A stretch of 64,000 bases of DNA from Litchfieldia sinesaloumensis (GTDB lineage: Bacteria; Bacillota; Bacilli; Bacillales; Bacillaceae_L): the NCBI RefSeq assembly GCF_900156865.1, contig NZ_LT732529.1, forward strand, positions 761,056-825,055, in the 5' to 3' direction. Positions 1 to 64,000 of the stretch are shown here, piece by piece. The notes below the pieces were generated by a model that saw only the letters and a program-made list of their open reading frames with translations, searched no databases and was not told the origin of the DNA. The position numbers were made by a program, and so were the translations under genes. Each line of letters opens with the position of its first letter. The first letter of the stretch is position 1.

Positions 1-462
1 AAATGCAGCATCATACTCAGGTGATTCTTTTTCTGGAACACTTGCCTTTAATTCATCAGCAAGAGCCTGGGCTTTGGGTGATCTTGGACCCCATTTTCCA
101 ACTTCTTCATAGTCTTTGTTGACGAATACGATAATCGGAATCGAGCGTGATTTCCCATTCGTTAAATATTGGTCCATTAGCTCTAAATTTTCATCTCGAA
201 TTAAATAGCGAGTTTCAATCAATGCTTCATCCGCTACTCTCATTAGGATAGGGAGGTTAACCATTGCATCTCCACACCAGTCTGCTGTTAATACAATAGC
301 TTTCAGCTCTTTTCCTTGTAGTGCTTGCAGAAGTTCTTTGTCCGATTCTTCTAGTTGGAATTGGTTATACACTTTTAATAGGTTTTCTTTATGAACTTGC
401 ATGCTGTTAATGTAGTCAAATTGATTCAGCCCTTTTTCAAACCATGGTTTTAAGTTTGCCAC
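1..462 (-). CDS. thioredoxin-family protein, partial (C-terminus beyond left edge)
   Basis: The reading frame starts at a GTG (460-462) behind a GGAGGA box at 470-475 and stays open for 154 codons to the left edge, so the C-terminus is missing. The visible part has an N-terminal helical region followed by a thioredoxin-like core with the motif TADWCGDA and, further on, SIPIIVFV, the place of the cis-proline. Only one cysteine is present in the WCGD motif instead of the CxxC of true thioredoxins. This resembles the cytosolic Thioredoxin_9-type family of Bacillus, whose reaction is not known. A disulfide reductase role is unlikely with one cysteine. The next gene to the right is read in the same direction but its link is unclear. 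Confidence 0.8.
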   Translation of the reverse strand, partial: MANLKPWFEKGLNQFDYINSMQVHKENLLKVYNQFQLEESDKELLQALQGKELKAIVLTADWCGDAMVNLPILMRVADEALIETRYLIRDENLELMDQYLTNGKSRSIPIIVFVNKDYEEVGKWGPRSPKAQALADELKASVPEKESPEYDAAF

Positions 463-536
463 TTTGAATTCCTCCTCTATTAGACACTATCTGCTTCCAC
501 TATAAATGAAAAAGGAGATTCAAACCACTAACTTGC

Positions 537-818
537 TTAGGAAAGATACTGATTTACAGTTTCGTAAAATTCATAGGAATCCTGGTTGGGAAAATTCACT
601 AAAATTGGCTCATCTTCAACTAGAACATCGGTTAATACTTGATAATCACCGTGTGCGGAAGACATTTCAGTTTGTTCCCATTTCCAACAAGCGCCTGTGA
701 ATGCAATTTGGTAATTGCTTAAGAGTCTAATCTCGTATAGGACCTCATTTAATTCGACAAAGCCAAGACCGTGATTAGATTCAAGTTTTTTCACTAATTC
801 ATGTTTTGAAATGTTCAT
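537..818 (-). CDS. hypothetical protein, 93 aa
   Basis: A 93-residue acidic soluble protein with no signal peptide or membrane segment. The ATG at 816-818 lies behind a GGGGGAA purine run. I do not recognise the family. It has a helical N-terminus (ISKHELVKKLESNHGLGF) followed by beta-rich sequence containing TGACWKWEQ and a final aromatic stretch. The opposite strand also has an open frame (506-700) without a ribosome site, taken as a shadow. It lies upstream of the thioredoxin-family gene on the same strand with a 74-bp gap, so co-transcription is possible. Confidence 0.6.
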   Translation of the reverse strand: MNISKHELVKKLESNHGLGFVELNEVLYEIRLLSNYQIAFTGACWKWEQTEMSSAHGDYQVLTDVLVEDEPILVNFPNQDSYEFYETVNQYLS

Positions 819-942
819 ATTTCATTCCCCCAATTATTGATAGTTTTACCTATGGGCTTGCTGAATAAGCTATCCAAGTATTGTTAGTTATGCGGTTCAT
901 ATTTAGGAGGAAAACGTGACAAAATAGTGGAGCCAAGGAGGA

Positions 943-1389
943 TTGTCCTTTGGTGATTATGCAAGAGGAGTTGAGTGCTGGGTGAGATGGCAAAGGTCAC
1001 TGATGGATTTACTTAAGAGTCGCAAAAATAAAAAGATAGCACTGGCAGTAGATACATCTACAAATCAGGTGCGGTCCATTTTAATAAATAATATCATAAA
1101 GTTTTTTGGCGAAATGATTCCAGAGACACAACTTGTCCAGGCTGATTTTAAAATTAGAAGCATTTCACCGATTCAAAACCCATCCATCAAATTTTTTACA
1201 CATGGTAAGTCTTCCTACACAGAAGTACTTGAATGGGCAGACCAAGAGAAAATTGATACTGTATTTTATATAACAGATGTCACTGGTTACTTTTATGATG
1301 AGTTGAACGTAGAAGCTGAAGTATTCTGGCTTGTCCCAGATGACTATCTACCAAAAGTCCCGTTTGGAAAAGCGATAAAAATTGCCTAA
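943..1389 (+). pseudogene. C-terminal remnant of a VWA-like (DUF2201-type) protein
   Basis: The frame encodes about 148 residues matching only the C-terminal half of bacterial VWA-like metallopeptidase-related proteins, which are usually near 400 residues. The beta strand and metal-site motif IALAVDTSTN (normally DxSxS, here DTSTN), the QLVQADFKI strand and the late DVTGYF strand are visible. The only upstream start is a TTG at 943, one base after an AAGGAGG box, too close for efficient initiation. Upstream bases 818-942 contain stops in this frame and no N-terminal half. The MoxR-type AAA partner usually found beside such genes is absent here. A truncated relic is the best reading; a short functional protein from TTG 943 cannot be excluded. 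Confidence 0.55.
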
Positions 1390-1403
1390 TTTAATATGGA
1401 ATG

Positions 1404-1440
1404 ACGCCTAGGATTCCGTGAAATCTAGGCGTTATTTAGT
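1404..1440 (+). terminator. intrinsic terminator after the VWA-like remnant
   Basis: An 8-bp perfect stem (ACGCCTAG 1404-1411 with CTAGGCGT 1425-1432) has a 13-nt loop and a weak T-rich tail. It separates the remnant from tcyP. Confidence 0.7.
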
Positions 1441-1454
1441 TGGATAAATTATCC

Positions 1455-1483
1455 TTGACGTATCGGCATAACTGAATTATATT
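1455..1483 (+). promoter_or_regulatory. sigma-A promoter of tcyP
   Basis: TTGACG (1455-1460), a 17-bp spacer and TATATT (1478-1483) lie 33 bp before the tcyP start. The surrounding AT-rich dyad sequence could hold a regulator site, since tcyP is controlled by CymR in B. subtilis, but I cannot define a CymR box by eye. Confidence 0.65.
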
Positions 1484-1516
1484 TTAATACAATATGATAT
1501 AAAGGGGGGAAATCGT

Positions 1517-2899
1517 ATGAGTTTACTTGGATTAGTAAATATCGTATTGATGGTCTTATTACTATTGTTATTATTTTATATGCAAAAGAAACATGTTTCT
1601 TTCTCAAAACGAGTATTTGCTGCTCTTGGCTTAGGGATTGCCTTTGGTCTTATCCTACAACTTATTTACGGAGCTGACTCTGTAGTCCTATCGGAGTCTA
1701 TTAGTTGGTACAATATCGTGGGTAATGGGTATGTGAAGTTTCTACAAATGATTGTTATGCCACTTGTGTTTATTTCAATTGTATCCGCTTTTACAAAAAT
1801 GAAGTTAGCGAATAACATTGGAAAGATTAGTGTTCTAATTTTAGGTATTTTAGTTGGCACAACCGCCATTTCAGCATTGGTAGGAATTGGAACGACAGTT
1901 GCTTTTGATTTAGAAGCATTCCAAATTGAAGCTGGTGAGGCTGAACAGGCACGAGGTGAAGCACTTGACCAACGATCTGCGGATCTACAAGGGAAATCAT
2001 TCCCTGATCAAATTTTAGATCTATTGCCAGCTAACCCATTCCTAGATTTCACTGGCGCCCGTTCAACATCAACGATTGCTGTCGTTATATTTGCTGCGTT
2101 TATTGGAATCGCATTTCTCGGAGTTCGTCGTAAAGACCCAGAAAATGCGGAAATGTTCTCGAAGATAATTGATGCGGTATACTCCATTATCATGCGTGTT
2201 GTAACATTAATATTACGCTTAACTCCATACGGGGTGCTTGCGATAATGACACGTGTCACAGCAACGAGTGATTATGGAGCAATCTATAAACTTGGAAAAT
2301 TCGTCGTAGCGTCTTATGTTGCATTATTGATTGTGTTTGGAATCCATCTATTGTTACTATCTTTCGCTGGATTAAACCCAATCACTTATCTTAAAAAGGT
2401 ATTCCCAGTTCTAACTTTTGCATTCACATCACGTACGAGTGCAGGGACTTTGCCACTTAACATTAAGGCACAAACGAAAGATTTAGGAGTTCCAGAGGGA
2501 ATTGCAAACTTTGCTGGTTCATTTGGACTTTCTATTGGCCAGAACGGTTGTGCTGGAGTGTATCCGGCAATGTTAGCAGTCATGATAGCGCCAACAGTAG
2601 GTATTAATCCTCTCAACCCAACATTTATTCTAACGGTAGTAGCGATAGTTGCTATAAGCTCATTTGGAGTTGCTGGAGTAGGTGGTGGAGCAACCTTTGC
2701 TGCCATTCTCGTATTGTCGGCACTTGATCTACCAGTTGCATTAGCTGGTTTGTTAATTTCAGTTGAACCACTTATTGACATGGGCCGTACAGCTCTTAAT
2801 GTAAGTGGAAGTATGACAGCCGGAGTTCTTACAAGTAAAATAACAAAAGATCTCGACACTGAAACATATGCAAACCCAACACAACAACTAGGTGCATAA
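1517..2899 (+). CDS. tcyP: L-cystine (sulfur compound) symporter TcyP
   Basis: A 460-residue dicarboxylate/amino-acid:cation symporter (DAACS) family membrane protein that imports L-cystine. Hydrophobic segments run through the protein, and the conserved C-terminal transport core is visible: TSRTSAGTLPLNI, the GQNGCAGVYPAM reentrant region and EPLIDMGRTALNV. Length and sequence fit Bacillus TcyP, which has an acidic insert after the third membrane segment (here GEAEQARGEALDQRS near residue 140). The ATG at 1517 follows AAAGGGGGGAAATC. It is a single-gene unit with its own promoter and terminator. No S-box or T-box leader fits in the 34-bp leader. Confidence 0.93.
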   Translation: MSLLGLVNIVLMVLLLLLLFYMQKKHVSFSKRVFAALGLGIAFGLILQLIYGADSVVLSESISWYNIVGNGYVKFLQMIVMPLVFISIVSAFTKMKLANNIGKISVLILGILVGTTAISALVGIGTTVAFDLEAFQIEAGEAEQARGEALDQRSADLQGKSFPDQILDLLPANPFLDFTGARSTSTIAVVIFAAFIGIAFLGVRRKDPENAEMFSKIIDAVYSIIMRVVTLILRLTPYGVLAIMTRVTATSDYGAIYKLGKFVVASYVALLIVFGIHLLLLSFAGLNPITYLKKVFPVLTFAFTSRTSAGTLPLNIKAQTKDLGVPEGIANFAGSFGLSIGQNGCAGVYPAMLAVMIAPTVGINPLNPTFILTVVAIVAISSFGVAGVGGGATFAAILVLSALDLPVALAGLLISVEPLIDMGRTALNVSGSMTAGVLTSKITKDLDTETYANPTQQLGA

Positions 2900-2914
2900 T
2901 AAGATGTGAATATG

Positions 2915-2946
2915 AAAATAAGACCCGTAGTTTGGGTCTTATTTTT
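2915..2946 (+). terminator. terminator of tcyP
   Basis: The stem AAAATAAGACCC (2915-2926) pairs with GGGTCTTATTTT (2934-2945), so the T-rich 3' strand forms part of the stem. Confidence 0.85.
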
Positions 2947-2991
2947 GTGTATAATATTGGTAATTAAAAATTGGGGTTTGGAGATGATGAC

Positions 2992-3744
2992 TTGAATATC
3001 CAATTTGACCATGTGGTGCATTATGTACAAGACCCTCTTGAGGCTATGACTGCTTTTCAATTAATGGGTTTTCATCCTGTGAAAGGTGGAAGTCACGACA
3101 CATGGGGGACGTATAATACTTTATGCTATTTTAAAAATCTATCTTATATAGAATGGATTGGGATTAGCAAGCTAGACGTAATAAAGGAAGGGAGTCATCC
3201 ATTTAGTCGTCATATATACGAAGACTATCAACTAGGAGAAGGTTTTTCACAAATTGCCTTTCGAACAAACTCTATCATTGAAACAATGAAAGAACTCTCG
3301 CAAAAAGGGATTAAAACACTTGGGCCATTTCCAGGTTCACGCAAACAATCAGATGGAACACTGCTGGAATGGTCCATGCTCTTTATCGAACAGAAGGACC
3401 CGATGCCATTTTTTATTGAGTGGGGAGAGGATGATAGCAATAGAGAAGATAACCTTATCTCAAAGGGGATTTTTATCCCTGACAACAAAGCCATAACTTA
3501 TATTTACTACTCAGTAAGTAATCCGGGGATAGTGGCAAATTTATGGGCAGATTTATTTAATGGAACCGTTCAAAACTCTGTTCTTCCTGGTACTCAGCAA
3601 AATGCAATGAAGGTTCATCTTGGTTCAATTGATGTGTTTTTCAGCGATGAACATCAACCTAGAGGAGAAGGACCTTACTTGGTAGGAATAGAACCTGGCG
3701 AAGGAAAAGTAAAATCCCTACATGGCGGAAAATATCGAGTCTAA
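2992..3744 (+). CDS. VOC-family (glyoxalase-like) protein
   Basis: A 250-residue cytosolic protein with a glyoxalase-like vicinal-oxygen-chelate fold. The N-terminus has the typical FDHVVHYVQDP strand and metal-ligand histidine, then GSHDTWGTYNTL and a WIG motif. Two VOC half-units are expected (about residues 1-125 and 150-250). TTG 2992 is preferred over the upstream TTG 2971, since GGAG at 2980-2983 stands 8 bases before it and homologues begin near FDHVVH. The substrate is unknown; proteins of this type are annotated as glyoxalase/bleomycin-resistance-like. It is monocistronic. Confidence 0.8.
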   Translation: MNIQFDHVVHYVQDPLEAMTAFQLMGFHPVKGGSHDTWGTYNTLCYFKNLSYIEWIGISKLDVIKEGSHPFSRHIYEDYQLGEGFSQIAFRTNSIIETMKELSQKGIKTLGPFPGSRKQSDGTLLEWSMLFIEQKDPMPFFIEWGEDDSNREDNLISKGIFIPDNKAITYIYYSVSNPGIVANLWADLFNGTVQNSVLPGTQQNAMKVHLGSIDVFFSDEHQPRGEGPYLVGIEPGEGKVKSLHGGKYRV

Positions 3745-3752
3745 ATGAAAAA

Positions 3753-3790
3753 GAACCAACCGTTAATACACGGTTGGTTCTTCCTTGTTT
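3753..3790 (+). terminator. terminator after the VOC gene
   Basis: The 11-bp stem GAACCAACCGT (3753-3763) pairs with ACGGTTGGTTC (3770-3780), followed by TTCCTTGTTT. Confidence 0.85.
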
Positions 3791-3854
3791 TGGGCGAAAG
3801 TTAACTTTCTACATAATTATTCATTGCCGCGGTAGATTTGAAAATCTTAAACAA

Positions 3855-3896
3855 CGAAAGCCCTACCTCTCTTTCGTCCTTTCGGCTCCGAAGCCG
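3855..3896. other. two small GC-rich hairpins in the intergenic region
   Basis: CGAAAG (3855-3860) pairs with CTTTCG (3871-3876), directly followed by CGGCT (3883-3887) pairing with AGCCG (3892-3896). No open frame or T-tract accompanies them. The base composition differs from the AT-rich surroundings, so this may be the relic of a repeat or of a structured leader. Function unknown. Confidence 0.35.
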
Positions 3897-4040
3897 GTCC
3901 AGTGTGAATAAGTCTTTCTCAAATGTAAAAGATAAAACGAATATCTATATATAATAAAAATTATGTGTTAAAGTTTATAGGGAACAATTTTTTATTATAT
4001 TATAGTTCATACATATTGTCAAATTACGGGGTGCTTGTCG

Positions 4041-5300
4041 ATGTTTAGACGGATTATTAAAAAGAGACTATTGCTGATTTATTTTTTGGCAAGCCTAATT
4101 TGGATAACTCTTTCAGAATATGTAATTGATAAGTTTCCTACAAATTATGGAGACTACATCCAGGTTGGAAAAGGGCTTGTTTTCGTTGTTTTTACTACAG
4201 CTCTTATCTACCTAATAATTAAAAAAGATGAAGCGTACATAAAGGCTTTGGAAGAGCAGAAGGAATTGTCGACCCTTATTAATGCTATGCCTGACTTTGT
4301 CTGTTTTAAGGATGGAGAGGGGAGATGGATCCGAGTTAATGAGTTTGGAAAAGATCTTTACCAACTTCATGGTAAACCGTATAAAAATAAAACAGATAAA
4401 GAACTTGCAGAAATGTTGCCTTTTTTTAAAGAGCCGTTTTTAGGTTGTGTTTATTCTGATGAGGAAACGTGGGCTAAAGGAATAACGACTCGTGTTGAGG
4501 AATCATTTCCTGTTCCGAGTGGAGAAATGAAAACTTTTGATGTAATCAAAGTTCCATTGTTTGATGATGAAGGGAATCGGACTGGGCTTGTGACGATAGG
4601 TCGTGATATTTCGAAATTAAAGGCTGCTGAGGAAATGGCTTTAAGAAGGGAAAAACTCTCTGTGGTAGGGGAGTTGGCGGCTGGAATTGCTCATGAAATT
4701 CGTAATCCACTTACAACAATTAAAGGCTTCGTCCAATTACAAAAGGAACAAAACAACTCGACCTCACACATATCAGATATCATCCTCTCTGAACTTGACC
4801 GGATAAATCAAATTGTAAGTGAGTTGCTCGTATTTTCAAAACCACAAAGTAAAATACTCAAGGAATTTGAAGTAAATGAACTGATTGAATATGTGATTAA
4901 GCTTACTTCTCATGAAGCTACCCTTCATAATGTCGAGCTCATCGTTGAAAATCATGCCGCGAAATCCATTCTATATGGAGATATGAATGAGTTAATTCAA
5001 GTGTTTGTGAACGTGATTAAAAACTCAATTGATGCTATGCCAGATGGCGGAAAGGCGAAGATCCGTACTAGAGTTGTAAAAGATAAGGTACAAATTGAAG
5101 CAATTGACTTAGGAGTGGGGATACCAAAGGAACGACTCGAGAAAATTGGCGAGCCATTTTTTACATTAAAAGAAAAAGGAATGGGTCTTGGTCTCACCAT
5201 GAGCAATAAAATCATTCAAGACCATGGAGGTACATTTAAAATAAAAAGTAAGGTTGGATTCGGAACAAAGGTTATCATAACGTTACCGATGAAGAAATAA
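4041..5300 (+). CDS. membrane PAS sensor histidine kinase, orphan, sporulation-kinase type
   Basis: A 419-residue kinase. Two membrane segments lie at the N-terminus (about residues 9-30 and 42-62), with a short extracytoplasmic loop. A PAS domain follows (about 75-200, beginning INAMPDFVCFKD), then the dimerisation/phosphoacceptor helix with GIAHEIRNPL (His near residue 218). The ATPase domain has the N box NVIKNSIDAMPDGG, a GVGIP G1 box and GMGLGL G2 box. No response regulator is adjacent, as is usual for kinases feeding the Spo0F/Spo0A phosphorelay. ATG 4041 is chosen because GGGGTG lies 8 bases upstream; TTG 4035 is too near that box. The architecture resembles KinC/KinE types, but I cannot assign an ortholog. 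Confidence 0.88.
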   Translation: MFRRIIKKRLLLIYFLASLIWITLSEYVIDKFPTNYGDYIQVGKGLVFVVFTTALIYLIIKKDEAYIKALEEQKELSTLINAMPDFVCFKDGEGRWIRVNEFGKDLYQLHGKPYKNKTDKELAEMLPFFKEPFLGCVYSDEETWAKGITTRVEESFPVPSGEMKTFDVIKVPLFDDEGNRTGLVTIGRDISKLKAAEEMALRREKLSVVGELAAGIAHEIRNPLTTIKGFVQLQKEQNNSTSHISDIILSELDRINQIVSELLVFSKPQSKILKEFEVNELIEYVIKLTSHEATLHNVELIVENHAAKSILYGDMNELIQVFVNVIKNSIDAMPDGGKAKIRTRVVKDKVQIEAIDLGVGIPKERLEKIGEPFFTLKEKGMGLGLTMSNKIIQDHGGTFKIKSKVGFGTKVIITLPMKK

Positions 5301-5338
5301 GCTTTTACTTAGAAATGTACAACTAAATAATGCAATAG

Positions 5339-5374
5339 AAATAGGCAGTCTGTAAATACTGCCTATTTCTTTAT
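5339..5374. terminator. terminator between convergent genes
   Basis: AAATAGGCAGT pairs with ACTGCCTATTT (outer limits 5338-5368), followed by CTTTATT. It is rich in T downstream and has A's upstream, so it can serve the kinase gene and the convergent solute-binding gene. Confidence 0.8.
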
Positions 5375-5395
5375 TAACTACTTTATTTCATTGAA

Positions 5396-6901
5396 TTATT
5401 GGGCCTGCTTATAGGAAGCATTAAATTCTTTGACCATGTTATCTCCGCCTTGTTCTTTCCATTTCTTTATTTGGTCTTCAAATCCAGCTTCATCAATATC
5501 TCCGAGTATATAATTGTAGGTAGCATCTTTCATAATAGTTGTTAATCTTTCCCCATCTTTATTAAAAGTTTCTGAATCCAGGGCCACTGTTGGATCCTTC
5601 ATTAAGTAGTTCTCATTATCTTTAAAAAGCTGTTCTGCTTTTTCTCTTGTTTCATAATCGAAGTTACCTTCAAATCTACCGTTTGTTTCAGGTTCCCCAA
5701 CCTCTAATGTTTGATAAGGAATAATCTCTGTATTTATCTTAGTTTGGTCATCGTTAGGGATTGCTTTACCATCTACAACCTCGTAGTGTTCACCTTCAAT
5801 ACCCCAGAATAGTAGATTGGCAATTTCGGGATCCATTAACTTATCAAAGAATCCTAGAATCTGCTTCAATTCTTCTTCTGTTTTTACAGAAGACTTAGGG
5901 AATAAATAGGGATGGTTAAATCCTGGTATGGACCAAATCGCAAATCCCCCATGTGGACCTTCTATTTTATTTTGAACATCAAGAACCATATTTGGATTTA
6001 ATTGAACACCATCTGTAAACAATCCTTGAACATCACACATACAACCAATATAAGCTCCAGCTGTTCCATTTTTTATCATGGCTTGTTGATCTGTTTTACT
6101 TGTAATAGGAAAGTCCTGGTTGATGTATCCCTTTTGATGTAACTCTTTCATAAAATCCATCGTTTGTTTATACTCAGGAAAAGTAAATGCAGGTTGTAAC
6201 TCCCCATCTTTCATTCCCCATTCGTTTGGTGTACCAAACCAGGATGACATTGTTTTAAATGCTCCAAAATTTAAATCCTCTCGATCTGCCAACCCGATTG
6301 TGTCATCTTTTCCATTACCATCGGGATCGTCTTCTGTAAATGCCCTTAACATTTCATATAATTCATCTACATTCGTTGGAGTAGAAATTCCTAATTTATC
6401 TGCCCAATCTTTACGATAAATAAGACCTTGACGAGCAAGAGGGCGACCTTGATAGAGAGCATACAATTTTCCGTCAACCATCGTGTTTTCCAATACATCA
6501 TCCTTAAGCTTTGATAGATTTTCAAATTCATCAAGAAACGGTCCTATTTCCCAAAATTGGCCATCACGAATGGCTTGTTTGAATGGACCTTCCATTGAAA
6601 TATTTGCAACGTCTGGTAGATTTTCAGTCGCAAATGCAGAGTTCATTTTATCTACATAGTTGTTTGCTGGTATCCATTGGATATTAAGTTGAACTCCTGT
6701 TTTCTCCTCGATTAATTCTTCAAGTTTAGGGTCTGGTGTTTCTGCTGAATGAAGAGGTGTCATGATTGTGATTTCTACAGGTTTGTTTCCTTTATCCCCA
6801 TTTTGTTTTTTACTTGTAGTATCATCACTGCAAGCTGATAAGACTAATAAACTAGATAAAAGTATGAATCCTATAAATGATAACCTTCTCCTATGAACCA
6901 T
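5396..6901 (-). CDS. extracellular solute-binding lipoprotein (LplA/YtcQ-like, sugar type), orphan
   Basis: A 501-residue substrate-binding protein of an ABC importer. The signal peptide ends in the lipobox LSAC (Cys near residue 24), followed by an acidic/serine linker and the type-1 solute-binding fold beginning VEITIMTPLHSAE. The length and sequence type match the large LplA/YtcQ group, associated with oligosaccharides or sugar derivatives. The ATG follows AAGGAGTG. No permease or ATPase gene is next to it, so it must share a transporter encoded elsewhere or be a relic. A perfect cre site in its leader predicts CcpA repression by glucose, and it lies beside the glucose PTS locus. Confidence 0.88.
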   Translation of the reverse strand: MVHRRRLSFIGFILLSSLLVLSACSDDTTSKKQNGDKGNKPVEITIMTPLHSAETPDPKLEELIEEKTGVQLNIQWIPANNYVDKMNSAFATENLPDVANISMEGPFKQAIRDGQFWEIGPFLDEFENLSKLKDDVLENTMVDGKLYALYQGRPLARQGLIYRKDWADKLGISTPTNVDELYEMLRAFTEDDPDGNGKDDTIGLADREDLNFGAFKTMSSWFGTPNEWGMKDGELQPAFTFPEYKQTMDFMKELHQKGYINQDFPITSKTDQQAMIKNGTAGAYIGCMCDVQGLFTDGVQLNPNMVLDVQNKIEGPHGGFAIWSIPGFNHPYLFPKSSVKTEEELKQILGFFDKLMDPEIANLLFWGIEGEHYEVVDGKAIPNDDQTKINTEIIPYQTLEVGEPETNGRFEGNFDYETREKAEQLFKDNENYLMKDPTVALDSETFNKDGERLTTIMKDATYNYILGDIDEAGFEDQIKKWKEQGGDNMVKEFNASYKQAQ

Positions 6902-6921
6902 TTAATCACTCCTTGGTGTAA

Positions 6922-6939
6922 TTTGTATTCGCTTTCATT
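6922..6939 (-). promoter_or_regulatory. cre (CcpA) operator in the leader of the solute-binding protein gene
   Basis: Read on the minus strand, AATGAAAGCGAATACAAA fits every position of the consensus WWTGNAARCGNWWWCAWW. It lies about 20 bp upstream of the start codon, downstream of where the promoter must be, a typical roadblock position for CcpA/HPr-Ser-P repression. Confidence 0.75.
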
Positions 6940-7183
6940 CTAGTGAACTCTGCAGGTATCGTATATAATCATTTTCTCATTTTTACTTTAGGGTAAACGA
7001 GAAAGAAAGGATTAAAAATGTTTAATGCGAACAAAAATGTGTTATATATTGATAGATTGTTTGAGGTGATTTCTCTTAATGTTTAGACAATTCTCTCCCT
7101 AGGTAAATATATTGATTTCTTGTTTCTGCTCATATAGGATAAGAATTGTGTGTTTATGTTAAGTTAAAAAGTGGGGAATTTAG

Positions 7184-8026
7184 ATGTCTGTCATTAACAT
7201 ATCGAAAGTTCTTAATAATAATGTCGTCATTGCTGACCATTCCGATTATGGGGAGGTCGTTATCATTGGTAAGGGCATCGGCTTTAACCGAAAGCAGAAA
7301 GAGGAGCTTAATGCAGAAAGCGTAGAAAAGCTTTTCGTCCTAAAAAATGAGAAAGTACAAACGAACTATATTAAAATCCTTCCATATTTAGAGGATAATT
7401 TGCAAAAAGTGATCATTACCGCTATCGAGTTAATAAAAAGTAGAACGGTTACATCTTTGAATGAGCATATTCATGTAGCCTTAACCGATCACTTAATGTA
7501 TACGGTTGCTCGAGTTTCACAGGGGATGGAAGTCCGTAATCCCTTTTTAATAGAAACGAAAACATTGTATCCTAATGAATACGATATCGCCTTAGAAGTA
7601 ATAGACATTTTTAAGAAAGAATGTAATATACAATTGCCTGAGGGAGAAGCGGGATTTATCGCCCTTCACATACACAGTGCAATCACCAATAAAGATTTAT
7701 CAGAAGTCAATCAGCATTCTCAACTTATGACAAAATTGGTTCATTTGGTAGAAAATCAGTTGAAAATAGAGATTGATAAGCAAAGTATTGATTATATGAG
7801 ACTGGTACGGCATTTGAGATTTGTCATTGAACGAGTAAAATCGGGGGAGAAAGTAGAAGAACCAGAAAAAATTACTGCACTCTTGAAAGAAGAATATCCT
7901 TTGTGTTATAATCTCTCGTGGAAACTCATTAAGGTAATACAGCAAACGTTGAAGAAACCAGTTTTTGACGCAGAAGCTGTCTATATTACGATGCATCTGC
8001 AAAGGCTTCAAAAGAAATTTAAATAG
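7184..8026 (+). CDS. glcT: transcription antiterminator GlcT
   Basis: A 280-residue BglG/SacY-family RNA-binding antiterminator. An N-terminal CAT RNA-binding domain (about 1-55, ISKVLNNNVVI and GKGIGF) is followed by PRD1 (about 65-170, histidines in LNEHIHVALTDH and ALHIHSA) and PRD2 (about 175-280). It lets RNA polymerase pass the terminator in front of ptsG, and here probably also ptsHI, when glucose is present. Its activity is set by phosphorylation of PRD1 by PtsG and of PRD2 by HPr. The ATG at 7184 follows GTGGGGAATTTAG. A possible promoter is TTGATT (7112) and TAGGAT (7135). ptsG follows directly. Confidence 0.95.
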   Translation: MSVINISKVLNNNVVIADHSDYGEVVIIGKGIGFNRKQKEELNAESVEKLFVLKNEKVQTNYIKILPYLEDNLQKVIITAIELIKSRTVTSLNEHIHVALTDHLMYTVARVSQGMEVRNPFLIETKTLYPNEYDIALEVIDIFKKECNIQLPEGEAGFIALHIHSAITNKDLSEVNQHSQLMTKLVHLVENQLKIEIDKQSIDYMRLVRHLRFVIERVKSGEKVEEPEKITALLKEEYPLCYNLSWKLIKVIQQTLKKPVFDAEAVYITMHLQRLQKKFK

Positions 8027-8040
8027 TATACATTGTTTTA

Positions 8041-8070
8041 ACGTGTTACTGATTCGATCAGGCATGAGTA
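8041..8070 (+). promoter_or_regulatory. GlcT RAT (ribonucleic antiterminator) of ptsG
   Basis: The sequence from ACGTGTTACTGATTCGATCA onward is the known GlcT target hairpin of Bacillus ptsG. Its 3' part (GGCATGAGT) overlaps the 5' strand of the terminator at 8060-8174, so the two structures exclude each other. The same 33 nt recur at 14936-14968. It starts 15 bp after the glcT stop codon. A -10-like TATACA (8027-8032) would start transcription almost exactly at the RAT, but its -35 is poor, so read-through from glcT is equally possible. Confidence 0.93.
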
Positions 8071-8174
8071 AAGAGAATGATTAAGTGAGGCAAACAGGAT
8101 ACATTTCCTTTTTCGAATGGAAGTAGTACTCTTGTTAGTTTTTCTTAATTATTTGTTTACTCATGCCTTTTTAT
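8060..8174 (+). terminator. GlcT-controlled terminator before ptsG
   Basis: AGGCATGAGTAAA (8060-8072) pairs perfectly with TTTACTCATGCCT (8156-8168), followed by TTTTATGTTTT. The loop is long (about 83 nt). Terminator formation competes with the RAT hairpin. Confidence 0.88.
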
Positions 8175-8221
8175 GTTTTGCGATTATTACTAGATGAGGT
8201 TAATATTAGGAGGTTTTGAAC

Positions 8222-10255
8222 GTGTTTAAAAAAATTTTTGGTGTCCTGCAAAAAATCGGTAAAGCGCTTATGTTACCTGTAGCTCTATTACCAGCAGCGG
8301 GTCTCTTACTAGGGATAGGTAACGCTATGCAGCAAGAAACGCTACTTCAATATCTTCCGTTCCTGGGATCGGATGGAATGCAGCTTGTTGCATCAGTTAT
8401 GGAGGATGCAGGTGGAATCATATTTAGTAATCTAGCACTACTCTTTGCTGTCGGGGTAGCGATAGGATTAGCAGGTGATGGTGCAGCAGCACTTGCAGCT
8501 TTGGTTGGTTATTTGGTTCTAAATCAAGTAATGAGTTCATGGCGGGGGATTACGCCTGAGATGCTTTCTGATAATCCAGCATTTGCGTCTGTTTTAGGAA
8601 TTCCAACCTTACAAACGGGTGTATTTGGAGGAATTATTGTTGGTCTTATTGCAGCATTTGCATATAATCGCTTTCATGCAATCGAGATGCCATCATTCCT
8701 TGGATTCTTTGCCGGTAAACGATTTGTTCCAATCGCAACTGCCGCATTTTCATTTGTAGCGGGCCTTTTATTATTATTTATCTGGCCACCGGTACAAGAG
8801 GCAATGAATAGCGCTTCTCTTTGGCTGATAGAAGAAGGTACTTATTTTGCTGTCTTTTTCTTTGGATTTATAAAAAGATTGTTAATTCCGTTTGGCTTAC
8901 ATCATATCTTCCATGCTCCGTTCTGGTACGAATTCGGTTCTTATACAACAGCTACGGGGCAAATTGTTAGAGGGGATATGACAATTTTCTTTGCACAATT
9001 GAAAGATGGAGTGGAAATTACTGCTGGTAACTTTATGGCTGGTGAATTTCCTATTATGATGTTTGGTTTACCGGCAGCTGCTCTTGCGATGTACCATGCT
9101 GCACGTCCGGAGAATAAAAAACTTGTAGCTGGTTTATTAGGTTCGGGTGCCCTAACATCATTTTTAACGGGTATTACAGAGCCACTTGAATTTTCATTTA
9201 TGTTTGTGTCTCCGTTATTATTTTTATTACATGCCATTCTAGATGGATTGTCTTTTGTCTTAATGACATTTTTGAGTGTTAATATTGGCTACACCTTCTC
9301 AGGTGGAGGGATTGACTTTTTCTTATTTGGAATTTTACCAGGTAAAGAACCTTGGTGGATTGCAATACTTGTAGGTATCGTTTTTGCTGTTATTTATTAT
9401 TTTGTTTTCCGATTTGCGATACGAAAGTTTAATTTGCTGACACCTGGACGTGAAGCAAAAGCCGAAGAAGATAATAAAGGTGAAGCTTCTGACCTAGCTT
9501 TTAATATTTTAAACGCAATGGGTGGACAAGAAAATATTTCTCATCTTGATGCATGTATCACTCGACTACGTGTATCTGTAAATGATATTAAAAATGTCGA
9601 TAAGGACGAACTAAAGAAACTAGGTGCAGCAGGTGTGCTTGAAGTGGGTAATAATATACAAGCTATCTTTGGACCACGTTCTGAAACAATTAAAGGTCAA
9701 ATGTTAGATGTGATGGGTGGAAAAAAACCACGTGAAGTAAAAGCGAAAGAAACAAAAGAGAATAATACAAATCAATTAAATAATGAAAAACATAGTGTTG
9801 ATCATTTTATCTCTCCGATTAAAGGTGAAATAAAACCAATTACCGAAGTTCCTGATGCAGTCTTTTCTGGAAAAATGATGGGCGATGGCTTTGCCATTGT
9901 ACCAACTGAAGGAACAATTGCTTCTCCTGTCGATGGAAAAGTAATAAATCTGTTCCCAACAAAGCATGCAATTGGAATTCTTTCTGATTCTGGTCGTGAA
10001 ATCCTCATTCATGTTGGAATTGATACAGTTCATCTTAAAGGACAAGGTTTTGAAACGTTTGTAAGTGAAGGCGATACGGTTAAAAAAGGCGATTCACTTA
10101 TAAAAGTTGATCTAGACTACATTGCAAAAAATGCAACGTCAATTATTACACCAATCGTATTTACAAACCTAGTAGAAGGAGAAAGAGTTGTTCTTAACAA
10201 GGAAGGGAACATTAATCTTTCTGAAGAAAGCATAATAGAAATTACAAAGGAATAA
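8222..10255 (+). CDS. ptsG: PTS glucose-specific enzyme IICBA (PtsG)
   Basis: A 677-residue membrane permease that imports and phosphorylates glucose. Order of domains: EIIC (about 1-405, about ten hydrophobic segments, [13 protein letters not shown] and [10 protein letters not shown]), EIIB (about 420-500, phospho-Cys in DACITRLRV near residue 445) and EIIA (about 530-677, phospho-His in [10 protein letters not shown] near residue 597). The CBA order in one chain is that of Bacillus PtsG. GTG 8222 is preferred because AGGAGG lies 8 bases before it; TTG 8216 would be too close. Expression depends on GlcT at the RAT upstream. Unlike B. subtilis, ptsH does not follow; a strong terminator closes the unit. 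Confidence 0.96.
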
Positions 10256-10260
10256 TGACC

Positions 10261-10299
10261 AAAACAGACAGACTCTATAATGGGTCTGTCTGTTTTTAG
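10261..10299 (+). terminator. terminator of ptsG
   Basis: AAAACAGACAGAC (10261-10273) pairs with GTCTGTCTGTTTT (10284-10296). The stem is strong and the T-tract long, cutting ptsG off from downstream genes. Confidence 0.9.
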
Positions 10300-10444
10300 T
10301 TTAGGCATAGTTGATATGCTTCTTTTTCATCCAATCCCAACTTACAAATAGTAGAAATCAACGAAAATATATGTTGGAAAATAGCTACACTTTTGATAAA
10401 TTAAAATAGTCACACAATTATTATTTTATAAGCGGGAGGCACAT

Positions 10445-11395
10445 ATGTCTGCAAAAGCGAATGCTCTAAAAATCAAAGAGAACATAGGGAAAGTCATCAT
10501 TGGAAAGGAAGATGTGATCGAACTCGTACTAAATTCCCTTATTAATAATGGACATATATTACTAGAAAGTGTTCCGGGTACTGGTAAAACCATGCTCGCA
10601 AAGAGTTTTGCGAAGTCAATTAGTGGAGATTTTAAGCGTATCCAATTCACCCCGGACGTCCTTCCTAGTGATATAACTGGGATTCAATTTTTCAATCCAA
10701 AAGTACAGGAATTCCAATTGCGTCCTGGTCCAGTTATGACGAATATTCTCTTAGCTGATGAAATTAACCGAGCGACACCTCGTACTCAATCTAGTTTACT
10801 AGAGGTAATGGAGGAGCGCCAGGTAACAATTGATGGTGAAACATTAAAACTACCTTCGCCATTTGTTGTTATTGCTACTCAAAACCCAATCGAATCACAA
10901 CAAGGAACTTTTCAACTACCAGAGGCACAAATGGATCGATTCTTTATACAAATTGATCTCGGCTATCCAAGCTTTGTAGAGGAAAAGCAAATGATGAGAA
11001 CGTATAGAAAAAGTAATCCAATCGAAGGTATCTTAGAGGTTCTCTCAAAGGAAGAAATTCAAGAGATGCAAGTCCAAGTGCAGAATGTAAGTCTATCTGA
11101 AGATGTTGAAGATTATTTGCTACGAATCGTCCATGAGACCAGAAAACATCCTGATGTTGAAGTGGGCGTTAGTCCGAGGGGGACTCTAGCTCTTATGAAG
11201 GCTGCACAAGGAAAGGCTTATTTGGAAGGCCGAATGTTTGTAACGCCTGAGGACATAAAATTTATGGCTCCATATGTGATTTCGCATCGTTTAGTTCTTA
11301 CAATGGAAGGCTCCTTAAAAAAGACGAATCGTCAGGTTATTCTAGAATTGCTTGGGGCGGTATCCGTACCAGTTGAAGCTGGAGCGGTGAGGTAA
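10445..11395 (+). CDS. MoxR-family AAA+ ATPase
   Basis: A 316-residue AAA+ chaperone-like ATPase. The Walker A region is SVPGTGKTML (about residue 42), the Walker B ILLADEINRATPRTQSSLLE (about 102-121), and a sensor ATQNPIE follows. MoxR proteins act with VWA or DUF58 proteins encoded next door to activate or assemble other proteins. Here the DUF58 gene starts in the stop codon (TAATG), so translation is coupled. It matches the YeaC type of B. subtilis. The ATG follows GCGGGAGGCACAT. It is first gene of a three-gene operon inserted between ptsG and ptsH. Confidence 0.92.
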   Translation: MSAKANALKIKENIGKVIIGKEDVIELVLNSLINNGHILLESVPGTGKTMLAKSFAKSISGDFKRIQFTPDVLPSDITGIQFFNPKVQEFQLRPGPVMTNILLADEINRATPRTQSSLLEVMEERQVTIDGETLKLPSPFVVIATQNPIESQQGTFQLPEAQMDRFFIQIDLGYPSFVEEKQMMRTYRKSNPIEGILEVLSKEEIQEMQVQVQNVSLSEDVEDYLLRIVHETRKHPDVEVGVSPRGTLALMKAAQGKAYLEGRMFVTPEDIKFMAPYVISHRLVLTMEGSLKKTNRQVILELLGAVSVPVEAGAVR

Positions 11396-12585
11396 TGAAC
11401 TGGAAACGGCAACTATCAATCGGGAATGAATTGTCGTTCTTGGCCTTACTTTCTTCTGCCTTTATTTTTACTGGTATTCTTTCGCAAATATTCTTACTTG
11501 TGTTTGTTGGGGCATTGTTTCTCCTATTTGTGTTTTTGAATAACTTTTATTTGAAGCATGTTGGTGAACAAATCATTGTTTCAATTGATAAGGAAACTGT
11601 TAAGCTCTTTCAAGGTGAAGATAATAATTTTTCACTTACGTTGAGCCAAGAAGGTTTCTTACCAATTATCAACGGAGAGATTAGAGTGACCATTGATCAT
11701 GTAATAGGCTTCCAAAATGAAAGAATTAAATTAGAATCAGAGCAAATTGAGCTTACTTTACCTATCACTCTTTTGGCAAAACAAGCACATACCACAAAAC
11801 TACCATTTCAAGGTAAGCAAAGGGGAGTTGCCAAAATCCGTGGACTAGAGCTGAGAATTCCACATTTATTTGGCTTTGGAGAGGCGTATTTACAATACAC
11901 AAAACCAGTGGACTACGAAACAATTATTTATCCATCACCACAGACTGTTGGAGGGATTGAAAAAATAGTTCCGAAAAATCAAGGTGAGTATCCCATTCAA
12001 AGTTCATATTTTGAAGATTTGACCTCTATTGTCGGTACGAGGGGATATGTTCCAACAGATTCATTTAATCGGGTACATTGGAAAGCGAGCGCACGTACGA
12101 ATCAACTGCAAACAAAGGTTTTTGATAAAACGGCCCAGTTTTCTTGGACAATAATCATTAATGTTCGTGAACGAAAACTAGAGCATTATTTAAGTGGGTT
12201 AACCTTTTTATTAGAATTGGCAACCCTAAAGAATATTCCGTTTGAAGTGTTTGTCAATGTAAGAAGGGCACAAAAAACGCCATATATTCATCTTCCACTT
12301 GGATCAGGTAAAGAACATTTAGCAAAAGCATTGGAATTGATTGCTAGACTTAGTAAGCATAGTGTAACGATTCCATATCACCACATGATCCACGCAATTG
12401 ATAGGCAACAGAAGCTATCACCTTATGTGATTATGGTGGGTGAAATGAAGGAAGATGAACAGCTGATTCTTAAAAGTTTCGGCAGGAAAGGTGTAGATTG
12501 TTTTAACGTTATTGAGGATGAGGAGTCTATTTATCTACAAAAGGCATCTTTTACTATGAGAAGGGAGGATTCTCATGCGATATAG
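11395..12585 (+). CDS. DUF58-domain protein (YeaD-like)
   Basis: A 396-residue protein with two hydrophobic N-terminal segments (about 14-50), an Ig-like beta region, and the DUF58 domain. The DUF58 signature RGYVPTDSFNRVHWKASART lies near residue 217, then a VWA-like fold follows. DUF58 proteins are the client or adaptor partners of MoxR ATPases; the specific role is unknown. It overlaps the upstream gene by one base and the downstream gene by 11 bp, so all three are made together. Confidence 0.9.
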   Translation: MNWKRQLSIGNELSFLALLSSAFIFTGILSQIFLLVFVGALFLLFVFLNNFYLKHVGEQIIVSIDKETVKLFQGEDNNFSLTLSQEGFLPIINGEIRVTIDHVIGFQNERIKLESEQIELTLPITLLAKQAHTTKLPFQGKQRGVAKIRGLELRIPHLFGFGEAYLQYTKPVDYETIIYPSPQTVGGIEKIVPKNQGEYPIQSSYFEDLTSIVGTRGYVPTDSFNRVHWKASARTNQLQTKVFDKTAQFSWTIIINVRERKLEHYLSGLTFLLELATLKNIPFEVFVNVRRAQKTPYIHLPLGSGKEHLAKALELIARLSKHSVTIPYHHMIHAIDRQQKLSPYVIMVGEMKEDEQLILKSFGRKGVDCFNVIEDEESIYLQKASFTMRREDSHAI

Positions 12586-13792
12586 TAAACCGTTGCTTAC
12601 GTCGTACCAATATGTTATGGAGATGATTCTTCTCTATATTGTGTGGATACTGCTCTACATTCATACTGAGATACTACCGCCAATCCTCCCTTTTCTATTA
12701 ATTGCTGGTGTAGGGGCTGCTGTAATTGCATTTTTATTATCAATTCTTAAATCAAATACACCTTATCTATTTATTATGTTAGTCGCGCCTCTACTGGCTC
12801 TATTAAGCAGTTTAATGGGGCTATCTTTCGGGCAAAGCCTAATGATTGCAGCTATTGTATGTTACCGGGTCATTCGTTATTTCTATAGAAGCCCCAAGCT
12901 ATCAGAAGCTATGGTCCTAAATGTAAGCATAATTACTGGTGGAATTGTTTATTTTGCTGCCAGTGTACAAGGGTATATCCACAATGATCTCGTATTATAT
13001 TTACTAGTGACACAATTGCTATTTTTTATGATTGGAAAGATGGCAATCAGTGTGAGTGAAAGTTCTCTCGTTTTAAAGAATATAAGAACGAAAAATAACT
13101 CTTGGTCAGTGGTTGGCCTTTTTAGTGGATTATTGATTGCTGCGTTCGCTATTGCGATTATTTTTCCATTCGTGTTTGTCAGGGCCTTATCCTTTATTTC
13201 GTCCTTGATTGGTACCGGCATGTATTATCTTTCAAAACCTTTTTTTAATGCAGTTGATGATTTTGAAGCGGCGGGGAAGATGCAGGGGGAAAAAGTCGAA
13301 CCTTTGGATGGGCTGGAATCAGCAAATAATAATTCATTCTCGGAGCTAGCAGGAGATGCGAATGTTTTGTTCTACCTTTCGATTTTCGGACTCCTTATTC
13401 TAGTAGCAATACTCTTTTTATTGGCAAAAAAAAGAGTAGTAAAAGAGGTAGCTATTGTGGGAGAAGGCTATCAATACACTACAACCACTGAAAGTGCCTC
13501 ACATACAGCGTCAAAGTGGAGTAAACCGAAAAAACTAACGCCTCAAGCCAAGGTACGAAAGCTTATTCATGAGCTAGAGCTACTTTCTGCTAAACACGGA
13601 CTTGGTCGTTATCATCATGAGAGTATAACGGAATGGTTGGGACGAAACCACTTTCTTGAACATCGTCTGGTCGATCTCTATGAGCGGGTAAGATATGGGG
13701 ATGAGGAATTAACAGAACAGGAAAACGAAGCTTGTGAAGAAATCGTTAAGCAAGTAAAAATGAAAATCAAAAGTGTAAAGAAGAGCAAATAA
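12575..13792 (+). CDS. TgpA-like membrane protein lacking the transglutaminase domain
   Basis: A 405-residue membrane protein, third gene of the MoxR-DUF58 operon. There are about six hydrophobic segments in residues 1-215, an extracytoplasmic stretch (about 220-260), one more membrane segment (about 262-284) and a cytosolic C-terminal domain. That domain has the DUF4129-type pattern of TgpA proteins (LIHELELLSAKHGLGRYHHE, then YERVRYGDEELTEQE). The usual partner in such operons (YebA/TgpA, about 700 residues) has a transglutaminase-like domain in its middle; here that domain is absent, not frameshifted, since the frame is intact. It starts at ATG 12575 inside the previous gene behind GGGAGGATTCTC. 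Confidence 0.75.
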   Translation: MRYSKPLLTSYQYVMEMILLYIVWILLYIHTEILPPILPFLLIAGVGAAVIAFLLSILKSNTPYLFIMLVAPLLALLSSLMGLSFGQSLMIAAIVCYRVIRYFYRSPKLSEAMVLNVSIITGGIVYFAASVQGYIHNDLVLYLLVTQLLFFMIGKMAISVSESSLVLKNIRTKNNSWSVVGLFSGLLIAAFAIAIIFPFVFVRALSFISSLIGTGMYYLSKPFFNAVDDFEAAGKMQGEKVEPLDGLESANNNSFSELAGDANVLFYLSIFGLLILVAILFLLAKKRVVKEVAIVGEGYQYTTTTESASHTASKWSKPKKLTPQAKVRKLIHELELLSAKHGLGRYHHESITEWLGRNHFLEHRLVDLYERVRYGDEELTEQENEACEEIVKQVKMKIKSVKKSK

Positions 13793-13826
13793 AGAACCTG
13801 TCATAGGGTACAGGTTCTTTTTTTAG
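13793..13826 (+). terminator. terminator of the MoxR operon
   Basis: AGAACCTG (13793-13800) pairs with CAGGTTCT (13811-13818), followed by seven T's. Confidence 0.88.
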
Positions 13827-13851
13827 GTAATATTTTCAGTTTTGCACTATC

Positions 13852-14649
13852 TTAAACTCGTTGTTTACTGTTTTCTTTTAAGATCATGTGAACAGCGTCC
13901 GCAACGGAATCTACAACATATCTTGCCTCTTTTTTAACATCTTCATGAGCGGTTGCCATCGCAAAGCTGTTGGGAGTTAAACGAAACATCGGAATATCGT
14001 TATAGGAGTCACCAATACACGCTATTTCTTCTGGCTTTAAGGAAAGTTCATTAAGAAGTTTGGTTATCGCGTTTCCTTTGCTGATTTGTTTTGGCATAAT
14101 ATCTAGAACATGTTTTTCGGAGATGAATAAATCAACTTCATCCTTAAATTCAGTTGATAATCTTTTGTAACTTTCAATAATGTCATTTTCAAAACCAATC
14201 AACGTAATTTTAGAAGGTTTTATTACAGATAATTTCGAACCGATTTCAGGGTCGATGATGATAGGGTGGAACATTCTTTGTTGAACCCCTTCAACATACT
14301 CATTGTGTTCATGAGTGTAATTTGTGTCATAGCTACAGACAATCGTAACAAACTTTGGATTCAAAACACGCTGGTAAATATCCTCAGCGACCTCAGTTGT
14401 AAAGGTACGAGAGAAAATAGAACGATTATCAATAGTTGATGCAAATGCGCCATTTTGGCTAATCCGATGAAACTGTTGCCCAATTGATTTTAATACCTCG
14501 TTTATTTCAATATCCATTCTACCCGTAGCAATACTAATTTGTAGTCCTTCTTGAACAGCTTGTTGTAAAGCTTTTGCATCTTCTTGCTTAACAGTGTTGT
14601 CCTCTCGAAGTAGAGTTCCATCTAAATCACTTACGATCATTTTAATCAA
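13852..14649 (-). CDS. HAD-superfamily Cof-type phosphatase
   Basis: A 265-residue cytosolic HAD hydrolase of the Cof/IIB type, which dephosphorylates sugar phosphates or similar small molecules. Motif I is VSDLDGTL at the very N-terminus, motif II IATGR, a Lys in the SKGNAI region (motif III) and motif IV GDSYNDIPMF. TTG 14647-14649 is chosen because GGAGGTG lies six bases upstream and homologues begin MI.LDLDGT; the frame continues further upstream without another ribosome site. It is convergent with the MoxR operon and divergent from ptsH. A role in sugar-phosphate control next to the PTS is inference only. Confidence 0.88.
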   Translation of the reverse strand: MIKMIVSDLDGTLLREDNTVKQEDAKALQQAVQEGLQISIATGRMDIEINEVLKSIGQQFHRISQNGAFASTIDNRSIFSRTFTTEVAEDIYQRVLNPKFVTIVCSYDTNYTHEHNEYVEGVQQRMFHPIIIDPEIGSKLSVIKPSKITLIGFENDIIESYKRLSTEFKDEVDLFISEKHVLDIMPKQISKGNAITKLLNELSLKPEEIACIGDSYNDIPMFRLTPNSFAMATAHEDVKKEARYVVDSVADAVHMILKENSKQRV

Positions 14650-14826
14650 TGAATACACCTCCATTATTATGTAGGTAAAATACAATATTTGTTTATTATA
14701 CATGAAATGGTTTAAGGATTGATAACATTAAGGTATGAATTTGTAAAAATGGTACATGAGAATAATAATTCTGCAAGTGAAAAAGATTCTCAATTTTCTA
14801 TTTTAGAATGATTATAAACTTTCCAG

Positions 14827-14855
14827 TTGAAACCGCTTGATTCCTATGCTATACT
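14827..14855 (+). promoter_or_regulatory. sigma-A promoter of ptsHI
   Basis: TTGAAA (14827-14832), a 17-bp spacer and TATACT (14850-14855) form a near-consensus promoter. Predicted transcription starts about 75 nt upstream of the second GlcT RAT. Confidence 0.8.
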
Positions 14856-14935
14856 CTTTGTGTAGAAGGTTAGGTTGTATAGACAGGATTGTTTCAACCC
14901 ACTAAAAAAATAATATCATACATAAAGTTACATTT

Positions 14936-14965
14936 ACGTGTTACTGATTCGATCAGGCATGAGTA
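14936..14965 (+). promoter_or_regulatory. second GlcT RAT, in the ptsHI leader
   Basis: Bases 14936-14968 are identical over 33 nt to the RAT in front of ptsG (8041-8073). As there, the 3' part overlaps the 5' strand of a terminator (14955-15050). This places ptsHI under GlcT antitermination independently of ptsG. Confidence 0.9.
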
Positions 14966-15050
14966 AAGAAACGGTAAAAGCTATAGAAAGGATATGCTAT
15001 CTATGTCTATAGTTGTTATTGACTTTCTCTTCTCATGCCTTTTTATATTT
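14955..15050 (+). terminator. GlcT-controlled terminator before ptsH
   Basis: AGGCATGAG (14955-14963) pairs with CTCATGCCT (15032-15040), followed by TTTTATATTTT. Partial pairing extends the stem (TAAAGAAA with TTTCTCT). The loop sequence differs from the ptsG copy, while the stem and RAT are conserved. Confidence 0.85.
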
Positions 15051-15160
15051 TATCTGGGTGCTAACAAGTATTCTTTCTTTACATATCTACCGAAAACGTA
15101 CAAATACTACTAGTATGTATTACCCATAGGGTCTAAATAATTGGAAAAGGGGAATTTAAC

Positions 15161-15427
15161 ATGGCAGAAAAAACGTATAAAATTACAAGCGATTCAGGAA
15201 TACACGCACGTCCAGCTACACTATTAGTACAGGCGGCTGGGAAGTATAATTCAGATGTTCAACTAGAGTATAACGGAAAGTCAGTTAATCTTAAGTCTAT
15301 TATGGGAGTAATGTCCCTCGGTATCGCTAAAGGTGCTGAAGTGAAAATTGTTGCTGAAGGTTCTGATGCAGATGAGGCTATAGCTAATTTAACGGATATT
15401 ATGGTTAAAGAAGGACTTGGTGAATAA
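15161..15427 (+). CDS. ptsH: phosphocarrier protein HPr
   Basis: An 88-residue PTS phosphocarrier. His15 in SGIHARPA accepts phosphate from enzyme I, and Ser46 in [11 protein letters not shown] is the HPr kinase site, used in CcpA-dependent catabolite repression. The length is the family standard. The ATG follows AAAAGGGGAATTTAAC. ptsI starts inside its stop codon (TAATG at 15425-15429), giving coupled translation. Control by its own promoter and GlcT-type RAT-terminator is unusual; some basal read-through is expected, since HPr is needed for all PTS sugars. Confidence 0.98.
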
Positions 15428-17145
15428 TGTCTAACGTGATCAAGGGAATTGCGGCTTCAGCAGGAATTGCAATCGCAAAAAGCTTTCGCTTGGAGCATCC
15501 TGATTTGACAGTTGAGAAACAAACGATTAGTGATAAGGATGCTGAAATTAAGCGTTTCGAAGAAGCATTAAACAAATCTAAAGAAGAACTAGAAGTAATC
15601 AAGAATCGTGCAAATGAAGAATTAGGGGAAGATAAAGCAGCTATTTTTTCCGCCCATCTTCTAGTTTTAAGCGACCCAGAGCTGATTAATCCGATTAAAG
15701 ATAAAATTAACTCTGATTCTGTAAATGCTGAATTTGCGTTACAGGAAGTTGCTACTATGTTTATTACAATGTTCGAAGGCATGGACAATGAGTATATGGC
15801 AGAACGTGCGGCAGATATTCGTGATGTAACTAAACGTGTGTTAGCGCATTTACTAGGGGTAACAATTTCAAATCCAAGTATGATTTCGGAAGAAGTTATC
15901 ATTATTGCAGAAGACTTAACACCTTCGGATACAGCACAACTAAATCGAAATTATGTAAAAGGGTTCACCACTGATATTGGTGGACGTACATCTCACTCAG
16001 CAATTATGGCAAGATCGATGGAGATTCCGGCCGTAGTTGGAACAAAAACGGTTACTACTACCATTGAAAATGGTGTAATGGTAATTGTAGATGGACTTGA
16101 TGGGGATGTCATCGTTAATCCGTCTGAAGAGGTTTTAGCGCAGTACCGTCAAAAGAAAGAGCAGTATGAAGCACAAAAGGTAGAATGGGCTAAGTTGAAA
16201 AACGAAAAAACTGTTTCTAGTGACGGTCAGCATGTCGAACTTGCCGCGAATATCGGTACACCAGAAGATGTCAAAGGTGTACTTGAAAATGGCGGAGAAG
16301 GCATTGGACTCTACCGTACAGAATTTTTGTATATGGGTCGTGATCAGCTTCCTTCTGAAGAAGAACAATTTGAATCCTATAAAACTGTTCTTGAAAAAAT
16401 GGAAGGCAAGCCTGTCGTAGTTCGTACGCTAGACATCGGTGGAGATAAAGAACTACCATATTTAAATCTACCGAAAGAATTAAATCCATTCTTAGGATTT
16501 AGAGCGATTCGTCTTTGTTTAGAGGAACAAGATATATTCCGTACCCAATTGCGTGCATTACTACGTGCAAGCACACATGGTAATTTAAAAATCATGTTCC
16601 CTATGATAGCGACTCTCGATGAGTTCAGACAAGCTAAAGCCATTTTACTTGAAGAAAAAGAAAAGCTTGTAGCTGCTGGAACAGCTGTATCCGATACGAT
16701 TGAACTTGGGATAATGGTTGAAATACCCTCTACGGCTGTACTAGCAGATCAATTTGCAAAAGAAGTAGATTTCTTTAGTATAGGTACGAATGACCTTATT
16801 CAATATACAATGGCTGCAGATCGCATGAATGAGCGTGTGTCTTATCTTTATCAGCCATATTCACCATCCATATTACGCCTCATTTCCATGGTTATTGAAG
16901 CAGCACATAAAGAAGGTAAATGGGCAGGTATGTGTGGAGAGATGGCAGGCGATACAATTGCGATTCCTATTCTTCTAGGACTAGGGCTAGATGAATTTAG
17001 TATGAGTGCAACTTCAATACTACCTGCACGTACTCAAATTAAAAAGCTCTCTAAGGCTGAAATTGCAAGCTTTAAAGAAAAAATCCTATCTATGAGTACA
17101 ACGGATGAAGTCGTCGATTTCGTAAAAGAAAAATTCATGAACTAA
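15427..17145 (+). CDS. ptsI: PTS enzyme I (phosphoenolpyruvate-protein phosphotransferase)
   Basis: A 572-residue cytosolic enzyme that moves phosphate from PEP to HPr. The N-terminal HPr-binding and phospho-histidine half has the active site [13 protein letters not shown] (His near residue 190). The C-terminal PEP-binding barrel shows [50 protein letters not shown] and GMCGEMAGD. Length is normal. It overlaps ptsH by one base and is followed by a strong terminator, so ptsHI is a two-gene unit. Confidence 0.98.
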
Positions 17146-17148
17146 AAA

Positions 17149-17186
17149 AACGAGTCTAACCTGCTGAGAGTTAGACTCGTTTTCTC
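17149..17186 (+). terminator. terminator of ptsHI
   Basis: AACGAGTCTAAC (17149-17160) pairs with GTTAGACTCGTT (17170-17181), followed by TTCTC. Confidence 0.88.
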
Positions 17187-17227
17187 TATAAGTAAAAGAT
17201 CATCGCTGTAACCTATAGCCCGGATTC

Positions 17228-17899
17228 CTACTTACTAAAAGGATTTCTCCATTCCATCAATAATCCATAATTACAGGATTCTTCATCTTCGAGATAATTG
17301 TCAATTAATTGGACGGGTGTACGTCCACAGCGCAACAAGAATGTAATGACCGGATCTTTAAGTTCACCTGTTAGAATTTTTTCAATATAGACATCCGCAC
17401 TCATCTTTTCCGCATGTTTTGAATATCCGGAAATTCGTCCACCACCAACTAATCGTTCCAAATTTAACTGGACAACAACTTCATACATGGATTGCATTAA
17501 CCACTTTCCAAGCCCGTATTTCCGAAACGCTGGACTGACACAAATATCAACGATGTATAATGTGTTACCATCCGGTGCGTGGTTTCGAATATATCCGTTA
17601 TCTGTGATTTCCTCCCATGTATGTTGTGGATGTTTTGGATCAAAGTGGACAATTAGTCCAGTCATAGAACCACATATTCTCCCATCTATTTCAACACAAA
17701 GTGCTCCGAGAGGAAAGCGTGTAACATGATTATGTAGCTGTTCCTTATTCCACCATAAATCAGAAGGAAATGGGGGAGGAAAACTTTCTTGTTGAACGCG
17801 AATTAACTCATCAAAATCATTTTCAGTATAAGTCCGTATTACAGCCTTTTTTGGTATATTTTCATCAAATACATAGATGTCTTTTCGAAACAAGCTCAT
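17228..17899 (-). CDS. ykwB: GNAT-family N-acetyltransferase (YkwB-like)
   Basis: A 223-residue protein with a GNAT fold: IRTYTENDFDELIRVQQESF at the start, then IVDICVSPAFRKYGLGKWLM with the acetyl-CoA-binding R/K-x-x-G-L/I-G loop (about residues 120-140). The acceptor is unknown. Position before ykwC matches ykwB of B. subtilis. The GTG one codon upstream (17902) is also possible; ATG 17899 is preferred for spacing to GGGGGTG. It is the only gene of its unit or is co-transcribed with the small gene at 17960. Confidence 0.82.
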   Translation of the reverse strand: MSLFRKDIYVFDENIPKKAVIRTYTENDFDELIRVQQESFPPPFPSDLWWNKEQLHNHVTRFPLGALCVEIDGRICGSMTGLIVHFDPKHPQHTWEEITDNGYIRNHAPDGNTLYIVDICVSPAFRKYGLGKWLMQSMYEVVVQLNLERLVGGGRISGYSKHAEKMSADVYIEKILTGELKDPVITFLLRCGRTPVQLIDNYLEDEESCNYGLLMEWRNPFSK

Positions 17900-17959
17900 C
17901 ACCTCACACCCCCATTTTACGTTACAATGGGAACGAAGAAAAGCACCACTTTCTTAATC

Positions 17960-18151
17960 TTAATGATAATTCTTTTCAAAATAAGAGTCTACAAGGCCTT
18001 CAATTATTGCAGGTTCAGGCTGTTCTCCAGTAAAAGTAAATGGAAGCTCTTGAATGAATTCGCCATCCCGATAGACATGTATTGCTCCTTTTTGATTTAT
18101 TACACTGAATTCTGTTTCAAAACGAAAACCATCGCGGTCAATAGCACCCAT
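17960..18151 (-). CDS. small conserved Bacillus protein (DUF5370/YbxH-like)
   Basis: A 63-residue soluble protein starting MGAIDRDGF and containing the strand pair FSVINQKGAIHVYRDGEFI, which resembles the DUF5370 (YbxH-type) family; family recognition is from memory. The ATG follows AAGGAGATATAATC, a strong site. Function unknown. The longer frames on the other strand here lack ribosome sites. Confidence 0.6.
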   Translation of the reverse strand: MGAIDRDGFRFETEFSVINQKGAIHVYRDGEFIQELPFTFTGEQPEPAIIEGLVDSYFEKNYH

Positions 18152-18257
18152 GATTATATCTCCTTCCTCTGTAATCTTGTTTTTATTGTTCCAATTTAAA
18201 TAGTAATAAGTACATATTTTTCTTGAAAATCGACAATTTAAGGATGAGGGGGTTTTT

Positions 18258-18467
18258 ATGATGGTAGATAATACTCGCGATTATCATGAGCGTGACCCAC
18301 ATGTCGATGGACGATATGAAAATATAATCAATCATGATTTGGCTGGCGATAAAATAGGGATACGATCTGATGTGAATCTGGAAAACAGAGTCCAACCGAA
18401 AAATCCTTTTCAACTAAAGCCTAAAGTTGATAAGGAAATGAAGAAATTTCAGGATATGTTTGACTAA
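18258..18467 (+). CDS. hypothetical protein, 69 aa
   Basis: A 69-residue highly charged protein without hydrophobic segments (starts MMVDNTRDYHERDPH, ends with a basic/acidic helix KPKVDKEMKKFQDMF). The ATG follows GGATGAGGGGGTTTTT, and a good terminator follows, which supports a real gene. I do not recognise a family. Divergent from 17960-18151. Confidence 0.6.
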   Translation: MMVDNTRDYHERDPHVDGRYENIINHDLAGDKIGIRSDVNLENRVQPKNPFQLKPKVDKEMKKFQDMFD

Positions 18468-18483
18468 AGGAACACATGAAAAA

Positions 18484-18516
18484 CCAGCAACCCGGTCAGA
18501 GTTGCTGGCTCTTTTA
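18484..18516 (+). terminator. terminator after the 69-aa gene
   Basis: CCAGCAAC (18484-18491) pairs with GTTGCTGG (18501-18508), followed by CTCTTTT. It may also work for the opposite YjcZ gene. Confidence 0.75.
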
Positions 18517-18530
18517 TACAAAAAGTTAGT

Positions 18531-18653
18531 TTAGCACCAAGCTGCGCCAACGATGATTAGAAGAATGAACAGTACAACGATTAGCGCAAAGCCTCCGCCA
18601 AATCCATGGCCTCCATAACCATATCCACCATAGCCGTATCCACAGTAACCCAT
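18531..18653 (-). CDS. YjcZ-family sporulation protein, copy 1
   Basis: A 40-residue protein: Gly/Tyr-rich N-terminus ([15 protein letters not shown]) and a single C-terminal membrane helix ([18 protein letters not shown]). This is the pattern of the YjcZ sporulation family of Bacillus, short tail-anchored membrane proteins made during sporulation, of unclear function. The ATG at 18651-18653 follows GGGAGATGTATT. Confidence 0.85.
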
Positions 18654-18704
18654 AATACATCTCCCTTTCTTTTTTATATGATAAAATCTCATTTTTTTAA
18701 AGAA

Positions 18705-18806
18705 TTAATAACCTACATATGCGGCTCCAACAATGATCAATAGAATGAACAATACAACAATCAAAGCAAAGCCAGCTCCGAAACCTCCGCCGTGAGTTCC
18801 ACTCAT
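18705..18806 (-). CDS. YjcZ-family sporulation protein, copy 2
   Basis: A 33-residue protein with a short Gly-rich start (MSGTHGGGFGAG) and the same membrane helix as copy 1 ([17 protein letters not shown] is identical over 17 residues). The ATG at 18804-18806 follows GGAGGTGTTCTAA. It is 51 bp upstream of copy 1 on the same strand, so the pair looks like a tandem duplication and one transcript. Confidence 0.85.
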   Translation of the reverse strand: MSGTHGGGFGAGFALIVVLFILLIIVGAAYVGY

Positions 18807-18955
18807 TTAGAACACCTCCATCTCTATTTGTTATATCCTATGGAAGTTGTTCATTTTTCGTAAGGTACAAATCCCCAATTTTCTTCAGTTTTTTAGACTA
18901 TCGCCATTTTGAAATATGATATGATGATAATAAAAAAAACAAGGGGGACTTGGTG

Positions 18956-19843
18956 ATGGTACATACTAATGGGTTAAATGAGAAAACAGTGGTAGGATTT
19001 ATCGGTTTAGGTGTCATGGGAAAAAGCATGGCAGGTCATATTCTTGGTAAGGGACATAAAGTTCTTGTCTATACCCGTACGAAAGAAAAAGCTTCAGAGC
19101 TTGTTGAAAATGGGGCAATTTGGAAGCAGTCTGTCGCAGAACTTGCAAAAGAGGCAAACATAGTGATTACAATGGTTGGTTATCCCTATGATGTGGAAGA
19201 AGTCTATCTAGCAGAGGATGGTTTGCTCGCTCATGCAAAGGAAGGAACTTACTTTATTGATATGACCACTTCTACACCTTCATTGGCTAGTAAAATCTAT
19301 AAATTGGCAAAGCAAAAGGGGATGTATGCCCTCGATGCGCCGGTGTCTGGTGGCGACGTTGGTGCAAAAGAGGCGAGATTAGCCATTATGGTCGGTGGTG
19401 ATGAGCATGTCTTTGAGGCTTGTAGGCCAATTCTTGAAATAATGGGGCAAAACATTGTCTATCAAGGGCCAGCAGGCTCAGGCCAACATACAAAAATGTG
19501 TAACCAGATTGCAATTGCATCAAATATGATTGGGGTGGCGGAGGCTATGGTTTATGCGAAAAAATCTGGTCTTGACCCTGAGACTGTATTAAAAAGTATT
19601 TCATCCGGTGCGGCTGGGAGTTGGTCACTGAGTAATCTTGCACCAAGAATGATTGCAGATAATTTTGAGCCTGGTTTTTATATCAAACATTTTATCAAAG
19701 ATATGGGAATTGCTCTGGAAGAAGCAAAAGCAATGGGAATGAAAACACCAGGCCTAGAACTTGCAAAAGAAATGTACGATGAACTAGCCGAAAAAGGCGA
19801 AGAAAACAGCGGAACCCAAGCCATTTATAAATTGTGGAAGTAA
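18956..19843 (+). CDS. ykwC: NAD(P)-dependent beta-hydroxyacid dehydrogenase (YkwC)
   Basis: A 295-residue member of the 3-hydroxyisobutyrate dehydrogenase / 6-phosphogluconate-like family. Rossmann motif GFIGLGVMGKSMAGH near the N-terminus, catalytic region DAPVSGGDVGAKEARL, and the active-site Lys region GSGQHTKMCNQ (Lys near 175). It oxidises a beta-hydroxy acid; the in vivo substrate is unknown. Position after ykwB follows B. subtilis. Three starts stand in a row (TTG 18950, GTG 18953, ATG 18956); ATG has the best spacing (8 bases) to AAGGGGG. Confidence 0.93.
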   Translation: MVHTNGLNEKTVVGFIGLGVMGKSMAGHILGKGHKVLVYTRTKEKASELVENGAIWKQSVAELAKEANIVITMVGYPYDVEEVYLAEDGLLAHAKEGTYFIDMTTSTPSLASKIYKLAKQKGMYALDAPVSGGDVGAKEARLAIMVGGDEHVFEACRPILEIMGQNIVYQGPAGSGQHTKMCNQIAIASNMIGVAEAMVYAKKSGLDPETVLKSISSGAAGSWSLSNLAPRMIADNFEPGFYIKHFIKDMGIALEEAKAMGMKTPGLELAKEMYDELAEKGEENSGTQAIYKLWK

Positions 19844-19935
19844 CAGGTATGTTCAAAGTCACTTCCCCATTGGTGCATAGGAAATCCTCTACGAGAAGAA
19901 AATAAGTAGGAAGATTTCTAAGGGGGTGCACGAAC

Positions 19936-20118
19936 ATGGCAAAGCGTAATAAGAAGAATGATCCTGAACAAAAAAATAAACAAGGCTTTGACTCAGCTGT
20001 AACAGACACTGAATTTGGTAAAGAGTTTGGTAGCGCAGCGGCAAACAGAGCACATAAGAAAAAAGCCAAAAAAGAAAAAGCTTCTAAAAATGATGGGAAA
20101 TACGAAGGTGGACTTTAA
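19936..20118 (+). CDS. small basic protein, 60 aa, possibly spore-related
   Basis: A 60-residue, very Lys-rich, Ala/Gly-containing hydrophilic protein (FDSAVTDTEFGKEFGSAAAN in the middle, flanked by KKK clusters). A strong ribosome site (AAGGGGGTG, 8 bases) and a perfect terminator mark a real gene. Composition recalls minor small acid-soluble spore proteins, but I see no diagnostic motif, so the family is not assigned. Confidence 0.65.
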   Translation: MAKRNKKNDPEQKNKQGFDSAVTDTEFGKEFGSAAANRAHKKKAKKEKASKNDGKYEGGL

Positions 20119-20124
20119 TAAGGA

Positions 20125-20158
20125 ATCGACAAGTGTAACACGCTTGTCGATTTTTTAC
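20125..20158 (+). terminator. terminator after the 60-aa gene
   Basis: AATCGACAAG (20125-20134) pairs with CTTGTCGATT (20143-20152), followed by TTTTT. Confidence 0.88.
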
Positions 20159-20230
20159 TATGTTTGGTTTAGAATTTTTAGAAAAAACATTGAATAATTT
20201 CAGTAAACAGTAGTAATATAGAATTATGTT

Positions 20231-20254
20231 TACATACCAACCGGTTAGTAAGTA
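20231..20254 (+). promoter_or_regulatory. predicted TetR-type operator 1
   Basis: A 24-bp palindrome centred on AACCGGTT: left arm TACATACCAACC, right arm GGTTAGTAAGTA, 20 of 24 positions symmetric. An almost identical copy at 24680-24703 precedes the second half of the cluster, and a TetR-family gene lies between them. Site 1 is 15 bp before the first acyl-CoA dehydrogenase, a position suited to repression. Confidence 0.8.
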
Positions 20255-20269
20255 GAGACGAGATGGGGG

Positions 20270-21490
20270 ATGATGACAATAAATTTTTCTCATTCTAATA
20301 AGGTTATTGCACTCCAAGAAAAGGTAAACGCTTTCATGGTGGAATATATATATCCAAATGAAAAAGTGTATGAAGAACAATTAAATCAGCAAGATAACCG
20401 ATGGACAGATGTACCACCTATTATGGAGGAGCTTAAGGAAAAGGCAAGAAAACAAGGATTATGGAATTTATTTCTTCCTGAAAGTGAGTACGGTGCTGGT
20501 CTTACAAATGTAGAATATGCACCACTTTGTGAAATCATGGGAAGATCTCTGATAGCACCAGAAGTTTTTAATTGCAATGCTCCAGATACAGGGAATATGG
20601 AGGTTCTTGTTCGTTATGGGACAAACGAGCAAAAGGAGGCTTGGCTAAAGCCATTATTAAATGGTGAAATCCGGTCTTGCTTTTCAATGACTGAACCAGA
20701 TGTAGCTTCATCAGATGCAACTAATATAGAAGCAAGCATTGTTCGTGACGGAGATGAATATATACTTAATGGTAAAAAGTGGTGGTCTTCGGGGGCAGGT
20801 GACCCACGCTGCAAAATTTCAATATTTATGGGGAAAACAAATCCAAAAGGACCAACATATGAACAACAATCTATGATTCTCGTACCACTAGATACTCCCG
20901 GAGTGAAAATTGAACGTATGCTCCCAGTGTTCGGGTACGATCATGCTCCTCATGGTCATGCAGAAATTACATACGAAAATGTACGAATTCCTGTTACCAA
21001 TATGATTTGGGGAGAAGGAAAGGGATTTGCTATTGCACAAGGCAGGCTGGGACCCGGTCGTATCCATCATTGCATGCGTCTAATTGGTGCAGCAGAACGC
21101 GCCCTTGAGCAAATGTGTAAACGAGTCAAGCGACGTACCACCTTTGGACGTGCCCTCGCTAGTCAAGGTGTGATCCAAGACTGGATTGCTACGTCTCGAA
21201 TCGAAATAGAACAAGCTCGGTTACTCACAATGAAAGCAGCACATATGATGGATACGGTTGGAAACAAGGCCGCGAAAGCAGAAATTGCGATGATAAAAGT
21301 TGTCGCGCCAAGTATGGCTTTAAAAGTCATTGATCGTGCCATTCAGGCGTTTGGAGCTGCTGGGGTTTCTGATGATTTTCCATTTGCCGCACATTGGGCA
21401 AACGCTAGAACTCTACGACTTGCAGATGGGCCTGATGAAGTTCATAAAGCACAGATCGCCAAATTGGAGCTTAGAAAATACATTGACTAA
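20270..21490 (+). CDS. acyl-CoA dehydrogenase, ACAD10/ACAD11-like (Asp in place of catalytic Glu)
   Basis: A 406-residue flavoprotein. It follows the dehydrogenase domain of animal ACAD11 closely: [67 protein letters not shown] and [13 protein letters not shown]. The C-terminal active-site region reads [11 protein letters not shown], where ordinary acyl-CoA dehydrogenases have ..YEGTNEI; the catalytic-base Glu is thus Asp. In ACAD10/11 and in Pseudomonas LvaC this subfamily acts on 4-phosphooxyacyl-CoA, removing the phosphate. The kinase half that is fused in ACAD11 is a separate gene here (24735-25796). Start ATG 20270 or ATG 20273. First gene of the operon with SDR, ligase and TetR. Confidence 0.9.
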
Positions 21491-21505
21491 AAATGAGGTG
21501 GGAGA

Positions 21506-22279
21506 ATGAGAGTTCTAGAGATGTTCAGTTTAAAAGGAAAGACAGCGATTGTTACAGGTGGTGGAAGAGGGCTTGGTGAACAAATTGCAGAAGGATTTGC
21601 CGAAGCTGGCGCAAATGTTGTTGTTTGCTCAAGAAAACTTGAGGCTTGTATAGAAGTAAGAAACCGCCTAGAAGCGCTGGGTGTGAAATCACTTGCGCTC
21701 CAATGCGACGTAACAAATCCTCAGGATGTACAAAAAGTCGTTGAAGAGACAGTAAAAGCATTTGGCAAAATTGACATTCTAGTCAATAATAGTGGCGCAA
21801 CTTGGGGTGCACCTGTAGTGGATATGCCGTTTGATGCGTGGGAAAAGGTGATGTCGGTTAATGTGAATGGCACATTTCTGATGAGCCAGGCCGTTGGTAA
21901 GGTGATGATTGAACAGAATGCTGGGAAAATCATTAATATTTCTTCAGTTGCTGGCTTAGGAGGGATTGACCCACGATTCATGGACACGATTGGTTACAAT
22001 ACGAGTAAAGGTGCGATTATAACTTTTACAAAGGATTTAGCTGCAAAATGGGGACCTCATAATATTAATGTAAACTCTATTGCCCCAGGCTTTTTCCCGA
22101 CAAAGATGTCAAAAGTCACAATTGAAAGGGGGGGAGATTATCTCAAGGACGTGACTCCACTAAAACGCATAGGAACGAACAATGATCTAAAAGGAGTTGC
22201 GGTGTTCTTAGCATCAAGTGCTGCGGATTTTATTACTGGAGACACCATTATAGTTGATGGTGGTATGCATACTTCATAA
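21506..22279 (+). CDS. short-chain dehydrogenase/reductase
   Basis: A 257-residue classical SDR. NAD(P) motif TGGGRGLG (about residues 18-25), NNSGA (about 92), catalytic Ser in ISSVAG, and YNTSK with the catalytic Tyr and Lys. C-terminal DTIIVDGG as usual. It is a 2-/3-/4-oxoacyl or hydroxyacyl oxidoreductase by family; position between the ACAD11-like dehydrogenase and the ligase suggests acyl-CoA-type substrates, as with LvaD that reduces the 4-oxo group of levulinyl-CoA. ATG 21506 follows GAGGTGGGAG; gap to the upstream gene is only 15 bp. Confidence 0.9.
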   Translation: MRVLEMFSLKGKTAIVTGGGRGLGEQIAEGFAEAGANVVVCSRKLEACIEVRNRLEALGVKSLALQCDVTNPQDVQKVVEETVKAFGKIDILVNNSGATWGAPVVDMPFDAWEKVMSVNVNGTFLMSQAVGKVMIEQNAGKIINISSVAGLGGIDPRFMDTIGYNTSKGAIITFTKDLAAKWGPHNINVNSIAPGFFPTKMSKVTIERGGDYLKDVTPLKRIGTNNDLKGVAVFLASSAADFITGDTIIVDGGMHTS

Positions 22280-22390
22280 AAGGGGGGGATTCATAACAAC
22301 GAAAACTTAGGTGGAGCATACATGTTAAACATCTCAGAACCTCAGATTGTGAACAATCAAATTTTAGTTAATTTATTGGAGGGGTTTTAC

Positions 22391-24004
22391 ATGAGTGAGA
22401 GAGTATGGTTAAAGCATTATCCACCAACGTCAAATGCAGAGATAGAAATTCCAAACATGTCTTTAGGGCAGGTTCTCCAAGAAACTACAGCAAAAATTCC
22501 ACAAAATGAAGCCATTATTTTTTACCACAAAAGAATGACTTACCAGGAATTATCTGGTATGGTTCACGTATTTACATCAGCTTTACAGGAAGCAGGCATC
22601 CAAAAAGGAGATCGGGTAGCGATTATGTTACCGAACTGTCCACAGTATGTGATCTCATACTATGGATCGCTAAATGCTGGCGCTATTGTCACACAGATTA
22701 ATCCCCTACTAGTTGAAAGGGAACTGCAGTACATTTTGGCTGACTCTGGAGCTGAAACCATTGTTGTAATGGATACACTTTATCCAAGAGTAAAAGCTGT
22801 AAAACCACATACAAATGTGAAAACAATTATTACGGTTAGTCTACAGCCGACCGAAATGGAATTGTCATCTGACAAAACGTTTGAACAATTTATGCAATCT
22901 GCAACAGGAACAGTTACACCTGTTGATATAGAGCCTGAACATGACATCGCAGTTCTCCAATACACAGGTGGTACGACTGGGCGATCAAAGGGAGCGATGT
23001 TAACGCACCGAAATATAGTGGCCAACATTGTTCAATCCTATGAGTTTTTTAAAAGTGAAATTATGTTCGGGAAAGAGCGTTCTCTGACTGTCATACCACT
23101 ATTCCATGTTTTTGGAATGACATCAGGGATGAATCTGTCCATTTTTGTTGGTGCAGCAAATACCCTTTTACCAAAATTTGATGTTGAAGAACTTCTTGAA
23201 ACAATTAGTCGTGAACAACCAACGATGTTCCCTGGAGTTCCAACAATGTATGTTGCTTTAACTAATCATCCGAAGGCTTTAGATTATGATTTAAGTAGTA
23301 TTCGAGTTTGTAATAGTGGTAGTGCACCAATGCCAGTAGAGCTTATGAAAGAGTTTGAACGAAAGACAGGGGCACTTATACTTGAAGGCTATGGGTTGTC
23401 TGAGGCATCTCCTGTAACCCATTGTAATCCAATTTTTGCAGAAAGAAAGCCAGGAAGTATTGGGATTGGAATACCAAATACGGACTATAAGGTTGTGGAT
23501 GTGGCAACAGGTGGCAATGAGGTTCCCCCTGGTGACCTTGGAGAATTAATTGTCAAAGGTCCCCAAGTCATGAAAGGTTATTGGAATATGCCAGAAGAAA
23601 CTGCTATTGCACTCCGAGATGGTTGGCTATATACAGGCGACATAGCAAAGATGGATGAAGAGGGTTATGTATATATAATGGATCGCAAAAAAGATATGAT
23701 TATCGCAAGTGGTTATAATATTTATCCGCGTGATATCGAGGAAGTTTTATACGAACATCCTTCCGTTCAAGAAGCAGTTGTCATTGGTATCCCAGATGAG
23801 TATAGAGGCGAAACCGTCAAGGCATTTGTAGTTCTAAAACAAGGGAAAACGGCGTCTGACGAGGAGATTATTTCATTCTGTAAACAGCATTTGGCAGTAT
23901 ATAAGGTCCCTAAAATGCTGGAGTTTAGACAAGAACTTCCGAAAACAAATGTAGGTAAGATTTTAAGAAGAGTTCTACGTGAAGAGGTAATTCATCCAAA
24001 GTAA
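22391..24004 (+). CDS. long-chain fatty acyl-CoA ligase (AMP-forming)
   Basis: A 537-residue adenylate-forming enzyme that activates a carboxylic acid to its CoA ester. AMP-binding loop YTGGTTGRSKGAMLTHRN, EGYGLSEASPVTH, YTGDIAKMDEEGY and the hinge DRKKDMIIASGYNIYPRDIE are all present, with the C-terminal Lys in KTNVGKILRR. ATG 22391 is chosen because GGAGGGG stands six bases upstream and similar ligases begin near residue MSERVWLKHYP; a frame extension to ATG 22322 exists with no comparable site. Same operon as the ACAD11-like dehydrogenase and SDR; supplies their CoA substrates. Confidence 0.92.
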   Translation: MSERVWLKHYPPTSNAEIEIPNMSLGQVLQETTAKIPQNEAIIFYHKRMTYQELSGMVHVFTSALQEAGIQKGDRVAIMLPNCPQYVISYYGSLNAGAIVTQINPLLVERELQYILADSGAETIVVMDTLYPRVKAVKPHTNVKTIITVSLQPTEMELSSDKTFEQFMQSATGTVTPVDIEPEHDIAVLQYTGGTTGRSKGAMLTHRNIVANIVQSYEFFKSEIMFGKERSLTVIPLFHVFGMTSGMNLSIFVGAANTLLPKFDVEELLETISREQPTMFPGVPTMYVALTNHPKALDYDLSSIRVCNSGSAPMPVELMKEFERKTGALILEGYGLSEASPVTHCNPIFAERKPGSIGIGIPNTDYKVVDVATGGNEVPPGDLGELIVKGPQVMKGYWNMPEETAIALRDGWLYTGDIAKMDEEGYVYIMDRKKDMIIASGYNIYPRDIEEVLYEHPSVQEAVVIGIPDEYRGETVKAFVVLKQGKTASDEEIISFCKQHLAVYKVPKMLEFRQELPKTNVGKILRRVLREEVIHPK

Positions 24005-24052
24005 AGATATGATATAATCGTTTTCAAACAAACATGCAAGAGAGGAAACCTC

Positions 24053-24619
24053 ATGAAGAACAAAATTACTGAACAAAGCATTCTACTTTTTCAAAAAAAA
24101 GGATTCTCTGAAACCTCTATACAAGATATTGTGGATGCTCTTGGAGTTACGAAAGGTACCTTTTATTATTATTTTTCAAGTAAGGAAGAGCTTTTGAAAG
24201 ATATCCAATTAGGTTATATCAATGAGCTCCTAGAAGAACAGGAAGAAATCATTGCAAAGAAGGATATTAATTGTAAAACAAAGCTTTTTGAAATTCTTTA
24301 TTTGCTGCTACGTAATATTGATAAGAACGGTGCAAGTGCAAAGGTGTTCTTCCGTGAGATGATTAATCTAAGCGATCAATATTTAGCTCAGATTATTCCG
24401 AAACGAGATCAGTTTCGCATTAACATCCAAGAAGTATTGCAAGAAGGCAAGAATCGGGGCGAATTCCGAAGTGATTTAAGTATTGATATTACTACATTTG
24501 GGATACTCGGAATGGTTAATTGGAGCTACCAATGGTTCAATCCAACAGGAACACTTTCAGAACAAGAAGTGGCGAACATTTATATTGATATGATTCTAAA
24601 CGGTATTAATAGTAAATAG
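24053..24619 (+). CDS. TetR-family transcriptional regulator
   Basis: A 188-residue repressor. N-terminal helix-turn-helix: FSETSIQDIVDALGVTKGTF followed by YYYFSSKEELL, the TetR_N signature. The C-terminal ligand domain (about 75-188) resembles acyl-CoA-responsive regulators of fatty acid degradation. It is last in the first unit and directly before operator 2; a -10 like TATAAT (24013-24018) may give it some expression of its own. It is the obvious candidate to bind the two 24-bp palindromes, with an acyl-CoA of the pathway as inducer (inference). Confidence 0.9.
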   Translation: MKNKITEQSILLFQKKGFSETSIQDIVDALGVTKGTFYYYFSSKEELLKDIQLGYINELLEEQEEIIAKKDINCKTKLFEILYLLLRNIDKNGASAKVFFREMINLSDQYLAQIIPKRDQFRINIQEVLQEGKNRGEFRSDLSIDITTFGILGMVNWSYQWFNPTGTLSEQEVANIYIDMILNGINSK

Positions 24620-24627
24620 ACTAGAAG

Positions 24628-24655
24628 GGAATCCCATCCAATCTATTGGGATTCC
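24628..24655 (+). terminator. probable terminator after the TetR gene
   Basis: GGAATCCCA (24628-24636) pairs with TGGGATTCC (24647-24655). The T-run begins only after about 10 bases, so efficiency may be low and some transcripts may continue into the second unit. Confidence 0.55.
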
Positions 24656-24679
24656 TATAAGATTAATTTTTTTATCATT

Positions 24680-24703
24680 TACATACCAACCGGTCAGTAA
24701 GTA
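24680..24703 (+). promoter_or_regulatory. predicted TetR-type operator 2
   Basis: Left arm TACATACCAACC, right arm GGTCAGTAAGTA: 23 of 24 positions identical to operator 1 (20231-20254), the single change being T to C in the right arm. The preceding TT is also shared. It lies 31 bp before the phosphotransferase gene. Confidence 0.8.
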
Positions 24704-24734
24704 ATATTTTTGATAAAAGGGGGGGCGTTACCTG

Positions 24735-25796
24735 ATGAATGAATTCTCCGATACCGTACCTGTAAGGAAGGGTGAGGAATTAGAGATTCCAAGGCTTGAG
24801 CATTTTTTACAAGAAAACCTCGAAGATTTGCCAGCTGGGAATTTAGAGATAAAGCAATTTGGGGCAGGTCACTCTAATCTCACCTATCAATTAAAAATAG
24901 ATAATTGGGAGGCCGTTCTACGTAGGCCACCACATGGACCTGTTGCTCCAAAAGCCCATGATATGAAACGTGAATTTCAAATTTTAAATGAAGTACATAC
25001 CTTGTATCCGTTAGCACCAAAGCCATTCTTATATTCAGATGATGAATCTATTGTGGGAAGTCCATTTTTTATTATGGAGAGAAAACGTGGAATTGTGTTA
25101 GATACCTCATTTCCTCCGAATGTAGCACCAAAGCCCCAACTTTGTCGCGACATATCTGAAAAAATGGTGGATAACCTTATTCGACTTCATGAAATTGATT
25201 ATAAAGAAACAGGTCTTGTAAGAATGGCAAAGCCTGAAGGGTTTATGGAAAGACAGGTACAAGGTTGGATTACTAGATATGAACGAGCGAAGACAGACGA
25301 TGTTACGGGTATCGAAACGCTAAAAAAGTGGTTAATTAACTCGATTCCTTTTTCAGCTGCACCGACTATCATTCACTATGATTACAAACTAAATAATATG
25401 ATGTTTTCTGATAATTTGTCAGAAATGGTAGGGCTGTTTGACTGGGAAATGACAACAGTTGGTGATCCTCTAGCTGATGTAGGAGCTGCAATGAGTTACT
25501 GGATTCAAGCTAGTGATTCTGATTTATTGAAACAAGGGTTAGGAAAGCCACGTATTACTGTGCTGGAGGGCTTTTTGACGAGAGACGAATTCATCGAGCG
25601 ATATGCTCAGAAAAGCGGTCGTGATGTTTCAGCAATGAATTTTTATTTATCGTTTGCTTATTTTAAACTTGCTGTAATTTGTCAGCAAATCTATTATCGC
25701 TATAAAAAAGGTCAAACAAGAGACCCTAGGTTTGCTCATTTTGGCATATTTATAAATGGTCTTATACAAACAGCAGTAGCTTCGACAAAGAGCTAA
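24735..25796 (+). CDS. phosphotransferase (APH fold), similar to the kinase domain of ACAD10/ACAD11
   Basis: A 353-residue kinase-like protein. The N-lobe has KQFGAGHSNLTYQL and the ATP-lysine strand AVLRRPPHGPVAPKAHDM, with KREFQIL as the pairing Glu. The C-lobe has the catalytic loop IIHYDYKLNNMMF (usually HGDxxxxN, here HYDYKLNN; Asp and Asn kept) and the metal-binding LFDWEMTTVGDPLADVG. This is the pattern of ACAD11's N-terminal half and of LvaA, which phosphorylate the 4-hydroxyl of a 4-hydroxyacyl-CoA, not of drug-resistance enzymes. ATG 24735 follows AAAGGGGGGGCGTTACCTG. First gene of the second unit, behind operator 2. Confidence 0.88.
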   Translation: MNEFSDTVPVRKGEELEIPRLEHFLQENLEDLPAGNLEIKQFGAGHSNLTYQLKIDNWEAVLRRPPHGPVAPKAHDMKREFQILNEVHTLYPLAPKPFLYSDDESIVGSPFFIMERKRGIVLDTSFPPNVAPKPQLCRDISEKMVDNLIRLHEIDYKETGLVRMAKPEGFMERQVQGWITRYERAKTDDVTGIETLKKWLINSIPFSAAPTIIHYDYKLNNMMFSDNLSEMVGLFDWEMTTVGDPLADVGAAMSYWIQASDSDLLKQGLGKPRITVLEGFLTRDEFIERYAQKSGRDVSAMNFYLSFAYFKLAVICQQIYYRYKKGQTRDPRFAHFGIFINGLIQTAVASTKS

Positions 25797-25822
25797 GAAT
25801 ATTTAATAAGGGGTGAATTCAA

Positions 25823-27589
25823 CTGGATTCTGTAGATGTAAAATATAGAGGTTCGAGTTTTTTAGTTTCAAAGGTTAAAGATATATTCACTCCAGAAGAC
25901 TTTACAGAAGAACATCGTATGATTGCTAAAGTAGCACAGCAGTTTGTCGAAAAAGAAGTTACACCTGTTATCGACGAAATCGAACAACAAGACTTCAATG
26001 TAGTTGTTTCGCTACTCCATAAGGCAGGAGATATTGGACTGTTGGCCCATAGTGTTCCGGAGCAATATGGGGGACTAGGGCTCGACAAAGTGAGCAAGGG
26101 TATCGTCGGGGAAATGATTGGTCGTACTGGTGCGTATGGAGTTGCACATTCAAACCACACTTGTATTGCCACACTACCAATCACCTATTTCGGTACGAAA
26201 GAGCAAAAGGAAAAATACTTACCAAAATTAGCGTCTGGACAATATATAGGCGCTTATTGCCTAACAGAGCCTGGGGCTGGGTCAGATGCCTTATCATCCA
26301 AAACGACAGCTGTTTTAAATGATACTGGAACTCATTACCTTTTAAATGGAACCAAAATATTTATTACGAATGCTGAGTTTTCCAATACGTTTATCGTGTA
26401 CGCAAAGGTAGATGGTTCAAAGTTTACAGCATTTATAGTAGAAAGAGATTTTCCAGGATTATCGCTTGGACCCGAAGAAAAGAAAATGGGAATCAAAGGT
26501 TCATCAACGAGAACCGTATTCCTCGAGAATTGCTATGTACCGGTTGAGAATGTTTTGGGAGAAGTCGGAAAGGGACATGTTATTGCTTTGAATGTACTGA
26601 ATTTGGGTCGTTTTAATCTAGGGTCAGCGTGCATGGGTGGTGCAAAATATGGTTTAGAGCTTTCTCTAACCTATTCAAATCAACGAGAGCAATTTGGTAG
26701 TAAGATATCTACATTTGGTGCTACAAGAGAAAAAGTGGCTTCGATGGCAACAAAGATATATGCAGCGGAGTCGCTTCAATATCGTACCGCCTTTTTACTA
26801 GAAGATGCCTTAGGAGGATTATATGAATCTAGTGATACTAAGTTAATTAGTAAGCGATTAATGGAATATGCAACAGAGTGTGCAATCTGTAAAGTCTATG
26901 GATCTGAAACCTTAGATTATATTGCGGATGAGGCTCTTCAACTTCACGGTGGAGCTGGATATATTAAGGAGTATACCATTGAACGCATGTATCGTGACTC
27001 TCGAATTAATCGAATTTTTGAAGGAACAAATGAAATCAATCGCTTAATTATTCCAACTCAGTTCTTAAAAAAGGTATTAAAAGGTAGGGTAAGTCTAGAG
27101 GAGGATGTTCAAAAGGCAGTTAAAGACTTACATTCACAACAACCTGAAACTAATTCTATACTAGGTAGAGAGCAGAATGCTATTACGCTTATCCGTAATC
27201 TTTTTTTGTATTGTACAGGAGTCTTATTTAAATCATATGGTTTTGAACTCAAGGGTGAGCAAGAAGCATTAATGAAGTTAGCAAATATAGGAATTCAATT
27301 ATATGCATCTGAGTCGGTGGTGCTCCGCACACTGAAAGCCATTCAAAAAAATGGGGAGGAAAATGAGAAGGTCAAGATTTTATTCGCACAATCCTATATT
27401 GACGATGTTCTTCTTGATATTGAGACCGATGCAAAAAGATTGGTCACAGGTACACTAAAAGACGCTGAACTCAAGCAGAGTATGAAAATTATTAGTAATA
27501 ATTTTGCAGATTTAGCAAGGTCTGGTGCCACACAGCGTAGACGTCAAATTGCTGATGTTTTAAATCAATATAATAGATATCCGATATAG
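25823..27589 (+). CDS. acyl-CoA dehydrogenase, FadE/very-long-chain type, probable CTG start
   Basis: A roughly 588-residue flavoprotein with an extra C-terminal domain (about 410-588), as in FadE of Bacillus and in ACADVL. Motifs: CLTEPGAGSDA, FITNAEFSNTF, MGIKGSSTR, catalytic Glu in RIFEGTNEINRL. The first ATG in frame (25919) would remove a conserved stretch (RGSSFLV...FTPEDFTEEHRMIA). The frame is open upstream to a TGA at 25814-25816, with no ATG, GTG or TTG. CTG at 25823-25825 lies 8 bases after AAGGGGTG and is the best start; ATT 25817 is nearer that box. The gap to the phosphotransferase gene is 26 bp, so same operon. Role: the alpha-beta dehydrogenation step of beta-oxidation. Confidence 0.88.
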   Translation: MDSVDVKYRGSSFLVSKVKDIFTPEDFTEEHRMIAKVAQQFVEKEVTPVIDEIEQQDFNVVVSLLHKAGDIGLLAHSVPEQYGGLGLDKVSKGIVGEMIGRTGAYGVAHSNHTCIATLPITYFGTKEQKEKYLPKLASGQYIGAYCLTEPGAGSDALSSKTTAVLNDTGTHYLLNGTKIFITNAEFSNTFIVYAKVDGSKFTAFIVERDFPGLSLGPEEKKMGIKGSSTRTVFLENCYVPVENVLGEVGKGHVIALNVLNLGRFNLGSACMGGAKYGLELSLTYSNQREQFGSKISTFGATREKVASMATKIYAAESLQYRTAFLLEDALGGLYESSDTKLISKRLMEYATECAICKVYGSETLDYIADEALQLHGGAGYIKEYTIERMYRDSRINRIFEGTNEINRLIIPTQFLKKVLKGRVSLEEDVQKAVKDLHSQQPETNSILGREQNAITLIRNLFLYCTGVLFKSYGFELKGEQEALMKLANIGIQLYASESVVLRTLKAIQKNGEENEKVKILFAQSYIDDVLLDIETDAKRLVTGTLKDAELKQSMKIISNNFADLARSGATQRRRQIADVLNQYNRYPI

Positions 27590-27602
27590 GGAGGAATGTG
27601 AA

Positions 27603-28577
27603 ATGAGAGCTATTCAATTTACAGAATATGGTGGACCTGAAGTCCTAAAACTTGTAGAGGTTGAACGACCAAAACCAAACGCAAATGAAGTCGTCATTGA
27701 AGTAAAAGCCATTGGCGTAAATTATGCAGATACGGCCCGTCGAGAAGGCCAATACGTAGTCAAAACAGAGCTACCATTTATACCTGGAGCAGAAGTAGCA
27801 GGTATTGTCGTGGAAATTGGTGATGAAGTGACTTCTGTCAAGGTTGGTGCTAGAGTTGTAACTCTACTCAATTCGAACGGATATGCCGAATATGCAGTTT
27901 CACATGAAAGAACGTTAATCCCTATCCCAGAAGGAGTGGACTTTGAAACTGCGGTGGCGCTTCCTTTACAGGGATTAAGTGCTTATCACATTATCAAAAC
28001 AATGGGGAGACTTGAGGAAGGTGAGACAATCTTAATTCATGCTGCAGCGGGTGGTGTGGGGTTACTTGCTGTTCAATTAGCAAAACTCTTTGGTGCTGGA
28101 AAGGTTATCGCGACTGCTAGTACTGATGAAAAACTGACTCTTGCAAGGGATATGGGAGCAGATGAAATCGTTAATTATACTTCTTCAGATTGGGACAATC
28201 AAGTACTTTTTCTTACAGATGGAAAAGGGGTAGATGTAGCCCTTGAAATGGCCGGTGGGGACGTATTCAAGAAAACATTAGGATGCTTAGCCCCTTATGG
28301 TCGGCTAGTCATTTACGGAGTTGCTAGCGGTGAACAAAGTAGGATGTATCCATCAAGTCTGATGGCAAAGAATCAATCCGTAATTGGCTTTTTCCTCCCT
28401 CAAATTATGAGAAGAAAGGAACTTTTTCAAACTAGTTTAATTGAACTTCTACAATACGTAGGTAGTGGAAAGTTAAAATTAACAATTGGTGGTGTATACC
28501 CGCTTGATCAAGCCGCAATGGTTCACGAACAATTGCAGGGAAGAAAGACATTTGGAAAGCTCATTTTAACACCTTAA
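27603..28577 (+). CDS. quinone-oxidoreductase-like MDR enzyme
   Basis: A 324-residue medium-chain dehydrogenase/reductase of the NADPH:quinone reductase class without the zinc ligands of alcohol dehydrogenases. Starts MRAIQFTEYGGPEVL; substrate region GVNYADTARREGQY; nucleotide motif HAAAGGVGLLAVQLAK (about 145-160); DGKGVDVALEMAGG. Such enzymes reduce quinones or alkenals/enones. The ATG follows GGGAGGAATGTGAA and lies 13 bp after the dehydrogenase, last gene of the operon. Reduction of an alpha,beta-unsaturated carbonyl in the same pathway is conceivable (inference). Confidence 0.9.
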   Translation: MRAIQFTEYGGPEVLKLVEVERPKPNANEVVIEVKAIGVNYADTARREGQYVVKTELPFIPGAEVAGIVVEIGDEVTSVKVGARVVTLLNSNGYAEYAVSHERTLIPIPEGVDFETAVALPLQGLSAYHIIKTMGRLEEGETILIHAAAGGVGLLAVQLAKLFGAGKVIATASTDEKLTLARDMGADEIVNYTSSDWDNQVLFLTDGKGVDVALEMAGGDVFKKTLGCLAPYGRLVIYGVASGEQSRMYPSSLMAKNQSVIGFFLPQIMRRKELFQTSLIELLQYVGSGKLKLTIGGVYPLDQAAMVHEQLQGRKTFGKLILTP

Positions 28578-28589
28578 ATTAAGGTTAGT

Positions 28590-28618
28590 ACCCGGGTGCA
28601 GATTACCTGGGTTTTTTA
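28590..28618 (+). terminator. terminator closing the acyl-CoA cluster
   Basis: ACCCGGGT (28590-28597) pairs with ACCTGGGT (28605-28612) with one mismatch, followed by TTTTT. Confidence 0.75.
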
Positions 28619-28638
28619 ATTTTTTGATAAATGTCGAA

Positions 28639-28661
28639 AAAGGCTCGGAATTTTGCCGAAT
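28639..28661 (+). promoter_or_regulatory. possible sigma-H promoter of kinA
   Basis: AAAGGCT (28639-28645) and CGAAT (28657-28661) stand at roughly sigma-H spacing, about 160 bp before kinA. The -35 lacks the second A of AGGA. kinA is sigma-H dependent in B. subtilis, which is the reason to look here; the match by itself is weak. Confidence 0.3.
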
Positions 28662-28820
28662 TTTCTTTATAATAATAAAAACAGGTCATTCTACCTATGG
28701 ATTACAACTTATCCCTAAATTAATGTAAAAGTATAGTAAAAATATGGTTATTAAACTGAAATTTTAGATTGATTTCGATTCTATATATATTAAAAAACTG
28801 AATGGGGGGAGGGGAATAAA

Positions 28821-30680
28821 ATGAAGGTGAAAAATCAGTTAAGTCCTACAAAAAATAAAGCAGATGTTCAATTCCCTGTTAATCTCGTATTTACAGTGAC
28901 GGTAAATGGAAAGATACTTTATGTTTCAAATCATTGTAATGATATCCTAGGTTACACAAGTGACCTATTAATTGGAAGTGCTATTAGGAATATTATACAT
29001 AAAGATGACCGTTTCATGCTTGAAAGCAATTTATTTAATAAACAAGATCGTTCAACATGTGCACTTCGGATTATGAAGGCAAACAATGAATTTGTCTGGT
29101 TCGAAGCAAATGTTGAACCAATTTACACTTCTTCTTCTAGTGAATATGAAGAGGTTCTATTAAAAATGAGAGTACTGTTAGAATCTTCAAGTAGCCAGGT
29201 GAAAGATGCTTATCGTGATAATAACCAATTATCATCAGTCATACCGGAAGTAGATTTGTTGCAAAATAGGCTAATAGATATACCTATCTTAATCGATGAA
29301 GCACCTTTTCCAATCATTATTTGTAAATTAGGAAAAATTGTTTACATGAATAAAGAGGTAGTCTCATTATTGAACATTCAGAACCCCGCTGGAGAAATTG
29401 GACACACTATTTATTCGTTTATTGATGAAGAATTCCATACGGTCGTCGAAAAACGTATTGAGCAGCTTCGAAATGGGTTTCGATTAGGTACAATTGAGCA
29501 AAAGTGGAAAAGACAAAACAATGAAGAAATCATTGTTGAGGTAAAGGAAGTTCCCATACATATAAAGGATGAAATTTTTGAATACCTGGTCCTACATGAT
29601 ATATCTTCAAGGAAATCATTTCACGATATTATTCATAGAAGCCGAGAGCGATATCAACGAATTGTGCAAAATTCAATTGATACGATAGCCGTTATTTATC
29701 AGAATAACTGGGTCTTTATAAACGATTCTGGAGTGAAAATGTTTGGTGCAAATAGCTATACAGAAATGTTGGGAAGGAATATCTATACGTTTCTTCACCC
29801 TGAAAATCATGAACAGGTCAGGAGTTTTATTGAAATTGTCAATTCGGAAAAGAAAGAAGTGAATTTCAGTAAACAATCCTGGTATACATTACAAGGAAAT
29901 CAGGTTTACACTGAGTTAATTGGAATTCCAACAACGTACTTTGGTGAAGCAGCGGTTCAAGTGATCATTCGTGATATTTCTGATCGAATAAAGGCTGAAG
30001 AATTAATGATTAAGTCTGAAAAGCTTTCTATAGCTGGACAGTTAGCTGCTGGCATTGCTCATGAAATTAGAAATCCACTAACTGCAATAAAAGGCTTTTT
30101 ACAATTATTTAATGATGAATTTCATGGAAAACAAAATTACTTCGATATTATCTTTTCAGAATTAAATCGGATTGAATTAATCTTGAGCGAGCTATTGTTA
30201 TTAGCAAAACCCTCAGAAACTAAATTTAAAAGTAAAGATATTCGAACAATTTTACGAGATGTTGTGACATTGCTTGAAACACAAGCAAATCTACAAAATA
30301 TCCAAATTAATATAGAATTTGCGAATGATGAGTCAATTATTACTTGCGATGAAAATCAAATTAAACAAGTATTTATCAATTTAATTAAAAATTCTATTGA
30401 TGCGATGGAGAATGGTGGAAGCATATTTATACGTACAATGGTTACTGAAGATTCCATTTATATTTTATTTATTGATGAGGGGTGTGGAATTCCGAAGTCT
30501 ATTCTAGACCGTATTGGTGAACCATTCTATACAACAAAAGAAAAAGGAACCGGTCTTGGGCTTATGGTAAGCTATAATATTATTGAAAATCACAGAGGGG
30601 AAATTAAGGTCGATAGTAAAGAAAATGAAGGAACGACCTTCGAAATAAAGCTTCCACGAGTGAATGAAAAGGTGCAGTAA
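28821..30680 (+). CDS. kinA: sporulation sensor histidine kinase KinA
   Basis: A 619-residue soluble kinase with three PAS domains (about 20-120, 150-265, 275-395), a phosphoacceptor helix (QLAAGIAHEIRNPLTAIKG, His near 414) and the ATPase domain (NLIKNSIDAMENGG, DEGCGIP, GTGLGLMVSYNI). Length, three-PAS layout and sequence (for instance SRERYQRIVQNSIDTIAVIY and IPTTYFGEAAVQVIIRDIS) match B. subtilis KinA, the main kinase that starts sporulation through Spo0F, Spo0B and Spo0A. There is no membrane segment. The ATG follows GGGGGGAGGGGAATAAA. In B. subtilis kinA also lies shortly after ykwC. Confidence 0.93.
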   Translation: MKVKNQLSPTKNKADVQFPVNLVFTVTVNGKILYVSNHCNDILGYTSDLLIGSAIRNIIHKDDRFMLESNLFNKQDRSTCALRIMKANNEFVWFEANVEPIYTSSSSEYEEVLLKMRVLLESSSSQVKDAYRDNNQLSSVIPEVDLLQNRLIDIPILIDEAPFPIIICKLGKIVYMNKEVVSLLNIQNPAGEIGHTIYSFIDEEFHTVVEKRIEQLRNGFRLGTIEQKWKRQNNEEIIVEVKEVPIHIKDEIFEYLVLHDISSRKSFHDIIHRSRERYQRIVQNSIDTIAVIYQNNWVFINDSGVKMFGANSYTEMLGRNIYTFLHPENHEQVRSFIEIVNSEKKEVNFSKQSWYTLQGNQVYTELIGIPTTYFGEAAVQVIIRDISDRIKAEELMIKSEKLSIAGQLAAGIAHEIRNPLTAIKGFLQLFNDEFHGKQNYFDIIFSELNRIELILSELLLLAKPSETKFKSKDIRTILRDVVTLLETQANLQNIQINIEFANDESIITCDENQIKQVFINLIKNSIDAMENGGSIFIRTMVTEDSIYILFIDEGCGIPKSILDRIGEPFYTTKEKGTGLGLMVSYNIIENHRGEIKVDSKENEGTTFEIKLPRVNEKVQ

Positions 30681-30698
30681 ATGCTGCACCTTTTTTTA
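30669..30698 (+). terminator. terminator of kinA, overlapping the stop codon
   Basis: AAGGTGCAG (30669-30677) pairs with CTGCACCTT (30684-30692); the TAA stop (30678-30680) is in the loop. A T-run follows. A second inverted repeat (GGCTAGCG 30720-30727, CGCTAGCC 30735-30742) stands before the opposite gene. Confidence 0.85.
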
Positions 30699-30748
30699 CT
30701 TCTTAAAGTAAAAGAAATAGGCTAGCGTTTTTTGCGCTAGCCGTTTCG

Positions 30749-30985
30749 TTATTGTAAAAAATTATGTTTTGACAGTAACATATTATATTGATTGGTAAGT
30801 TCGATAAATGTTGATTCATCTTGGTCAATAAGTGATTGATCAATCTGTTTTAATAATTGTTGTTTTCTAAAGGAGGCCAGTGATTGGACGAGAACCATTT
30901 CGGCTACCTTTTCATACATTTCATCATCTGGCGTTTGAGAAACTACGACTACCTCATTCTTTTGCTCTTTGTTCAAATGGTCCAT
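30749..30985 (-). CDS. small IDEAL-domain protein
   Basis: A 78-residue soluble protein. The C-terminal part (LLKQIDQSLIDQDESTFIEL followed by TNQY) fits the IDEAL domain, a short helical module found in Bacillus proteins such as ComK-related and YpiB-type proteins, where it mediates protein contacts. The ATG follows AAAGGAGTGATTAAGTA. Convergent with kinA. Partner and role unknown. Confidence 0.75.
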   Translation of the reverse strand: MDHLNKEQKNEVVVVSQTPDDEMYEKVAEMVLVQSLASFRKQQLLKQIDQSLIDQDESTFIELTNQYNMLLSKHNFLQ

Positions 30986-31280
30986 TACTTAATCACTCCT
31001 TTGTTTTTTTCGCTTATTTAAGGATTCAACTATTGAATCTTATAAGCGCCATCAAAACCATGCTATTTTAAAAAAATATTGCATCGTCTAGATGTCTTTC
31101 TATTATGAAGGAAAATCAGGTGAAAGTAAAGTGTTTTTTTTTAGAAAATTTAGATATATCAGAACTTGTTTGTATAAAATTTCCGTAATATAAGTGTAGG
31201 ATAATAAGAAAAATTGGGTTACTTTCCTAATCCATTTCATAGTATGAAATGAGAACTTCTACAAAAGGGAGGTACCTGTT
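30986..31280 (+). other. intergenic region with a palindrome before the lectin gene
   Basis: No gene seen. TTTCATAGTATGAAA (31235-31249) is a near-perfect palindrome about 30 bp before the lectin start and includes CATAGTAT, similar to the CATA...T -10 of mother-cell sigma factors (sigma-E/sigma-K). A matching -35 was not convincing. Confidence 0.3.
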
Positions 31281-32549
31281 TTGAATCAACCATATAATGG
31301 ATATCAAATCGACCCATATTTTCGAACGGCTTCGCATGGTTATTATCCATATCATTCCGTAAATGGCTTTCAACCTGCTTATTATATAAATACTCAACCT
31401 CAAGTAAATCAGGTAAGACAAACGCAAGAATTTCAAAATGTATGGAAAGAAGTGCGTAAAAATCTCCAACCTCATTATAATCAATTAGCAGAATATAATA
31501 TTGATCGGAGATTATCGCAGTTTATTGCGATGCAGCTTGTCATGTTCACACTTATGACTCAGAATCAAGTTTCTGGTTCGTTGGACCAACAAGTAAATCA
31601 AATATATCGTGCTTTTCGTAATCAAGCCAATTGGTTCTATGCTGTTTTGGCTCCGTACCGAATTCCAGATCGTATACTCGAACAAATATTTAAAGCCATA
31701 ATACGATTAACATATGAAAATATTGGTTATTCGCCTGAAAAAAATTGGAGCGAATGGGAAGACCTTGGAGGTTATTTAACATCAGGTCCTTCTGTTGCTA
31801 TCCCAGAAAGAAATCAGTTAGATGTGTATGTACGTGGAAGAAACCGTGTCCTTTACCACCGGCTGTGGGATGGTTCAAGATGGACTGAGTGGGAGAATCT
31901 TGGAGGCACGCTTACATCCTCTCCAGCTGCCGTGTCTTGGGCACCTGGTAGGGTAGATGTCTTTGCTCGAGGTGAAAGAAACCAATTGATCCATAAATAT
32001 TGGAATGGTTCTACCTGGAGTGAGTGGGAGGACTTAGGTGGAGTATTAACCTCATCTCCTGCAGTTGCCTCATGGTCGGAGAATCGTCTTGATGTATTTG
32101 GCAGGGGTACAGACCGCCATCTCTACCATATATATTGGGATGGGGCAGGATGGAGCGAATGGGAAGACCTTGGAGGTGTTCTTACTTCTGCCCCAGGTAC
32201 TGTGTCATGGGGACCAAATCGTATCGATGTCTTTGCACGGGGAGAAAATAGAGGCCTATATCATAAATATTGGAATGGCTCTACATGGAGTGGATGGGAG
32301 GATTTAGGTGGTCAATTAACATCTAGCCCAGGTGCTTCTTCGAGACATCCAAATCAACTTGATGTTTTTGTTAAAGGAACCAATGATCATTTGTATCTAA
32401 AAAGTTGGGATGGAAGTCGTTGGAGTGAATGGGAGGACCTAGGCGGAACATTAACCTCTGAACCAACCTCTGCTTCATGGAGCCGTAATCGAATTGATGT
32501 TTTTGCAAGAGGAGAAAACAACCAATTAATTCATAAATGGAAAGCATGA
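31281..32549 (+). CDS. PLL-like beta-propeller lectin-type protein with N-terminal helical domain
   Basis: A 422-residue protein without signal peptide or membrane segment. Residues 1-150: Tyr/Pro/Asn-rich start and a helical domain. From about residue 155 to the end there are six tandem repeats of 45 residues (135 bp), each with WSEWEDLGGxLTSxP, then SWxxxRxDVFARGxxxxLxHKYW. This is the repeat of PLL-type (Photorhabdus lectin) and related propellers that bind fucose or other sugars. Start TTG 31281 lies behind GGGAGGTACCTGTT. The DUF1906 gene follows after 25 bp, so the pair is probably one operon. Possible spore-surface or released protein; not shown by the sequence. Confidence 0.8.
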   Translation: MNQPYNGYQIDPYFRTASHGYYPYHSVNGFQPAYYINTQPQVNQVRQTQEFQNVWKEVRKNLQPHYNQLAEYNIDRRLSQFIAMQLVMFTLMTQNQVSGSLDQQVNQIYRAFRNQANWFYAVLAPYRIPDRILEQIFKAIIRLTYENIGYSPEKNWSEWEDLGGYLTSGPSVAIPERNQLDVYVRGRNRVLYHRLWDGSRWTEWENLGGTLTSSPAAVSWAPGRVDVFARGERNQLIHKYWNGSTWSEWEDLGGVLTSSPAVASWSENRLDVFGRGTDRHLYHIYWDGAGWSEWEDLGGVLTSAPGTVSWGPNRIDVFARGENRGLYHKYWNGSTWSGWEDLGGQLTSSPGASSRHPNQLDVFVKGTNDHLYLKSWDGSRWSEWEDLGGTLTSEPTSASWSRNRIDVFARGENNQLIHKWKA

Positions 32550-32574
32550 AGCGCAACATCTAAGGGGGGTATAT

Positions 32575-33222
32575 ATGCCTAGATATGTTTGGGGAGTAGA
32601 TTCATCAGTCGCTGTTGATGATGAACTATATACATGTGTAAAAAGTAAATTTGGAAATCCTAAATTTTGGGGAAGATACTTAAGTGAGGAGCCTAATGTT
32701 TCAACAGGATTAACAAAGGGCGAAATTTCGTTCTTACGGAATCGAGGAATAAAGGTATTGCCTATCTACCCTATCTTCTCAGAGGCTCGTGGTTATGAAA
32801 AAGGGCAACTTGCTGCACGAAATGCGGTTTTTAATGCAAGAAGGTTGGGGCTACCTATAAATGCTGCGCTTTTTGCAAATGTTGAACGCTTTGGTGCTGT
32901 TGATGAGGCGTGGATTCGCGGTTGGGCAGAATCGATTTATCCAAGTGGATATCGTCCTGGAATCTATAATAATCCGGTAGTAGGTGATTTTGCTGGAGCT
33001 TATTGTGAGGCGGTTCGTAAAAATAATCAGGTTGCACTTCAAACGATTTTGTGGAGTGCTGAACCTGAAACTGGTGTGACTAGGGAACGGAAGGTACCTA
33101 CTTTCAAGCCAGCTTCTCCAAAATGTAAATCAAATGTGTGGGTTTGGCAGTATGGAAGAGATGCCCAAGCATGTCCTGTTCATACAAATCTTGCAGATTC
33201 GCGTGTTTTGAATTATCTCTAA
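32575..33222 (+). CDS. DUF1906 (Rv2525c-like, glycoside-hydrolase-like) protein
   Basis: A 215-residue protein consisting of one DUF1906 domain: VWGVDSSVAVDDELYTCVK, FWGRYLSEEP, IKVLPIYPIF, GLPINAALFANVE, YRPGIYNNPV and the C-terminal VWVWQYG. The fold is a TIM barrel related to glycoside hydrolase family 25-like enzymes; activity is not established. Acidic residues at strand ends (Asp of GVDSS, Glu of ANVE) keep the hydrolase-like layout. No signal peptide is present, as for the lectin before it. The ATG follows AAGGGGGGTATAT. Confidence 0.82.
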   Translation: MPRYVWGVDSSVAVDDELYTCVKSKFGNPKFWGRYLSEEPNVSTGLTKGEISFLRNRGIKVLPIYPIFSEARGYEKGQLAARNAVFNARRLGLPINAALFANVERFGAVDEAWIRGWAESIYPSGYRPGIYNNPVVGDFAGAYCEAVRKNNQVALQTILWSAEPETGVTRERKVPTFKPASPKCKSNVWVWQYGRDAQACPVHTNLADSRVLNYL

Positions 33223-33224
33223 TA

Positions 33225-33253
33225 AAAACCAGGTGAAATCCACCTGGTTTTTT
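33225..33253. terminator. terminator between the DUF1906 gene and ykyB
   Basis: AAAACCAGGTG (33225-33235) pairs with CACCTGGTTTT (33241-33251), with further T's. A-rich upstream, so usable from both sides. Confidence 0.88.
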
Positions 33254-33263
33254 GATGTGTACA

Positions 33264-33734
33264 TTATCGGTAACTTTCACCTAATTTTTTGAATACTGGT
33301 TTTTGATAGGTTCGTTTATTTGGACGCTGTGTATTCTCTGTTTTCTCTTCTTCAATACCAACGTATTGCTGTAGAAGGTTTTTAGCTAGAGAAAGTGAAA
33401 GATAGGTTTTTGGATTACGATAGGTCTGATTCAACTTTCCAAGGTGTGGTAGGCTAGAGAAGTCTTCTTTTGTGGGAGGCATGTGAAAATAATAGTCTCC
33501 GGCTGAAATTAAGACATCGGATTGTTGTTGACTATTTTTGGGATTTCTAGAAAAGTGAAGTCCTTCTTTTTTTGCTTTTCCTTCTGTAATAAGCTTTTCT
33601 AATGCTTTTCTCTTTAGAAGGTATAAAAATTTAGGGTTTGTAGCAGTCTTCGCATGCCTGTTCACGACAAAAATGGCACGAGCAAGGTTGTCCACTGTTG
33701 GCTTAAGTGGCACTTGATTTACCTGTTTTTTCAT
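33264..33734 (-). CDS. ykyB: YkyB-family protein
   Basis: A 156-residue basic soluble protein nearly the same as B. subtilis YkyB: PTVDNLARAIFVVNRHAKTA, NPKFLYLLKRKAL, GLHFSRNPKNSQQQSDVLIS, YYFHMPPTKEDF and the C-terminal KPVFKKLGESY. Function unknown; conserved in Bacillaceae. The ATG follows GAAAGGAGAGAAAGT. Position near kinA and ykuE is as in B. subtilis. Confidence 0.93.
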   Translation of the reverse strand: MKKQVNQVPLKPTVDNLARAIFVVNRHAKTATNPKFLYLLKRKALEKLITEGKAKKEGLHFSRNPKNSQQQSDVLISAGDYYFHMPPTKEDFSSLPHLGKLNQTYRNPKTYLSLSLAKNLLQQYVGIEEEKTENTQRPNKRTYQKPVFKKLGESYR

Positions 33735-33915
33735 ACTTTCTCTCCTTTCTAACTTCTATTATACTGTTAGTAGTGTACTTTGACAAATTCTCTAGGGATG
33801 TTGCAATTCATACAATTTACTAATTCATACAATATAAGAATTATCATGAAAAAATAAAGGTTTTTGTCGATATATGTAGAAGAAATAGATATTAACTGTA
33901 ATAGGGAATGGTCTG

Positions 33916-35646
33916 ATGAATAGAACGAATAATGTCATTTTAAAGGATGCTCAATTTAGCCGCTCAAATGATAGAATTGAGGCTATTATGTTTGAAATTA
34001 TCCTTAAACATATTAAAGATTTAATATATGTGATGAAAGTTGAGGAAAATGGGAGTTTTTCCTATGTATTTTTGAATGAAGAAGCAAAAGGTCATGCTAA
34101 ACTAACCAATGACAGTATTGGGAAAACGCTTCATGAGGTTTTACCGGCTGAAACGGCAACGAGTTTGCATAATCAATATAGTTCTGTCTTGGAGAAAAAA
34201 GAGCCAATTTCATTTCAGGATGTAGTCGTTCTTACAGACAATAAGGTGGTTCATGGCGAGTCCATACTGACACCCATCTTTGATGAAAATGGTAACATTC
34301 CATTTATCGTTAGTGTAACGCGTGACATCACAGCAAGAGTTGCTGATAAAGAGTTGATTACGTACATGGCTTATCATGATCCACTTACTGGTTTGCCAAA
34401 TCGTAGTTCTTTAAAGAAGGATTTAGATCATGCGGTTGAACAAGCAAAAAAGGGCCATAAAAAGCTTGCATTAATGTTCATCGATCTTGATCGGTTTAAA
34501 TTCTTTAATGATTCTATGGGTCATATAGCTGGAGATCATCTTTTAAAAGAGGTTGGAAAAAAACTAGCATCTATTAATCATGAAGACTATAAAGTCTACC
34601 GACAAGGTGGAGACGAATTCATTGTTATCCTTTCCAACACATCAAGCGAAGGTACCGAACAATTTGCACAACAAGTAAATCAAGAATTTAAGAAACCTTT
34701 CGTGCTAGAGGATAAAGAGTTCTTTATTTCAGCCAGTATAGGAATAAGTACCTTTCCTTCTGACGGAATGGAAGGAGAAGCATTAATAAAAAATGCGGAT
34801 ACCGCTCTCTATCGAGCTAAGGAGTTAGGTAGATCTCTCTATCAATATTATAATCCTGATTTACAAAAACAGACCACTCATTTGATGCAGTTAGAAACAG
34901 GTCTTAGAAAGGCCATCGAGAAAAACGAACTCGAAGTTTATTATCAACCTCAATTGGATCTTGCTACAAATAAGGTTTCTAGCTTTGAAGCATTATTAAG
35001 ATGGAAACATCCCACCCTTGGGTTTGTGTCACCAGCTGAATTTATCCCAATTGCTGAGGATACAGGGCTTATTTTTTCAATCGGTGAATGGATTATTCAA
35101 ACAGTCTGCCAGAAGCTAAAACGATGGAAAGAGAGTGGCTATCTTCCTGTTTCGGTAAGTATTAATCTTTCTCCAAAGCAGTTCCAACAGCCTGAATTAA
35201 TTAAGATTATAGAGAAGAATATAGAATTAAACCAAATTTTCCCGGAGAGCCTTGAATTTGAACTTACTGAAAGTGCGATGCAAGAACCGAAGAAAACAAT
35301 GGAAACTCTCGCAAAATTAAAAGCGATTGGAGTTCGTATATCTGTTGATGATTTCGGTACGGGGTATTCTTCCTTAAGCTATATTAAAAAACTTCCGATA
35401 GATTCGTTGAAAATTGATCAGTCATTTGTAAAAGATGTGCTTTCTGATGAAAAGGATGCTGCAATTACAACAACGATTATTCATCTAGCACAAAGCTTAG
35501 GTCTTTCCGTTATTGCAGAAGGTGTTGAAGAAGAAAAACAGGTTGAATTTTTCAAGATAATGGGGTGTCATAAGGTACAGGGCTATTTCTTTAGTAAACC
35601 TATACCTGAATATCAATTGATTGAACATTATTTGACAAATAACTAA
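33916..35646 (+). CDS. PAS-GGDEF-EAL cyclic-di-GMP protein
   Basis: A 576-residue cytosolic protein: PAS domain (about 25-145), diguanylate cyclase domain (about 150-310, active site RQGGDEFIVIL), phosphodiesterase domain (about 320-576, FEALLRWKHP, ELTESAM, DDFGTGYSSL, IAEGVEEE). Both catalytic signatures are intact, so it could make and/or degrade c-di-GMP, with PAS setting the balance. No membrane segment. The ATG at 33916 follows GGGAATGGTCTG. Monocistronic. It is similar in layout to DgcW of B. subtilis, which has extra membrane parts. Confidence 0.92.
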   Translation: MNRTNNVILKDAQFSRSNDRIEAIMFEIILKHIKDLIYVMKVEENGSFSYVFLNEEAKGHAKLTNDSIGKTLHEVLPAETATSLHNQYSSVLEKKEPISFQDVVVLTDNKVVHGESILTPIFDENGNIPFIVSVTRDITARVADKELITYMAYHDPLTGLPNRSSLKKDLDHAVEQAKKGHKKLALMFIDLDRFKFFNDSMGHIAGDHLLKEVGKKLASINHEDYKVYRQGGDEFIVILSNTSSEGTEQFAQQVNQEFKKPFVLEDKEFFISASIGISTFPSDGMEGEALIKNADTALYRAKELGRSLYQYYNPDLQKQTTHLMQLETGLRKAIEKNELEVYYQPQLDLATNKVSSFEALLRWKHPTLGFVSPAEFIPIAEDTGLIFSIGEWIIQTVCQKLKRWKESGYLPVSVSINLSPKQFQQPELIKIIEKNIELNQIFPESLEFELTESAMQEPKKTMETLAKLKAIGVRISVDDFGTGYSSLSYIKKLPIDSLKIDQSFVKDVLSDEKDAAITTTIIHLAQSLGLSVIAEGVEEEKQVEFFKIMGCHKVQGYFFSKPIPEYQLIEHYLTNN

Positions 35647-35674
35647 GAGGATGTCCTAGGGGCATCCTCTTTTA
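35645..35674. terminator. terminator between the GGDEF-EAL gene and ykuE
   Basis: AAGAGGATG (35645-35653) pairs with CATCCTCTT (35662-35670), then TTATT; it overlaps the stop of the plus gene and lies at the end of ykuE. Confidence 0.85.
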
Positions 35675-36538
35675 TTGCGTGGATTGTAAGGTGAAAACAG
35701 AGATTTCAGGCTTAGCTAGAAATCGTAACGGGAGTCTGGTTGTTCCAATACCACGATTTACATATAGGAACATCTTATTTGGTCCAATAATATGGTCTCC
35801 CTCATAATAAATACTTCCAAGAGGGGGAGTAATTAGTGGTCCAACAAATGGTAGCTGAATTTGACCACCATGACTATGCCCTGATAATTGCATGTGAGCT
35901 CCTTTTTTAGCGGCACGTTCGGCAATATCTGGTTCATGCGCAAGTAAGATAGTAAATCTAGAAGAATCCACATTTTGAAAGGCTTGTTCAAAATCAGGGC
36001 GACCTAGCATGACATCATCCAATCCGACAATGGTGATCGTTGAATCATTCAAAATTACTTCTCTTGAAGTATTCATTAATAACGTGAAATCGGTTTGTTT
36101 CATAAGGTTTTTGTAAATTTCTGAGCCATAGCCACCATGGTCATGGTTACCGTAAATAGCAAATTTTCCAAGAGGGGCTTCAAGGCTTCTGAGAACTGGA
36201 ATAAGTTGACTGATTCCAGCATATTTATTTGGTTCATCCATCAAATCTCCAGTAAACAATAATAAATCTGGTTTGAGCCCATTTATTTTATCCACAATTT
36301 TTTTAAGCTGATCAATTGTAAAATGGTGCCCAACATGTGTATCACTAAATTGAACTATCTTTATATTATGAAATTCCTTTGGGACTTTTGGATGTTGAAT
36401 GGTGTGAGTCGTAATTTCCAATTGTTTAGGTTCAACATATCGAGCGTACCAATACCCGAGAGTTGAAGCGACGACGACTGTTGATGTGGCAGCAAAGGCC
36501 CGTTTTATAAATTGTCGTCTAGTATAATTTTTCTGCAT
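35672..36538 (-). CDS. ykuE: Tat-exported metallophosphoesterase YkuE
   Basis: A 288-residue metallophosphatase. N-terminus TRRQFIKRAF followed by a weakly hydrophobic segment, a twin-arginine signal as known for B. subtilis YkuE, which is moved to the cell wall by TatAyCy. Metal ligands: FSDTHVGH, FTGDLMDEP, YGNHDHGG, LAHEPDI and SGHSHGGQI, all present. Substrate unknown. The start codon has only a modest ribosome site (AGGTTG). Position between ykyB and ykuJ fits B. subtilis. Confidence 0.92.
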   Translation of the reverse strand: MQKNYTRRQFIKRAFAATSTVVVASTLGYWYARYVEPKQLEITTHTIQHPKVPKEFHNIKIVQFSDTHVGHHFTIDQLKKIVDKINGLKPDLLLFTGDLMDEPNKYAGISQLIPVLRSLEAPLGKFAIYGNHDHGGYGSEIYKNLMKQTDFTLLMNTSREVILNDSTITIVGLDDVMLGRPDFEQAFQNVDSSRFTILLAHEPDIAERAAKKGAHMQLSGHSHGGQIQLPFVGPLITPPLGSIYYEGDHIIGPNKMFLYVNRGIGTTRLPLRFLAKPEISVFTLQSTQ

Positions 36539-36837
36539 GTTAACGCAACCTATCTCTATTAATCAATTTAAGTATGACACTATGAACTAGTGTAGCACAT
36601 ACATATTCGAAAGTTTTTTAAATATGTATTACAGTTCTGAAATAAAAGATTACCATAAGTATTCTTGCTAAAATTCTTGTTTTTTCTCGTTAAACAATTG
36701 CATATATTGTTTTTATAAAGAGTATTGTGTCAGAATGTGCAGCTATTTAACGAACGAATCATCCACATCAACACGATAGAACTTGTTAAAATGGTGGTAC
36801 TTGTACAACACAGGTCTTTTAATGGAAGGATGATATT
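36539..36837. other. AT-rich intergenic region
   Basis: No gene, terminator or clear repeat seen between the divergent ykuE and the secreted-protein gene. Promoters for both must lie here, but I could not identify a good match. Confidence 0.4.
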
Positions 36838-37470
36838 TTGAGAAAGCGAATCACACTACTATTTCTTGTCATTTTTATAATCGGACTTGTAACAGTTCCA
36901 TCGGTTTACGCATCATCTGATAATCCACTTTCAAGAGAGCAAGTGTTCACCCTTCTTCAGGAAGGCTTTCAAGCTCAAACTTCATTGACATATGAATTTC
37001 GTACTTTTGACGAGGTTGTAAAAATTCTAAACCCTTATTTTCATGAAGGATATTCGAAAAAGTTTTTAGAGGAAAATTTAATTCAAGAAGATGAGGGGTA
37101 TATTGTTTACGGATCTGATTTTGCGTTATACTTTATTCCGTTTTACTCCTATTCAGACAAAACTCAGATTTTGTTTGACCAAGATGAAAATAAAATATAC
37201 GTTTATGAGTTCTTTGAGACTCCAGAATCAGGACCTGTCTCTTATCAGGACCACTATGAAATTGTTACGATTGAAAACATAAAATCAAATTGGCTTATAA
37301 CTGATTTATCAATGGAAGATGAAGCTCCTACTGTAAAAAATGATTCCTTAAAGGAAGTGACCGTAAAAAGGGACCCCTTATTTTTAACTTGGAATCCATT
37401 TAAGGCTTACCTACTTGAAATGGAGCATCAAACCCCGTATTTCTATACGTGGTATAAGAATATGTTCTAA
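36838..37470 (+). CDS. secreted protein, DUF3993-like
   Basis: A 210-residue protein with a cleavable signal peptide (basic MRKR, hydrophobic core LLFLVIFIIGLVTV, cleavage after VYA). The mature part contains two strand-rich segments (DEGYIVYGSDF, FIPFYSYSDKTQI, KIYVYEFFE) and ends YFYTWYKNMF. It looks like the DUF3993 group of Bacillus; this identification is from memory. Function unknown. The start is TTG 36838 behind GGAAGGATGATATT. Monocistronic. Confidence 0.65.
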   Translation: MRKRITLLFLVIFIIGLVTVPSVYASSDNPLSREQVFTLLQEGFQAQTSLTYEFRTFDEVVKILNPYFHEGYSKKFLEENLIQEDEGYIVYGSDFALYFIPFYSYSDKTQILFDQDENKIYVYEFFETPESGPVSYQDHYEIVTIENIKSNWLITDLSMEDEAPTVKNDSLKEVTVKRDPLFLTWNPFKAYLLEMEHQTPYFYTWYKNMF

Positions 37471-37474
37471 CTCT

Positions 37475-37506
37475 AAAATAGAAATCCCAATTGGGATTTC
37501 TATTTT
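37475..37506. terminator. bidirectional terminator
   Basis: AAAATAGAAATCCCAA (37475-37490) is followed at once by TTGGGATTTCTATTTT, a perfect 32-bp palindrome serving both convergent genes. Confidence 0.85.
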
Positions 37507-38456
37507 GTCTTGTTCATGTAATCGACGATGCCCATCGCACATATGTCAAGATCAAGTCCTATAATTTCATATACCTCGTGATTTCGTGGAATCTCCCGTT
37601 CATCAAGATAGGATGAAACTTTTTTGAAAAGAATATCTCGTATTGTATCTTTATGCTGAGTTGGACTTGCATTAGGAGTCTCCTCAAAAGATTGTTTTCC
37701 TGCATTCACAAATATTGGTAGCCAATGCTTGAGTTGTGTAAATACTTCTTTCACATTTGTAGACATGCCATAATGTCCAAAATAAACAGCTGATACGTCT
37801 AGTGCTTTTATTTTTTCAACAGACGTTATCATCTTGTCAGGACGAAATTGATTGGGAGAAGTAGAAGGCAAAAATAAGTCTATCCCATCCTTAGCAAGTT
37901 CATGATAATAAATGCCAATCGTATCTCCCGTAAAAATACCATTACTAACTGGGTCATAAATACTAAAATGATGATTGGCATGTCCTGGTGTATCCAAAAA
38001 TACGAGTGTGCAATTTGGTCCAATCGCGAGCACTTCTTGATCATTTTTTACAATTAACTTTTCTTTGGCGATAGGTAAAATGGGATCGAATAAAGCGTCA
38101 AAGCTTTCTCCATAAACAGCTCTTGCCCCAGCAATTAAGCGGCTTGGGTCAGCTAAATGTCTTGCACCTTTTGGGTGGACAACAAGCTTTGCGTTTGGAC
38201 AATGCTCTAACAATAAGCCAGCACCACCAGCGTGGTCCAAGTGAATATGAGTAACGATGATAAATTCCACATCATTTTTATCAATTTCTAGTTCTTTCAA
38301 CCCTTCTAAAATAAATGGAATAGACGGGCTAGCACTTGTTTCAACAATAGTGATTTTTTCATCTTTAATGATATATGAACCTGTTCGTGCTTCTCTTCCT
38401 AAATCATGTGTGTCTATTACGAAAATTCGTTCATTAAGTTGTGTATAATTTGCCAT
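37500..38456 (-). CDS. MBL-fold metallo-hydrolase
   Basis: A 318-residue cytosolic metallo-beta-lactamase-fold hydrolase. Zinc motif THIHLDHAGG (about residue 65), then VHPKGARHL, LDTPGHANHH and FTGDTIGIY with further ligands, HYG near the end. Likely a thioesterase- or glyoxalase-II-like enzyme; substrate unknown. ATG at 38454-38456 is chosen: GGAGGAG is five bases before it, while the upstream in-frame ATG at 38468 overlaps that box. Confidence 0.88.
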   Translation of the reverse strand: MANYTQLNERIFVIDTHDLGREARTGSYIIKDEKITIVETSASPSIPFILEGLKELEIDKNDVEFIIVTHIHLDHAGGAGLLLEHCPNAKLVVHPKGARHLADPSRLIAGARAVYGESFDALFDPILPIAKEKLIVKNDQEVLAIGPNCTLVFLDTPGHANHHFSIYDPVSNGIFTGDTIGIYYHELAKDGIDLFLPSTSPNQFRPDKMITSVEKIKALDVSAVYFGHYGMSTNVKEVFTQLKHWLPIFVNAGKQSFEETPNASPTQHKDTIRDILFKKVSSYLDEREIPRNHEVYEIIGLDLDICAMGIVDYMNKTK

Positions 38457-38652
38457 GTTCTCCTCCATATTTTTATTGTATCGCAGCTAATTTTATTGTA
38501 TTGTTACATAGTGGTTATGTAAAGGTATTGCCTACAATATTCTGAAAATAATAGCCCGTTTGAAAAATCATCAATTTCGTGGATAGAAGCTCAGGCTTTG
38601 CTTAATCCTAAAAGAAGAATCTGGCTTTATGCATATGAAAGGAGAGGCTCTT

Positions 38653-38889
38653 ATGTCGCAGTTACAAGGAATCATAACTCGCCTTATAAGCCTTCAGGAA
38701 AATGCAAATGGTGGGGAAACCCCACAACGTTTTTTTGAAGTAAACGGTGAAAGAAAGTGCAGTGTGAAATATTTTAGCAAAACAAGTACTTATGAACTTG
38801 AGGTTTATCAACAAGGGGAAAAACCAAAAACATATCAATTCGATAACATTGATATGATTGCAATTGAAATCTTTGATTTAATTAATTAA
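38653..38889 (+). CDS. ykuJ: YkuJ-family protein
   Basis: A 78-residue acidic soluble protein of the YkuJ family (LQGIITRLISLQENA, RFFEVNGERKCSVKY, FDNIDMIAIEIFDLI). Function unknown; small structured protein conserved in Bacillaceae. ATG 38653 follows AAGGAGAGGCTCTT; an in-frame ATG at 38629 precedes that box and is rejected. Order ykuE, ykuJ, ykuL, ccpC follows B. subtilis, with ykuK missing. Confidence 0.9.
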   Translation: MSQLQGIITRLISLQENANGGETPQRFFEVNGERKCSVKYFSKTSTYELEVYQQGEKPKTYQFDNIDMIAIEIFDLIN

Positions 38890-38900
38890 TCATTCTTTTC

Positions 38901-38929
38901 AGGTTCGGCAATTAGCCGAACCTTTTTTC
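38901..38929 (+). terminator. terminator of ykuJ
   Basis: AGGTTCGGC (38901-38909) pairs with GCCGAACCT (38915-38923), followed by TTTTT. Confidence 0.9.
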
Positions 38930-39068
38930 TTGCCTAAGTCCCATTTTTCAATCTCACTCAAATAATACGAGTTATTGCTGCTTAATTATGGTAAAATAAA
39001 AGAGGAGTATTATGAATTTAAACTGGTATTATCTGAAATTTACTACGATGTGAGGTTGTGAGGCTTTC

Positions 39069-39506
39069 ATGTTTGGTCTTCAAAGTGAGAATATTTTTGA
39101 AACAACAATTAAGAACTTACTGATTCCCGCTGATAAAGTAGCACATGTGCAAATTGGAAATAGCTTAGAACACGCCTTACTTGTTCTAACAAAAACAGGG
39201 TATACTGCAGTTCCTGTATTAGACCCAACATACAAATTACATGGATTAATTAGCTCAACACATATCCTAGATTCAATCCTAGGATTAGAGCGAATCGAAT
39301 TTGAACGTCTAGAAAAAATGAAGGTTGAGGAAGTAATGAATAGGGAAATTCCTCGTTTAAATCTAAATGACAATGTGTTAAAAGGACTTAATTTGGTGAT
39401 TGATCATCCATTTGTATGCGTGGAGAACGACGAATTAGTATTTGAAGGCATATTTACTCGTCGCGCTATCCTAAAACAAGTGAATAAACAACTTAAAATT
39501 AAATAA
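39069..39506 (+). CDS. ykuL: CBS-domain c-di-AMP receptor YkuL (DarB/CbpB)
   Basis: A 145-residue protein of two CBS domains (about 20-75 and 85-140; GYTAVPVLDPTYKLHGLIS in the first, VFEGIFTRRAIL in the second). It equals B. subtilis YkuL, named DarB or CbpB, which binds c-di-AMP and in the free form stimulates the (p)ppGpp synthetase Rel and pyruvate carboxylase. The ATG at 39069 follows GTGAGGTTGTGAGGC. Together with KtrC (44773) two c-di-AMP targets lie in this window. Confidence 0.9.
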   Translation: MFGLQSENIFETTIKNLLIPADKVAHVQIGNSLEHALLVLTKTGYTAVPVLDPTYKLHGLISSTHILDSILGLERIEFERLEKMKVEEVMNREIPRLNLNDNVLKGLNLVIDHPFVCVENDELVFEGIFTRRAILKQVNKQLKIK

Positions 39507-39517
39507 GTAATACAAAA

Positions 39518-39547
39518 TCCTCCACCGTGTTTAGGAGGGTTTTTTAG
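39518..39547 (+). terminator. terminator of ykuL
   Basis: CCTCC (39520-39524) pairs with GGAGG (39535-39539), followed by GTTTTTT. A short stem. Confidence 0.75.
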
Positions 39548-39609
39548 TGGATAATGTTAATTAAAATACGCACTATAAAAACTTATGCCTATGTTCAGGA
39601 GGAAAGAAT

Positions 39610-40488
39610 GTGCAATTCTCGGAATTTCAATTATTAGTTGTACTGGCATCAGAATTAAATATGCGGAAAGCATCTGAACGCTTATTTGTTACACAACCAG
39701 CGTTGTCTCAGCGTTTGCAATCTATTGAGAAAACTTGGAATACGAAAATTTTTATCCGATCACAGAAAGGGCTAACACCCACACCTGCAGGGGAAAAAAT
39801 TATTGACTTTGCAAAAGAAGTTGTTGAAAAAGAAGAGAAAATTAGGGAACAATTACAAGGATTAAATCAAGAGGTGCACGGTACACTAAAGATTGCCTGT
39901 GCATCAATTATCGGTCAAAATTGGTTACCAAAGGTACTAAAAAAATATGTGAATACATACCCGCATGCGAAAATCTCATTAATCACTGGTTGGAGTAGCG
40001 AAATTTTAAAAAATCTCTATGATGACACGGTTCACATTGGTATTATTCGTGGCAAACCAGATTGGAAGGGTGTTAAACATCATTTATTAACCGATACCAT
40101 GTATTTGGTTGATAAAGAAATTCAAAAAATTGAACAGGTATGGGACACAGATCGCCCATTTATTCAATTCAAAAGCGATTCTACCTATTACCAAGAAATC
40201 CAAGAATGGTGGCATCGAACATTTCAATCGACTCCCCGTCGAACCATTGTAGTTGATCAAATTGAGACATGTAAACAAATGACTTTAAATGGAATTGGGT
40301 ATGCCATTTTACCTTCCGTTACACTAAACAATGATGAAACAAAAAATATTTTTAAAATACCTTTACTTAACGAGAACAATGAACCCATGAAACGTGATAC
40401 TTGGCTAGTTGGGTATGATTATGCATTTGAACTTAAGCAAGTGCAGGCCTTTGTGGAATTGATAAAGGAAAATGTGGATTCAATCTAA
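39610..40488 (+). CDS. ccpC: LysR-type regulator CcpC
   Basis: A 292-residue LysR regulator: helix-turn-helix at the N-terminus (ELNMRKASERLFVTQPALSQ) and a ligand domain (LKIACASIIGQNWLPKVL, LITGWSSEILKNLYDD, GIIRGKPDWKG). Sequence agrees with B. subtilis CcpC, which represses the citrate synthase and aconitase genes and responds to citrate. Initiates at GTG 39610 behind CAGGAGGAAAGAAT. ykuS follows after 102 bp. It links the carbon-control genes around it with the entry to the TCA cycle. Confidence 0.93.
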   Translation: MQFSEFQLLVVLASELNMRKASERLFVTQPALSQRLQSIEKTWNTKIFIRSQKGLTPTPAGEKIIDFAKEVVEKEEKIREQLQGLNQEVHGTLKIACASIIGQNWLPKVLKKYVNTYPHAKISLITGWSSEILKNLYDDTVHIGIIRGKPDWKGVKHHLLTDTMYLVDKEIQKIEQVWDTDRPFIQFKSDSTYYQEIQEWWHRTFQSTPRRTIVVDQIETCKQMTLNGIGYAILPSVTLNNDETKNIFKIPLLNENNEPMKRDTWLVGYDYAFELKQVQAFVELIKENVDSI

Positions 40489-40590
40489 TGACTAATTTGT
40501 ATGTATTGCCGTAATTTCTATCTCCGAATATGTGTGGAATAATCAAGGTCTCAATGTGACAAATTACATATATGAGGAGGTGGATGATTA

Positions 40591-40839
40591 ATGGCGAAAG
40601 TTGGAGTGGAAGGTTCTTTAACAAATGTTCAGCAAGCTCTTCAAGAAAAAGGCTATGAAGTTATTCAGCTGAAACAGGAAAGCGATGCACAAAATTGTGA
40701 CGCTTGTGTTGTTACAGGTTTAGATTCGAATGTAATGGGTATGGCAGATTCTGTCATGAAAGGACCTGTTATTGAGGCAAACGGACTAACTGCAGACCAG
40801 GTTTGTCAAGAGTTGGAAAGCCGTTTAGGACAATCATAA
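40591..40839 (+). CDS. ykuS: UPF0180 protein YkuS
   Basis: An 82-residue soluble protein of the UPF0180 (YkuS) family: [36 protein letters not shown], a short strand [10 protein letters not shown]. Function unknown. The ATG follows GAGGAGGTGGATGATTA, a strong site. Confidence 0.92.
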
Positions 40840-40888
40840 AATGAATAAGTAGGCTCGAATTGTAAAACAGAATAAGATTTGCTTTTAA

Positions 40889-40924
40889 GGCTAAGTCAAT
40901 TACGACTTAGCTTTGTTTTTTTAT
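40889..40924 (+). terminator. terminator of ykuS
   Basis: GCTAAGTC (40890-40897) pairs with GACTTAGC (40904-40911), followed by TTTGTTTTTTT. Confidence 0.85.
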
Positions 40925-41056
40925 TATTTTATATAAAATATTTAAGATTTTCAGATAATGCACTAGTAATTTATTTCGAAAACCGATATATTATTAGTTA
41001 CGTATTGTGAATTTTTATTTTTTTATTTTTCTTGGAACACCAAGGGGGGATTTATA

Positions 41057-42811
41057 ATGGAGACCTTTAAGAAATTAAAGGAGTTTTACTGGCCACATCG
41101 AAAGTTTTTTTATTGGTCACTATTTGCAATGCTTTTTGTTACGGGGGTAACAGTTGTCTATCCAATTGTTCTACAAGTAACTATCGATGAAGTATTTCGA
41201 GCGGGGAATTATCAATTAGTTCCGTATTTGGCACTCGGATTTATTGCCATCATGGTTGTAAAAGGGCTGGCTACATATTTTAATCAATATCTCGGGGACT
41301 TATTTGGAATAACCGCTGTTTATAAAATGCGGAATGCACTATATGAAAAGCTACAAAGGCTTTCATTTAGCTATTATGATAATGCGAAAACGGGAGACCT
41401 TATGTCCCGTCTTACGGCAGATGTAGAGGGCTTCAGGTTTTTCCTTTCCTTCGGATTTGCGGAGTTACTTCGTTTTACGCTTTTAATTGTCTTTAGTTTA
41501 ATTGTTATGTTTTCATACTCTATTCCACTTACTTTGGTCACAATTATGGCTTTACCATTCTTAGCAATCGTCGTTTATCGCTTCGACAAGCGTGTGCATC
41601 CTGCATTTCGTAAGGTTCGAAAAAACTTTGGGCGATTAAATACAAATGTTCAAGAAAATATAAGTGGGATTAACACAGTTAAATCACTTTCACGTGAGGA
41701 GTTTCAAATAAATAAGTTTAATCATTCAAACGAAGGGTATCGCGATGTTTCTCTAGCAACTTCTTCGATTTGGGCAAAATTCTTTCCATTAATGGAGTTT
41801 ATCGGAAACGTTTGTGTAGTCGCACTCCTTTCTTATGGGGGATATTTGGTAATTGAAGGTTCGGTTTCACACGGGGAACTCGTTGCCTTTTTTAGTTTGG
41901 TTTGGTATCTACTGAACCCCATCATGAACCTAGGGTTTATTATCAATATGTTTTCTCAAGCAAAGGCTTCAGGGGAACGTTTATTAGAGATTCTTGAAGC
42001 TGACGAAAAGATTGTTGATCAAAAAGGTGTTATCGCAAATGAAAGATTACAAGGGCATATTGAATTTAAAGATGTAACTCTGAAATATACAGATGATGAT
42101 GAAGCTGCACTTCAATCAATAAGTTTTACTGCTGAACCTGGGAAGATAATTGGACTAATTGGTGCAACAGGCTCTGGGAAAACCAGTATTACGCAACTCA
42201 TGACGAGATTTTATGAGCCAGTCAAGGGTCAAGTGCTTCTGGATGGTAGGGATGTAACAGATTATTCGATTCAGACATTAAGAAGTAATATTGGATTTGT
42301 TATGCAAGAATCTTTCTTATTCTCTTCATCCATTCGTGCAAACATTGCATATGGAAGACCTAACGCTTCTATGGAAGAAATAATTGACGCTGCCAAGCGA
42401 GCGCAAGCGCATGAGTTTATAATGGAGCTTCCGAATGGGTATGACACGATGCTCGGAGAACGTGGTATGGGACTTTCAGGAGGTCAAAAGCAAAGAATAG
42501 CGATAGCACGTTCCATTTGCATAGACCCTAGTATTTTAATTTTAGATGATGCGACAAGTGCAGTCGATATGGAAACAGAATTTGAAATCCAAAAGGCGTT
42601 AAAAGAGGTAATGAAAGGGCGAACGACATTTATTATCGCCCACCGAATCTCTTCTTTAAAGCATGCCGATGAAATTCTAGTGTTAGAAGACGGATTTGTA
42701 GTTGAACGAGGAAAACATGAGGAATTATTAAAAAATGAAGGGCCATACCAACGAATTTATGATATCCAATATAAAGACCAAAAAGTTGTTCTTCAGTCAC
42801 AAGTAGGTTAG
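41057..42811 (+). CDS. yknU: ABC exporter half-transporter YknU-like (Asp in Walker B)
   Basis: A 584-residue protein: six membrane helices (about 1-310) and an ATPase domain (about 335-570). Walker A GATGSGKTS, Q-loop VMQESFLFSS, signature GLSGGQKQR, Walker B LILDDATSAVD. The residue after the Walker B Asp is Asp, not the catalytic Glu, which is typical of the degenerate half of heterodimeric exporters. It forms the pair with the next gene. Function in B. subtilis not firmly known (multidrug-type family). The ATG follows AAGGGGGGATTTATA. Confidence 0.9.
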   Translation: METFKKLKEFYWPHRKFFYWSLFAMLFVTGVTVVYPIVLQVTIDEVFRAGNYQLVPYLALGFIAIMVVKGLATYFNQYLGDLFGITAVYKMRNALYEKLQRLSFSYYDNAKTGDLMSRLTADVEGFRFFLSFGFAELLRFTLLIVFSLIVMFSYSIPLTLVTIMALPFLAIVVYRFDKRVHPAFRKVRKNFGRLNTNVQENISGINTVKSLSREEFQINKFNHSNEGYRDVSLATSSIWAKFFPLMEFIGNVCVVALLSYGGYLVIEGSVSHGELVAFFSLVWYLLNPIMNLGFIINMFSQAKASGERLLEILEADEKIVDQKGVIANERLQGHIEFKDVTLKYTDDDEAALQSISFTAEPGKIIGLIGATGSGKTSITQLMTRFYEPVKGQVLLDGRDVTDYSIQTLRSNIGFVMQESFLFSSSIRANIAYGRPNASMEEIIDAAKRAQAHEFIMELPNGYDTMLGERGMGLSGGQKQRIAIARSICIDPSILILDDATSAVDMETEFEIQKALKEVMKGRTTFIIAHRISSLKHADEILVLEDGFVVERGKHEELLKNEGPYQRIYDIQYKDQKVVLQSQVG

Positions 42812-42824
42812 GTAGGTGAGTCAT

Positions 42825-44645
42825 ATGTCAACGGAAAAAGAAAAACAAGATGTGAAACATCGGTTTCACTACTCAACGGATCAGGCAATCGAAAAACCAT
42901 TTAACTGGAAGCAAATGGCGCGTTTATTAGGGTATATGAAGCCATACTCTAAGAATCTATTGCCACTTTCTATAATTATGGTTTTACTTACTACAGCGGT
43001 TCGATTAATAGCACCGATATTAATTGGGAAGTATGCAATTGACCATGCGATTGCTAATAAAGATACAAATTTATTAATTATATTAGTTGCAACCATTGCC
43101 GGTCTTTACGCAGTAAACTACGTGGCGAATATATTTAGAATAAAGTGGACAAATATGCTTGGGCAAAATATCATTTATGACCTTCGAAAGCATTTATTCA
43201 CACATGTGCAAGGCTTGTCACATCGCTTTTTTGACAAGCGTTCAGCAGGATCAATATTGGTTCGAATCTTAAATGATGTAAACTCTCTTCAAGAGTTATT
43301 TACAAACGGGGTTATCAATCTATTAATGGATTTTGTTTTGTTATTTGGTGTCATATTTATTCTCTTTGCGTTAAGCCCAGAGTTAACGTTAGCAATCTTA
43401 ATTATTTTGCCACTTATGGTATTAATAACTACCAAACTCAGAAGAAAAATTCGGAGGTCTTGGCAAACCGTTCGAATCAAGCAGTCTATGCTTAATTCAC
43501 ATTTGAACGAGAGTATTCAAGGAATACGTGTTACACAGGCATTTACACAGGAAAAAGAAAATATAGAGTTTTTTGATGGTGTGAACAATGAAAACTTTGA
43601 AAGCTGGAGAGATGCTACCCAAAAGAATGCAATGTTCCGTCCCTTTGTTGAAATGACAAATGCAGTTGGGACCGCTATTCTAATTTGGTTCGGAGCAACG
43701 CTTATCCAAGCTGATGGTTTAACAGTGGGTGTTTTTGTATCCTTCGCCTTTTATCTTGGTATGTTCTGGGAACCAATTTCAAGGTTAGGTCAAGTCTACA
43801 ATCAACTTCTCGTTGGTATGGCTTCTTCAGAACGTATTTTCGAATTCATTGATGAAAAACCAATTGTTGGTGAAAAAGAAAATGCAATTCAATTGACTGA
43901 TATGAAAGGGAAAATTGAATTTGATAAGGTAGAATTTGCGTATGATGAAACACGTAAAGCTCTAAAAGGTATTTCATTAACAATCAATGCTGGTCAAACA
44001 ATCGCCCTTGTTGGTCATACTGGATCTGGGAAAACGACAATCGCAAATTTAATAAGCCGGTTTTATGACGCTACGAGTGGTGAAGTTAAAATTGATGGTA
44101 TTAATATTAAAGAATTATCTCTTCAAAGTGTTCGTTCTCAAATAAGTGTTGTTCTTCAAGACACCTTTATCTTCTCTGGAACCATCAAAGATAATATTCG
44201 TTTTGGGCGTCCGGATGCGACCGATGAAGAGGTAATGGAGGCAGCTAAAGCGGTTGGAGCGCATCAATTTATTGAGAAGCTTGTAAATGGATATGATACA
44301 GAAGTAGAAGAGCGAGGTAATATTTTATCAGTTGGTGAACGTCAATTATTATCATTTGCGCGTGCACTTCTTGCAGATCCTAAGATATTAATTCTTGATG
44401 AGGCTACGGCTAGTATTGACACTGAAGCAGAAGTGAAAATCCAGCTTGCGCTAAAAAAATTATTAAAAGGTCGTACAGCGATTATCATTGCGCATAGACT
44501 TTCAACGATTCGTGAAGCTGATACTATATTTGTTTTAGATCATGGTGAAATCATTGAACAAGGGAACCATAATGAACTCATGCAACAGCAGGGAGAGTAT
44601 TTTGGCTTAGTTAAAGCGCAATTTAGAATGTTAGAAGCTATATAA
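42825..44645 (+). CDS. yknV: ABC exporter half-transporter YknV-like (degenerate signature)
   Basis: A 606-residue half-transporter with membrane domain (about 30-330) and ATPase domain (about 360-600). Walker A GHTGSGKTT, Walker B LILDEATASID with the catalytic Glu, but the signature reads NILSVGERQ instead of LSGGQ. Together with YknU this gives one complete and one degenerate ATP site, as in heterodimeric exporters. ATG 42825 is chosen over GTG 42816, which overlaps the ribosome site AGGTGAG. It starts 13 bp after yknU; same operon. Confidence 0.9.
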   Translation: MSTEKEKQDVKHRFHYSTDQAIEKPFNWKQMARLLGYMKPYSKNLLPLSIIMVLLTTAVRLIAPILIGKYAIDHAIANKDTNLLIILVATIAGLYAVNYVANIFRIKWTNMLGQNIIYDLRKHLFTHVQGLSHRFFDKRSAGSILVRILNDVNSLQELFTNGVINLLMDFVLLFGVIFILFALSPELTLAILIILPLMVLITTKLRRKIRRSWQTVRIKQSMLNSHLNESIQGIRVTQAFTQEKENIEFFDGVNNENFESWRDATQKNAMFRPFVEMTNAVGTAILIWFGATLIQADGLTVGVFVSFAFYLGMFWEPISRLGQVYNQLLVGMASSERIFEFIDEKPIVGEKENAIQLTDMKGKIEFDKVEFAYDETRKALKGISLTINAGQTIALVGHTGSGKTTIANLISRFYDATSGEVKIDGINIKELSLQSVRSQISVVLQDTFIFSGTIKDNIRFGRPDATDEEVMEAAKAVGAHQFIEKLVNGYDTEVEERGNILSVGERQLLSFARALLADPKILILDEATASIDTEAEVKIQLALKKLLKGRTAIIIAHRLSTIREADTIFVLDHGEIIEQGNHNELMQQQGEYFGLVKAQFRMLEAI

Positions 44646-44651
44646 GTATAA

Positions 44652-44690
44652 GAAGGAAGGACTCATGTGTAGTCCTTTCTTTGTTTTTGA
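44652..44690 (+). terminator. terminator of yknUV
   Basis: AAGGACT (44657-44663) pairs with AGTCCTT (44671-44677), followed by TCTTTGTTTTT. Confidence 0.75.
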
Positions 44691-44772
44691 AAGTTGAGAT
44701 GTTGAATCCAGTTTTCCTTGTGCCTTTCTTGTGCTACAATCAATGGTATCATCATATGGTGGGGGAATAGTA

Positions 44773-45438
44773 GTGAATAAAAAAGAATTTGCGGTAATTG
44801 GACTTGGGCGTTTCGGAGGAAGTATCTGCCGCGCTTTAAGCGAAGAAGGCATGGAAGTAATGGCAATGGACCTTGATGAAGATAAAGTAAATGAATTCTC
44901 GACGATTGCTTCTCATGCAGTTGTGGGTGACTCTACAGATGAATCTGTACTCAAAAGCCTTGGTATACGTAACTTTGACCTTGTTATTGTTGCAATTGGG
45001 GACAACCTTAAGGCAAGTATACTAACCACTATCATTCTAAAGGAACTAGGAGTTAAACAGATATGGGTTAAAGCACAAAACGATTATCACGAAAAAATAT
45101 TGAGCAAAATTGGAGCCGATCGTATTGTCCACCCGGAACGGGATATGGGTAAGCGTATTGCCCATAATATTATTTCAAATAATGTGTTAGATTATCTTGA
45201 ATTATCAGATGAGCATAGTATTATTGAGATCGTTGCTGGTCAGAAGATTGATGGTAAATCATTGATTGATTTAGATGTTCGTGCAAAATACGGGGTAACA
45301 ATTGTAGCAATGAAGCGTGGAAAAGATATTATGGTATCTCCACTAGCAACCGAGCAAATTCATAAAGGGGATATCCTCATAATTATCGGTGCTGATACTG
45401 ATATAAGTCGTTTCGAAAAGAACTTAATTGAGGAATAA
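44773..45438 (+). CDS. ktrC: potassium channel gating subunit KtrC
   Basis: A 221-residue cytosolic RCK protein that gates the potassium channel subunit KtrD. RCK_N domain with EFAVIGLGRFGGS (NAD/ATP binding) and a C-terminal RCK_C domain (about 135-221), known to bind c-di-AMP. Sequence matches B. subtilis KtrC (YkqB), same length. GTG 44773 is chosen because GGGGG lies seven bases upstream and the family begins at KKEFAVIG. No ktrD in the window. Monocistronic. Confidence 0.93.
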   Translation: MNKKEFAVIGLGRFGGSICRALSEEGMEVMAMDLDEDKVNEFSTIASHAVVGDSTDESVLKSLGIRNFDLVIVAIGDNLKASILTTIILKELGVKQIWVKAQNDYHEKILSKIGADRIVHPERDMGKRIAHNIISNNVLDYLELSDEHSIIEIVAGQKIDGKSLIDLDVRAKYGVTIVAMKRGKDIMVSPLATEQIHKGDILIIIGADTDISRFEKNLIEE

Positions 45439-45442
45439 ATTC

Positions 45443-45470
45443 AAAAACGTCCTAGTCTGGGCGTTTTTTC
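45443..45470 (+). terminator. terminator of ktrC
   Basis: AAAAACGTCC (45443-45452) pairs with GGGCGTTTTT (45459-45468) with one wobble pair, followed by T. Confidence 0.8.
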
Positions 45471-45473
45471 TGA

Positions 45474-45503
45474 TTTAAAAACCCACTGAGTAGTCTCAGT
45501 GGG
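45474..45503 (-). terminator. terminator of rnjA
   Basis: On the minus strand CCCACTGAG (45495-45503) pairs with CTCAGTGGG (45482-45490), followed by TTTTTAAA. Confidence 0.8.
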
Positions 45504-45531
45504 AATAAAATAAGATAAGGTTTAAAAAAAT

Positions 45532-47199
45532 TTATACTTCCATAATGATCGGTAAAATCATTGGGCGGCGTTTTGTTTTCTCGTATAGGAATGGTGCTAG
45601 CGTATCTGTAATTTCATTTTTTATTTCAGACCATTGTGTAGTACGGCGCTCCATTACTTTGCTTAGATGCTTTGTAATAAGGCTTTGTGCATCATTGATT
45701 AAATCCCCCGACTCTCTCATATAGACAAATCCACGAGAAATAAGATCTGGGCCTGCTGCAATCTTAAAGTCTTTCATATTAATACTAACAACAACAATGA
45801 CTAATCCTTCTTCAGAAAGAATCCGGCGGTCACGTAATACAATATTTCCAATATCACCTACACCGCTACCATCAATATAGACGTTTCCAGAAGGTATTTT
45901 TCCAGCAACAGATGCTTCATTATCGCTAAGAGCTAGCACTTCACCATTATCCATAATAAAACAATTTTCTTCAAACACTCCACAATCTACAGCTGATTTC
46001 GCATGCATCTTTTGCATACGGTATTCACCGTGAATTGGCATAAAATACTTTGGCTGCATGAGACGAAGCATTAATTTTTGCTCTTCCTGGCCACCGTGAC
46101 CTGAAGTATGGATATCACTAAGCGGTCCATGGATTACATCAGCTCCTGCACGATAGAGCATATTGATTATTCGGCTAACGCTCAGCGTATTCCCTGGAAT
46201 AGGAGATGATGAAAATACAACTGTATCTCCAGGAATAATTTGAATTTGTCGGTGTGTGCCATTTGCAATTCTTGAAAGGGCTGCCATAGGTTCACCTTGG
46301 CTACCTGTACAAAGAATAACGACTTTATTTGCTGGTAAACGATTAATTTGGTTCGCATCAACAAATGTATCTTTTGGACAACGAATATAACCTAAATCAT
46401 AGCCAATGTTTATTGCTGATTCCATGCTTCTACCGAAGACAGCAATTTTACGATCGTTCTGTACGGCAGCCTCAACTACTTGCTGTAAACGATGAATATT
46501 GGATGCAAAAGTAGCGAAAATGATTCGTCCATCAACTGTTCGGAATATATCATTAATGCTTTCTCCAACTCGTCTTTCGGACATCGTGAAGTGTGGAATC
46601 TCAGCATTTGTACTATCAGATAGTAAACAAAGAACCCCTTCCTTACCGATTTCCGCCATCTTTTGGAGGTTTGCTGGTTCCCCAACAGGTGTGAAGTCAA
46701 ACTTGAAATCCCCTGTATGTACAACTTGTCCAGGTGGTGTCTTTACAACAATTCCATAGGAATCTGGAATACTATGTGTTGTTCTGAAAAATGTAACTGA
46801 TGTTTTACGGAATTTTATGATGTCTTCTTCTTTAATTTCAATTAGCTTTGCTTGACGTAGTAGTCCGTGCTCTTCTAATTTGTTACGAATTAATCCTAAG
46901 GCAAGCTTTCCGCCATAAATCGGTACATTAATTTCACGAAGTAAATAAGGTATACCCCCAATGTGATCTTCGTGACCGTGCGTAATAAATAAACCCTTAA
47001 TCTTGTCCTCGTTTTTTACTAAATAGCTGTAATCAGGAATAACATAGTCAATTCCTAACAGCTCGTCCTCTGGGAACTTAATCCCAGCATCAATTAGGAT
47101 GATTTCATCCTGAAACTGTACGCCATACGTGTTTTTACCAATTTCTCCGAGTCCACCTAAGGCGAAAACAGCTGTTTGATCATTCTTAACAAATTTCAT
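45532..47199 (-). CDS. rnjA: ribonuclease J1
   Basis: A 555-residue RNase J with 5'-3' exo- and endonuclease activity in RNA turnover. MBL motif [20 protein letters not shown] and HTGDFKFDF, followed by the beta-CASP domain ([52 protein letters not shown]) and a C-terminal domain. Full length. rpoY lies 6 bp upstream in the same direction, an arrangement conserved in Bacillus and other Firmicutes. Confidence 0.97.
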
Positions 47200-47205
47200 A
47201 ATTCA

Positions 47206-47421
47206 TCAAATCTCCAATACTTTATAATCTTCATTTAAAATTTCATATTCAAGATAGGCGCCATCCACCTTTTGAATAAATTCAATGTTAATCTTCCGTT
47301 CCGATAATTTTTTGCGTACCTCAACTTGAGATTCTGCTTCAATATACATTGTTTTTGTATTTTCTCTTACTGGAACTTCATTAGCATTTTCTTGATAGTA
47401 CACTTTAAAAATCATTGCCAA
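47206..47421 (-). CDS. rpoY: RNA polymerase epsilon subunit
   Basis: A 71-residue protein of the RpoY (YkzG) family: [51 protein letters not shown]. It binds RNA polymerase in Firmicutes. The ATG at 47415-47417 (two codons downstream of the frame start at 47421) follows AAGGAGAGATTTGGCA and is the better start, making 70 residues or fewer; the outer limit is kept. Same operon as rnjA. Confidence 0.92.
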
Positions 47422-47663
47422 ATCTCTCCTTAATTTCCGAAAGTTAGAGTAACTTTTTCTATTATATAAAAATATAACATGATTTTCATGTTTTTTCTTT
47501 CTTTTCCTAAATAAATCTTATCTAAAGATATGACTAATAGGTAAAAAAGAGGAGGTTGCTTAGGGGCAGAGTTCGTGACGTTTTAATAAACTATCTCATG
47601 GCTGGAGAGCGATAACCGTACACCTAAAGGTTAATTATACCATTAATGATTATGATAGTACAT

Positions 47664-47702
47664 AGAGCCCTTAAAAGCTAAGGGCTCTAGTTTTCTTTTT
47701 AT
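47664..47702 (+). terminator. terminator with no known gene upstream (possible ncRNA)
   Basis: AGAGCCCTTA (47664-47673) pairs with TAAGGGCTCT (47679-47688), followed by AGTTTTCTTTTT. The plus-strand region before it (47422-47663) starts at the divergent rpoY and holds no convincing gene: only a 19-codon frame from TTG 47556 that touches an AGAGGAGG box. A short untranslated RNA is therefore possible. Nothing else is seen from 47422 to 47663. Confidence 0.6.
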
Positions 47703-47704
47703 TA

Positions 47705-47776
47705 TTAAGCAATCGATTTCCTTTTCAACAGATCCTGCCATTGTTTAGCTAACTTTTCACGTAACTTTTTTAGCAT
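47705..47776 (-). CDS. 23-residue amphipathic peptide (putative)
   Basis: ATG 47774-47776 has an AAGGAGATG box six bases upstream. The encoded peptide, MLKKLREKLAKQWQDLLKRK followed by SIA, is a basic amphipathic helix. Similar tiny peptides occur in Bacillus genomes but I cannot name one. It lies between rpoY and def, on the same strand, with its stop just next to the plus-strand terminator. Could be a small membrane-active or regulatory peptide, or chance. Confidence 0.45.
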   Translation of the reverse strand: MLKKLREKLAKQWQDLLKRKSIA

Positions 47777-47910
47777 GACTATCATCTCCTTTATTCTGAA
47801 GGTTTAAACTTATACGTCTGTAAAATTTGTCCTTATTATGTGGAGAAATGCGGTTCTTTATCATGGCAAATAATTGGAAGTGTAGGAGGAGTAAAGATGA
47901 TAAATTTTAT

Positions 47911-47954
47911 AAAAAAATAAAAAAGTATCGACGTGGAAGACACATCGATACTTT
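47911..47954 (-). terminator. terminator of def
   Basis: On the minus strand AAAGTATCGATGTG (47941-47954) pairs with the complement of 47922-47935 with one mismatch, followed by a long T-rich tract (47911-47921). Confidence 0.85.
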
Positions 47955-47977
47955 ATATAGCAAGTTATCAAAGTTAT

Positions 47978-48532
47978 TTAACGTTCAATAGCTACCGCAT
48001 TTGCTGGTTCTTCAAATGGATTCTCTTGATTAATATGGTCATAAAACATAATCCCATTCAAATGATCAATCTCATGTTGAAAACAGATAGCTGGTAAACC
48101 TTTAAGCTTGATAATTATTTCCTCTCCATCAAGTGTAGTACCTTTGACTTTAATTTTTGCATGACGAGGAACAATTCCTGGTACTGCCCGATCTACAGAT
48201 AAACAGCCCTCTCCACTAGTTAAATAACTCTTCTTTACTGAATGGCTAATGATTTTAGGATTAAATAATGCATAACTATAAAGTTCATCATTTTCATCTC
48301 TAAGGTGCACAGCTATCATGCGTTTTGACACATTGATTTGTGGCGCAGCAAGCCCAATCCCTGGTCTTAGACCAAATTTTTCAGCAATTTCGGGGTTCTG
48401 ACTGTTTTTAACGTACTCTAGTAGTTCTTCAAGTATTTTTCGATCTTCAGCAGAAGCTGGTAAGGGTATTTCTTCGGCAACTCTGCGTAAAGTTGGATGT
48501 CCTTCACGAATTATATCTTCCATTGTAATCAT
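47978..48532 (-). CDS. def: peptide deformylase
   Basis: A 184-residue metalloenzyme that removes the formyl group from new proteins. Motifs: GIGLAAPQI, EGCLSV and HEIDHLNG with the metal ligands. It matches DefB (YkrB) of B. subtilis in length. ATG 48530-48532 is chosen: AGGAAGTG precedes it and homologues begin MITMEDI; a longer frame to 48601 is unsupported. Single gene with its own terminator, between rnjA-rpoY and ykyA-pdh. Confidence 0.95.
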   Translation of the reverse strand: MITMEDIIREGHPTLRRVAEEIPLPASAEDRKILEELLEYVKNSQNPEIAEKFGLRPGIGLAAPQINVSKRMIAVHLRDENDELYSYALFNPKIISHSVKKSYLTSGEGCLSVDRAVPGIVPRHAKIKVKGTTLDGEEIIIKLKGLPAICFQHEIDHLNGIMFYDHINQENPFEEPANAVAIER

Positions 48533-48726
48533 ATTATTCACTTCCTGCTCTTGATGCTTTTGTAGCTTTATTTTAACAAGCTTTTGATACTTTGAAAACA
48601 TTAAAAGAAGGAGTTATGGCGTGTTCTAAAGAATAAATGTATTCATATATTTATATCGTCTAACCAAAAATATAATATGAAAACATATTAATATATAGTA
48701 TATTGGATGTAACTAAGGGGGAGCAG

Positions 48727-49401
48727 ATGGTGAAAAAAAATATAACGGTTAAATTTGTATTTATTTTAATTTGTATTAGTTTTCTCTTAACGGGGTGTAT
48801 GGGAGGTCCTTCACCAGAAGAACAAATATATGAGACTTTAGAAAAAGTAGTAACAATTGAGAAAGACTTTGAAGAACAACAAAGTCCATTAGTTGAACTC
48901 GAGAGAAAAGAAAAGGAACTTTACGATGAAATTCTAACCTTAGGTATGAAAGAATTTGATCAAATCGTTACGTTAGCTAATGATGCATTAGCAATTGTGG
49001 CCGATCGGGAGACAAGAATCAATAAGGAACAAGAGAGTATTAAAGCGTCTAATGAAGAATTTCAAAAGGTTGAGTCTTTCATTTCTGAAATAGAAGAAGG
49101 TAGCTTGAAAACTGAAGCGAATGATTTAGTGGCTACAATGAATCAACGGTACGATAGCTATGAAGAACTTTATACTTCATATAAAGAAGCCATCCAACAT
49201 GATAAAAAATTGTATGAAATGTTTCAAAATAAGGAACTAACTTTAGAAGAACTCGAACAACAAATTAATCTTATTAATGAGACGTATGAGAAAGTAGTTA
49301 CTGCAAACGACACTTTTAATAAGCTTACAGACGAATATAATAAAGCAAAGATTAAATTTTATGAAAATGCAGGGCTAGAAGTAGTCTTTAAAGAAGAATA
49401 A
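48727..49401 (+). CDS. ykyA: YkyA-family cell-wall-binding lipoprotein
   Basis: A 224-residue lipoprotein: signal peptide with lipobox LTGC (Cys near residue 24), then a long coiled-coil region (about 35-224) of Glu/Lys-rich heptads. It belongs to the YkyA family of putative cell-wall-binding lipoproteins, which precede the pdh operon in Bacillus. ATG 48727 or GTG 48730, behind AAGGGGGAGC. Role unknown. Confidence 0.88.
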   Translation: MVKKNITVKFVFILICISFLLTGCMGGPSPEEQIYETLEKVVTIEKDFEEQQSPLVELERKEKELYDEILTLGMKEFDQIVTLANDALAIVADRETRINKEQESIKASNEEFQKVESFISEIEEGSLKTEANDLVATMNQRYDSYEELYTSYKEAIQHDKKLYEMFQNKELTLEELEQQINLINETYEKVVTANDTFNKLTDEYNKAKIKFYENAGLEVVFKEE

Positions 49402-49416
49402 TAAAACAGAATCTTG

Positions 49417-49450
49417 AAAAGGACTATCAAAATGGTGATAGTCCTTTTCT
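49417..49450 (+). terminator. terminator of ykyA
   Basis: AAAAGGACTATC (49417-49428) pairs with GATAGTCCTTTT (49437-49448), then CT. It separates ykyA from pdhA. Confidence 0.88.
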
Positions 49451-51055
<1,605 letters not shown>

Positions 51056-51058
51056 GCC

Positions 51059-52036
51059 ATGGCGCAAATGACAATGATTCAAGCAATCACTGATGCGTTA
51101 CGCACAGAATTAAAAAATGACCCAAATGTCTTAGTTTTTGGAGAAGACGTTGGTGTTAACGGTGGTGTGTTCCGTGCTACTGAAGGTCTACAGGCTGAAT
51201 TCGGTGAAGATCGTGTTTTTGATACGCCGCTTGCTGAATCAGGTATTGGTGGACTTGCAGTTGGTTTAAGCTTAGAAGGCTATCGTCCAGTTCCAGAAAT
51301 TCAGTTCTTTGGGTTTGTATATGAGGTTATTGATTCCATTAGTGGTCAATTAGCTCGTATGCGTTATCGTTCAGGTGGTACTTATAGTGCTCCAGTAACA
51401 ATTCGTTCACCATTTGGTGGTGGTGTACATACACCAGAACTTCACGCTGATAGCTTAGAAGGACTAATGGCACAACAGCCGGGCCTTAAGGTTGTTATTC
51501 CTTCAACACCATATGATGCAAAAGGTTTGCTAATTTCGGCTATTCGTGACAATGATCCAGTTATTTTCCTAGAACATATGAAACTGTATCGTTCTTTCCG
51601 TCAAGAGGTACCTGAAGGAGAATATACAATTGAACTAGGAAAAGCAGAAGTGAAACGTGAAGGTACAGATCTTACTATGATATCTTATGGTGCGATGGTA
51701 CATGAATGTTTGAAAGCTGCAACAGAACTCGAAAAAGAGGGTATTTCTGCTGAGGTTATTGACTTACGCACAGTTAGCCCATTAGATATCCCAACAATTA
51801 TTGCTTCTGTTGAAAAAACAGGACGAGCTATCGTTGTTCAAGAGGCTCAAAAACAAGCAGGAATTGCTGCAAACGTTGTTGCGGAAATTAATGACCGTGC
51901 GATTTTAAGCCTAGATGCACCTGTATTACGTGTGGCAGCACCTGATACAGTATTCCCATTCTCACAAGCAGAATCAGTTTGGTTACCAAACTTCAAAGAT
52001 GTATTAGAGACTGCTAAGAAAGTATTGAACTTTTAA
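51059..52036 (+). CDS. pdhB: pyruvate dehydrogenase E1 beta subunit
   Basis: A 325-residue E1 beta subunit. [50 protein letters not shown] and the C-terminal transketolase domain ([13 protein letters not shown]). It completes the E1 active site. ATG 51059 lies 3 bp after pdhA, with AAGGAG about 12 bases upstream. Confidence 0.98.
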
Positions 52037-52169
52037 TTAATAAAGTTTTTTTCACTAATTGATAAATATTAGCCTTTGGCGTATGAGCGATTAACTAGAA
52101 AAACAACATTGTAGAGCCGTACGTCAGGGCATATTCGACATGAAACTAACAATTTAGGAGGCGAATACC

Positions 52170-53468
52170 GTGGCATTTGAATTTAAGTTGCCAGATATCG
52201 GTGAAGGTATCCACGAAGGTGAAATCGTAAAATGGTTTGTTAAACCAGGCGATGAAGTAAATGAGGACGATGTTCTATGTGAAGTACAAAATGATAAGGC
52301 TGTAGTTGAAATTCCTTCTCCAGTTAAGGGGAAAGTATTAGAAGTACTAGTAGAAGAAGGAACAGTTGCTATTGTTGGTGACACACTTATTAAGTTTGAT
52401 GCTCCTGGTTATGAGGACATTCAGTTTAAAGGTGATGAATCACAAGAAGCTCCTAAGGCTGAAGAAAAGAAACAAGAATCAGAACAACCTGCTGCAGCTA
52501 GTGCAGAAACAACTGCAACTGAAGTGGATGAAAGTCGCCGTATAATTGCAATGCCATCTGTTCGTAAGTATGCACGTGAAAAAGGAATTGACATTAAAAA
52601 GGTTGCAGGTAGTGGCGATAATGGTAGAATAATGAAGTCGGATATTGATGCGTTTCTTTCTGGCGGTGCATCAGTGGCTCAAGAAGCGCCAACTAATGAA
52701 GCTACACAAGCAGCTAAACAAGAGGATGCAAAAGCTCCTGCAAAACAACCAATTCCTGCAGGTCAGTATCCTGAGACTCGTGAAAAGATGAGTGGAATTC
52801 GTAAAGCAATCGCGAAGGCTATGGTAAATTCAAAACATACTGCTCCGCACGTTACATTAATGGACGAGGTAGATGTAACAGAATTAGTTGCACACCGTAA
52901 GAAATTCAAAGCTGTTGCAGCGGATAAAGGTATTAAATTAACATACCTACCATATATAGTGAAGGCATTAACTGCTGCATTACGTGATTTCCCTGCATTA
53001 AATACATCTTTAGATGATGCAACAAACGAGATTGTTCATAAGCATTACTTCAATATTGGTATTGCTGCAGATACAGAAAAAGGTCTACTTGTTCCAGTCG
53101 TTAAAGATGCGGATCGTAAGTCTATTTTCTCTATCTCAAATGAAATCAATGAACTTGCAGGTAAGGCCCGTGACGGTAAGCTTGCTCCAGATGAAATGAA
53201 AGGTGCTTCATGCACAATTAGTAACATCGGTTCAGCTGGTGGACAATGGTTCACACCTGTAATTAATCATCCAGAGGTTGCTATCTTAGGAGTAGGACGT
53301 ATTGCAGAAAAGCCAGTTGTTAAAAATGGTGAAATTGTTGTTGCTCCTGTTCTTGCTCTATCATTAAGCTTCGATCACCGAATGATTGATGGTGCTACTG
53401 CACAAAACGCACTCAACCAAATTAAACGTTTATTAAATGATCCACAATTATTATTAATGGAGGCGTAA
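52170..53468 (+). CDS. pdhC: pyruvate dehydrogenase E2 (dihydrolipoyl acetyltransferase)
   Basis: A 432-residue E2 core. One lipoyl domain (1-80; lipoyl Lys in [10 protein letters not shown]), an Ala/Glu/Gln-rich linker, the E1/E3-binding domain (about 125-160, [18 protein letters not shown]), a second linker and the acyltransferase domain (about 210-432, active site [10 protein letters not shown]). Start GTG 52170 behind AGGAGG. The 133-bp gap to pdhB is larger than the other gaps in the operon and could hold an internal promoter or a processing site; no clear element is seen. Confidence 0.98.
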
Positions 53469-53474
53469 TTCAAA

Positions 53475-54884
53475 ATGGTAGTAGGCGATTTTCCAATTGA
53501 AACAGATACTATAGTCATTGGCTCCGGCCCTGGTGGATATGTTGCAGCTATTCGTGCAGCACAACTTGGACAAAAGGTAACCATCGTTGAGAAAGCCACT
53601 GTTGGTGGTGTATGTCTTAACGTTGGGTGTATTCCTTCTAAGGCTCTTATTTCTGCAGGTCATCGTTACGAAACTGCGAAGAACTCTGAGTCAATGGGAA
53701 TTAAAGCTGAGAATGTAACACTTGATTTTTCAAAAGTTCAAGCATTCAAAGATGGTGTTGTTAAGAAATTAACAGGTGGAGTAGCAGGACTATTAAAAGG
53801 AAACAAAGTTGATTACGTTCAAGGGGAAGCATATTTCGTTGATGCAAACTCATTACGTGTTATGAATGAAGATTCAGCACAAACGTATACTTTTAAAAAT
53901 GCGATTATAGCTACTGGTTCTCGTCCAATTGAGATTCCATCATTTAAATATTCAAAACGTGTTCTTGATTCAACTGGTGCATTAGGGCTTCAGGAAGTAC
54001 CTGAAAAGATCGTTGTCATCGGTGGCGGTGTTATCGGAATTGAACTTGGCGGTGCTTATGCAAACTTTGGAACTCAAGTAACAATTCTTGAAGGTGCAGA
54101 TGACATTCTTCTTGGATTTGAAAAGCAAATGACTCAAATTGTTAAAAAGAACCTTAAGAAAAAAGGTGCTGAGATCATCACAAAAGCACTAGCGAAAGGC
54201 GTAGAAGAAACCGAAACTGGTGTAACTGTAAAATATGAAGTTAAAGGTGAAGAACAATCAATCGATGCAGATTATGTATTCGTTATGGTTGGTCGTCGTC
54301 CTAATACTGACGAACTTGGACTAGAGCTTGCAGGTGTTAAAATGAATGAAAGAGGCGTCATTGAAATTGACAAACAATGTCGTACAAGCGTAAGTAATAT
54401 CTACGCAATTGGTGATATTGTTCCTGGACCTCAATTAGCACATAAAGCTTCATACGAAGGAAAAATTGCTGCAGAAGCGATTGCTGGACATTCTTCAGAA
54501 ATCGATTATTTAGGTATTCCGGCTGTTGTTTTCTCTGAACCTGAACTTGCAACTGTTGGCTACACTGAGCAACAAGCAAAAGACGAAGGTATCGATTATA
54601 TTGCAGCTAAATTCCCATATGCAGCAAATGGTCGTGCACTAGCTTTAGAAGCAACTGACGGTTTTGTAAAACTTATTACACGAAAAGAAGATGGACTTCT
54701 AATTGGTGCTCAGGTAGCAGGTGAAAGTGCATCTGATATTATCTCTGAACTTGGTCTTGCAGTTGAAGCTGGAATGACTGCTGAGGATGTTGCAATGACG
54801 ATTCACGCACATCCAACTCTTGGTGAAATTACAATGGAAGCAGCAGAAGTTGCCTTAGGAACTCCAATCCACATTGTAAAATAA
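53475..54884 (+). CDS. pdhD: dihydrolipoamide dehydrogenase (E3)
   Basis: A 469-residue flavoprotein that reoxidises the lipoyl group with NAD+. FAD motif [15 protein letters not shown], redox disulfide [16 protein letters not shown] motif [14 protein letters not shown] and the C-terminal catalytic HAHPTLGE. Six bp after pdhC. Shared with other 2-oxoacid dehydrogenases. Confidence 0.98.
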
Positions 54885-54890
54885 TAAAAA

Positions 54891-54918
54891 AAATCGCTCC
54901 GATTGGGGCGATTTTTTT
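54891..54918. terminator. terminator of the pdh operon
   Basis: AAATCGCTCC (54891-54900) pairs with GGGGCGATTT (54905-54914), followed by TTTT. A-rich on the other side, so it may also stop the minus gene. Confidence 0.88.
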
Positions 54919-55297
54919 ATTTCTTTGAACTTGTTGGCGTTGCTAAGACGTCCTCAAGTGGTGTAATAATTTCGTTTTTATCTACGTTTCCTTCGATTTT
55001 TTTAAGGACTTTATCATGTTGAACAATTAATAAGGAAGGATATTCCTCTACCTGATATTTCGTATATAGACGGCTTTCGTCGGAGGATACAACCTTCATG
55101 TTACCAATCTCAGTGGGATATTTATTTCTTAACTCCAGTAAGGCATCGTAGTAATTGCTTTCATTTCGTAGATTTTCCTCATCAGAAAAAAAAATAATCT
55201 GCTTTTCATCGGTTTCTGGCAGAACTGGTTGCTTGTCGTATGAAGAACACGAAGAAAGTATAAAAAAAGAAAGTATGATTAGAATGTAAGCTTTCAT
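54917..55297 (-). CDS. thioredoxin-like lipoprotein
   Basis: A 126-residue lipoprotein: signal peptide with lipobox LSSC (Cys near residue 17), then a thioredoxin-like fold region (QIIFFSDEENLR, LYTKYQVEEYPSLLIV with the cis-Pro place). No CxxC is present, so it is not a redox enzyme. ATG 55295-55297 is preferred to the upstream GTG 55309. B. subtilis has the unrelated small lipoprotein gene slp at this position. Function unknown. Confidence 0.75.
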   Translation of the reverse strand: MKAYILIILSFFILSSCSSYDKQPVLPETDEKQIIFFSDEENLRNESNYYDALLELRNKYPTEIGNMKVVSSDESRLYTKYQVEEYPSLLIVQHDKVLKKIEGNVDKNEIITPLEDVLATPTSSKK

Positions 55298-55546
55298 TTT
55301 TATAATCACTCTTCCATAAAATAGTCAAATGTATAGGTCTTTACTGCTATTAAAATAATACAAAACACCTATTTTTCATTTCCAATCTATTTTATCATGT
55401 ATTCAAAACATTCTTTCCGATGTAATCGATTTGTTACAAAAATGAAAAATACTACCAAATTTAAGCGCATATAATTAATATCGTAAAAATATTTATATAA
55501 AAAGACAAGCATACTCAAAGCCTATTTGTAAAAGGAGAGCTTTGTA

Positions 55547-55786
55547 ATGAAGATATATGTAATTGGATTAATTCAAATTTTAATATGGAGTGCATTTTCA
55601 TTGGTTACATGGCTATCTCAATCGGACAGTATGTTTGCGAAGGTAATACTACTAATTATCTTTTGTTATGTAGCCTTTTTAATTGCCACTAAGATTGGTC
55701 TGACTAGGAAAGGATCCTTGCTCGTAACAGTCATTTCATTCTTATGTTTTTTCTCGTTTGAAAAAGTATTTTGGGCACTAACCTGA
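55547..55786 (+). CDS. small membrane protein, 79 aa
   Basis: A 79-residue very hydrophobic protein with three membrane helices (about 3-23, 30-52, 57-78) and short charged loops. The ATG follows AAAGGAGAGCTTTGTA. I do not recognise the family. Monocistronic. Confidence 0.7.
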   Translation: MKIYVIGLIQILIWSAFSLVTWLSQSDSMFAKVILLIIFCYVAFLIATKIGLTRKGSLLVTVISFLCFFSFEKVFWALT

Positions 55787-55845
55787 TTTAAAAGACCTCG
55801 CTTTATTAGCAAGTCTTTAGTTTATGTCTAGGTGAATCATGGAAT

Positions 55846-55873
55846 AGAAAAAAATAGCCTTGGCGGCTATTTT
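55846..55873 (-). terminator. terminator of the DUF1885 gene
   Basis: Stem AAAATAGCC (55851-55859) with GGCTATTTT (55865-55873); on the minus strand it is followed by TTTTCT. It overlaps the stop codon. Confidence 0.75.
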
Positions 55874-56304
55874 CGTTTGTAAAAGTGCATTATTCTTCCG
55901 TTGAATAGGTGTAATTCTGCTTCAAGCTTTTTAGCTAAAAACTTACTTAGTTCATTAGCCTTACCCTTGTCGCCTGCAGTTGAACTTTGGGGTAGGGTAA
56001 TTTGGAGATATGGTTGTTCGGTCGTTTCGCCGTTTTCATCTGTAAGCAAATCATGGCCAACCCCAACAATGATTGCGTTATATTTTTGATGATCAGACTT
56101 TAAATAAAACCAATTATCTTGCTGGTTGCCCTCTTTAATTTGATATGGAAATGCAGCATTATCATAATCCCAATCAAGTTGTTTTCCAGTTTTACTTGTT
56201 ATTTCTTTGTAATAAGTAAAAAGATTTTTAACATCATCAAGCGAAATGCTGTGTACATTTGATGCAGGAACAAGTTTTATGTATGCGTTTTCCAAACTCT
56301 TCAC
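55867..56304 (-). CDS. DUF1885-family protein
   Basis: A 145-residue soluble protein resembling the DUF1885 family of Bacillus and Geobacillus (AYIKLVPASNVHSISLDDVK, TGKQLDWDYDNAAFPY, PYLQITLPQSSTAGDKGKAN). The identification is from memory of the family pattern. Function unknown. Start ATG 56302-56304 behind GGAGTGAAGA. Monocistronic. Confidence 0.7.
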   Translation of the reverse strand: MKSLENAYIKLVPASNVHSISLDDVKNLFTYYKEITSKTGKQLDWDYDNAAFPYQIKEGNQQDNWFYLKSDHQKYNAIIVGVGHDLLTDENGETTEQPYLQITLPQSSTAGDKGKANELSKFLAKKLEAELHLFNGRIMHFYKRK

Positions 56305-56446
56305 TCCTACTCCGATTGTATATCTATTATTCTAGCATTTTATGGGTGAGACTTACAACACTGATTAGCTGAAGGGACCTTGGTTTACATATTTACAATA
56401 TGTGCAAAATTAAGAAAAAAAACTAATAATGTTATACAATTAACCA

Positions 56447-56475
56447 TTGACTAACTTAATGTGACATACTACTAT
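56447..56475 (+). promoter_or_regulatory. SR1 promoter with a CcpN-type operator
   Basis: TTGACT (56447-56452), 17-bp spacer and TACTAT (56470-56475). TGTGACATACT (56460-56470) lies between -35 and -10 and fits the consensus I recall for the gluconeogenic repressor CcpN (TRTGHYATAYW) at all 11 positions. In B. subtilis SR1 is repressed by CcpN under glycolytic conditions. Confidence 0.75.
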
Positions 56476-56491
56476 ATAAGTAATATAACAT

Positions 56492-56505
56492 AAAGCGTTT
56501 TCAAA
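56492..56505 (+). promoter_or_regulatory. possible cre site downstream of the SR1 promoter
   Basis: AAAGCGTTTTCAAA fits the right-hand and central part of the CcpA cre consensus; three left-hand positions differ. Minor CcpA control of SR1 is known in B. subtilis. Confidence 0.5.
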
Positions 56506-56545
56506 TCGAGTTTTGGATTATTATTATTTGGGAGGGGCTTGAATA

Positions 56546-56662
56546 ATGGGAACTATCATCTGTCAAACTTGCAGCGAAACGATTGAGCACTTTGAATACG
56601 AGAAGGTAACAACACTTTATTCAACATGCGACCACTGTGATTGCCATCATGAAGAAAAGTGA
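56546..56662 (+). CDS. sr1P: SR1P, GapA-binding peptide
   Basis: A 38-residue peptide: MGTIICQTCSETIEHF, KVTTLYSTCDHCDCHHEE. Four to five cysteines are arranged as CxxC pairs, possibly a metal site. It is very similar to SR1P of B. subtilis, which binds glyceraldehyde-3-phosphate dehydrogenase GapA and promotes the GapA-RNase J1 interaction; the gene for RNase J1 (rnjA) is 9 kb away. ATG 56546 follows GGGAGGGGCTTGAATA. It is encoded inside the SR1 RNA. Confidence 0.92.
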   Translation: MGTIICQTCSETIEHFEYEKVTTLYSTCDHCDCHHEEK

Positions 56663-56681
56663 CTAATATTAACATATGAAA

Positions 56682-56714
56682 AAGCATGCAAATGAATTGC
56701 ATGCTTCTTTTTTG
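56682..56714 (+). terminator. terminator of SR1
   Basis: AAGCATGCAA (56682-56691) pairs with TTGCATGCTT (56697-56706), followed by CTTTTTT. Confidence 0.92.
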
Positions 56715-56769
56715 TAGTTTAGGAAATTATAAAAATAAACCTTGTGGAAAAGTTTATATTTAGTTTGTC

Positions 56770-57015
56770 TACGTCTAGCTCCAGCGCCTAGCCCCTCTCT
56801 GGTCTAGCCAATCTGTCAAGAAGGTTAAAGGGCAACCTTCTCGCCATATCCTCTTATGCTTGTCGGACTTGCACAGGACAAGGAACGCTTCGACAGCATC
56901 ATTATCGCACGAAGAAAATGCAAAGCATTTTCGAGGAAGTGCTGACATCGACGTTTGCCACAGGACGTGGCAGTTGTTAGTCGATGTTCAACCATCAAGG
57001 CGCTTGTGCTTTTGT
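56770..57015. repeat. Bacillaceae-type intergenic repeat element
   Basis: About 245 bp of non-coding DNA, richer in GC than its flanks. It begins CTAGCTCCAGCGCCTAGCCC and ends CAAGGCGCTTGTGCTTTT, with inverted AGCGCC/GGCGCT near the ends (56783-56788, 56999-57004). Internal hairpin AGAAGGTT/AACCTTCT (56819-56826, 56834-56841) and CTTGTCGGACTTGCACAGGA are features of a repeat that I recall from many Bacillus and Geobacillus intergenic regions. It has no open frame of note and is probably a non-autonomous (MITE-like) or structured-RNA repeat. Confidence 0.6.
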
Positions 57016-57019
57016 TCTT

Positions 57020-58492
57020 TTATCTGATAGCTCGATGTTCTTTGATGACACGTAAAGATTTTAATTCGTAGTCTTCAGGACCTTGTACAGGTAAGCCTGC
57101 TTCAATATTCATTTGAATATAATTAAGGTTCTCCTCAGTGATAATTTCTCCAGGAATAAAAATAGGTATACCTGGTGGATATACCATTACAAATTCAGCA
57201 ATTATTCGACCAGCTGATTCTGTAAATGGTACTACTTCTGTTTCAGAATAAAATGCATCCCGTGGTGTTAAAGCAAGTACAGGGATATCAGGTAAAAGTA
57301 CTTTTGGAACAATTCTAGACTCTGAAAGATGTGACACTTCATTTGATAAATTAGCAAGGGCATTAATCAGTAAATCAGCCTCTTTTTGGGTATCACCTGG
57401 TGTAACAATACATAAAATGTTGTAAAGATCAGACATTTCAACTTCAATATTATACTTTTCCCGTAGCCACACTTCAGCATCTGAACCTGTAATCCCAAGA
57501 TCTTTAACGGAAATAATCATTTTTGTAGGGTCAAAGTCGAATGTAGCTTTTGAACCTAAGATCTCTCGTCCAATACAATGAAGGTTTTCAATGGTATTGA
57601 TTTTGTCCCGCATATAATTGGCCAATTGAATCGTTTTTTCAATCAGTTCAAAGCCTTCAGTAACTAAACGTTTCCTAGCAACGTCTAGTGATGCTAATAA
57701 TAAATATGAAGTAGATGTAGTCGTAAGCATACTTAGGATAGATTGTACTCTGTTTGCTGACACTAGGCCTTCTCTTACGTTTAGAACAGAACTTTGCGTC
57801 ATGGAACCTCCAAGCTTATGGACGCTCGTTGCTGCCATATCAGCACCCGCCTGCATGGCGGATAAAGGCAAACCGTCGTGGAAGTGAATATGAACACCAT
57901 GCGCCTCATCAACTAGTACAGGAATGTCATAGGAATGGGCGATGTCAACAATTCTCTTAAGGTCCGCAGCAATTCCAAAGTAGGTTGGGTTAATGACTAG
58001 TAGTCCTTTTGCATCGGGATGCTGTTCGAGTGCTTTTTCGACAGAATCAGTCGTAATTCCGTGCGATATTCCTAAATCGCTATCAATTTCAGGATGAATA
58101 AAGATAGGAACGGCACCTGAGAAAACAACGGCAGACATTACAGACTTGTGTACGTTTCTTGGTACAATAATTTTGTCACCAGGTCCACAAACGGCCATAA
58201 CCATTGTCATAATTGCTCCACTTGTACCTTGAACAGAAAAGAAAGTATGGTCGGCACCAAACGCTTCGGCAGCAAGGTCTTGGGCTTGCTTTATAATTCC
58301 TTTAGGTTGATGAAGGTCGTCTAAGGGACCAATGTTAATAAGATCGATTGATAAGGCGTTATCGCCAATAAAGTTTCGAAAATCAGGGTCAATTCCTGCA
58401 CCTTTTTTATGTCCAGGAATATGAAATTGTGTTGGATTCTTCCTTGCATGTTCAATTAGACCAGTAAATAATGGTGTTTCATTTTGGGACAA
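57020..58492 (-). CDS. speA: arginine decarboxylase (Orn/Lys/Arg decarboxylase family)
   Basis: A 490-residue PLP enzyme of fold type I that converts arginine to agmatine for polyamine synthesis. HIPGHKKG at the N-terminus, VDEAHGVHI, PLP-lysine motif SVHKLGGSMTQSSVLN, and C-terminal domain with VYPPGIPI. Position after SR1 and before yktA is as for B. subtilis speA. TTG 58490-58492 is the start, behind GAGGTGTGG. SR1 next door regulates arginine catabolism through ahrC, so both belong to arginine/polyamine control. Lysine decarboxylase is the alternative activity. Confidence 0.9.
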   Translation of the reverse strand: MSQNETPLFTGLIEHARKNPTQFHIPGHKKGAGIDPDFRNFIGDNALSIDLINIGPLDDLHQPKGIIKQAQDLAAEAFGADHTFFSVQGTSGAIMTMVMAVCGPGDKIIVPRNVHKSVMSAVVFSGAVPIFIHPEIDSDLGISHGITTDSVEKALEQHPDAKGLLVINPTYFGIAADLKRIVDIAHSYDIPVLVDEAHGVHIHFHDGLPLSAMQAGADMAATSVHKLGGSMTQSSVLNVREGLVSANRVQSILSMLTTTSTSYLLLASLDVARKRLVTEGFELIEKTIQLANYMRDKINTIENLHCIGREILGSKATFDFDPTKMIISVKDLGITGSDAEVWLREKYNIEVEMSDLYNILCIVTPGDTQKEADLLINALANLSNEVSHLSESRIVPKVLLPDIPVLALTPRDAFYSETEVVPFTESAGRIIAEFVMVYPPGIPIFIPGEIITEENLNYIQMNIEAGLPVQGPEDYELKSLRVIKEHRAIR

Positions 58493-58816
58493 TTGATAAC
58501 CACACCTCTTTATATGAATTTCAGATTTAATAATGTTATTTTTCTATATCGAGTTGCAATGTAAAGCCCCTCGGTTTTCCTAAATTTACACTTTCGTTAC
58601 ATAAAACAAATGAATTATAGCACTTATTAATTGGTTTGCATACAAAAAATATTTCTCTATTATAAATTGTCTCAACTTCGGATAATTAAACATCTTTCGG
58701 GCTGTTAAACTTTGCTGTAAACACCTACCTTTGAGACCAACTAGAATATGACTACATAAATTAGAGGATTTTCCAGTAGAGATATCGAAATGGATTTATT
58801 GAAAGGTGGGAGTTTA
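58493..58816. other. AT-rich divergent intergenic region
   Basis: 324 bp between speA and the nitronate-monooxygenase-like gene. It must contain both promoters; no strong consensus match, T-box, riboswitch or repeat was recognised. Confidence 0.4.
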
Positions 58817-59776
58817 ATGAATTGGGAAACAAGAGTTTCAACTTTATTAGGAATTAAGTATCCAATCATTCAAGGAGGGCTTGCGTATTTGGCCTACTCT
58901 GAACTTGCAGCTGCGGTTTCAAATGCAGGGGGTCTTGGTCAAATTACTGCTATGTCACTAGACACACCAGAAGAATTACGTAAAGAAATTAAAAAGGTAA
59001 AGCAACTTACAAATAAGCCGTATGGTGTAAACTATGCGATAGGGCAACACGGCAGACCATTTTCGGATATGCTCGAAGTGGCCATTGAGGAAGAAGCACC
59101 TGTAATCACGATGACAGGTGGAAATCCTGCTCCAATCTTTGAACAATTAAAGGGTGTAAATACAAAAAAACTTGTACTTGTTGCAGCAAGAAGACAAGCT
59201 GAAAAAGCGGAGGAGTTAGGTGCAGACGCTGTTATGGTGGTAGGACAAGAGGGGGGTGGGCACCTTGGTAGACAAGATATTGGAACAATGGTACTTATTC
59301 CGCAAGTTGTAGATGCTGTCTCTATTCCGGTTATTGCTTCTGGAGGTATTGGTGATGGACGAGGTTTAATGGCTGCGTTAAGTTTGGGTGCAGAAGGGAT
59401 AGAAATGGGAACCCGATTTATTGCAACAAAAGAATGTGTTCATGCGCATCAAGGGTATAAAGATGCATTGATAAAAGGAACGGAAAATGATACAGTCGTG
59501 ATTAAACGTACCATTGGCGCACCTGGACGCGCTATCTCAAATGAATGGACCTCAAAAATTCTCGAGCTGGAAGAAGCAAATAGTGGCTATCAAGGATTAA
59601 AAGAATATATTAGTGGTCAAGCTAATATGAGCTATATATATGATGGTAAACTAAATGGTGGATTTGCTTGGGCGGGTCAGGTGATGGGTTTAATAAAGGA
59701 TGAACCTACCGTAGCTGAACTTTTTGAAAGGATCATTACAGAGGCAGAGCGAATTAGCAACAGATGGAGTAAATAG
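58817..59776 (+). CDS. nitronate monooxygenase / FabK-like flavoprotein
   Basis: A 319-residue FMN-dependent TIM-barrel protein: [20 protein letters not shown] at the N-terminus, [39 protein letters not shown]. Family members are nitronate monooxygenases (formerly 2-nitropropane dioxygenases) or enoyl-ACP reductases FabK; sequence alone does not decide. ATG 58817 is preferred (AAGGTGGGAG upstream) to the frame start at 58790. yktA begins 11 bp after its stop, so the two are co-transcribed. Confidence 0.87.
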
Positions 59777-59787
59777 AGGTGAGTTTG

Positions 59788-60051
59788 TTGGATTATCAAT
59801 ATCCGATTTCATATGACTGGAATACAGATGAAGTCGTAGATGTGATTACCTTTTTTGAATGTGTTGAGAAAGCATATGAGAAGGGGATTTCAAGGGAAAA
59901 AATTATGCAGGCCTATAAACGTTTTAAAGAGATTGTGCCGAGCAAATCAGAGGAAAAACAGGTTTGCGGTGAATTCGAAGAAACAAGCGGATATTCTGCT
60001 TACCGTGTGATTCAAAAGGCAAAAAATAATACTGAAATCATCAAAATGTAG
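59788..60051 (+). CDS. yktA: UPF0223 protein YktA
   Basis: An 87-residue soluble protein of the UPF0223 (YktA) family: [65 protein letters not shown]. Function unknown. TTG 59788 (MDYQYP) is chosen as start because GAGGTGAG precedes it by four bases; a GTG at 59779 lies inside that box. Confidence 0.88.
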
Positions 60052-60053
60052 AG

Positions 60054-60081
60054 AAAGGATGTCTTAGGAGACATCCTTTTG
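60054..60081. terminator. terminator between yktA and yktB
   Basis: AAAGGATGTC (60054-60063) pairs with GACATCCTTT (60070-60079), then T. Serves yktA; convergent with yktB. Confidence 0.82.
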
Positions 60082-60111
60082 GTGCATATTTAACATAACG
60101 ATTATCAAAGT

Positions 60112-60747
60112 CTATTTTGAACTTTCTTGTGCCAACTGGTATAATGGAAGTAACTTTCTGAAAGTTTCATCAATTACTCGTACTAATTCTTCGGCTTCCA
60201 TTTCTACCACTCTTTCTTGAGGAATGTTTATTCCGCAAAGTATTTCAGCCTTTTTGACAGACTGTAATCGTGTAAACATTGCTTCCAATTCTTGCTCGTT
60301 AAGTTCTTGGTGTGTAAGAGTGTCTGGTTTTGTGTGGTCAATTGACCATACAAAGTGGTTAGGGACACTTTCTCTTATGTTCTTTGAATGACCCAATAAT
60401 GTTTTTCCGAATTCAGATTTAATTGGTGCCTCGTAAATGACAGCAAACCAAACAAAAAGATGTGTATTCCATAATCCAATTTGGAAATGAGGTAGCATTT
60501 TATATCCTCGTTTATTATTTGCAAAAGCTACCCACGTATCTTTAGGGGGATTGATTGTCCTTCTCGCATGCTTTGCCACATGAGCAAACATTTCATCACC
60601 TGTGAGGCTTGAAAGTGTAGGCGCAAAATGGTTACCTAGTTCCTCCAATTTAGGTCGTACATTAGTTATTAATGCATCCATCCGATTTTCAAGTCCATCT
60701 ATTGTAAATACTGCAAAGTCTTCTTTGGTAAATCCAGTAAAAGCCAT
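60112..60747 (-). CDS. yktB: UPF0637 protein YktB
   Basis: A 211-residue soluble protein of the UPF0637 (YktB) family: FTGFTKEDFAVFTIDGLENR, LGNHFAPTLSSLTGDEMFAHVA, RRTINPPKDTWVAFANNKRGY, FQIGLWNTHLFVWFAVIYEAP. Function unknown. The ATG follows TAGGAGGATTCATTA. Confidence 0.92.
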   Translation of the reverse strand: MAFTGFTKEDFAVFTIDGLENRMDALITNVRPKLEELGNHFAPTLSSLTGDEMFAHVAKHARRTINPPKDTWVAFANNKRGYKMLPHFQIGLWNTHLFVWFAVIYEAPIKSEFGKTLLGHSKNIRESVPNHFVWSIDHTKPDTLTHQELNEQELEAMFTRLQSVKKAEILCGINIPQERVVEMEAEELVRVIDETFRKLLPLYQLAQESSK

Positions 60748-60937
60748 TAATGAATCCTCCTATTTATCTGTCTACTTGTATTTTACCAAAAAGACGGCGA
60801 AGCGAAAACTAGCCTGCTCAAGCTTCTCAATAGGGCATATCTAGGTATACGCACATATTTGTTACGAGCTCGGAGTTTTCTCATAATATAAAGTAACTAG
60901 CGGAAATGGTCATTTGGAGGAAGTGGAGAATGAAATA

Positions 60938-61144
60938 GTGAAAGGGGTGCGGAAATTGAAACAAGTGATGAATGATTTGAAGCGAATAGACGGCGAAAAG
61001 CGTATGGCTGTGTTACGTTTAGAAGTTGATTATGAGTTGGCAACCCTTTATGATGCGATGATAGACAATGACGAAGTGAAAAAAGCAGAGAGTAAAAAGA
61101 AACTTAAAAAATTGAGTCAAGAAATGAGTAAACTTGAAGCATAA
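60938..61144 (+). CDS. small coiled-coil protein (position of ykzI)
   Basis: A 68-residue charged helical protein (LKQVMNDLKRIDGEKRMAVL, LEVDYELATLYDAMIDN, Lys/Glu-rich coiled-coil end). GTG 60938 is chosen with GTGGAG nine bases upstream; the frame also extends to TTG 60914. By position it could be the counterpart of ykzI of B. subtilis; sequence identity with it cannot be confirmed here. Function unknown. Confidence 0.65.
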   Translation: MKGVRKLKQVMNDLKRIDGEKRMAVLRLEVDYELATLYDAMIDNDEVKKAESKKKLKKLSQEMSKLEA

Positions 61145-61192
61145 ACTTTATCAACTTACTTCAAACTCCAACAATTAATATGTGAAAACGTG

Positions 61193-61221
61193 AAGCGAAC
61201 CAATATTGGTTCGCTTTTTCA
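61193..61221 (+). terminator. terminator after the small coiled-coil gene
   Basis: AAGCGAACCAAT (61193-61204) is followed at once by ATTGGTTCGCTT, a perfect palindrome, then TTT. Confidence 0.85.
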
Positions 61222-61313
61222 TATGGCTTGATTTACATAAAGTAGTACAGTAATCTTTAAAGAAGGATACTGAGAGTAAACTACTTTATTGTATAGAAGT
61301 GAGGTACATAAAT

Positions 61314-62108
61314 ATGGTTAATTGGGATGAAATAGAAAACTATGCAAAACACTGGATAAAAGAGGCAGGGGAGCGGATTCGTGATTCGTTTAAAATGGAA
61401 CTTGTCATTGAAACTAAATCAAATCCTGATGATCTTGTAACCAATATGGACAAAGAAACAGAACAGTATTTTATTGAAAAAATTCATGAGACTTTTCCTA
61501 CTCACAAGATTCTTGGGGAGGAAGGATTTGGGGATAAAATCCAGTCTTTAAGTGGGATTACATGGATTATTGATCCAATTGACGGTACCATGAACTTTAT
61601 TCACCAACAACGGAATTTTGCTATATCAGTTGCAGTGTATGAGGATGGTGTGGGTCAAATAGGACTTATTTATGATGTAATACATGATGAACTTTATCAT
61701 GCAAGAAAAGGAAAAGGGGCTTATTTTAATTCAACCAAAATCAAGCCTTTAGAAGATGTCCCACTTGAGAAAGCGATTGTTGCAATTAATGCAACATGGG
61801 TAACTGAAAATAAACGCATTGATCCTAAAATACTCATTCCAATTGTGAATGCTGTTCGAGGAACTCGTTCATATGGGTCGGCCGCATTAGAAATGGCATA
61901 CTTAGTAACTGGGAGAATTGACGTGTATATTACAATGCGTTTGAGTCCTTGGGATTTTGCAGCTGGTGTTGTCCTTTTAAATGAAGTTGGCGGAGTCATT
62001 ACCACTCTAGATGGCAAGCCCTTAAATTTATTAACAGAAAACAGTGTCTTCGTTGCAAGACCGAATTTACATCAAGAAATTTTTTCGAACTTCTTAAAAA
62101 GAAAATAA
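61314..62108 (+). CDS. suhB: inositol-monophosphatase-family protein SuhB (YktC)
   Basis: A 264-residue Mg-dependent phosphatase of the inositol monophosphatase family. Motifs: ILGEEGFGD, IDPIDGTMNFIH (metal and catalytic Thr), and WDFAAGVVLLNEVGG. Substrates may be inositol phosphate or related sugar phosphates. ATG 61314 is chosen (AGTGAGGTACATAA upstream); the frame extends to GTG 61299, which overlaps that box. Order yktB, small gene, suhB follows B. subtilis. Confidence 0.93.
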   Translation: MVNWDEIENYAKHWIKEAGERIRDSFKMELVIETKSNPDDLVTNMDKETEQYFIEKIHETFPTHKILGEEGFGDKIQSLSGITWIIDPIDGTMNFIHQQRNFAISVAVYEDGVGQIGLIYDVIHDELYHARKGKGAYFNSTKIKPLEDVPLEKAIVAINATWVTENKRIDPKILIPIVNAVRGTRSYGSAALEMAYLVTGRIDVYITMRLSPWDFAAGVVLLNEVGGVITTLDGKPLNLLTENSVFVARPNLHQEIFSNFLKRK

Positions 62109-62144
62109 ATCATTAAGAGCGTGGGAAGGCAAAAACAATGAGAG

Positions 62145-62206
62145 CCTCGGCGAATCAGCACCCAGATTTTTTTTCGAGCACTTAAAAATCTGAGGCATCG
62201 CCGGGG
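62145..62206. other. nested stem-loop after suhB
   Basis: Outer stem CCTCGGCGA (62145-62153) with TCGCCGGGG (62198-62206), inner stem CAGATTTTT (62163-62171) with AAAAATCTG (62184-62192). A further imperfect inverted repeat AACTTAACTCAG/CTGAATTAAGTT follows at 62214-62242. No T-run after it, so not a standard terminator. Possibly a small repeat element or structured 3' UTR. Confidence 0.5.
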
Positions 62207-62240
62207 GTTAACTAACTTAACTCAGGTAAACTGAATTAAG

Positions 62241-62426
62241 TTAAAGTTTGCCATTCTCACGCATTTTTTTCTTTGTTGTAAATCCTAAACCTGTCACAAT
62301 AATTACAGCAATAATAGACAGAATAATACCAAGGAGACTTCTTTCGCCAATCGCAACACCTATGAGCATAATACAAACCGCAGTTGCAATTGCAATGAGA
62401 AGCATTGGGATGTTTACATTTTTCAT
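62241..62426 (-). CDS. ylaF: YlaF-family small membrane protein
   Basis: A 61-residue protein with two membrane helices (about 5-27 and 30-49) and a basic tail. It resembles YlaF of B. subtilis, which likewise lies just before typA on the opposite strand. The ATG at 62424-62426 follows AAAGGGGCACATCCAG. Function unknown. Confidence 0.78.
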   Translation of the reverse strand: MKNVNIPMLLIAIATAVCIMLIGVAIGERSLLGIILSIIAVIIVTGLGFTTKKKMRENGKL

Positions 62427-62577
62427 CTGGATGTGCCCCTTTCCATAATTATTTTACAGATAAATATGTATTATTTCTACTCTTTGGTATATAATGTTTG
62501 AGTCTTTCATTTTTCAACAGTAAAAAAATGTAAAAAGTAAGATGTGTCCTTAAATTGATAGTAGGAGATGTGAAATA

Positions 62578-64000
62578 GTGGAAATACGTAATGACTTACG
62601 AAATATAGCAATAATCGCTCACGTTGACCATGGTAAAACAACACTTGTTGATACAATGCTTCATCAATCAGGTACATTCCGTTCAAATGAACATGTAGAA
62701 GAACGTGCAATGGATTCCAATGATATTGAACGTGAACGCGGAATAACAATATTAGCAAAAAATACAGCCATTAATTACAAAGGTACTCGTATTAATATCA
62801 TGGATACGCCAGGACATGCTGACTTTGGAGGCGAAGTTGAGCGTATCATGAAAATGGTAGACGGTGTATTACTAGTTGTAGATGCTTATGAAGGTTGTAT
62901 GCCACAAACTCGTTTTGTTTTGAAAAAAGCTTTGGAACAAAATCTTACACCAATCGTTGTTGTAAATAAAATTGACCGTGATTTTGCACGTCCTGAAGAG
63001 GTTGTTGATGAGGTAATTGATTTATTCATCGAACTAGATGCTTCTGAGGAACAATTAGAATTTCCGGTTGTGTACGCTTCTGCCATTAATGGAACAGCTA
63101 GTACAGACCCAAGTAAACAAGACGAGAACATGGAATCACTGTTTGACTGTATTGTTGAGAACATTCCTGCTCCTGTTGATAACAGTGAAGAACCATTGCA
63201 ATTCCAAGTTGCGCTTTTAGATTATAATGACTACGTTGGAAGAATAGGTATTGGTCGAGTTTTCAGAGGTACAATGCATGTTGGTCAACAGGTGGCCCTC
63301 ATGAAACTAGATGGTAGTGTAAAACAATTCCGTGTGACGAAAATCTTTGGCTTCTCCGGGTTGAAACGGATTGAAGTTCAAGAAGCAAAAGCAGGAGATC
63401 TAGTAGCGGTGTCGGGGATGGAGGATATAAATGTTGGTGAAACGGTTTGTCCGGTTGAACACCAAGATGCTCTACCAATTCTTCATATCGACGAACCAAC
63501 TTTACAAATGACGTTTTTAGTAAATAATAGCCCATTTGCTGGACGCGAAGGAAAATATATTACATCTCGTAAGATTGAAGAGCGCTTGCGTTCACAGCTT
63601 CAAACAGACGTAAGTTTGCGTGTAGATAACACGGATTCACCAGATGCATGGGTTGTATCCGGTCGCGGAGAACTACATTTATCAATATTAATCGAGAACA
63701 TGCGCCGTGAAGGATATGAGCTTCAAGTTTCTAAGCCAGAGGTTATTGTAAAAGAAATCGATGGTGTTCGTTGTGAGCCAGTTGAGCGAGTACAAATCGA
63801 TGTACCTGAAGAGCATACTGGTGCGATTATGGAATCACTTGGAGCTCGTAAAGGTGAGATGCTTGATATGATCAATAATGGGAATGGTCAAGTACGTCTA
63901 ATTTTTATGGTACCTGCACGAGGTCTAATCGGATATACAACTGAATTTTTAACATTAACAAGAGGATTCGGTATATTAAACCATACATTTGATAGTTACA
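62578..64000 (+). CDS. typA: translational GTPase TypA/BipA, partial (C-terminus beyond right edge)
   Basis: The first 474 codons of a ribosome-associated GTPase (usually about 610 residues). G1 [12 protein letters not shown], the switch motif RGITIL, G3 [10 protein letters not shown]4 VVNKIDR, then domain II and the beginning of the domain IV-V region ([16 protein letters not shown]). Start GTG 62578 with GGAGATG seven bases upstream. It acts in ribosome assembly and at low temperature or stress. The frame runs intact to the window edge. Confidence 0.96.

Follow-up and report, generated by a model that had tools for sequence, protein, structure and literature searches.

The PLL lectins of Photorhabdus (PLL, PLL2–5, and PHL) belong to the DUF346 repeat family, and solved complexes of this family contain L-rhamnose (6rgr), 3-O-methyl-glucose (6rg2), and an O-methylated disaccharide (6rgg). 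A six-bladed closed propeller is found in the fucose lectins AAL, AOL, and FleA/AFL. Among spore proteins, the Tyr-rich proteins of the coat and exosporium form a class in Bacillus. The leaderless type of DUF1906 protein is represented by the solved structure PDB 1SFS, presumably from B. stearothermophilus, which was deposited as 'Hypothetical protein'.

In the window analyzed here, a stretch of 64,000 nucleotides from Litchfieldia sinesaloumensis, the gene for a lectin-like protein with DUF346 repeats is followed by the gene for a leaderless DUF1906 protein. The best explanation of this locus, and one that we consider probable, is a two-gene unit expressed in the mother cell, wherein the lectin would be built into the spore layers with the DUF1906 protein alongside. 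The original prediction for this DNA also drew on sporulation control and spore deposition, and it overlooked the Tyr-rich tail of the lectin, its N-terminal helical domain, and the prediction of six blades for its propeller.

Organization of the Locus

The features of the locus are collected in Table 1. Both open reading frames lie where the original prediction had placed them, separated by 25 bases from the lectin stop to the DUF1906 start. The TTG start of the lectin is supported by eight homologues from the genus, all of which have ATG at the aligned position and an upstream GGAGG-type ribosome-binding site. A hairpin with a T run, missing from the output of a simple terminator scan, follows the DUF1906 gene and suggests that both genes are transcribed as a single unit.

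Table 1. Features of the lectin–DUF1906 locus, in window positions.
Feature	Position	Strand	Details or basis
Promoter-like element GGGTTACTTTC ... TCATAGTATGA, putative mother-cell sigma −35/−10	31216..31247	+	Two blocks at fixed distance, 9/9 genus members
Palindrome CATTTCATA-G-TATGAAATG, nine-base arms	31233..31251	.	Overlaps −10 candidate
Ribosome-binding site AAGGGAGGT of lectin gene	31265..31273	+	Sequence
Lectin-like protein, open reading frame	31281..32549	+	422 aa, TTG start
Tyr/Gln/Asn/Pro-rich disordered tail, residues 1–41	31281..31403	+	Prediction, composition
Conserved helical domain, residues 42–150	31404..31730	+	AF2 block, pLDDT 88–96 over residues 51–150
Six 45-residue PLL/DUF346 repeats, predicted six-bladed propeller, residues 156–422	31746..32546	+	Pfam, PLL2 match, AlphaFold
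Leaderless DUF1906 (Rv2525c-like, 1SFS-type), open reading frame	32575..33222	+	215 aa
Hairpin with T run, probable transcription terminator	33224..33252	+	Fold −16.7 kcal/mol, z −5.2

A sensor kinase with three PAS domains, HisKA, and HATPase is encoded upstream of the lectin, with ykyB nearby; we take a kinA–ykyB neighborhood to occur in B. subtilis as well. It had been suggested that the lectin lies directly next to kinA. A kinase gene is indeed found upstream and kinA is a plausible identity for it, but an IDEAL-domain open reading frame (30749–30985, minus strand) intervenes between this gene and the lectin. The identification as kinA is no longer treated as settled, as no kinase model reaches its cut-off among the best 25 NCBIfam matches listed.

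The Propeller Domain

The original prediction described six 45-residue repeats of PLL type covering most of the lectin. The repeats are confirmed by W-motifs starting at residues 156, 201, 246, 291, 336, and 381, a spacing of exactly 45, and by PF03984 (DUF346), which matches six stretches of the protein (E = 1.1e-32). They account for 267 of the 422 residues, and the remainder is a separate N-terminal part. DUF346 is the only family above its Pfam cut-off in this protein. The closest relative by sequence is the seven-bladed PLL2 (E = 9.2e-89), and FleA is found by phmmer at an E of about 0.008.

The AlphaFold model of the propeller has six blades, as judged by its strands, with pLDDT mostly above 90. 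In VIA, the AF2 model matches six-bladed fucose lectins with Z of 30–32 and rmsd of 2.0–2.1 Å over 257–260 residues (top match: Z 31.9, 2.0 Å, 260 aligned residues), while PLL is absent from the best 50 matches listed; Foldseek places the model at rmsd 4.2–4.6 from the PLLs. Consequently, the propeller is predicted to be six-bladed rather than seven-bladed. The lectin thus has a mixed set of likenesses. It shares its repeat family with the PLLs, to which it is 34–42% identical in structure alignments, but differs from them in having six repeats instead of seven, a shorter loop before the next W-motif, and the additional Tyr-rich tail, helical domain, and sporulation-type promoter. With AAL, AOL, and FleA/AFL it shares the predicted six-bladed closed propeller, whereas its sequence is only 15–20% identical to theirs and no fungal-lectin family is among its Pfam matches.

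In the hydrophobic (H) sites of PLL3, the bound sugar is contacted by two stacking Trp side chains, as stated in PMC12203525. When these positions are mapped onto the lectin by alignment, the second Trp (equivalent to W265 in PLL3) is kept in all six repeats, and the first (equivalent to W251) is absent from all six, being replaced by Tyr in four and Ile in two. It is plausible that the propeller binds sugars, since the second H-site Trp is retained throughout even though the first has been exchanged.

The N-Terminal Tail and Helical Domain

The lectin has eight Tyr in its first 45 residues, the maximum among the 47 open reading frames of the window, for which the median is one. This start, the lack of a leader, and a mother-cell-type promoter make the lectin similar to the Tyr-rich coat and exosporium proteins of Bacillus, a likeness of general features and not of compared sequences. 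Not every fused protein has such a start; by eye, one fused lectin (L060) lacks it.

The helical domain matched no Pfam family, and profile or member-wise searches of PDB and Pfam with it returned weak, scattered matches and nothing more. Foldseek with the model found nothing below E = 0.001. The best match in VIA (Z 7.4, rmsd 9.5) is not convincing for a helical bundle; the fold is therefore given no name, and no claim is made that it is new. All 17 genomes of the GTDB family encode the domain; across the order it is present in 48 of 397 genomes and 18 of 135 genera. In 13 of these 48 genomes the open frame that contains it spans just 131–197 aa, too short for a propeller, and the four such frames that were read all have Tyr among their first residues. 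Stand-alone copies of 120–168 aa with Tyr-rich starts (L088–L091) are candidate spore proteins in their own right, and if the spore-layer reading is true such copies would mark further candidates.

Absence of an Export Signal

Neither the lectin nor the DUF1906 protein has a hydrophobic N-terminal stretch, as measured by 19-residue hydropathy over the first 70 residues. The best values are −0.51 for the lectin and 0.66 for the DUF1906 protein, compared with 2.31 for an N-terminally hydrophobic DUF1906 paralogue of the same genome, in agreement with the original view that both proteins lack a signal peptide.

The Promoter-Like Element

The DNA upstream of the lectin has diverged among the nine genus members save for GGG[CT]TACTTTC and TCATAG[TA]ATGA, which stand at a fixed distance, plus a part further upstream. 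The window element is the single match in its genome at up to three mismatches, and 100 shuffled versions of the window yielded no match. The candidate −10 is CATAGTAT. The letters CATANNNT(A) are those of a mother-cell sigma −10, and CATACANT and CATANNNTA are sigma-E / sigma-K consensus letters.

Enrichment of these letters was assessed in 35 of the 48 N-domain genes matched across the order, by first-order Markov resampling over 500 rounds. CATANNNT occurs 30–100 nt upstream of 30 of the 35 genes (resampled mean 4.1, maximum 10), and CATANNNTA upstream of 18 (resampled 1.3). When one gene is counted per genus, CATANNNT is present in 13.4 of 15, compared with a mean of 1.95 and a maximum of 7 in 2000 rounds. 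Among the named loci, CATANNNT lies 25–110 nt upstream of 18 of the 20 lectin genes, which overlap in several species with the 35-gene set, and of 58 of the 334 other genes there. The five genes without CATANNNT at 30–100 nt are L005, L019, L057, L059, and L088. In L005 the element has been displaced: compared with close relatives, nearly 190 bases are inserted downstream of the promoter element and ahead of the ribosome-binding site, which leaves CATA at −229. A separate feature of the lectin 5' leader is an inverted repeat of the CTTTATTCAG / CTGAATAAAG kind in the close relatives L008, L009, and L011, imperfect in the last.

The −35 region is less clear. The gene for SpoIVA is under sigma-E control, and in the same genome it is preceded by GTCATATT and CATACAAA, compared with GGTTACTT before the lectin. 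PMC517825 gives the optimal spacing between elements of stated lengths, which is 12 ± 1 in sigma-E promoters and 15 ± 1 in those of sigma-K. The lectin −35 candidate GGTTACTT has about sigma-E-like spacing and is not close to the spoIVA GTCATATT, while the window genus has AC 15 nt upstream of CATA, which is sigma-K-like; neither −35 is closely matched. The pattern G..[CT]TA-N16-CATANNNT, chosen after the alignment had been seen, is found in five of 15 genera (resampled mean 0.13). AC located 15–17 nt before CATANNNT is likewise found in five of 15, but this is no enrichment, as resampling gives a mean of 1.6 and a maximum of 5.

Taken as a promoter class, the conserved −10 letters support control of the lectin by a mother-cell sigma factor, sigma-E or sigma-K. 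The proposal of sporulation control thus stands for the lectin, whose mother-cell-type element is conserved in many genera, while it is weak for the DUF1906 gene. Among DUF1906 genes with an upstream gap of more than 60 bp, CATANNNT precedes 21 of 70, compared with 58 of 334 controls, a weak signal. This count draws on the 79 usable loci of 80 and retains start codons set too far downstream (e.g., L103, L109, L114, L127, L157, and L159). Bare CATA is found upstream of 59 of the 70 (135 of 334 controls), largely as a CATATA[CT]AT element that fits either consensus poorly.

The DUF1906 Partner

The second gene was predicted to encode a single DUF1906 domain, and this is borne out by a PF08924 match of 46.6 bits (cut-off 27.2). 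All 215 residues match PDB 1SFS (E = 1.5e-96). According to PMC12020853, Bacillus amyloliquefaciens has DUF1906 proteins, taken here without regard to type, both in its pellicle and in its culture fluid. The leaderless protein was compared in a set of 81 sequences, consisting of the window copy and 80 named loci, and differs from a group of ten anchored or extended paralogues, of which seven have a hydrophobic N-terminal segment (by eye) and three a long extension; paralogues of the same bacterial family are 36–41% identical over the DUF1906 domain. The second DUF1906 protein of the window genome (L038:1165-2157; G000:C3 near 1718653) has 330 aa, an N-terminal hydrophobic segment, a Glu/Asn-rich linker, and an intact acidic site.

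Proposed Function and Alternatives

From the computed gene anatomy, families, fold prediction, promoter conservation, and changed acidic residues, we infer a compartment, location, ligand, and function as follows. The sigma-E or sigma-K type promoter would switch both genes on in the mother cell during sporulation. Since it is made without a secretion signal, the lectin could take the route of coat proteins, from the cytoplasm of the mother cell to the spore surface. The Tyr-rich tail and helical domain may then attach it to the coat or exosporium, leaving the PLL-like propeller to bind sugars between its blades, as suggested by homology; these could be the spore's own surface glycans or sugars of the surroundings. 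The DUF1906 protein would accompany the lectin, acting as a GH25-like barrel that binds glycans or is weakly active, not as a full hydrolase. Sporulation control combined with the lack of an export signal makes deposition in a spore layer the best reading for the lectin, which is probably a lectin-like protein of that layer. The titles and abstract openings returned by a literature search contained no expression or spore proteome evidence on this lectin/DUF1906 family.

The CATA-type palindrome noted in the original prediction does exist upstream of the lectin, and its nine-base arms are perfect in the window. It could be the operator of a dimeric regulator, with the genes responding to a vegetative signal unrelated to sporulation. 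The core dyad TCATA-G-TATGA is found in eight of the nine genus members, consistent with such a site. In the ninth (L006), however, the dyad is broken (CATAGAATG) and CATANNNT is kept, so the palindrome is better explained as belonging to the −10 than as an operator. Most other genera have CATANNNTA or CATACANT without the window-type dyad, and TATAAT is not enriched upstream of lectins (7/20 compared with 102/334 controls). That the strict element has one copy in the window genome is hardly informative, in either direction, about a looser operator. As the main reading of the palindrome the operator was rejected on the loss of the dyad, and we consider it quite unlikely. An unlikely, though somewhat better, alternative is that the proteins are cytosolic, or set free when cells lyse, and that their targets are environmental or host glycans outside the cell, as with the PLLs of Photorhabdus. 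The PLLs resemble the lectin in lacking recognized signal peptides, and yet PLL2 and PLL3 are found in the extracellular fraction (PMC12203525). The promoter class and the Tyr-rich tail of the lectin point instead to spore assembly, and the two readings would overlap if the proteins were freed when the mother cell lyses after sporulation.

The partner could also be an active GH25-like peptidoglycan hydrolase that aids mother-cell lysis, cortex remodeling, or germination, a role that we regard as possible but doubtful. Its domain, PF08924, is common to Rv2525c, which is named glycoside-hydrolase-like, and the leaderless clade conserves Asp9 (78/81), Glu104 (78/81), and Asp196 (79/81). We take the GH25-like acidic site to consist of an Asp on strand 1, a D-x-E motif, and a late Asp, and map it onto DUF1906 on this assumption. 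The pattern is incomplete in the window protein, which has Asp9 and Glu104 but is altered at Asn102 and His203. Asn occupies position 102 in 76 of the 81 leaderless sequences, window included, while residue 203 is His in the window copy only, with Asp in 76 sequences and Asn in four; the window copy also has Asn133, where 74 of the 81 have Asp. L022, a relative within the genus, carries Lys104 and Asn203. In contrast, all ten anchored or extended paralogues have A-D-I-E and IDTN with both acidic residues intact, and it is this difference that makes the word hydrolase doubtful. In G014, moreover, the DUF1906 gene is broken and the lectin is intact. The leaderless clade appears to have moved away from the catalytic pattern, the window copy further than the rest, and the earlier description as a hydrolase-like enzyme is weakened; the partner is probably a non-classical or inactive GH25-like barrel.

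If the spore-layer reading of the lectin is right, a conserved spore-layer protein would have a folded part of a recognizably glycan-binding kind, and the same reading would give a lead on 1SFS, solved but deposited as 'hypothetical'. One could then test what keeps the protein and sugar layers of Bacillus-type spores together, or how spores adhere to surfaces. A tentative and rather improbable extension is that the lectin represents a family of spore-surface lectins that has not yet been described, with an N-domain lacking known relatives. In this extension, the N-domain and Tyr-rich tail would dock on the coat while the propeller bound rhamnose-type or O-methylated spore sugars, gluing the protein and sugar layers together. 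The rhamnose and O-methyl complexes of the PLLs, together with the Bacillus exosporium tetrasaccharide, which is described as three rhamnoses and one O-methylated sugar (PMC6222408), serve as ground for this extension alone.

Association and Distribution

The lectin and DUF1906 genes are side by side in all nine genus members. Of the 20 stretches examined, 16 hold a fused lectin, and in nine of these a DUF1906 gene is present as well, in one case broken. Some lectin genomes carry DUF1906 elsewhere, for example about 78 kb away in G276. The two genes are a frequent neighborhood and not an obligate pair, because a lectin lies within 6 kb of the leaderless DUF1906 gene in only 20 of the 80 named loci, some of which are cut by contig ends. 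The view of the genes as a pair is weakened to this extent.

SpoIVA is found in 382 of the 397 genomes of the order, the window genome included, and in all 48 genomes with the N-domain and all 123 with a DUF1906 match (paralogues included). Among the 15 genomes without SpoIVA, eight of which belong to one family, there is none with the N-domain (48/397) or a DUF1906 match (123/397). The hand-computed chance of this co-occurrence is about 0.14 for the N-domain and 0.004 for DUF1906 if genomes are independent; it carries little weight because nearly all genomes have SpoIVA and genomes are non-independent. In a phylum-wide search, the leaderless DUF1906 type was found in 3 of 368 genomes, a number too small for a similar comparison with SpoIVA.

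Several features of the neighborhoods were also observed. The broken DUF1906 gene (G014:C1:3626011-3626414; L079) has an internal stop codon, and the intact lectin lies about 2–3 kb away. An IDEAL-domain gene is near the lectin in nine of the 16 fused-lectin stretches (L076, L078–L080, L083–L086, and L095), and there is none near the lectin of L077, which is of the same bacterial family. In L076, L077, L079–L083, and L086, the gene of a membrane sensor kinase, presumably KinB-like from its N-terminus, adjoins or is near the lectin; it lies between the lectin and the DUF1906 gene in seven of these eight, and thus in seven of the nine stretches with both genes. The window instead has its three-PAS sensor kinase upstream of the lectin.
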